Source: Candidatus Omnitrophota bacterium (GTDB lineage: Bacteria; Omnitrophota; Gorgyraeia; JABMRG01). From it: a stretch of 37,129 nt of DNA. Made by a program: the position numbers and the translations under genes. Of the stretch, positions 1 to 37,129 are shown piece after piece (positions within the stretch are counted from its first letter, which is position 1; each line of letters opens with the position of its first letter). The stretch is from assembly GCA_013202525.1 (NCBI GenBank), contig JABMQS010000067.1, positions 1 through 37,129 of the forward strand, given 5' to 3'. Under the pieces are notes generated by a model. That model ran no database searches, was not told where the DNA came from, and saw only the letters and a program-made list of their open reading frames with translations.

Positions 1-65
1 CTCAGAATGAAAAGGTCCTGCTCCGATTATCCCGCAAGGCCTATATACGGTGATTTGTGCAATTA

Positions 66-275
66 CGATACATATCGTCTGCTTATGCCGTTGCAGAGTA
101 GCGCCTAAGAAATTTTTCGGCAAATGTCTGCAAGGCTTTACGGCGAGCGAATGGCGTAAGAAGCACTCACATACGAATAGAAGGATAAACCCAAATGCGC
201 GAGCCGTAAACCGTAGCAGACGGCGAAAAATTTCAGCGCTACGAAGCAATGGCATAAGCATAGGCATACATCGGA
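66..275. repeat. Large imperfect inverted repeat (arms about 80 nt) downstream of apbE
   Basis: Left arm CGATACATATCGTCTGCTTATGCCGTTGCAGAGTAGCGCCTAAGAAATTTTTCGGCAAATGTCTGCAAGGCTTTACGG matches the reverse complement of the right arm, CCGATGTATGCCTATGCTTATGCCATTGCTTCGTAGCGCTGAAATTTTTCGCCGTCTGCTACGGTTTACGG. Confidence 0.7.
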
Positions 276-331
276 GCCTGCTCAGACTGTCACACACCTT
301 TTGTGTATTCATATTGCCACAGAAACAAACT

Positions 332-1285
332 TTAGTCTTCGGTTATTATCTCTATTTTGGGGTATGAGGATTGAAATCGGACTTGGGTAGCAGGGCCGCC
401 GACAGCGATGGCGGTAGAGAGGCCATCTGCAAGCATGCAGGTAGGCGCTACCACCGTGACCGAAAAGTACCTCTTCTCAACAGGATAACCTGTCTGCGGA
501 TGTATCAGATGGGTATAGTAGGTCCCCTTATATTTAAAGAACTGCTCAGACCCGCCTGAACTTGCAACACCTGCATCACTCAGATACAGGAGCCTTGCGA
601 CCTTAGCCCTATTGCGGGGATCGGCAATGCCTACACGCCACTTCCTTAAAAAGGGTCTCCTGCCCAGGCAATAGAGATCCCCTCCTGCGTTCACTATCGC
701 GGATTTAAAACCCTTCTCTTTTATCTCTGCAGCTGCGTAATCAACTGCATAGCCCTTTGCTATTGCTGAAAGATCTATCGACATACCATTCTTCTTAAAG
801 TATACGCTCTTCTCCGACTTATCCAACACGAGATCATCATAACCGACAAGGGAAAGCGCTCTTCTTATACTGTGCGCCGGCGGGGCAGAGCCCTTCTTCT
901 TATAAGAGCTCCATAGCTTGACCAGGGGGCCAACCGTTATATCAAAGGCGCCGTTACTATCCCGGCTCAATGCAACTGAATCCATAATGAGCGTAAACAG
1001 GTCTTCGCTTACAACAACGGCTCTTTTGCCTGCCTGCCTGTTTACCTTGCTTATCTGGCTCTCTTTATCATATATATCGGCTATATCATCGACTCTGTCT
1101 ATAGCATCAAAGGCTGCCTTGAATGCGCTGTCAAAATCCAGCCACCGGGGGCCTGAAAGGGTGACCTTGACATAGGTGCCCATCTTTAGTTCAGTATGCA
1201 CACGGGTCGTAAAGATGAGCAAGGGAACCGACACCAGGAAGGCAATGATTAATATGAATGTTGAGAATAGAATAGGTTTTTTCAC
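332..1285 (-). CDS. apbE: FAD:protein FMN transferase, ApbE family, with N-terminal membrane anchor
   Basis: ORF of 317 aa; N-terminal hydrophobic helix; MGTYVKVTL, AIAKGYAVD, NAGGDLY and THLIHPQTGYP motifs typical of ApbE. Confidence 0.9.
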   Translation of the reverse strand: MKKPILFSTFILIIAFLVSVPLLIFTTRVHTELKMGTYVKVTLSGPRWLDFDSAFKAAFDAIDRVDDIADIYDKESQISKVNRQAGKRAVVVSEDLFTLIMDSVALSRDSNGAFDITVGPLVKLWSSYKKKGSAPPAHSIRRALSLVGYDDLVLDKSEKSVYFKKNGMSIDLSAIAKGYAVDYAAAEIKEKGFKSAIVNAGGDLYCLGRRPFLRKWRVGIADPRNRAKVARLLYLSDAGVASSGGSEQFFKYKGTYYTHLIHPQTGYPVEKRYFSVTVVAPTCMLADGLSTAIAVGGPATQVRFQSSYPKIEIITED

Positions 1286-2379
1286 TAGATCTTTGAAAGC
1301 AGGGCGTCAATATTCAGGTGGTCCTGCACCAGCCTGACAATCATGTTTATCTTATCCTGCTCACCAGGCCTGATCTTCACGATCATCTCTTCGATCCTGG
1401 TGATGACCTCATAGGTATCCTCCTGCACAATGAGAGCCGGTATGCCGCTCTCCTCAAGCAGACGCCTGACCGACCTGTTAGGAATAAGGCCGCAGGTAAT
1501 GATAAACCCGGTCAACAGATCCTTCTTTGCGCTTTGCTTCTTAGCCTGCTTCAACAAAAACTTTATCAGCTCTTCCCTGTCACCTGATGTGATGATCAGG
1601 TTCCTGTCTTTCATATGCCTTAATACAGTATTGGGCCTGGCTGTTGCTATAACTATGTTAGTGATCAGGCTGTACATATTCTCATCGCTGCCGCTTATAA
1701 ACCTGCCCTTAAACTCATCCTTCATGTGGAGCATGGTAGGCATATCGAGCATCTTAAGGTACGGGATAGCGCCGAGGACCTCAAGGCCGTGCTGCTTAAA
1801 ACCCTTCTTCACCAGCTCATGTATCTTCTGGTACTTGCTGGCCTGTATCTTATTTACTATAACGCCCGCTATCTCGACACCCACCTTCTCAAAGAGCGGC
1901 ACAGATAGCATGACCTCATCTATAGGCCTGCCTATCCCCCCTGCTGAGACTATGATCACCTTGGAATCCAGCATCTTTGCCACTGTGGCATTGGACATAT
2001 CGAAGACAGAGCCGACCCCTGCATGGCCTGTGCCCTCTATAACAACGAGGTCATTGCCTTCGGAGACCTTGCAAAAAGAGTCCTTTATCTGCTTCTCTAA
2101 TGGTTTTTTGTCAGGGTTTTCTATATACTTCTGGGTAAAACCTTTCTCAATCGCTATCGGCGACATATCCTTTAAGTTGCACTTTATGCCGAAGGTCTCC
2201 TCTATCAGATAGGAGTCCTCATCTATATTATAGCCCTGCTCCACCAGATAGCGCTGGCCTATGGGTTTTATAAAACCTATGTTCTTGAAATTCTGTTTCA
2301 GGATGGCCATAAGGCCAAGGGATAGGGTGGTCTTTCCGTCGTTCTGTCGCGTGGCTGCTATGAATATCTTCTTTGGCAT
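1285..2379 (-). CDS. BioD/CobQ-like P-loop protein with DRTGG domain (phosphotransacetylase N-terminal-like)
   Basis: N-terminal AATRQNDGKTTLSLGL P-loop; VIVSAGGIGRPIDEV; GDREELI and ALIVQEDTYEV in the C-terminal half resemble DRTGG regions; no Pta catalytic domain. Confidence 0.75.
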   Translation of the reverse strand: MPKKIFIAATRQNDGKTTLSLGLMAILKQNFKNIGFIKPIGQRYLVEQGYNIDEDSYLIEETFGIKCNLKDMSPIAIEKGFTQKYIENPDKKPLEKQIKDSFCKVSEGNDLVVIEGTGHAGVGSVFDMSNATVAKMLDSKVIIVSAGGIGRPIDEVMLSVPLFEKVGVEIAGVIVNKIQASKYQKIHELVKKGFKQHGLEVLGAIPYLKMLDMPTMLHMKDEFKGRFISGSDENMYSLITNIVIATARPNTVLRHMKDRNLIITSGDREELIKFLLKQAKKQSAKKDLLTGFIITCGLIPNRSVRRLLEESGIPALIVQEDTYEVITRIEEMIVKIRPGEQDKINMIVRLVQDHLNIDALLSKI

Positions 2380-2382
2380 AAT

Positions 2383-3201
2383 TTATAACTTACCGGCGCG
2401 AAAGGCCTTGATGTAGTTCATTGCATAAGGGTCTTCACCGAGAAGGGCCTTTCTGGCCAGGTCAAACTGCTCCGGGGGAAGTTCCTTGTTATCCAATACC
2501 GTCTTAATAGATTCGCCGGTCGGGTCGATAATCGCGCCGTCTATACCCGCATCCATGGCAAACTTAAGGAATGTGGCGTTAAGCAGGCCGCGTGCAGGAA
2601 GGCCAAAGGAGACATTGCTTAAACCACCTATGCTCTTTATGCCATTCTCCTTCAACCTGGAGAGGCTGTCTAAAAATATGGCTGCCTCCTGCGGCTCTGT
2701 GCTTACCGGCTTTGCCAGCGGGTCCACAAAGATATTATCCCTGGCAATGCCTTCTTCTTCGGCCCTTTCCACTATTCTCTTTGCAAGGCGAAGCTTGGTC
2801 TCTGCATCAGGAGCCATACCCTTCTCATCCATAGTCAGGACTATTGCGCAACTGCCGCTCTCTTTAATAAGCGGCAAAAATACCTTTAGTTTTGATTCTT
2901 CGGCTGTTATGGAATTGATAAAAGGCGTGCCCTTATGTACCCCAAGAGCTGCCTTTATGACTGCTGAATTGGGGCTGTCTATGCTTATCTGGACGCCCAG
3001 GGCATTCTGGACCTCTGTAATAAGCCAGATAAGGTCATCGGCTTCATGCTGCATACTCGTTGCGCAGTTAATATCGATAAAGGAGGCGCCGCAGGAGAGC
3101 TGAGCCTTGGCCTCTTTTATAAGAAAAGGCAGGTCCTTCTTATCTATAGCCTCTCTTATCGTCTTTCGCGTTGAATTTATGCGTTCGCCTATTATTATCA
3201 T
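2383..3201 (-). CDS. acsE: Methyltetrahydrofolate:corrinoid/iron-sulfur protein methyltransferase (AcsE-like, pterin-binding)
   Basis: MIIIGERINSTRKTI start; IDSPNSAVIKAAL, FINSITAEE, VDPLAKPV and GLSNVSFGLP match the pterin-binding MeTr family; GGAGAG Shine-Dalgarno upstream. Confidence 0.85.
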   Translation of the reverse strand: MIIIGERINSTRKTIREAIDKKDLPFLIKEAKAQLSCGASFIDINCATSMQHEADDLIWLITEVQNALGVQISIDSPNSAVIKAALGVHKGTPFINSITAEESKLKVFLPLIKESGSCAIVLTMDEKGMAPDAETKLRLAKRIVERAEEEGIARDNIFVDPLAKPVSTEPQEAAIFLDSLSRLKENGIKSIGGLSNVSFGLPARGLLNATFLKFAMDAGIDGAIIDPTGESIKTVLDNKELPPEQFDLARKALLGEDPYAMNYIKAFRAGKL

Positions 3202-3215
3202 ATTTTCTCTCCGTC

Positions 3216-3366
3216 CGTCATTGCGAGCCTTACGAAGTGAGGCGAAGCAACTGAAGACGTAATGTCTGAAGGAGTGCCGCGAGCTCCGCGAGCGGCCAAT
3301 CCCAGGAGATTGCTTCGTCGCAGAGTTTACCCTCCGTAGCTTTAGCGAAGGAGGGCTCCTCGCAAT
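3216..3366. repeat. Palindromic intergenic element (CGTCATTGCGAG...CGAAGCAA / GAGATTGCTTCGTCG...CTCGCAAT) with nested hairpins
   Basis: Left arm 3216-3250 (CGTCATTGCGAG, GGCGAAGCAA) complements right arm 3306-3366 (GAGATTGCTTCGTCG, CTCCTCGCAAT); nested CCCTCC...GGAGGG hairpin at 3330-3355 and GCCGC...GCGGC hairpin. Confidence 0.8.
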
Positions 3367-3373
3367 AAAATTC

Positions 3374-3416
3374 GCGCATACAATTTACGCTTCCTTTGGT
3401 CGCGTAAATTGTGCGC
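3374..3416 (-). terminator. Strong hairpin abutting the panE stop codon; candidate terminator or mRNA 3' end
   Basis: GCGCATACAATTTACGC (3374-3390) and GCGTAAATTGTGCGC (3402-3416) form a 15-bp stem with a 2-nt bulge, followed on the minus strand by a modest T-rich stretch; starts directly after the TAA. Confidence 0.55.
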
Positions 3417-4349
3417 TTATTTTACCTGTTTCTTGTAGCTCGACTCTATGGTCTCTACCAAGGCTGTAAGCATCTCATTTACAGGCGTCTTTATGCCACA
3501 GCTCTTGCCCTGGCGGACTATTGCGCCGTTTATAAAATCTATCTCTGTCGGTTCCCTGCGCATAACGTCCTGGAGCATGCTGCAGATATTATCCTTTGTG
3601 GCGATACATACAGACTCGACCTTCTGCAGGGAATCATCGTATACCAGTTTTATCCTCTTTCTCTTTGCCACCCTTGTAGCCTCAAAGACGGCCTGGCGCA
3701 GGATCTCCCTTGTGCCTTCATGCTTCAGGAGCTCACCGTTGGGCAGCCTGCATACGGATGCCAGCGCATTTATGCCGGCATTGATGATCAGCTTACTCCA
3801 TATGACTCCCTTTATATCCTTTGAGATCCTTGTAACTATACCTGCCTCATTCAAGACCGCCGATATCTGGCGCAGGTCGGCAAATATCCTTTTATTGGGC
3901 TTTCCGATAATGGTCTCGCCTTTACCAGAGTGCTTGACCCTGCCCACATCCAGTAACGTCGCACCGTGAGCAGTAAAGCCGCCTACGGTCCTGTCGTCAC
4001 CGACAATCTCAGATATAAGCTGCATATTTCCAAGCCCGTTCTGCAGGGTCAGAATATTTGCGCTCGATGTCAGCAGCGGCTTTATAGAGATCAGGGCCTC
4101 CGGGGTATCATAGGACTTTGTCAGTATTATTACAAGCTCAGAGGCACCGATATCCTTGGCATCTGCTGTAATATTTACCTTCTGTTTAAAATTACTCGCG
4201 CCCTCAACACAGACACCGGCTGATGCTATCTTCTTTGCGCGCTCCGGGTGCTTATCTAAAAGCCAGATCTCATGTTTTGCCTTAGAACGCTCAAGCAATG
4301 CGGCAAAGAGAGAGCCCAGGGCGCCTGGGCCTACTATAGTTATCTTCAT
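3417..4349 (-). CDS. panE: 2-dehydropantoate 2-reductase
   Basis: MKITIVGPGALGSLFAALL Rossmann start; LTKSYDT, LQNGLGN and KLIINAGINALASV motifs of ketopantoate reductase. Confidence 0.9.
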   Translation of the reverse strand: MKITIVGPGALGSLFAALLERSKAKHEIWLLDKHPERAKKIASAGVCVEGASNFKQKVNITADAKDIGASELVIILTKSYDTPEALISIKPLLTSSANILTLQNGLGNMQLISEIVGDDRTVGGFTAHGATLLDVGRVKHSGKGETIIGKPNKRIFADLRQISAVLNEAGIVTRISKDIKGVIWSKLIINAGINALASVCRLPNGELLKHEGTREILRQAVFEATRVAKRKRIKLVYDDSLQKVESVCIATKDNICSMLQDVMRREPTEIDFINGAIVRQGKSCGIKTPVNEMLTALVETIESSYKKQVK

Positions 4350-4364
4350 CTATATACCCCGTTC

Positions 4365-5216
4365 TTATTTTTGAGTTGCGGCCCCTTTTAATTTTTGTAC
4401 CTCTGAATCCTTCATAGTATAGCTATGTTCCTTTGAAGGAAAAATTCTCTCTTCCACCTCAGACCTGTACGCAGAAATGGCCTTTCTCATCTCTTCAGAG
4501 AGATTCACGTACTCCTTTACAAACTTAGGCCTGTGCTTCTCGAAGAGGCCGAGCAGGTCATGCGTCACAAGCGCCTGGCCGTCACATCTTGGGCCTGCGC
4601 CTATACCTATAGTCGGTATCTTAAGCTTCTCTGTAATTATCCCTGCCAAGGCATCGGGTATGCACTCAAGCACTATAGCAAAGATACCCGTCTTCTCAAG
4701 CAGTAATGCCTCATCGATCAATTTCCTGGCTGCCTGTGCATCCTTGCCCTGCACCTTAAACCCCCCCAGCTTATCAGCGGTCTGAGGAGTAAGGCCTATG
4801 TGCCCCATAACCGGTATGCCGGCATTGATGATATCCGCGGTGGTCTGGCAACAACTGTCAAACCACTCAAGCTTCACTGCCTCACAGCCCGCCTCATCCA
4901 TGAAACGCCTTGCGTTCTTCACAGAATCCTTCTGGTCCAGCTGATACGACTCATAAGGCATATCCCCGACCAGAAGCGCTCTCTTTACAGCGCGCCTCAC
5001 TGCCTTGGCATGATGCAGCATCTCATACATGCCGATAGAGGTTGTAGACTCAAGGCCCAGCACCACATTGGCAACAGAATCACCAACCAGTATAATATCT
5101 ATATCACAGCTGTCTAAGATAGAACCCATGGGATAATCATATGCTGTCAGCAGTGTTATAGGTATCCTATCGGATTTCTTCTTAAGGAGGCTCTCTATGC
5201 TTACCTTATCCGTCAT
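4365..5216 (-). CDS. panB: 3-methyl-2-oxobutanoate hydroxymethyltransferase
   Basis: ITLLTAYDYPMGSILD, ILVGDSVANVVLG, GHIGLTPQ and IGIGAGPRCDGQALVTHDLLG motifs; ATGA overlap with the upstream gene. Confidence 0.96.
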   Translation of the reverse strand: MTDKVSIESLLKKKSDRIPITLLTAYDYPMGSILDSCDIDIILVGDSVANVVLGLESTTSIGMYEMLHHAKAVRRAVKRALLVGDMPYESYQLDQKDSVKNARRFMDEAGCEAVKLEWFDSCCQTTADIINAGIPVMGHIGLTPQTADKLGGFKVQGKDAQAARKLIDEALLLEKTGIFAIVLECIPDALAGIITEKLKIPTIGIGAGPRCDGQALVTHDLLGLFEKHRPKFVKEYVNLSEEMRKAISAYRSEVEERIFPSKEHSYTMKDSEVQKLKGAATQK

Positions 5217-6655
5217 ATTATCTTTAAAAACTCCTCTACCACTTTAGGGTCAAACTCTTCTCCGCTCTTTGCCTTGAGCTCCTTTATTGCCTGCTCCCTG
5301 CTCATGGCCTTGCGGTAAGGACGGTCTGTGGTCATTGCATCATAGGTATCACAGACTTTTAGTATTCTTGCAGCAAGCGGTATCTCTTCTCTTTTTAGGC
5401 CATCGGGGTATCCACTGCCGTCATATTCCTCCTGGTGGCACCGCACAAGTTCACAGACACCTGCCATACTCCTGATAGGCCTTATAATATTAACCCCTAT
5501 TACCACATGATCCTGCATCTCCTTCTCTTCTTGAGGATCCAGGGAGTCTTCTTTTTTCAGGATATTGTCCCTTATGCCTATCTTGCCTACATCATGCAGG
5601 ATAGAGCCGTTCTTTAAGTCCTTTACTGTTATCTCATCGAGCTTCATCTGCCTGCCCAGTTTTTCTACATAATCGGCCACCCTGTCAAGATGGCCTTTAC
5701 TATAAGGGTCCTTGGCCTCAACAGCCATAGCAAGGGCTGTTATGGTCTCGATATATGTCTTTTCCGCGTCTTCATTCAGCTGCAGATTCTTTATTGCCAC
5801 TGCTGTCTGAGAAGCAACATTGCCGAGCAATATAATATCATCGTTGCTAAAAGGCCCCTTCTCCTTATCGCATATTACTATCACACCCAGTATCTCATCC
5901 TTGTAGAGAAGTGGGGCCATCAGCAGGGAATCCTTTGCAAGCCCTTTACCAAACTCATAGGCGGCAACGGGATGAACGCTTATCTCAGAGGCTGCCTGTG
6001 ACTTTCTGGAAGCGAATACCTTGCTGGCCAGGCCCCTATCGGCCTCCAGGCTAATACCCTCTGTGCCCTCATCCATGCCAAAAGAGGTCCTTATAGCCAT
6101 CTGCTTCTTTGACTCATCGAGTAAGAATATGGCACCCGAAGCAGCATCCTCGCCTTTTACCAGGCTCTGGATTATGAGTTCAAGAAGATTACCTATGCCC
6201 TTGCTGGATGTAACGGCCATACCGATCTTCTGCAGGATATCGTGCAGCAAAGCCTTGGATGACTCCAGCTCCCTGATCTTGTCTTCGAGCTCACCTGTTA
6301 TCTTGTTAAACGACTTCTCAAGGAAGCCCACCTCATCCCTTGCATCCACATCTATCCTCTTCTCATAATGGCCGGCTGCTATATCCTTGGCCATCCTGGT
6401 AAACTTGATCAACGATATTATGCTTCTCCTGACAAGCTCGAAACTTGCCACGCTTAACAAGACTACCAGCACTATGGTGAGGTTAAGAAACTTTAACTCT
6501 TCTCTCAGGTAGGGGATGGACATCATCAGGTATATCATAAACATAAGAAGCACGAGCGGTACCAGGGACATAAATATAAAGGCCAGGGCAAACTTCTTTA
6601 ACAGGCTCTCCCCGGCAATAGACCTTATCCTGAAATTAACGGCTGCGCTCATCAC
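5213..6655 (-). CDS. Membrane HAMP-GAF-HD-GYP domain protein (putative c-di-GMP phosphodiesterase)
   Basis: Two N-terminal TM helices, HAMP-like region, GAF-like region, then HLDRVADYVEKLG...ILHDVGKIGI...EEYDGSGYPDGL...VCDTYDAMTTDRPYR. Confidence 0.9.
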   Translation of the reverse strand: MMSAAVNFRIRSIAGESLLKKFALAFIFMSLVPLVLLMFMIYLMMSIPYLREELKFLNLTIVLVVLLSVASFELVRRSIISLIKFTRMAKDIAAGHYEKRIDVDARDEVGFLEKSFNKITGELEDKIRELESSKALLHDILQKIGMAVTSSKGIGNLLELIIQSLVKGEDAASGAIFLLDESKKQMAIRTSFGMDEGTEGISLEADRGLASKVFASRKSQAASEISVHPVAAYEFGKGLAKDSLLMAPLLYKDEILGVIVICDKEKGPFSNDDIILLGNVASQTAVAIKNLQLNEDAEKTYIETITALAMAVEAKDPYSKGHLDRVADYVEKLGRQMKLDEITVKDLKNGSILHDVGKIGIRDNILKKEDSLDPQEEKEMQDHVVIGVNIIRPIRSMAGVCELVRCHQEEYDGSGYPDGLKREEIPLAARILKVCDTYDAMTTDRPYRKAMSREQAIKELKAKSGEEFDPKVVEEFLKII

Positions 6656-6666
6656 CTTTTCCTTTG

Positions 6667-7533
6667 TTATAACCCGGCCGCGTCAAGTACCTGCGGCAGA
6701 TACCTCTCCCAGCCTATAGGCATAATGTGCACGCCGTCACTGGGACCTTTTAACTTATCTATCAACCCTGCGGCTATCTCAATAGACTTCTTCGGCTTAT
6801 CATCGCAATGGTCGATCTTCTTTATCAGTTCATCCGGCACGTGTATGCCTGCTATATTCTCATTCATATATGTTGCCATGCGGGCTGACTTAAGCAGTAT
6901 GATACCGGCTATGATAGGCACCCTAAACCTTTTTGCCTTCTTCATAAATTCCTCAAATCCCCTTACATCATAGACCGCCTGTGTCTGAAAGAACTCGGCG
7001 CCTGCGGCCACCTTCTTCTCCATCTTTATCAGCTCCGGCTCAAGGGGGTCTGCTAAAGGGTTTACAACGGCGCCAACGCAGAGCTTAGGCGAGCCTTCAA
7101 GCTTATTCCCCGTCATATCTTTACCCTTCTTCAGGCCGCTCACTGCCTCAAGCAACTGCACAGAGTCGAGGTCAAAGACGGCCTTTGCCTGAGGATGGTC
7201 TCCGCTTAAAGGATGGTCTCCTGTCAGCACCAGGATATTCTCTATGCCCAGCGCTGCTGCAGAGAGGATATCTGATTGAAGTGCAAGCCTGTTCCTGTCT
7301 CTGCAGGTTATCTGAAACACAGGATCTATGCCGATCTCCTTGAGCAGATGGCAGCTCACCAGCGAACCCAGCTTCATAACCGCGCTCTGCAAGTCCGTCA
7401 CATTGACTGCGTCTACCCTGCCTGCAAGGGGGCGCGCCTCTTCTAGCATCTTGGAGGCATCTATACCTTTTGGCGGACCTGCCTCTGTGGTCACTATAAA
7501 CTTCTTAGATTCGATCGCCTTTCGTAAACTCAT
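6667..7533 (-). CDS. metF: Methylenetetrahydrofolate reductase, MetF family
   Basis: VTTEAGPPKGID, NVTDLQSAVMKLGS, ILVLTGDHP and FFQTQAVYD motifs; adjacent to metV. Confidence 0.9.
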   Translation of the reverse strand: MSLRKAIESKKFIVTTEAGPPKGIDASKMLEEARPLAGRVDAVNVTDLQSAVMKLGSLVSCHLLKEIGIDPVFQITCRDRNRLALQSDILSAAALGIENILVLTGDHPLSGDHPQAKAVFDLDSVQLLEAVSGLKKGKDMTGNKLEGSPKLCVGAVVNPLADPLEPELIKMEKKVAAGAEFFQTQAVYDVRGFEEFMKKAKRFRVPIIAGIILLKSARMATYMNENIAGIHVPDELIKKIDHCDDKPKKSIEIAAGLIDKLKGPSDGVHIMPIGWERYLPQVLDAAGL

Positions 7534-7538
7534 TATCT

Positions 7539-8183
7539 TTACCCCTCTATCTTTTGCGGGTGGAGTGCCTTTGAATTATCCTTGGCCCCTCTTATGATCT
7601 TCATCTTATCCAATTCGCCAAGTTCCTTAAGGCGTTTATATATCATTATCCAGCCGCAGTCCCTCTCCCTGTCGACTTCGCACTTCTCATTCTTGGAACC
7701 GCCGCACGGGCCGTTTAAAAGCCCTTTGGAACAGACGGTAAGGGGGCATATGCCGGCCGTGGCATCTATCACGCATTCACCACAGAGAACGCATTTCTGG
7801 ATAAAATGTCCGCCGCGTTGGACCATCCCTAAAAACAGTGCATCCAATGCGGGATAGACCTTCTTTCCCCTGGTGCCTTCCATTATAGACTGCGCACCAT
7901 CGCCGCAGACCATGGCAAGTATGCCATCTGATTCTGAAAGCGCATCTTTATTCTTCTGATAGAACTGCTTTGCCTTGACAGTATGGCATGGGGGATCCAG
8001 TATGGCCTTGCCTGTAATAACCTTGCCCTCTTTCTTCAGGGCCTTCTCCATCTGGTTGACCTCATCCTCTCCTCCGGTCTTGCATACCGTAGCGCACTGG
8101 GCACAACCTACCAAAAAAATCTTTTTGGCGCCTTTTAGAAATCCAAGTATCTCCTTGAGGCCCTTCTGCTTGGATATTATCAT
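7539..8183 (-). CDS. metV: Methylenetetrahydrofolate reductase Zn/Fe-S associated subunit (MetV-like)
   Basis: Cysteine-rich CAQCATVCKTGG, CVLCGECVIDATAGICPLTVCSKGLLNGPCGGS; directly upstream of metF. Confidence 0.85.
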   Translation of the reverse strand: MIISKQKGLKEILGFLKGAKKIFLVGCAQCATVCKTGGEDEVNQMEKALKKEGKVITGKAILDPPCHTVKAKQFYQKNKDALSESDGILAMVCGDGAQSIMEGTRGKKVYPALDALFLGMVQRGGHFIQKCVLCGECVIDATAGICPLTVCSKGLLNGPCGGSKNEKCEVDRERDCGWIMIYKRLKELGELDKMKIIRGAKDNSKALHPQKIEG

Positions 8184-16788: not shown

Positions 16789-18042
16789 TTATTGGTTCAT
16801 GCCCATCAAGAATTCAGCATTGGTCTTTGACTTCGAAAGCTTCTCAATTAGAAGCTGCATGGCCTCATCTGAAGGCAGATCATTGAGAACCTTGCGCAGT
16901 ATCCAGACGCGCTTTAGCTCCTCCGGATCCATCAGCAGCTCCTCTTTCCTGGTGTTGGAGCGCTTTATGTCGATAGCCGGATAGATCCTCTTCTGGAAGA
17001 GGTTTCTGTCGAGCTGAAGCTCCATGTTGCCTGTCCCTTTGAACTCCTCAAAGATGACCTCATCCATCCTGCTGCCTGTGTCTACCAGCGCTGTGGCGAT
17101 AATCGTAAGAGAACCCCCCTCTTCCACATTACGGGCAGCACCGAAGAAACGCTTCGGCTTATGCAGTGCGTTTGAATCGACACCGCCGGAAAGAATCTTC
17201 CCGCTATGCGGGACTACCGTATTATAGGCACGGGCAAGGCGTGTTATGCTGTCGAGCAGTATCAAAACATCCTTCTTATACTCCACGAGCCTTCTTGCCT
17301 TCTCAAGAACTATCTCTGCCACCTGCACATGCCTCTCCGCAGGCTCATCAAAGGTCGAGCTTATCACCTCTCCCTTTACGGAACGCTGCATATCAGTGAC
17401 CTCCTCAGGCCTCTCATCAATAAGCAGGACGATGAGTATGGTATCAGGATAATTCTGAGTAATGGCGTTGGCGATCTTCTGCATTATTATGGTCTTCCCA
17501 CTGTACGGTGGCGCTACTATAGCGCCGCGCTGGCCCTTGCCGATAGGAGTCAGAAGGTCCATCACCCTTGTTGTGGGATCCTTGGGATCGTGCTCAAGCA
17601 TAAACCTCTCCTCCGGATAGAGCGGGGTAAGGTTATCAAACAAGATCTTATACTTTGCCTTTTCAGGATCAGTGAAGTTTACCTTCTCCACTTTCAGCAG
17701 GGCAAAATACCTCTCACCTTCTTTTGGTGAACGGATCTGGCCATGTACCGTATCCCCGGTCCTTAGGTCAAACTTTCTTATCTGGCTCGGGGATACATAT
17801 ATATCATCCGGGCAGGGAAGATAATTATAATTTGGGGACCTTAAAAAACCGAACCCGTCCGGCAGGACTTCCAGGACACCCCCACCCGACATGACCTTCT
17901 CCTGCTTGGTCTGCGCCTGAAGTATCTTGAATATAAGCTCCTGTTTTTTTAGACCGGCTATGTTCTCGACATTGAGTTTTTTGGCGATCTCGGTCAACTC
18001 TATAACCTTCATCTTCTTTAATTCTACAGCATCTACTACCAT
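16789..18042 (-). CDS. rho: Transcription termination factor Rho
   Basis: [67 protein letters not shown]. Confidence 0.98.
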
Positions 18043-18653
18043 CTTTTTCCTCCTGTTTTTGTCTTTAACTCCATTGCTAAACCCCTGGTCTTCTTCTTCA
18101 ATTCATAGAGACCTCCGTTATTATCTATTATCCTATCCGCAAATGTCACCTTCCTAGAAAGCGGCATCTGAAATGTTATGCGCTTTATAGTATCGGCAGC
18201 TCTCATGCTCCTGTAATGCTGTGCGCGTTCAAGCTGCGTTGAGAGCGAGCATGAGACCACCACCAGCCAATCGCACTCCTTGTGAAGGCCCGCCTCGATC
18301 AACAGCGGGGCATCAATAATAATGAAGGCCTTGTTGTCCTTTCTATATATCGCTGCTATCTTTCTCCTTATGCTGAGTGAAACAACCGGATGCACTACCC
18401 TGCATAAGATATCCAGGTTCTTGCGGCTGCTAAAGACCTTCTCCGCAAGGGCCTGCCTGTCGACGCTGCCATTCTTATCAAGTATACCCCTGCCAAAAAC
18501 AGAGACTATGGTCCTGTAGGCCGGATATCCCCTGGTCAAGGCCCTGTGCGCAATCCTGTCAGCGTCTATCAGATGAGCTCTCAGGTGATCTGCCAAATAT
18601 TTACAGACAGTGGACTTGCCCGTTCCTAAACTTCCTGTAATACCTATGATCAT
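18036..18653 (-). CDS. coaE: Dephospho-CoA kinase
   Basis: [39 protein letters not shown]. Confidence 0.93.
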
Positions 18654-20032
18654 TTTTTGGCTTTTAGCTTTTCGTATATCCGTGTATACTCTTGCGCAGA
18701 CTTATCCCACGAAAAATCATACCCTGCTATCTTAGTGATCAACCTCTGCCATCCGGGGCCATCCTTATGTGCCTCGACCGCCCGCTTGATAGCGCCCAAG
18801 AGCTCCTGCGGCTCTGCCTTTTCAAAGAGAAATCCGTTTCCGTCGCCCGTCTTCGCATCATATTCAAATACAGTATCGGCCAGGCCGCCTGTCTTTCTCG
18901 CAACCGGCACAGCCCCGTATTTAAAACTTATCAGCTGGCCCAGGCCGCAAGGCTCATAACGCGATGGCATAAGAAACATATCCGAGGCAGCGTAGATCTT
19001 CTGTGCCAGGGCAGCGTCAAAGCACAGGTTTATAGAAATCTTGCTGTTACCCCTTGAGGCGATCTCCTCAAAGATCTTGTGATACCTCTCCTCGCCTGTG
19101 CCAAGAAGTATAAAACCTATGTCCATGCCGCACAGCTCATCCATAACCTCTGCCAGGATATCATACCCCTTCTGATATGCAAGCCTTCCTACGGTGCCTA
19201 TTAAAGGCGCGCCTGCTGCGGTCTTCATTCCCATGTCGGCCAGGAGCCTCTCTTTGTTGGTGCATTTCCCTTCGATGGATGAGGGTGAATACTTCTCATA
19301 GATCAACGCATCCTTTGCCGGGTCCCATAACTCATAGTCTATTCCATTCAGTACGCCGTAGAGGTCTGCGCTTCTTGCCTTTAGTATGCCCTCCATGCCA
19401 CAACCATATTCTTTGGTCTGGATCTCCTTTGCATACGTAGGGCTCACCGCAGTAATGGCATCCGAAAAGACGAGTCCACCCTTTAACAGGCTGAACTTTC
19501 CATAGTATTCCAACCCGTCTATGCTGAAGAGGGCTCTATCCAGGCCTGTCTTATCGAACTCAGATTCTTCAAAACTGCCTGTATAGGCAAGATTGTGTAT
19601 GGTAAAGAGCGTCCTTGTATCCTTAAAGAATGGATCATCCTTATAGACGGTCTTGAGGTATACCGGTATCAAGCCTGTCTGCCAGTCATTGCAGTGAATA
19701 ATATCAGGCCTAAAGCCCTCACTCTTCATGAGCTCAAGCGTCTGCCTGCAATAGAACATAAAGCGCTCGAGGTTATCCGGATAGTCACCCTTTTCATCGC
19801 CGTATATACCATCGCGCATATAGAGCTCATCGTTTCTGATGAGATGGACCTTTATCGCCTCTCCGATTACAGCGGAGTCTGATTCCTCCTTTACCATCTT
19901 GTATTTGGGAAGGGCGACCCTGACCTGGTGCCCTTCGTGTTCAAGGGCTATTGGCAAGGCACCTGCCACATCTGCCAATCCACCTGTCTTGGCAAAAGGT
20001 ACGACTTCACTTGAGCAAAATAATATATTCAT
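18650..20032 (-). CDS. glgA: Glycogen (starch) synthase
   Basis: MNILFCSSEVVPFAKTGGLADVAGALPIAL, HCNDWQTGLIPVYLK, PSRYEPCGLGQLISFKYGAVPVARKTGGLADTV. Confidence 0.97.
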   Translation of the reverse strand: MNILFCSSEVVPFAKTGGLADVAGALPIALEHEGHQVRVALPKYKMVKEESDSAVIGEAIKVHLIRNDELYMRDGIYGDEKGDYPDNLERFMFYCRQTLELMKSEGFRPDIIHCNDWQTGLIPVYLKTVYKDDPFFKDTRTLFTIHNLAYTGSFEESEFDKTGLDRALFSIDGLEYYGKFSLLKGGLVFSDAITAVSPTYAKEIQTKEYGCGMEGILKARSADLYGVLNGIDYELWDPAKDALIYEKYSPSSIEGKCTNKERLLADMGMKTAAGAPLIGTVGRLAYQKGYDILAEVMDELCGMDIGFILLGTGEERYHKIFEEIASRGNSKISINLCFDAALAQKIYAASDMFLMPSRYEPCGLGQLISFKYGAVPVARKTGGLADTVFEYDAKTGDGNGFLFEKAEPQELLGAIKRAVEAHKDGPGWQRLITKIAGYDFSWDKSAQEYTRIYEKLKAKK

Positions 20033-20037
20033 TTTAT

Positions 20038-20072
20038 AGGTTATAGGTTTTAGGTGTTAGGTTCTAAGTTTC
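20038..20072. repeat. Period-7 tandem repeat (AGGTTAT AGGTTTT AGGTGTT AGGTTCT AAGTTTC) in the polA-glgA gap
   Basis: Five 7-mers of the same family as 14586-14620; overlaps the polA stop codon (CTA at 20064-20066) and reaches to within 5 nt of the glgA ATG. Confidence 0.82.
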
Positions 20073-22721
20073 GAGCCAGTTTTTACCGGAGGTTATATTG
20101 ACCTTTATGGGTACCTTGAGCTCAAGTACCTCCTCCATATGCCTCTTTACGATATCGGTTATCAAGTCAAGTTCTTTTTTTGGCAGATCGAATACAAGCT
20201 CATCGTGGACCTGCAGGACCATCTTGCCCTTGCATCCCTTCTTCTTAAGATCGGAATAAATATTTATCATAGCCATCTTTATGATATCTGCCGCAGAACC
20301 CTGTATCGGTGTATTGATGGCCGTCCTCTCCGCAAACATCCTGATATTCTGATTCTGCGAATTGATCTCGGGTATATACCGCCTGCGTTTGAGCATGGTA
20401 AGGACATAACCTTCTTCCCTTGCAAATTCGATCTGGCTCTTCATATACTCGTTGACCTTTGGATACCTCATAAAATAGGCATCTATAAAACCCTTTGCAA
20501 CCTCAGGCGTGATGCCCAGCTCCTTGGAAAGACCATAGGGGCTCATGCCGTATATTATCCCAAAATTGACTGTCTTTGCCTGAGAGCGCATCTCGTCGGT
20601 CACATCCCCTTCTTTGCAGTCAAAGATAAGCGAGGCCGTATACGTATGTATATCGATATCCTCCTTAAAGGCCTTTATCAGGACCTCATCCTCTGAAAGA
20701 TGCGCCAGTATGCGCAGCTCTATCTGCGAATAGTCCGAAGAGAGTATCAGTCCATTCTTAAACGATGATATAAAGGCCTTCCTGATGCTTCTGCCCATCT
20801 CGGTCCTGATCGGTATATTCTGCAGGTTTGGGTCAGAGGAACTCAACCTTCCGGTAGCAGTCACTGTCTGGTTAAAGGAGGTATGAACCTTCTTTGTCCC
20901 GGGGTTTATAAGCTCCGGCAGCGCATCTACATATGTTGACTTAAGCTTGGACAGCTCCCTGTAATCCAGCAAGGCCTTAGGCAGGGGATGTTCCTGGGCC
21001 AGTCTGTTCAACACCTCAACATCCGTGGATATGCCGGTCTTTGTCCTCTTTATGATCGGCAGCTTAAGCCTCTCAAAGAGGATCTCACTCAACTGCTTGG
21101 GTGAGTTTATATTAAACTCGGATCCTGCCATCTCATAGATCTGTTTGCTTAAACGGAGGAGCTTGCCTGATATCTTTTTTGACATATCCTTTAAGAACTT
21201 CTTATCTATAGCCACTCCCATAAACTCCATCCCTGAGAGAGACTCTATCAGGGGGATCTCGATCTCGCAAAAGAGGTCATCTAAACCCTTTTTCCCAAGG
21301 GCCTTCTCCAATACCCGCTTAAGCATGAATGTGACATCGCTGTCCTGGCAGCAGTAACGGGATATATCGGCAATATCCACCTCTGCCATCGTGATCTTTG
21401 CCTTGCCCTTTCCGATCAACTCCGAGATCGGAGTCATGCTATAGCCGAGGTGTTCAAACGCGATATCAGCGAGGTTATGATTCAGCTTGGAGGGGTTTAA
21501 GAGGTAAGAGGCTACCATGGTATCAAATGAGATGCCCTTAAGCTCTATACCCAGATTTTTAAGCAAGACCTCTTCGTATTTTATATTCTGGCCGATCTTC
21601 CTGATATTTTTGTCTTCAAAGAGGCCTTTAAGTTTTGACAGGATGTAATCCTTATCTGAAAAAGCCTCCGGCTTTTTGACAAAACTGATATAACTGGCCT
21701 GGCCTTCTTTGAAACAGAACGAGACTCCTACCGGCTCACAGCTCATCGGGTCTGTACCCGTGGTCTCAAAATCAAATGCCCATTCCTTGTGCTGCTTCAG
21801 GGAAGCTGTCAATCCATCAAGCTCTTTTCTTGTGGCAATGACCTTATACCTTCCTTCTATAGACTTTGAGGGCGCAAACTGCTCTACGAGCCTCTTAAAC
21901 TCCATCTCCTTGAAGATCTCGAGCAGTTTCTCGTCGTCAGGCTCTGTCATCTTCATCTTATCAAAATCTATATCTATATCCACTTCTGTATCGATGGTGG
22001 CCAGCTCTCTGCTTAGGTTTGCCTTTTCTAGATTCTCTTTGATCATCTTCTTCTTTGCCTGGCTCTTCAGTTCATCTATATGCTCGATGAGGTTATCCAG
22101 GCTCCTGTATTTGCAGATCAGCTCAGTAGCGGTCTTTTCACCTATGCCCGGGACGCCGGGGATATTATCCGAGGCATCACCCATAAGCGCCATGATATCC
22201 ACCACTGCCTCGGGCCCTACCCCATACTTCTGTTTCACCTTGTTCACATCATATATGAGGCCTTCCTTATGCGTGGAATAGACCTTGATATGCTCTGATA
22301 CCAGCTGAAGGGCATCCTTGTCACCGGTCACAATAAATGTATCAATCTTCTTCGCAGCCGACCTGGTAGCAACGGTTCCGATTATATCGTCCGCCTCAAA
22401 ACCCTGCTTCTCGTATATGGGTATATTGTAGGCCTCAACCGTCTTCTTTATAATGGGCATCTGCATAACCAGGTCATCCGGCATGGGCTTTCGGTGTATC
22501 TTGTATTTCTCATATCTTTCATGCCTGAAGGTCGGGCCCTTTAGATCAAAGGAGACCGCAAGGTAATCCGGAGACTCTGACTTAATGAGCTTATTCATCA
22601 TGCTCACAAACCCGTAGACAGCATTGGTCGGAAAACCCTTGGAGTTGGCAAGTGCCCTTATTGCATAATATGCACGATAGCAGAATGAGTTGCCATCGAT
22701 TAGAAAAAGTCTCTGCTTCAT
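20064..22721 (-). CDS. polA: DNA polymerase I (5'-3' exo, 3'-5' exo and polymerase domains)
   Basis: 5' nuclease region (LIDGNSFCYRAYYAI, GDKDALQLV), exonuclease AFDFETTGTDP, polymerase DYSQIELRILAHLS and VLQVHDELVFDLP. Confidence 0.98.
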   Translation of the reverse strand: MKQRLFLIDGNSFCYRAYYAIRALANSKGFPTNAVYGFVSMMNKLIKSESPDYLAVSFDLKGPTFRHERYEKYKIHRKPMPDDLVMQMPIIKKTVEAYNIPIYEKQGFEADDIIGTVATRSAAKKIDTFIVTGDKDALQLVSEHIKVYSTHKEGLIYDVNKVKQKYGVGPEAVVDIMALMGDASDNIPGVPGIGEKTATELICKYRSLDNLIEHIDELKSQAKKKMIKENLEKANLSRELATIDTEVDIDIDFDKMKMTEPDDEKLLEIFKEMEFKRLVEQFAPSKSIEGRYKVIATRKELDGLTASLKQHKEWAFDFETTGTDPMSCEPVGVSFCFKEGQASYISFVKKPEAFSDKDYILSKLKGLFEDKNIRKIGQNIKYEEVLLKNLGIELKGISFDTMVASYLLNPSKLNHNLADIAFEHLGYSMTPISELIGKGKAKITMAEVDIADISRYCCQDSDVTFMLKRVLEKALGKKGLDDLFCEIEIPLIESLSGMEFMGVAIDKKFLKDMSKKISGKLLRLSKQIYEMAGSEFNINSPKQLSEILFERLKLPIIKRTKTGISTDVEVLNRLAQEHPLPKALLDYRELSKLKSTYVDALPELINPGTKKVHTSFNQTVTATGRLSSSDPNLQNIPIRTEMGRSIRKAFISSFKNGLILSSDYSQIELRILAHLSEDEVLIKAFKEDIDIHTYTASLIFDCKEGDVTDEMRSQAKTVNFGIIYGMSPYGLSKELGITPEVAKGFIDAYFMRYPKVNEYMKSQIEFAREEGYVLTMLKRRRYIPEINSQNQNIRMFAERTAINTPIQGSAADIIKMAMINIYSDLKKKGCKGKMVLQVHDELVFDLPKKELDLITDIVKRHMEEVLELKVPIKVNITSGKNWLET

Positions 22722-22773
22722 ATTATTGGAAATTAGTTAGTGGAAAGGTACAGCGGCAAGATAGTTGCTTTTA

Positions 22774-23547
22774 CTACAAACGTTCCCGTTTACCAGTGGC
22801 GATATCTTCTATATTCTTGCCTTGTTCATCCAATGCTTCGGAAAGCTCGGATAAATCATAAGTAGCCTTAACAAACCATTCGATCTTATCCTTGCTATAG
22901 GGATATACCTTATAACAAAGGCCGTAAAGATTTTCCGCCCCTTTATAATCTCCCAGCTGGCATTTCCTCTGTGCCTGTTCTAAGAAATACTTTACAGCCA
23001 GGCTGTCTACGCGGTCGCGGCGCATATCATACTCAGCTATGATATCAGCCATCTCAACCTTTATCTTCTCGGTCTTCGTGCGCGCCTCTATTATGCTCTG
23101 CTGTATGACCGAACTCTCCAGATAAAGCTTTGCCGGTTCAAAGCCAGGGTCTATCTCAAAGATCTTCTGAAAATATTTTATCGCCCCAAGGTAATCCGCA
23201 ACCTTATAAGCCTCTACGCCCTTAATATAGTATTCGTTTAAGATGATGATCTTTTCTTCAGCGGCCTTTATCTTCTTACCTGACCGCGCTATCTTAAGCT
23301 GGGACTCTTTTATCTCAAGCTGGGCCTGCTGTATCTCTTTCTGTGCAACGCTTGTCTCCTTTGAAAGTCCGCCCTCTGCCGCCAGTGACCTGGCCTGGGC
23401 CTGCTGTATCTTAGAGGCCGCAATAGCCCTTGCTTTCTGTATCGAATAGTCCAGAGAAACAGGCTTGGCTTCTTCCTGGGATAAGGCAGGTACTGCCTGT
23501 GATAAGATAACTCCTGCTATAAGTGCTGCACAGATAAAGGCTTTCAC
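22774..23547 (-). CDS. Secreted coiled-coil/TPR-like protein
   Basis: With a GTG start at 23545-23547 (GGAG 6 nt upstream) the N-terminus reads MKAFICAALIAGVILSQAVPALS, a clean signal peptide; then Gln/Lys-rich helices and YYIKGVEAYKVADYLGAIKYFQKIFEIDPGF TPR units. The ORF track start (23583) is too far upstream. Confidence 0.75.
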   Translation of the reverse strand: MKAFICAALIAGVILSQAVPALSQEEAKPVSLDYSIQKARAIAASKIQQAQARSLAAEGGLSKETSVAQKEIQQAQLEIKESQLKIARSGKKIKAAEEKIIILNEYYIKGVEAYKVADYLGAIKYFQKIFEIDPGFEPAKLYLESSVIQQSIIEARTKTEKIKVEMADIIAEYDMRRDRVDSLAVKYFLEQAQRKCQLGDYKGAENLYGLCYKVYPYSKDKIEWFVKATYDLSELSEALDEQGKNIEDIATGKRERL

Positions 23548-23574
23548 GCTTATCTCCATTCTATTTTTAAATAT

Positions 23575-23603
23575 AATATACACAAATTAGCTGTTTTTGT
23601 CAA
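23575..23603 (-). promoter_or_regulatory. Sigma70-type promoter (TTGACA-17 bp-TATATT)
   Basis: Minus strand TTGACA (23603-23598), 17-nt spacer AAAACAGCTAATTTGTG, TATATT (23580-23575); AT-rich tract just upstream; SD and GTG start about 20-30 nt downstream. Confidence 0.75.
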
Positions 23604-23630
23604 GTATATATATACTATATATATAAAAAA

Positions 23631-24248
23631 TTACTGGGGCGCGAGTTTATATTTCTTTATCAGGGCCTTGAGCTCAGAGGCGGTATCCTGCGTCTTCGAC
23701 AGAAGCAGTTTTGCCTTCATAAGGTCTATGGGCTCGCGCTCAAGCTCACCCTTTAACGCCCCTAATGTCTCATCCATCAGGCTTAATACTTCAAGGTTCT
23801 CCTGGCCCATGTCCCTGAGGCTTTTGGTAAGAGTGTTTATTGCGCCTGCTAAGCTCTGGAGCTCATCGCCTTTTCGCAGCTTCACCTCTAACGTATGGTC
23901 CCCTTCCGCAATGCCTCTTATGATATTCTCCAGCCTGTACCATGGGCCCGCAACGCGGTGTGAGAGTATAATACCAAACCATACCGCGATCGGTACCATA
24001 AGCGCGGTCGACAGGAAGAGCTTTGTGTAGGCACTGCCCAGGACAGCCGTAAGCCTGCCCTGCGGATAGACATTGGCCAGCTTCTCAGAAAGATATGGGA
24101 ATGTGGCAAAATAGACCACGCCGCATGACAGGATAGCGGTCAGGAATATAAAGAATAATATGGTCCCTGTATACTTGAACTGAAAAGCCCTCTTTATAAT
24201 ATATTGTTTTCTCTTCCTGCTAATCATATCTACAGCTCCTTCCTCCAT
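23631..24248 (-). CDS. Two-TM HAMP-domain protein lacking an output domain
   Basis: TM helices ILFFIFLTAILSCGVVYFA and LFLSTALMVPIAVWFGIIL, then HRVAGPWYRLENIIRGIAEGDHTLEVKLRKGDELQSLAGAINTLTKSL (HAMP); about 60 helical residues follow, no kinase, MCP or GGDEF. Confidence 0.8.
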   Translation of the reverse strand: MEEGAVDMISRKRKQYIIKRAFQFKYTGTILFFIFLTAILSCGVVYFATFPYLSEKLANVYPQGRLTAVLGSAYTKLFLSTALMVPIAVWFGIILSHRVAGPWYRLENIIRGIAEGDHTLEVKLRKGDELQSLAGAINTLTKSLRDMGQENLEVLSLMDETLGALKGELEREPIDLMKAKLLLSKTQDTASELKALIKKYKLAPQ

Positions 24249-25219
24249 AAGGTCAAAGACCTTATTACCTCAAGATCAACGCTGCCCTTAGAGCAGCCCT
24301 GGCCGATAAGCATTATCGCTTCCTTAAGCGGCATGTAACGAGTCGGTTTGCCGTCTATCGCGGTCACCAGATCCCCTTTTACAAGTCCCTGATGCGCTGC
24401 CTGAGAGCTGGCCTTTACATCGGCAATAGTAAGGCCGCCCTCTCTCATGACCAACGAAAAACCTATATCTGCAATATTGCCGGCGTCGGCCTTGCCAGAG
24501 AGTTCAGGCTTAATGATCACATCTCTCTCGACCACAAGCACTATCTCGGGCGAGGGATTATCGAGAATGGTCCTGCATACAGCATCCAGCTCCATATAAC
24601 CGGTCAGTTTTCCCCACAGCGAGTAGATGAGATCGCCTTTTTCTATGCCTGCGCGCTCGGCAGCAGAATGCGGCAATACCTGGCGCACCTTTGGCATCTC
24701 ATTTTCAGAGACCAGCAGGAGGCCTGTTGCCGCACTGAGCTTCTCCTCTGCCTTGGGTGAGATCTCCTCTGCCAGCTGCGGTGCATAGACCTTGCCCGAT
24801 TCTTTAAACAGGGCCTGCTTCCTGGCAATATCGTCCCTCAACTGCTTATCAGGACGCCTCAGTAATACGGCGCGCAGGTTTATAAACTTATCCTGCGCCT
24901 CTTTATAGTCGGGGTTTAACTGATAGGCCTTTTTGTAGTAGGAGTAGGCCTTCATGATGTTGCCTTTTTGCTGATGGTAATCCCCCAGTTTTAGGAGATT
25001 CTGCTCCCGCCTGTCATAGAGGATGTCCTTTATCTTCTCCCGCCTTATCTCCTTCTCCCCGTCGACAGTGCTCAAGGTGATCCTATCAAAATAGTTTTCA
25101 ACCACTATCCCCTTCTCTTCATTACCGTCCTTCATAAATACGGTATCTGCATATGAAAAAGAGGTTATGGCTAATACGCATACCAAAACAGATATATATA
25201 CCTTGATGTCTCTGTGCAT
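24230..25219 (-). CDS. Secreted TPR protein with two PDZ domains, no protease domain
   Basis: Signal peptide; DTVFMKDGNEEKGIVVENYFDRITL N-terminal module; TPR YSYYKKAYQLNPDYKEAQ; PDZ-like VLPHSAAERAGIEKGDLIYSL and VKASSQAAHQGLVKGDLVTAIDG. Confidence 0.8.
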   Translation of the reverse strand: MHRDIKVYISVLVCVLAITSFSYADTVFMKDGNEEKGIVVENYFDRITLSTVDGEKEIRREKIKDILYDRREQNLLKLGDYHQQKGNIMKAYSYYKKAYQLNPDYKEAQDKFINLRAVLLRRPDKQLRDDIARKQALFKESGKVYAPQLAEEISPKAEEKLSAATGLLLVSENEMPKVRQVLPHSAAERAGIEKGDLIYSLWGKLTGYMELDAVCRTILDNPSPEIVLVVERDVIIKPELSGKADAGNIADIGFSLVMREGGLTIADVKASSQAAHQGLVKGDLVTAIDGKPTRYMPLKEAIMLIGQGCSKGSVDLEVIRSLTLWRKEL

Positions 25220-25240
25220 AGTTTCTCTTTCGATGTTCCA

Positions 25241-25264
25241 AACCCAGCACTTATTTGCTGGTTC
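25241..25264. repeat. Small stem-loop AACCCAGCA-CTTATT-TGCTGGTT
   Basis: AACC(C)AGCA pairs with TGCTGGTT upstream of the PDZ gene. Confidence 0.55.
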
Positions 25265-25290
25265 TGCGCGTGCACTTCAAATAATTGTTG

Positions 25291-25353
25291 GGTAAATTCG
25301 GCCTTACAGCTTATGTCAGCCTTCGGCTTACATAAGCTGTGGCCTCATTTACC
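25291..25353. repeat. Long hairpin between the HTH-TM gene and the PDZ gene
   Basis: GGTAAATTCGGCCTTACAGCTTATGTCAGCC-TTC-GGCTTACATAAGCTGTGGCCTCATTTACC is near-palindromic with 3-nt loop TTC; overlaps the HTH-TM stop codon. Confidence 0.8.
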
Positions 25354-25681
25354 TGATTGACCTGGCAATAAGATAGATCAGGATCGCAACCAATACAGCT
25401 GCGGCTATATAAAAATCGTTGAAATACAAGGAGTCCCTGATCCGTGAGATATAACCCTCCTTGCCTGAAGGCTGTCTTGAATTCTTGCCGGACTCCGAAA
25501 GCCCTGCCTTTGACTGCCCGGACTTCTTGATCGAAAGGATCTGCTCTTCCTTGAATCTGAGATACATTCCGCCGATCTGGTAAGCGGGGATATCACCCTT
25601 CTTGACAAGACGGCGCACCTCTTCCTCAGAGAGCCCCAGGGAATCTGCTGCCTCTTTAAGTGTAAGTAATTTATCTACCAT
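25349..25681 (-). CDS. Excisionase-type (HTH_17/MerR-like) DNA-binding protein with C-terminal membrane anchor
   Basis: LLTLKEAADSLGLSEEEVRRLVKKGDIPAYQIGGMYLRFKEEQI is a classic helix-turn-helix 17 motif; C-terminal FYIAAAVLVAILIYLIARSIR is a single TM helix. Confidence 0.85.
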   Translation of the reverse strand: MVDKLLTLKEAADSLGLSEEEVRRLVKKGDIPAYQIGGMYLRFKEEQILSIKKSGQSKAGLSESGKNSRQPSGKEGYISRIRDSLYFNDFYIAAAVLVAILIYLIARSIR

Positions 25682-25691
25682 ATGAACCTTA

Positions 25692-26252
25692 TCAGCGGCT
25701 TACCTTTTCACGTGCGACCCAGTTATCTACATCCTCCTTATAGAACTTCCAGGAGCCACCCTGCTTGATAGCCGGGATCTGCTTATCAACGGCCCACTCT
25801 TCCACCATGGAGGATTCAACTTCAAGATACCGGGCGACCTCATCTGCTGCCATCACCTTACCTTTTCCGGAAGTAGATGTGCTATCCGAAACACTCGACA
25901 TCTGGCAGCGACCATTTAATACCGCGCCCTCAGATACACTCAGTATCGGGGTCTTCACGTCACCCTCTATACGGGCAGGTGCTATAATGCTCAGCTTGCT
26001 CGTTGCCAGTATATTACCTGTCACGGTTCCGGCTATGGTAATATCCTCTCCGGTTATATCCGCCGCTACCACTGCCTTCTGGCCTATCGTGAGACTTCCC
26101 TTTGTGTCGAGCTTTCCCTCAAACTGACCATTGATGTGCAGGTTCACAGGGTCTTTAAATGTCATGGTACCCTGCATAGTCGCGTCGACGTCGAGGATCT
26201 TCTCCTCCGGCAGCTCTTTCCTGTTTCTCTTGAGTATTGCCATATCTCTCAC
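25692..26252 (-). CDS. Bactofilin with C-terminal HTH_17 DNA-binding domain
   Basis: TMQGTMTFKDPVNLHINGQFEGKLDTKGSLTIGQKAVVAADITGEDITIAGTVTGNI is the bactofilin repeat; C-terminal MAADEVARYLEVESSMVEEWAVDKQIPAIKQGGSWKFYKEDVDNWVA is HTH_17; true start probably MAILKRN. Confidence 0.85.
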   Translation of the reverse strand: MRDMAILKRNRKELPEEKILDVDATMQGTMTFKDPVNLHINGQFEGKLDTKGSLTIGQKAVVAADITGEDITIAGTVTGNILATSKLSIIAPARIEGDVKTPILSVSEGAVLNGRCQMSSVSDSTSTSGKGKVMAADEVARYLEVESSMVEEWAVDKQIPAIKQGGSWKFYKEDVDNWVAREKVSR

Positions 26253-26264
26253 CCCCTTCTTATC

Positions 26265-26708
26265 TTATTTGGTTTTTTTGCGGGCCAGCCTGCCCTGAAC
26301 CTTGGTCAGAGCAAGCAGGCATATCAATATTGTCACAACAGCGCCTGTAGCCACAATGAAGAGCCCTGATCCTATAGCCAGGCCGACGCCTGCTATAGAC
26401 CAGAGACTGGCTGCGGTCGTCAGGCCTACCACCGAGGCGCGGGATCTTATTATGGTACCTGCCCCGAGAAAACCTATGCCGCTTACCACCTGCGCAGCTA
26501 TCCTGCTCGGATCAGCAGCAGCTACGCCCTGATATATGTCACAGACATGCATCGATGTCAGCATTATAAGGCATGACCCGACGCATACCAGGATGTGCGT
26601 CCTGAAACCGGCGGCCTTCTCATGTATCTCCCTCTCTACGCCTACTATGCCGCCCAGGAGCGCCGCTACCAGCAACCTCAAAAGCATTTGTAGCTCTGAA
26701 ACCATCAT
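26265..26708 (-). CDS. MgtC/SapB family membrane protein
   Basis: LLRLLVAALLGGIVGVEREIHEKAAGFRTHILVCVGSCLIMLTS...RIAAQVVSGIGFLGAGTIIR is the MgtC signature. Confidence 0.95.
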   Translation of the reverse strand: MMVSELQMLLRLLVAALLGGIVGVEREIHEKAAGFRTHILVCVGSCLIMLTSMHVCDIYQGVAAADPSRIAAQVVSGIGFLGAGTIIRSRASVVGLTTAASLWSIAGVGLAIGSGLFIVATGAVVTILICLLALTKVQGRLARKKTK

Positions 26709-26719
26709 CCTGTACCCTC

Positions 26720-27496
26720 CTATATTATCTCATAAGAAGACGCCTTGACCCAACCAATTTTTCCATCTTCGCGTTTTATTTGGCTCCAGCTCCCTTTATG
26801 TCTTATTACGCAGATATTGGCACCTTCATAGATCTTAAAGTGAACAATGCCATCTGCGCGCGGTTCAAATCTCGCACCCAGCTCTTTTTTAAGCACTATC
26901 GCGCTGTCTACATGCTCGGTCTTATATATATTAATTGTAAGCAGTGTAAGACCCAGTAGAAGTATTATAGTAGCTGCCCCTGCTGCAAACACAACAGCTC
27001 CTCTCATGCCTTTCAAAAAGATAAGCACGATCAGGAGCAAAATAATAATCATATAGACAAGGGAGAGGAAGATCGTCAAGGCATCGATGCTGAAATAGTC
27101 GAAGAGGTTTCGCGCGCGCCTCATAAGCCAGATACGCCTGGTATCCATCGGAGGCTGCTCTATAAGGGACCGGGCATATTTCAGGTTTGACCTTAGCGCA
27201 CTATCGCGCGGCGTCAATCTCTTTGCGCGCTCATAATTGAGTACGGCCTTGCCTAAATTTCCGAGCTTGAAGTAACTGTTGCCCAAATCATAATATGTAT
27301 TAGCGCTCTCATACCCATGTTCGATTATCTCCTCATAACCCTTTACAGCAGCCTTAAAGTCCGATGAAGCGTAGGAGTTACAAGCTGCCTCAAATACCTC
27401 ATCAGGCCTAAATGATAAGTCATCCTCTGCCTGGCAGGCAGGCGCTAACAGGAGAATCAAAACCGCTGGCAGAAATATCCTTCTTAAAAATGCCAT
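26720..27496 (-). CDS. batE: BatE-like TPR/SH3 membrane protein
   Basis: TPR repeats (YYDLGNSYFKLGNLGKAVLNYERAKRL), two TM helices, C-terminal SH3-like ANICVIRHKGSWSQIKREDGKIGWVKAS. Confidence 0.8.
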   Translation of the reverse strand: MAFLRRIFLPAVLILLLAPACQAEDDLSFRPDEVFEAACNSYASSDFKAAVKGYEEIIEHGYESANTYYDLGNSYFKLGNLGKAVLNYERAKRLTPRDSALRSNLKYARSLIEQPPMDTRRIWLMRRARNLFDYFSIDALTIFLSLVYMIIILLLIVLIFLKGMRGAVVFAAGAATIILLLGLTLLTINIYKTEHVDSAIVLKKELGARFEPRADGIVHFKIYEGANICVIRHKGSWSQIKREDGKIGWVKASSYEII

Positions 27497-27498
27497 CT

Positions 27499-29337
27499 TT
27501 ATGCCCTTCTAAAAATATTTATGATCTCTTTTGCCTCTTTAAAGAGGCGTGTCCTGTCCTTTTCGCTATATTCAGATGGTGTAAAACGTGCCATATCGTA
27601 GGCCCTGAAAAAATTCCTTACCTTATTCAAGACCGATTCCTTAAAACCCTTCGGCTTCAGCACTTCATCGACCAGGTTCATCGTTATGCCGCCCGGGGGC
27701 AGGTTGAACTTATCACCAAAATATTCCTGAATAACAGTAAAGAGAAGATTGAAAAATTCCTCTGTCTTGTTCTGATCTGATAAGGAGCTGCATCTCCTTA
27801 AGCCCTTCAGTGCCTTTTTGTATGCATACCTTCTGCGCGCATAACTCATATCATTCCTTAGACGCTGGCGCCTCCTGTAAAAGACCAGTATGGATAGATA
27901 GATAAGGACAGGCAGTCCTTGCGAGAATATAAAGAGCTTGTTGGTATAGAGATATGTACCGGTCTTTCTGAACTTACCGGGGGCGTCCTTTATGTATATG
28001 ATATCCCTGCCTATTGCCTCTTTCTTAGGTAAGGTCTTTGCGGCCTCCACCTTTTCCTGGATCTCTGCCTCCTTTGCCTCATGCGCCTCTATGACCTTTA
28101 CGGATAAGGGGCCTTTGCTTATGGTCCTGTAGGCGTCTTTGGCAGGATCGAAAAAACTGAAAGCTATTGCAGGCACCTGCTTAAACGCTGTCGTCTTTGG
28201 AATAAGCACCTGTTCAAAGATCTTGTAGCTATCGGTCTGCTCCTTGAGGATCGGCTCATAAAGTATGTAGTCTTTACCCTCCCCGATTGCAGGTGGTGAA
28301 ACTATATCCATATTACCCTTTCCCGATATCTCCATAACAAGCGTCAGTGGCTGACCTGTCTTTACGTATCCGGAAGGGTCGAGCTTAAGGGTAAACCTGA
28401 AATCCCCGACTGCGCCGTTAAAGCCCGCGGGCCTTGCATCTGCCGGAAGCGGCAGTGCCGTTATATCCTTTGCCTCTGACTCTATCCGGAAGGGCCGCTT
28501 CTTATACTTCTGGTGTATGTCACGCAAGATATTGGATGTGCCGTACTTAGCTGCGCCTGCACCGGAAGCGGCAGATCCCTTTGAAGAAGGGGCCTTTGAT
28601 ATATCCATGCGATTACTGTTTAGAACAGCAGGGCCTAATTTCAGATCACCGGGCCTTGTCGCAAAGACGCTGCTTCGAAAAGTAACGAGATTATAAGTAT
28701 TGCCTTTGATAGTCTTTTTGGATTTCACAGGGGCAATAAACTCACCTATAGAAAAACCTTCATGCTCCAGTGACGGACGGCGTATGTCGGTAAGCATCAT
28801 ATCCCTATAATAAAGACCCATGCCTACATGAAGGATCTCGTTTACGTACACCTCATCCTTTTCCGTCTCTATCAACAGAAATGCCTGTTCCCTGGCATTG
28901 ATCCTCTCCTGCGCTGTAAGACCGGGCTCCTTGGGTAGGCGTTCAGCAGCGCCGCCTAGTACAGTTACACCTACCTCCTTAGATAGATACCTCTGACCAT
29001 CATATAAGATGTCAAAAGGCCCTATATTAAAGGCGCCGGAACGCTCAGGCATAAGGACATAAGTATGCCTGGTCGAATGCACTATCCCACCGTCTATCCT
29101 TGATACAGCATCAGATGACCTGAGATGTGTGGGTTTGAAGCCTTCTATTGCCGGTAACTGAGGAGGGGGCATATCCTTTACACCGTAAAAAGTGAGGTCT
29201 AATCTTATGCTTCCGCTTAATGGGATCTCATCTCTATCTATCTTGAGGGCTATCTCTCCTTGAGCCGCGCAGAGAACGGCTGTGCTGAATAATATCAGAA
29301 AAAATATGGCTAAAGATAGTAACCGGTTTATTCTCAT
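27499..29337 (-). CDS. batD: BatD-like (oxygen tolerance family) protein
   Basis: Signal peptide; IALKIDRDEIPLSGSIRLDLTFYG; KDEVYVNEILHVGMGLYY; GFNGAVGDFRFTLKLDPSGYVKTGQPLTLVMEISGKGNMDIVSPP, typical of BatD. Confidence 0.85.
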   Translation of the reverse strand: MRINRLLSLAIFFLILFSTAVLCAAQGEIALKIDRDEIPLSGSIRLDLTFYGVKDMPPPQLPAIEGFKPTHLRSSDAVSRIDGGIVHSTRHTYVLMPERSGAFNIGPFDILYDGQRYLSKEVGVTVLGGAAERLPKEPGLTAQERINAREQAFLLIETEKDEVYVNEILHVGMGLYYRDMMLTDIRRPSLEHEGFSIGEFIAPVKSKKTIKGNTYNLVTFRSSVFATRPGDLKLGPAVLNSNRMDISKAPSSKGSAASGAGAAKYGTSNILRDIHQKYKKRPFRIESEAKDITALPLPADARPAGFNGAVGDFRFTLKLDPSGYVKTGQPLTLVMEISGKGNMDIVSPPAIGEGKDYILYEPILKEQTDSYKIFEQVLIPKTTAFKQVPAIAFSFFDPAKDAYRTISKGPLSVKVIEAHEAKEAEIQEKVEAAKTLPKKEAIGRDIIYIKDAPGKFRKTGTYLYTNKLFIFSQGLPVLIYLSILVFYRRRQRLRNDMSYARRRYAYKKALKGLRRCSSLSDQNKTEEFFNLLFTVIQEYFGDKFNLPPGGITMNLVDEVLKPKGFKESVLNKVRNFFRAYDMARFTPSEYSEKDRTRLFKEAKEIINIFRRA

Positions 29338-29358
29338 ACTAAGCCGTAATCCTTCCCA

Positions 29359-30921
29359 CTACCAGTCCTTGTAAGGAGTTCTTCTCTCCCCGGAGCCACT
29401 CCTTGAGCCGCTGGCAGGGGCACCTTTTTCATAACCGTAAGCATCTAATAACTTGTCCGCCTCTTCCTTTGTAAGGCTCTTCTGGGACAAGGGCTGTTTC
29501 TCTATATTAGTATAATCCATAGGCCTGGCTCCATCAAGCCCTTTTTGCCCATGTGGCTGCATATCTCGGCGGCCTTTTTCAAGTTCATCAAGGCGCTCCT
29601 TGAGTTGTTGCTGTCTCTTCTTATGCTCCTCATCGAGTTTTTGCCTGTCAGCCTGGTGCTGCTGTTTGAGATCGCTCTCTCTTCTCTCATAATCCTGTTT
29701 GAGCTTCTGCTTCTGGGACTGGTGCTCTCTATTGAGCTCATCCTGGCGGGGCTTCAGCTCATCACCCTGGTGCTCCTTTTCAAGCTGTTGCTTCTTTTGG
29801 TTGAACTCCTCATCGAGCGAATCCTCCCTGTCCCCGCGCTCCTGGTCGAGCCTCTGCTTCTGGTCCTGGTATTCATTATCAAGCTTCTGCTGCTCTGCTT
29901 TCTGATTTTGCGCCCCCTGCTGCCGGGATTGTCGCTGTGCCGCCTTCTCTTGCTGGCGCTGCTTCTTTTGCTGCCGGGCTTGCTGCTGTTTAGCCTCTTG
30001 CTGCTCGGCCTGCTGTTGTTGCGAGTCTTGTTGGCCCTTTTGCTCTTGACTCTTCTGCTCCTTGGTATCCTGCTGAGCCTCCTGCTGCCCGGCCTCTTTC
30101 TCAGTCTGGCTCTCTGCCTGCTCCTTGGCCTGTTGCTGCTGCGTTTCTTGCTGCTGTTGAGGTTGTTGCTGCTGTTGTTGAGGTTGTTGCTGTTGTTGCG
30201 TCTCCTGCTGACTCTCCTGCTGCCGGGATTCCTGCTGTTGCTGCTGTTGTTGAGCTTGTTGCTGTCTTTGTTGCTGCTCAGTTTTTTGCTCTCGCTGCTG
30301 TTGCTGCCGGGGCTGTGACTGAGATTGCGACTCCTTCTTGGGTTGAGTCTTCCGGGAGGTGCCTGCACCGGCTGTGCCGGACGACCTGCCCCCCCTACCT
30401 GCACCTTTTGGCATATCCTGTTTCAATAATAGATAATCGAGCTTCTTCTTTACATACTCATAATTATAGATCGCCTTCTCCGTGGCAGGGTCCAGCTCGA
30501 TGGCGGCCTTATAATAGTGCAGCGCCTCTCTGCAAAACATTATCCCCTTGTTTAACTCATCCGTACAGGCCTCACTTAACCTATATTTACAGTTTCCAAT
30601 ATTGAAATTGGCACTTCTCTCCAGGGTTGCATTATCCGTTGCCATGCTCTTGGTAAATGCCTCTACTGCCTTTTCATACTCACCCTTTTCGTAAAAGACA
30701 TCCCCTCTGTTAAAATTTATTATATTCTCTCTCCTGGCATCGGATGTTTCTGTCAGCGCTGAATCATACCTCTCAAGCGCCTTGTCAAACTCCTCTGACC
30801 TGTAGAAGCGGTCGCCCTCATCAGCCAACTTTACTGCATTGTCTGCGGCAGAAAGGGGAGCTGTAAAAACAAAAAGTAGAATTGCTGACATCACTATAAG
30901 ACAGGTATACCTTGCAATCAT
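29359..30921 (-). CDS. batC: BatC-like TPR protein with long Gln-rich and charged coiled-coil region
   Basis: N-terminal signal and TPRs; then roughly 150 residues dominated by Q followed by charged Q/K/E/D/R helices; lies between batB and batD. Confidence 0.8.
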   Translation of the reverse strand: MIARYTCLIVMSAILLFVFTAPLSAADNAVKLADEGDRFYRSEEFDKALERYDSALTETSDARRENIINFNRGDVFYEKGEYEKAVEAFTKSMATDNATLERSANFNIGNCKYRLSEACTDELNKGIMFCREALHYYKAAIELDPATEKAIYNYEYVKKKLDYLLLKQDMPKGAGRGGRSSGTAGAGTSRKTQPKKESQSQSQPRQQQQREQKTEQQQRQQQAQQQQQQQESRQQESQQETQQQQQPQQQQQQPQQQQETQQQQAKEQAESQTEKEAGQQEAQQDTKEQKSQEQKGQQDSQQQQAEQQEAKQQQARQQKKQRQQEKAAQRQSRQQGAQNQKAEQQKLDNEYQDQKQRLDQERGDREDSLDEEFNQKKQQLEKEHQGDELKPRQDELNREHQSQKQKLKQDYERRESDLKQQHQADRQKLDEEHKKRQQQLKERLDELEKGRRDMQPHGQKGLDGARPMDYTNIEKQPLSQKSLTKEEADKLLDAYGYEKGAPASGSRSGSGERRTPYKDW

Positions 30922-31919
30922 CTCTTCCTCTCGGAGATCATAAGCTCAAGTGCAAGCAGAAGGAGGGCTATGGCTAAAGGTATCTGAAAACGTTCATGGT
31001 AGCGTTTCTGCCTCTTCAACTCTATCTCTCTCTTTTTAAGCCTGGATATCTTCTGTTGATACAATGGCCTGAGGCCAAACTCCGTATTCCTGCTGCGAAC
31101 ATAAGCGCCGCCTGTAATAAATGCTATCTCCTTGAGCACCTTCTCGTTCAAGCGGGACTTTACCTTGTTGCCCAAATCATCCTTCAGGAACTCCTTATAT
31201 CCCTTATCATCCACTATAGGTATGAAGGCCCCGCCCCGAGACCCGTCACCTATGCAGAATATCCTCACCCCTTCATCCCTGGCCTCTTTAGCAGCTTTTA
31301 CAGCATCGCCTTCATGTTCCTCGCCGTCACTTATGAGAACGAGTGCCCTGTAGTTCTTATCGACCGGGCTGTAACACCTTACCGCCTCGGCTATTGCTGT
31401 AGATAGTGAGGTGCCGCCCCTGGGTATGGTATCAGCGCGCAGGTCGTTAAGGGCCAGAAGGAAACCATCATAGTCTGAGGTAAGCGGGCATTGCACAAAC
31501 GATTCTCCTGCAAAAGCTATGAGGCCCACCCTATCCCCTTTTAACGTGCCGACCATATCCTTGATCGCCATCTTTGCGCGGTCCAGGCGGTTGGGCCTTA
31601 TGTCTTCAGCAAGCATACTCCTTGAAGTATCAACAGCAAAGATCACATCGAGCGCCTCCCTCTTTTGCTGTCCCCACTCAAAACCCCACTGCGGCCTTGT
31701 AAGGCTTACAAGCGAGAGCATAATCGCCGCACTGATAATCAGAATCTTGAGGTGCTGACGTCTGATATTCACAGAGTCTGTCAACTCGGGCCACAGGCGT
31801 TTATCCACAAACCTGCCGGCCAGCTCCCTTCTTTTGCGTATAACAAAGACCCAGAACCCCAGCAAAAGCGGTATAGACCAGATGATATATATTACTGCTA
31901 AAGGGTTCTCGAGCCTCAA
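30918..31919 (-). CDS. batB: VWA-domain membrane protein, BatB-like
   Basis: FAVDTSRSMLAEDIRPNRLDRAK (MIDAS DxSxS), FVQCPLTSDYDGF, ALVLISDGEEHEGDA; N- and C-terminal TM helices. Confidence 0.87.
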   Translation of the reverse strand: MRLENPLAVIYIIWSIPLLLGFWVFVIRKRRELAGRFVDKRLWPELTDSVNIRRQHLKILIISAAIMLSLVSLTRPQWGFEWGQQKREALDVIFAVDTSRSMLAEDIRPNRLDRAKMAIKDMVGTLKGDRVGLIAFAGESFVQCPLTSDYDGFLLALNDLRADTIPRGGTSLSTAIAEAVRCYSPVDKNYRALVLISDGEEHEGDAVKAAKEARDEGVRIFCIGDGSRGGAFIPIVDDKGYKEFLKDDLGNKVKSRLNEKVLKEIAFITGGAYVRSRNTEFGLRPLYQQKISRLKKREIELKRQKRYHERFQIPLAIALLLLALELMISERKR

Positions 31920-32914
31920 GGTATTCTCCTCAATACAGTATTAGATAAGACCAGATACAGGGATAAGATAATAAGCCCAAGTATCAAAAAGGTGCTGAAG
32001 AGTTCATTATACTCATCATAACCCTTCTCCTCCATGGGGATCTTCTCCATCCGGTTTATCTCATCATAGACCTTCTTAAGCGAGGCTGTATCTTCGGCCC
32101 TGAAATACCTGCCGCCGGTCTTATCAGCTATCTGCCGTAAAAGCTCCTCATCGAGATCCAGCCTTATCTGTTTATAGCCGGTCACCCTGCCCTTCCTGTC
32201 CTTGATGGGAAAGGGTACCTCCCCAAGAGTACCTACGCCTATGGTATAGATCTTTACATTATATGCTCTAGCGAGCTCCATTGCGGTCATTGGCGAGATC
32301 CTGCCGGCATTATTCTTGCCGTCTGTCAAAAGCACTATGATCTTACCCTGCGCCCTGGTATTCTTCAGCCTGTTGACAGATGAGGCTATGGCAGAACCGA
32401 TCGCTGTCTTGTTCTGCATCATGCCTGCATATACCCTGTCAAGGTTTTTAAGAAGCCAGGCGTGGTTTAGGGTCAAAGGGCAGAGGGTGTAAGCCCTGAC
32501 ACCAAACAATACAACTGCTATACGGTCGTTTTTTCTTTCAGAGGCAAATGAAGAGACCACCTGCTTAACCACATCGAGCCTGTTGTGCCTCTCGTCGCCT
32601 ACAGTGAAGTCCTCTGCGAGCATACTTGTCGATGCATCTATGGCAAGCACTATATCTATGCCCTCTCTCCTGTTTATGCTGTCTTCAACGGGGGACTGCG
32701 GCCTTGCCAGGGCGACTATCATCAGCGATATGGCTATGCACTCAAGATAGATCAGATTCTGGCCAAAGAAGGACCTGGCCGATGTGCCCAATCCGGATGC
32801 AAGTTTTATAGAGGAGAATGAGAAAGCGGCAAGCTTGCGCCTCCTTTTGACATAATAGCCGATAAGAAATACCACCGGTATAAATATGAGGACCCACGGG
32901 TCATGAAAGTTCAT
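31916..32914 (-). CDS. batA: VWA-domain membrane protein, BatA-like
   Basis: LAIDASTSMLAEDF (MIDAS), AYTLCPLTLNHAWLLKNL, IIVLLTDGKNNAG; TM helices. Confidence 0.87.
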   Translation of the reverse strand: MNFHDPWVLIFIPVVFLIGYYVKRRRKLAAFSFSSIKLASGLGTSARSFFGQNLIYLECIAISLMIVALARPQSPVEDSINRREGIDIVLAIDASTSMLAEDFTVGDERHNRLDVVKQVVSSFASERKNDRIAVVLFGVRAYTLCPLTLNHAWLLKNLDRVYAGMMQNKTAIGSAIASSVNRLKNTRAQGKIIVLLTDGKNNAGRISPMTAMELARAYNVKIYTIGVGTLGEVPFPIKDRKGRVTGYKQIRLDLDEELLRQIADKTGGRYFRAEDTASLKKVYDEINRMEKIPMEEKGYDEYNELFSTFLILGLIILSLYLVLSNTVLRRIP

Positions 32915-32921
32915 AGTCTAA

Positions 32922-33884
32922 TCAATCCGTCCTTTTACTTTGCAGGGGCCGTATCTCATCAAGCACAACCTTAAGGCGTGCTAGTGATTCCTTGAGCTCT
33001 TCCTGCTCTAAACCCTTATTGGCAAACTCAACCAGGTCGCAGTTCTTTAAAAAAGTCTCGATAAAATCCGCGTGCTTGCCTGAGAGACCCTTAGCAGACT
33101 TTGCCTTAGTCAAAAACTCCTCTGTGGTCAATGCGCCCGTATTTATTCCTAAGCGCGCAAGCAGATAGGCCTTTAGAAGTTCTGCCAGTCTTGCAAGGTC
33201 CTCTCTGCTTATCTCGTCTTTCTCAGAGAGCGCGGCCATAAATTTACTGAGCTCTTGATGCAAACGCACAACAGGCGCCGGCCCCCTTCTCAACCTATCC
33301 AGAACCTTTCTCTTGCTGATAAGCAGTAGCTTAACCGCAAATGCAAAAAGAACAAAGATGATCAATCCTGCGATTGTATGAAACCTACAGGGCCATCTTA
33401 AGCTTACCGGCGGCTCGATATCCCTTATATCCTCACCGATAGTCGCTTTAAGAAAAATACTATCAACATATATAGAAGTCACTTCGGAGTAGGCCTTCTT
33501 CCAGTCTCCTTTGCCGTCCCGATACCTGACTGCTACCGGAGGTATTGCCTGTTCACCGGTCTCATATGTAGTCAGTAGATAGAACCTGTTAAGGCCCTTC
33601 TCAGCGGCCTGACCTGCCTCTTCTGTCTTATACCCTTTGACCTCGAATACGCCGAGTTGGGTCACGGCATCAGGCAGGTCCACTTCCATCTCAGGCGGAG
33701 CCTTGACATTGATAATATACCAGAACCTCTCACCTATTCTTATCCTCTCTTTATCCGCGTAAGAGGTGACCTTGACAGGCTCTGATCCGGATAAGGCGTA
33801 GCGGCAGCTGCATAGCATAGAAAATACCAGCAGAGAAAAAAGCAATGTTGTCCTGATCCTTGGCATAATGCTCTTTCTAGTCAT
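32922..33884 (-). CDS. Membrane protein of the MoxR/Bat cluster (DUF4381/BatD-like)
   Basis: Signal peptide with Cys (SMLCSCR), beta-rich N-terminus, one TM helix (TIAGLIIFVLFAFAVKLLLI), helical C-terminus; located between DUF58 and batA. Confidence 0.7.
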   Translation of the reverse strand: MTRKSIMPRIRTTLLFSLLVFSMLCSCRYALSGSEPVKVTSYADKERIRIGERFWYIINVKAPPEMEVDLPDAVTQLGVFEVKGYKTEEAGQAAEKGLNRFYLLTTYETGEQAIPPVAVRYRDGKGDWKKAYSEVTSIYVDSIFLKATIGEDIRDIEPPVSLRWPCRFHTIAGLIIFVLFAFAVKLLLISKRKVLDRLRRGPAPVVRLHQELSKFMAALSEKDEISREDLARLAELLKAYLLARLGINTGALTTEEFLTKAKSAKGLSGKHADFIETFLKNCDLVEFANKGLEQEELKESLARLKVVLDEIRPLQSKRTD

Positions 33885-33893
33885 GGCGTCGAT

Positions 33894-34784
33894 TTAGTAA
33901 CCTCTGCGCTGCCTTCTCTCCCTAACCTTAAAGAATTTTATCAATGAATCTATATACGGGGTATCGGTATAGACATCGATGTTGTCTATCCCTATGGAGT
34001 TGAAAAATCTCTGCTGCTGGTTTAACCTCTGAAGCGACCTCTCGCGGTAATCCTTCCTGAAAGGAGCCGATGTATCTACCAGGAGCTGTTCGCCGGTCTC
34101 TGCGTCATCCATCGAGATAAGCCCGACACCGGGAAGTTCTGTCTCGCGCGGGTCTATGATGCGTATGGCGATCATATCATGGCGCTGGTTAGCAATGGTC
34201 AGCGTCTTCTCATAGTCCTTGATCAAAAAATCGGAGAGCAGGAAACAGACAGTCTTTCTATGGGTTATCATATTAAAATAGTCCAGGGCCCGCACGAGTT
34301 CAGTGCCTCTTCCCTGGGGCTCAAAGGCAATGGCCTCACGCACTAACCTTAGGACATGATTTGTGCCTTTTCGCGGAGGGATGACCTTCTCGATCTTATC
34401 CGTAAAGATAATCAGCCCCACCTTGTCCTGGTTATGGATAGCGGAGAACGCCAGCACAGAGCAGATCTCTGCGGCAAGCTCACTCTTTAACTGTCTCTTT
34501 GAGCCGAAGCGGCAGGAGGAAGAACCATCCAGAAGCAGCATCACGGTAAGCTCCCTCTCCTCGATAAATTTCTTGACCTGGAGGCGGCCTGTCCTGGCAG
34601 TGACATTCCAGTCTATGGAACGGATCTCATCACCGGGCTGATACTCCCTTACGGCATCAAACTCCATACCACGGCCCTTAAACACACTCTGGTACTGGCC
34701 TGCAAATACCTCGCGGACCATCTTAGAGGTGATGATGGAGATCCTTCGTATCTTATCCAGTAGCTCCTGCTTTATCATCGTCAA
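33894..34784 (-). CDS. DUF58 domain protein
   Basis: FKGRGMEFDAVREYQPGDEIRSIDWNVTARTGRLQVKKFIEERELTVMLLLDGSSS is the DUF58 signature. Confidence 0.93.
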   Translation of the reverse strand: MTMIKQELLDKIRRISIITSKMVREVFAGQYQSVFKGRGMEFDAVREYQPGDEIRSIDWNVTARTGRLQVKKFIEERELTVMLLLDGSSSCRFGSKRQLKSELAAEICSVLAFSAIHNQDKVGLIIFTDKIEKVIPPRKGTNHVLRLVREAIAFEPQGRGTELVRALDYFNMITHRKTVCFLLSDFLIKDYEKTLTIANQRHDMIAIRIIDPRETELPGVGLISMDDAETGEQLLVDTSAPFRKDYRERSLQRLNQQQRFFNSIGIDNIDVYTDTPYIDSLIKFFKVRERRQRRGY

Positions 34785-34864
34785 TTACAATACTCCTAAG
34801 AGACTTTTGCATGTTCAGCATGCGGGGCTTATAGCTATTCTTCGCAGCAACGCTTCATGGACTT

Positions 34865-37129: not shown

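Follow-up and report, generated by a model that had tools for sequence, protein, structure and literature searches.

How bactofilins, which form filaments of the cell skeleton, come to the membrane, stay there, and recruit their clients is an active question, and the dedicated partners known are few. What usually brings a bactofilin to the membrane is a peptide of the MFSKKKK type at its N-terminus (PMC12448750). In Myxococcus xanthus, the BacNOP bactofilins form a scaffold that organizes the ParABS chromosome segregation proteins (PMC5703909). In Caulobacter, the polymer of the bactofilin BacA is joined to the single-pass membrane protein PbpC via the cytoplasmic region of PbpC. This bitopic client contributes to membrane attachment and, when overproduced, can substitute for the BacA targeting peptide (PMC12448750). 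PbpC synthesizes cell wall and is largely periplasmic in one of its parts, whereas BacA carries a terminal MTS and lacks a helix-turn-helix (HTH) domain.

RodZ crosses the membrane once and has an HTH on the cytoplasmic side; its working partner is a cytoskeletal polymer, MreB, rather than DNA. The HTH is of the HTH_25 family, and the protein has a periplasmic part. RocS has an N-terminal MerR-type winged HTH and a C-terminal membrane anchor; it binds DNA and contains a coiled coil with DUF536 and an amphipathic helix (PMC11500499). RacA of Bacillus and BldC of Streptomyces are MerR-like winged HTH proteins, the latter packing head to tail. BldC contacts DNA through Lys26, Thr27, Thr29, Arg30, Trp31, Lys33, His46, Arg47, and Arg48, and the R30A and H46E substitutions essentially abolish DNA binding; RacA relies on the Arg equivalent to BldC Arg30 (PMC5859096). 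In CbpM-CbpA, a MerR-like HTH acts as a pure protein binder (PMC4063869).

The window analyzed here is a 37,129-nucleotide stretch from a Candidatus Omnitrophota bacterium (contig JABMQS010000067.1) and belongs, as contig 53, to a 1.64-Mb draft genome. It contains a gene for a bactofilin with a C-terminal HTH_17 domain, followed by a gene for a small HTH_17 protein with a C-terminal transmembrane (TM) helix. As in BacA-PbpC, a bactofilin polymer would be joined to a single-pass membrane protein via its cytoplasmic region, and the membrane partner would contribute to membrane attachment. The partner differs from PbpC in being no more than a tail-anchored HTH protein, and the Omnitrophota bactofilin, unlike BacA, carries the same HTH domain as its partner. 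The BacNOP bactofilins are not known to have an HTH or a membrane-anchored HTH partner.

The small protein shares its two-part arrangement with RocS, but its anchor is a TM helix and its DNA-contact residues are lost. No Pfam match to a coiled coil or DUF536 was found in it, and the linker of its model is disordered. RacA and BldC bind DNA by an Arg where most Omnitrophota members have Glu or Asp, and they are fused to neither a polymer nor a TM helix. CbpM resembles the present proposal in that its HTH binds protein and not DNA, and differs in being a soluble chaperone regulator whose partner is a J-domain (PMC4063869). The HTH of the pair is HTH_17; an HTH_25 (Xre-type) match is absent in the pair and present elsewhere in the source genome. 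A RodZ replacement was considered and rejected, as the source genome encodes MreB and a distinct HTH_25 protein. RodZ, RocS, and RacA are functional comparisons and not families of the pair. Neither a bactofilin-HTH nor such a pair is described in the titles and abstract openings of the literature surveyed, which included few subscription papers.

Layout of the locus

The two ORFs lie on the minus strand, and the gap from the bactofilin stop codon to the tail-anchored gene is 10 bp. The features are listed in Table 1.

Table 1. Features of the bactofilin locus (positions are those of the window).
Feature	Position	Strand	Basis
Bactofilin with C-terminal HTH_17	25692..26243	-	PF04519 1.1e-24 and HTH_17 5.8e-9; AF2; 183 aa
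Bactofilin beta-helical polymerization domain	25902..26198	-	PF04519 match; Foldseek top matches 6rib, 2n3d
HTH_17 (MerR-like winged HTH, predicted) of bactofilin	25707..25844	-	Acidic; Arg30 equivalent is E; Foldseek 6ama, 5i44
Tail-anchored HTH_17 protein, 110 aa	25349..25681	-	Pfam HTH_17 on residues 5-50, 2.6e-11; AF2 model; phylum orthologues
HTH_17 of tail-anchored protein	25532..25669	-	Family: acidic recognition helix, basic wing; Foldseek 5i44, 6ama, 3ucs
Juxtamembrane motif DSLYFNDFYI	25406..25435	-	Family consensus DF[FL]YFNDFYI
C-terminal TM helix, tail anchor, residues 91-109	25355..25411	-	KD19 maximum 2.28
MgtC-family gene, upstream in same operon	26265..26708	-	PF02308 1.2e-39
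Nested inverted repeats, intergenic	25236..25356	.	Dispersed repeat of source genome; outside the system

All three domain matches (PF04519 and two HTH_17) exceed the curated Pfam cut-offs, and the bactofilin match scores 86.9 bits against a cut-off of 27.9. The likely start of the bactofilin is the ATG at 26243, giving 183 aa, and this codon is preceded by AAGGGGGTGA / AAGGGGGTGAGAGAT. An alternative in-frame GTG at 26252, the start in the ORF list, gives 186 aa. The 110-aa protein is composed of an N-terminal HTH_17, a short linker, the motif DSLYFNDFYI, and a C-terminal hydrophobic helix. Its final 19-residue stretch has a Kyte-Doolittle mean of 2.28 and is followed by one residue. Across 206 sequences a median of one and a maximum of seven residues lie beyond the most hydrophobic stretch, as in a tail anchor. 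The sequence-only reading had described adjoining HTH_17 genes, one on a bactofilin and one with a C-terminal TM helix, and Pfam and hydropathy agree with it.

The genes upstream (window 26,720-30,921) encode BatD, TPR, and SH3-like domains and a Gln-rich TPR protein, and resemble a Bat (aerotolerance-type) operon. Downstream (window 23,631-25,219), one gene encodes a TPR/PDZ protein whose N-terminus is signal-like, and another a membrane protein that matches HAMP weakly and has no kinase domain. A LarB-like gene occupies the place of these downstream genes in many relatives.

Inverted repeats are present at 25242-25293, 25291-25353, and 25306-25340. These hairpins, which directly follow the HTH-TM stop codon, are copies of a dispersed repeat with more copies in contigs C72, C6, and C18 of the source genome. 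No significant copy was found in three genomes of the same family. The hairpins at 25241-25353 had been put forward as shared binding sites; they exist, but as a species-specific multicopy repeat, and the shared operator was rejected. The repeat (25236-25356) may be a MITE-like or REP-like element.

Conservation of the gene pair and loss of the bactofilin

Profile searches of 193 genomes sampled phylum-wide found the membrane protein in 175 (E ≤ 1e-8) and the bactofilin-HTH in 165 (E ≤ 1e-15). Both are present in 164 genomes, the membrane protein only in 11, the bactofilin only in one, and neither in 17, a count that includes eight genomes assigned by subtraction. Some absences in all these counts may be assembly gaps. 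The single bactofilin-only genome rests on a partial match. Given 164 genomes with both and one with the bactofilin only, the bactofilin-HTH is essentially never found without the membrane partner. Conservation of the gene pair is phylum-wide and beyond chance, and the co-occurrence in related genomes on which the sequence-only reading had staked the pair is thereby found.

A public genome scan with the motif F[FLI]YFNDFY gave 222 matches. The best 80 are nearly all from Candidatus Omnitrophota, with one contig labeled Pacebacteria and two without a phylum label; this restriction to Omnitrophota is that of the membrane protein's motif alone. The bactofilin-HTH adjoins the membrane-protein gene at 77 of these 80 named loci. 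Of the three exceptions, two start where a contig ends, and only L069 is truly without a bactofilin-HTH. The pair on the contig labeled Candidatus Pacebacteria (L087, PFLP01000057.1) closely resembles the pair of L089 (CG11 Omnitrophica), and the contig is probably mis-binned or mislabeled. An apparent natural fusion of both genes (L129, 4452-5264) was rejected because the join is a run of N, an assembly gap. Among 39 relatives of different genera, the two proteins have matches in 34 and 33 genomes, mostly adjoining, some of the weak matches being free-standing HTH_17 domains.

Not one bactofilin lacks the HTH among 206 distinct pairs, and the median intergenic gap is about 22 bp. The usual gene order is tsaD, mgtC, bactofilin-HTH, HTH/TM, which recurs across the class. 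The bactofilin-HTH is the sole bactofilin of the source genome and of two other genomes checked for a second one. Among 15 genomes without the fusion that were searched, 14 have no bactofilin of any kind, and one has a weak match containing a stop codon. A protein search of plasmids returned matches to the bactofilin core only, none of them spanning the HTH.

The last Y of the juxtamembrane motif is invariant in the 206 pairs, and its D, F, F, and N are 86-96% conserved; these values are inflated by motif-based selection in the 80-locus subset, and the motif is conserved in the unselected set A1 too. Conservation of DF[FL]YFNDFYI at least equals that of the HTH, and the motif is mostly retained where the bactofilin has been lost. 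A second membrane partner acting through FNDFY is possible.

Nine membrane proteins have no adjoining bactofilin (L175, L176, L177, L187, L355-L358, and L069) and represent four lineages. In two of these (three genomes of one family and one of another), the HTH falls beyond nearly all 206 partnered sequences, scored with close relatives left out. Tyr34, otherwise always Y or F, is lost in both, and the membrane segment is near normal. The HTH is unchanged in the third lineage, in which the loss is apparently recent, and in the fourth the membrane motif has drifted instead of the HTH. This pattern gives modest support to a constraint that the bactofilin may place on the HTH of the membrane protein. 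The membrane protein is kept in 11 genomes without a bactofilin and therefore also has a role or partner apart from it. At the loss loci, which are natural bactofilin deletion mutants, the HTH-TM gene mostly lies directly after mgtC.

Predicted folds and DNA-contact residues of the HTH domains

AlphaFold2 (AF2) models were built with 55 orthologues of the bactofilin and 58 of the membrane protein. The bactofilin is modeled as a beta-helix followed by a winged HTH (mean pLDDT 86, core above 90). The membrane protein is modeled as a winged HTH, a disordered linker (pLDDT about 45-65), and a long C-terminal helix at residues 75-109 (mean pLDDT 78). In Foldseek searches of the PDB, the bactofilin model matched Thermus bactofilin 6rib and Caulobacter BacA 2n3d first (E 7e-3 to 4e-2, probability 0.99-1.00), then BldC 6ama and RacA 5i44. 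The membrane-protein model matched RacA 5i44, BldC 6ama, Xis, and CbpM 3ucs. The E-values are modest overall (2e-3 to 1e-1), with probabilities near 1. Because these matches agree on BldC and RacA, both HTHs are predicted to share one MerR-like (BldC/RacA) fold, in line with the similarity noted from sequence; the unrelated folds that would have counted against the sequence-only reading are not seen.

DNA-contact residues were compared in an alignment of 206 bactofilin, 206 membrane, and 30 free-standing HTH_17 domains, all from Omnitrophota genomes. The free-standing domains have a mean charge of +4.5 (recognition helix +1.7), with Thr27 in 97% and Arg or Lys at position 30 in 60%, and look like DNA binders. 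The bactofilin HTH has a domain charge of -2.7, a recognition helix of -0.9, and Glu or Asp at position 30 in 84%. For the membrane HTH, the domain charge is +0.8 and that of the recognition helix -1.6, with Glu or Asp at position 27 in 70% and at position 30 in 53%; its wing is basic (+2.8), and its Arg48 equivalent is invariant. Mean charge at eight contact positions is -0.19 for the bactofilin HTH, +0.09 for the membrane HTH, and +2.37 for the 30 free-standing paralogues. Neither HTH of the pair has the basic or Thr residues found at the recognition-helix contacts of the BldC, RacA, and Xis type.

On these charges and residues, the bactofilin HTH is unlikely to read DNA in the canonical way, and it is doubtful whether the membrane HTH does so. 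Weak, non-specific DNA contact by the latter is possible, given its basic wing and invariant Arg. A common DNA site for both HTHs, as once suggested, is at odds with contact positions that are neutral to acidic in the pair and strongly basic in the free-standing domains. As for the proposed link of nucleoid, cytoskeleton, and membrane, its membrane-cytoskeleton part is the best reading, and its nucleoid part is doubtful with the DNA contacts lost.

Proposed coupling of the bactofilin filament to the membrane

The reading that we favor, with a probability of roughly one half, is that the two genes are a phylum-wide module fastening the only bactofilin filament to the cytoplasmic membrane, with the HTHs as protein-docking modules. 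The bactofilin would polymerize via its beta-helix and display acidic HTHs along the filament. The C-terminal helix of the small protein would lie in the membrane and leave its HTH in the cytoplasm. HTHs without DNA-binding chemistry would serve as docking modules, and in the simplest scheme the membrane HTH, by its basic wing, would dock on the acidic HTH of the bactofilin. Charge is complementary between the two (wing +2.8, bactofilin HTH domain -2.7). Many weak HTH contacts along the polymer could sum to a strong attachment. Direct pairing of the two HTHs, also raised by the sequence-only reading, is possible; we infer such a contact, together with membrane recruitment of the bactofilin and a function in the shape, envelope, or organization of the cell.

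A narrower version, offered tentatively and at somewhat less than even odds, is that a DNA-dead pair of MerR-type HTHs couples the only bactofilin of the phylum to the membrane by heterotypic, BldC-like head-to-tail contacts, one HTH being carried by each subunit of the filament and the other being tail-anchored. Tyr34 of the membrane HTH (196 Y and 10 F of 206) aligns with BldC Ile40. The conserved Leu/Glu/Val/Trp of the bactofilin HTH (columns 129-131 and 139) align with BldC Phe21/Arg22/Val23/Trp31, and these positions and Tyr34 are the two sides of the BldC head-to-tail contact. An arrangement like that of BldC on DNA may thus be possible, and a heterotypic contact of this kind is our guess by analogy. 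With the exact BldC geometry, an acidic residue would lie opposite the Glu that occupies the Arg22 position.

The bactofilin N-termini have a hydrophobic residue at positions 2-5 in 128 of 200 sequences and no bulky one in the other 72, an example of which is MAKKKEEIEEKI. A membrane partner is plausible since these 72 lack an MTS-like hydrophobic residue and would have to reach the membrane in some other way; the targeting peptide thus seems dispensable in this family. The approximately 64% with an MTS-like N-terminus might bind the membrane unaided.

Coevolution was assessed by DCA and by mirror-tree. In DCA of 206 pairs (about 157 effective), the top inter-protein couplings equal the intra-protein ones, include buried core positions, and are dominated by phylogeny. 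Mirror-tree partial correlations for the pair equal those with neighboring control genes (TsaD and LarB-like). An apparent mirror-tree excess of 0.72 against 0.29 for MgtC vanished with better-filtered orthologues and the TsaD and LarB-like controls, and was probably due to non-orthologous MgtC copies. Neither method gave a pair-specific HTH-HTH signal above controls.

This flat result favors a somewhat unlikely alternative in which the genes still form one cytoskeletal module, and each HTH binds a third protein, or the membrane protein binds another membrane partner via FNDFY, rather than the other HTH. Survival of the membrane protein after bactofilin loss, with its juxtamembrane motif mostly intact, and conservation of FNDFY at least equal to that of the HTH point the same way. 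Binding to third proteins fits less well with a bactofilin-HTH that almost never occurs without the membrane protein, with the complementary HTH charges, and with the divergence of the membrane-protein HTH after bactofilin loss in two lineages.

It is quite unlikely that one or both HTHs bind DNA and so link nucleoid, bactofilin filament, and membrane in the manner of RacA-DivIVA or RocS. The nearest folds, RacA and BldC, both bind DNA, RocS of Streptococcus pneumoniae has the same N-terminal MerR-type HTH and C-terminal membrane anchor (PMC11500499), bactofilins organize ParABS in Myxococcus (PMC5703909), and the membrane HTH has its basic wing and invariant Arg. However, the recognition helices of both families are acidic, with Glu or Asp in place of the base-reading Arg, and free-standing paralogues of the same genomes retain the DNA-binding pattern. 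A conserved operator is absent, the local hairpins being a genome-specific repeat. The same absence and the loss of DNA-contact residues make it very improbable that the small protein regulates transcription from the membrane and adjoins the bactofilin for reasons of operon organization only. HTH_17 is commonly a DNA-binding domain and ToxR-like membrane regulators exist, but phylum-wide co-presence with a bactofilin bearing the same domain argues against such a regulator.

The pair is real and phylum-wide, and it is apparently an undescribed form of bactofilin-membrane coupling by two genes, the mechanism of which we infer. It is conserved in nearly the whole of this deep-branching, uncultured phylum, genomes of about 1 Mb among them. 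The bactofilin brings its own putative docking domain, its membrane partner is minimal, and the system could be reconstituted from the two short genes. An HTH_17 annotation in this Omnitrophota pair does not imply a transcription factor. Fastening of the filament through the two HTHs would add a further case of MerR-type HTHs that connect proteins.

Follow-up and report, generated by a model that had tools for sequence, protein, structure and literature searches.

Bactofilins are widespread, and how they choose their clients is poorly understood. Their polymerization requires a hydrophobic residue at the position of F105 in the T. thermophilus protein and F130 in the Caulobacter protein, and membrane attachment is usually provided by an N-terminal peptide with the consensus MFSKKKK. 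Client contacts at bactofilin C termini are already known, namely between the BacP tail and PadC and between BacA and PbpC. The winged HTH protein BldC contacts DNA through Lys26, Thr27, Thr29, Arg30, Trp31, Lys33, His46, Arg47, and Arg48 (PMC5859096). Arg30 reads bases, and the R30A exchange abolishes binding (PMC5859096). In the head-to-tail dimer of BldC, F21, V23, and W31 pack against L11', I40', T42', L43', and G44', and G44E abolishes the dimer as well as DNA binding (PMC5859096). In CbpM, a MerR-like HTH has lost the Tyr and Arg needed for DNA binding and instead recognizes a basic J-domain via acidic residues (PMC4063869).

The stretch of DNA analyzed here (the window; 37,129 nucleotides) is part of a 1.6-Mb draft genome of a Candidatus Omnitrophota bacterium. 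On its minus strand, an mgtC gene, a bactofilin-HTH fusion gene, and a gene for a small HTH-TM protein, the candidate partner of the fusion, follow one another in this order and are tightly packed:

26265 to 26708, minus strand: gene for an mgtC-family membrane protein, upstream of the fusion and 21 bp from its probable start codon (ATG 26243)
25692 to 26252, minus strand: bactofilin-HTH fusion ORF, 186 aa from GTG 26252 or 183 aa from the probable ATG 26243
25902 to 26198, minus strand: bactofilin beta-helix domain, PF04519 (profile match and predicted fold)
25710 to 25856, minus strand: winged HTH (HTH_17) at the C terminus, acidic at the positions that would face DNA (profile, predicted fold, and alignment)
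25349 to 25681, minus strand: gene for the HTH-TM partner, 110 aa, 10 bp downstream of the fusion (profile and neighborhood comparison)

An initial annotation, made from the sequence alone, had claimed that one ORF joins a bactofilin domain to a C-terminal HTH_17 motif. Profile searches bore this out, as both domains scored above the curated cut-offs. PF04519 matched fusion residues 19-117 (E = 1.1e-24; 86.9 bits versus a cut-off of 27.9), and HTH_17 (PF12728) matched residues 137-181 (E = 5.8e-9; 36.5 bits versus 27). TIGR01764 was also matched (40.5 bits versus a cut-off of 28.8), and both PF04519 and HTH_17 were found in 45/45 aligned fusion members. Translation likely starts at ATG 26243 (MAILKRNRK...), behind GGGGGTGAG, and not at GTG 26252. 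AF2 predicted a confident beta-helix and a separate, equally confident winged HTH (mean pLDDT 88.9, both domains mostly above 90), connected by a short disordered linker (pLDDT about 51) that is reduced to a few residues in some relatives. Foldseek matched the beta-helix to Caulobacter BacA (2n3d) and the T. thermophilus protein (6rib) and the HTH to RacA, RdfS, and BldC, with E values of 0.006 to 0.3 across the fusion searches and probabilities of about 1. The residue corresponding to F105/F130 was L, F, I, M, or V in all 108 matched sequences, another 16 sequences falling outside the search pattern. The self-polymerizing scaffold with many HTH heads envisaged in the initial annotation is supported by these results, and non-polar, nucleotide-independent filaments would be expected of the Omnitrophota fusion from the behavior of the bactofilin family. 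Many Omnitrophota fusions keep an MTS-like N terminus (MAFKKK..., MALRRR...), suggesting that a separate membrane anchor is not strictly needed, a point that counts against the docking model proposed below.

The distribution of the fusion was surveyed within Omnitrophota, in 243 genomes from the whole phylum and 59 relatives of the window's genome. Matches at E 1e-12 were obtained in 218/243 genomes, inside and outside the window's class, and a full-length fusion was present in about 209/243 (scores below 1e-50; counted by hand from the table) and in 47/59 close relatives. Among the 59 relatives, the fusion was nearly always the sole bactofilin of its genome. Genomes without the fusion almost always lacked bactofilins altogether. 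In Omnitrophota, then, the fused architecture is the standard form of bactofilin. Because it recurs phylum-wide, and in most related genomes, as a single uninterrupted ORF, an assembly artefact was excluded. No paper on a bactofilin-HTH fusion or on bactofilins in Omnitrophota was found in the open literature, in agreement with the initial annotation, which knew of no described system with this architecture. New are the folded HTH on a bactofilin as a putative docking domain, its phylum-wide fixation, and the constant HTH-TM neighbor. A second bactofilin, devoid of an HTH, was seen at one locus (L088, G054:C26). It adjoins a gene for a ParA-type ATPase, a pairing that recalls the bactofilin-ParA link of Myxococcus; the C terminus of this ATPase matches the glycogen-binding module AMPK1_CBM (E = 4e-10), an odd fusion.

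The partner consists of an N-terminal HTH_17 (matched in 43/43 partner proteins), a linker, the motif LYFNDFYI, and one C-terminal TM helix; its topology is presumably N-in. Across loci, the linker is variable and the motif DFxYFNDFYI is conserved. A search for similar folds returned the CbpM structure 3ucs among the top matches, the nearest solved folds of the partner HTH also including BldC, RacA, and RdfS. The initial annotation had recognized the fusion correctly but had missed this gene. In 124/124 fusion loci it directly follows the fusion gene downstream, with the same orientation and a median gap of 24 bp. Among the 59 relatives, 47/47 genomes with the fusion and 4/12 without it contain the partner (Fisher 2e-7, uncorrected for phylogeny). 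Such an invariant neighbor would be a more economical partner for the fusion HTH than the chromosome. Several lineages keep the partner without a bactofilin, which points to some independent role of the partner. In genus g34, the intervening bactofilin gene is absent and mgtC directly adjoins the partner gene, implying loss of the bactofilin and retention of the partner. Two variants were noted in genomes without a bactofilin. The first, a 64-aa protein (L249:1340-1531, minus strand, G043), retains the aromatic motif and the TM helix of the partner but no HTH, and its genus lacks both full genes. The second (L251:1244-1603, minus strand, G030) is a divergent partner whose HTH lacks the conserved Y40/R48 region.

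The surroundings of the gene pair were less uniform. mgtC was found on the fusion's strand in 36/44 loci, mostly directly upstream, and the order gatB-ctpA-polysaccharide deacetylase-tsaD-mgtC upstream with larB downstream was common, not invariant. No ctpA/tsaD context is present at the locus in the window. Unlike the gatB-ctpA-tsaD arrangement of most relatives, a BatD/VWA (Bat/aerotolerance-type) operon lies directly upstream of mgtC and the bactofilin gene (27499-34784). It includes a TPR protein (29359-30921, minus strand) whose low-complexity region, rich in Gln/Glu/Lys, is very long. A scan for promoters and terminators yielded results at chance level.

In our best reading, the HTH would be of the CbpM-like, protein-binding kind and would link the polymer to another protein, the membrane protein encoded next to it being the most likely candidate. 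We assign a probability of roughly 0.55 to the proposal that the HTH of the fusion is a protein-binding module docking the bactofilin polymer to the HTH of the downstream tail-anchored membrane protein. The excisionase/MerR-fold winged HTH would have been converted from a DNA-binding into a protein-binding module. Polymerization of the bactofilin domain, as known for the family, would display an array of acidic, Trp-bearing HTH heads, which may dock onto the cytoplasmic HTH of the membrane protein through a putative HTH-HTH contact. Docking would tie the polymer to the inner membrane and to whatever the anchor organizes, and the pair could thereby serve envelope organization. Alternatively, the HTH may serve a different client, such as MgtC, an enzyme acting on the cell wall, or some soluble protein, with the HTH-TM protein merely co-transcribed. 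The usual position of mgtC just upstream, the proximity of ctpA and the polysaccharide deacetylase gene in most loci, and the separate loss of partner and bactofilin would agree with such a client. We nevertheless regard it as unlikely, given that the HTH-TM gene is the sole invariant one (124/124, compared with 36/44 for mgtC) and that the window's locus is devoid of ctpA and tsaD.

For an assessment of DNA binding, the HTHs of 125 fusions and 125 partners were aligned to BldC, a template of only about 24% identity, together with 40 standalone HTH_17 proteins of this genome group; the standalone set was collected with the fusion HTH as query and is biased towards similarity. For the contact-bearing part of the BldC reference, through residue 49, the sequence was consistent with the PDB alignment and with the numbering of the paper. 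At BldC position 30, 82% of the fusions carry E/D, whereas 85% of the standalones carry N/R/K. Thr occupies position 27 in 13% of fusions versus 92% of standalones, and Tyr29, present in 90% of standalones, is not among the five commonest residues in fusions. Position 22 is E in 92% of fusions versus K/R in 80% of standalones; D/E24 (96%) and E/D42 (87%) add further acidic residues in the 125 fusion sequences. A basic DNA face with Thr27/Tyr29/Arg30-type contacts, as in the MerR/excisionase type, was thus not found in the fusion HTHs. The alignment speaks strongly against DNA binding of the ordinary MerR/excisionase type by this domain; weak or unusual binding may occur.

These data bear on the chromosome-tethering or locus-clustering role put forward in the initial annotation. 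HTH heads bound to DNA would allow the polymer to fasten the nucleoid to the membrane, directly or via the HTH-TM partner, in the manner of RacA or BacNOP-PadC-ParA. Both HTHs have the winged fold of the DNA binders BldC, RacA, and RdfS, a weak array could bind DNA by avidity, wing position 48 is K/R in about 68% of fusions and R in 100% of partners, and Myxococcus bactofilins organize chromosome segregation through PadC. However, base-reading and phosphate-contacting positions are lost or charge-reversed and the DNA face is acidic across the 125 fusion sequences, the mean net charge of the core being -2.6 versus +4.2 in standalones (p = 2e-21). The partner HTHs are intermediate (+0.6), with a helix 2 that is net negative too (mean -1.2 versus +2.9 in standalones). 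The tether is quite unlikely on this evidence. With the DNA-contact residues of its tail domain lost, the scaffold is more likely clipped to a membrane protein than to the chromosome, and the loss agrees with a further suggestion of the initial annotation, that the HTH might instead bind protein.

Docking of the fusion HTH onto the partner HTH was examined against the BldC dimer interface. The "head" is kept in the fusion (L21, V23, and W31, the latter in 96%), and the fusion "tail" has acidic residues at position 42 and mostly N or D at position 44. In the partner, the "tail" is kept, with an aromatic residue at position 40 in 100%, I/V/L42 in 98%, and G44 in 97%. Position 44 of the fusion was mostly Gly in sampled genomes of other classes, so that the window's class is the only one in which the fusion has clearly lost its "tail." The aromatic residue 40 of the partner was conserved in 124/124 cases with a bactofilin; without one it was kept in 4/10 and changed in 3/5 loss lineages. 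Read against a distant template and resting on few independent events, the head/tail and aromatic-40 pattern would fit a heterotypic clip. Mutual-information covariation between the two HTHs (APC, Neff 71) did not rise above phylogenetic noise. A reciprocal charge swap at helix-1 position 15, striking between classes (fusion acidic/partner basic versus fusion basic/partner acidic), vanished within classes (rank 110 of 650); it therefore amounts to roughly a single event and was set aside as evidence. The strongest pair with opposite charges both ways, fusion position 41 and partner position 18, is confounded by phylogeny.

Self-association of the fusion HTH, bundling or capping bactofilin filaments, is very improbable, for although the HTHs of BldC and RdfS oligomerize head-to-tail and Leu21/Val23/Trp31 are kept, the "tail" of the fusion has E/D at position 42 and usually N or D at position 44, and the BldC dimer is abolished by G44E. 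A mobile-element origin, suggested by the name "excisionase," was rejected: there was no phage match, viral contigs gave only a weak HTH-only match, and plasmid matches span the bactofilin part only. MAD1 of the methylation-associated defense system (NF047737) was likewise rejected (fusion 53.1 bits and partner 29.8 bits versus a cut-off of 80).

A wider proposal, which we advance tentatively and at less than even odds, is that of a phylum-defining cytoskeletal module. Two repurposed excisionase-fold domains, carried by a self-polymerizing bactofilin and by a tail-anchored membrane protein, might engage each other in a heterotypic head-to-tail clip that descends from the interface of a DNA-bound oligomer, and the polymer might template membrane organization in a phylum for which cultured models are few or absent. 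Nearly the whole phylum has fixed one folded, putative bactofilin docking domain and one constant neighbor, and this pair offers a handle on Omnitrophota cell biology. If the two HTHs bind each other, they would represent a clear case of a DNA-binding fold and its oligomer interface turned into a connector of cytoskeleton and membrane. An HTH_17 annotation should not be equated with DNA binding.

Compared with known systems, the fusion shares the beta-helix of the canonical bactofilins Caulobacter BacA (2n3d) and T. thermophilus bactofilin (6ria/6rib) by profile (E = 1.7e-12 and 1e-11) and fold, and their short basic N terminus is common to many Omnitrophota fusions. The C-terminal tails of canonical bactofilins are short and mostly poorly conserved (PMC12448750), whereas the Omnitrophota fusion carries a folded winged HTH. 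In the BacP-PadC-ParA system of Myxococcus xanthus, as in our docking model, a C-terminal bactofilin extension is the docking site for a partner; the BacP extension, however, is disordered and the DNA-binding protein separate, while the fusion has an acidic-faced HTH and a constant membrane-protein neighbor. BldC, RacA, and RdfS provide the nearest solved folds of both the fusion and the partner HTH. BldC binds DNA via basic residues that are absent from the fusion HTH; RacA and RdfS are also DNA binders, the residue comparison being with BldC alone. CbpM (3ucs, bound to the CbpA J-domain), a fold match of the partner, uses a MerR/excisionase fold for protein binding; its observed likeness to the fusion lies in the acidic surface and the loss of DNA contacts. 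It differs in its parallel coiled coil and its target.
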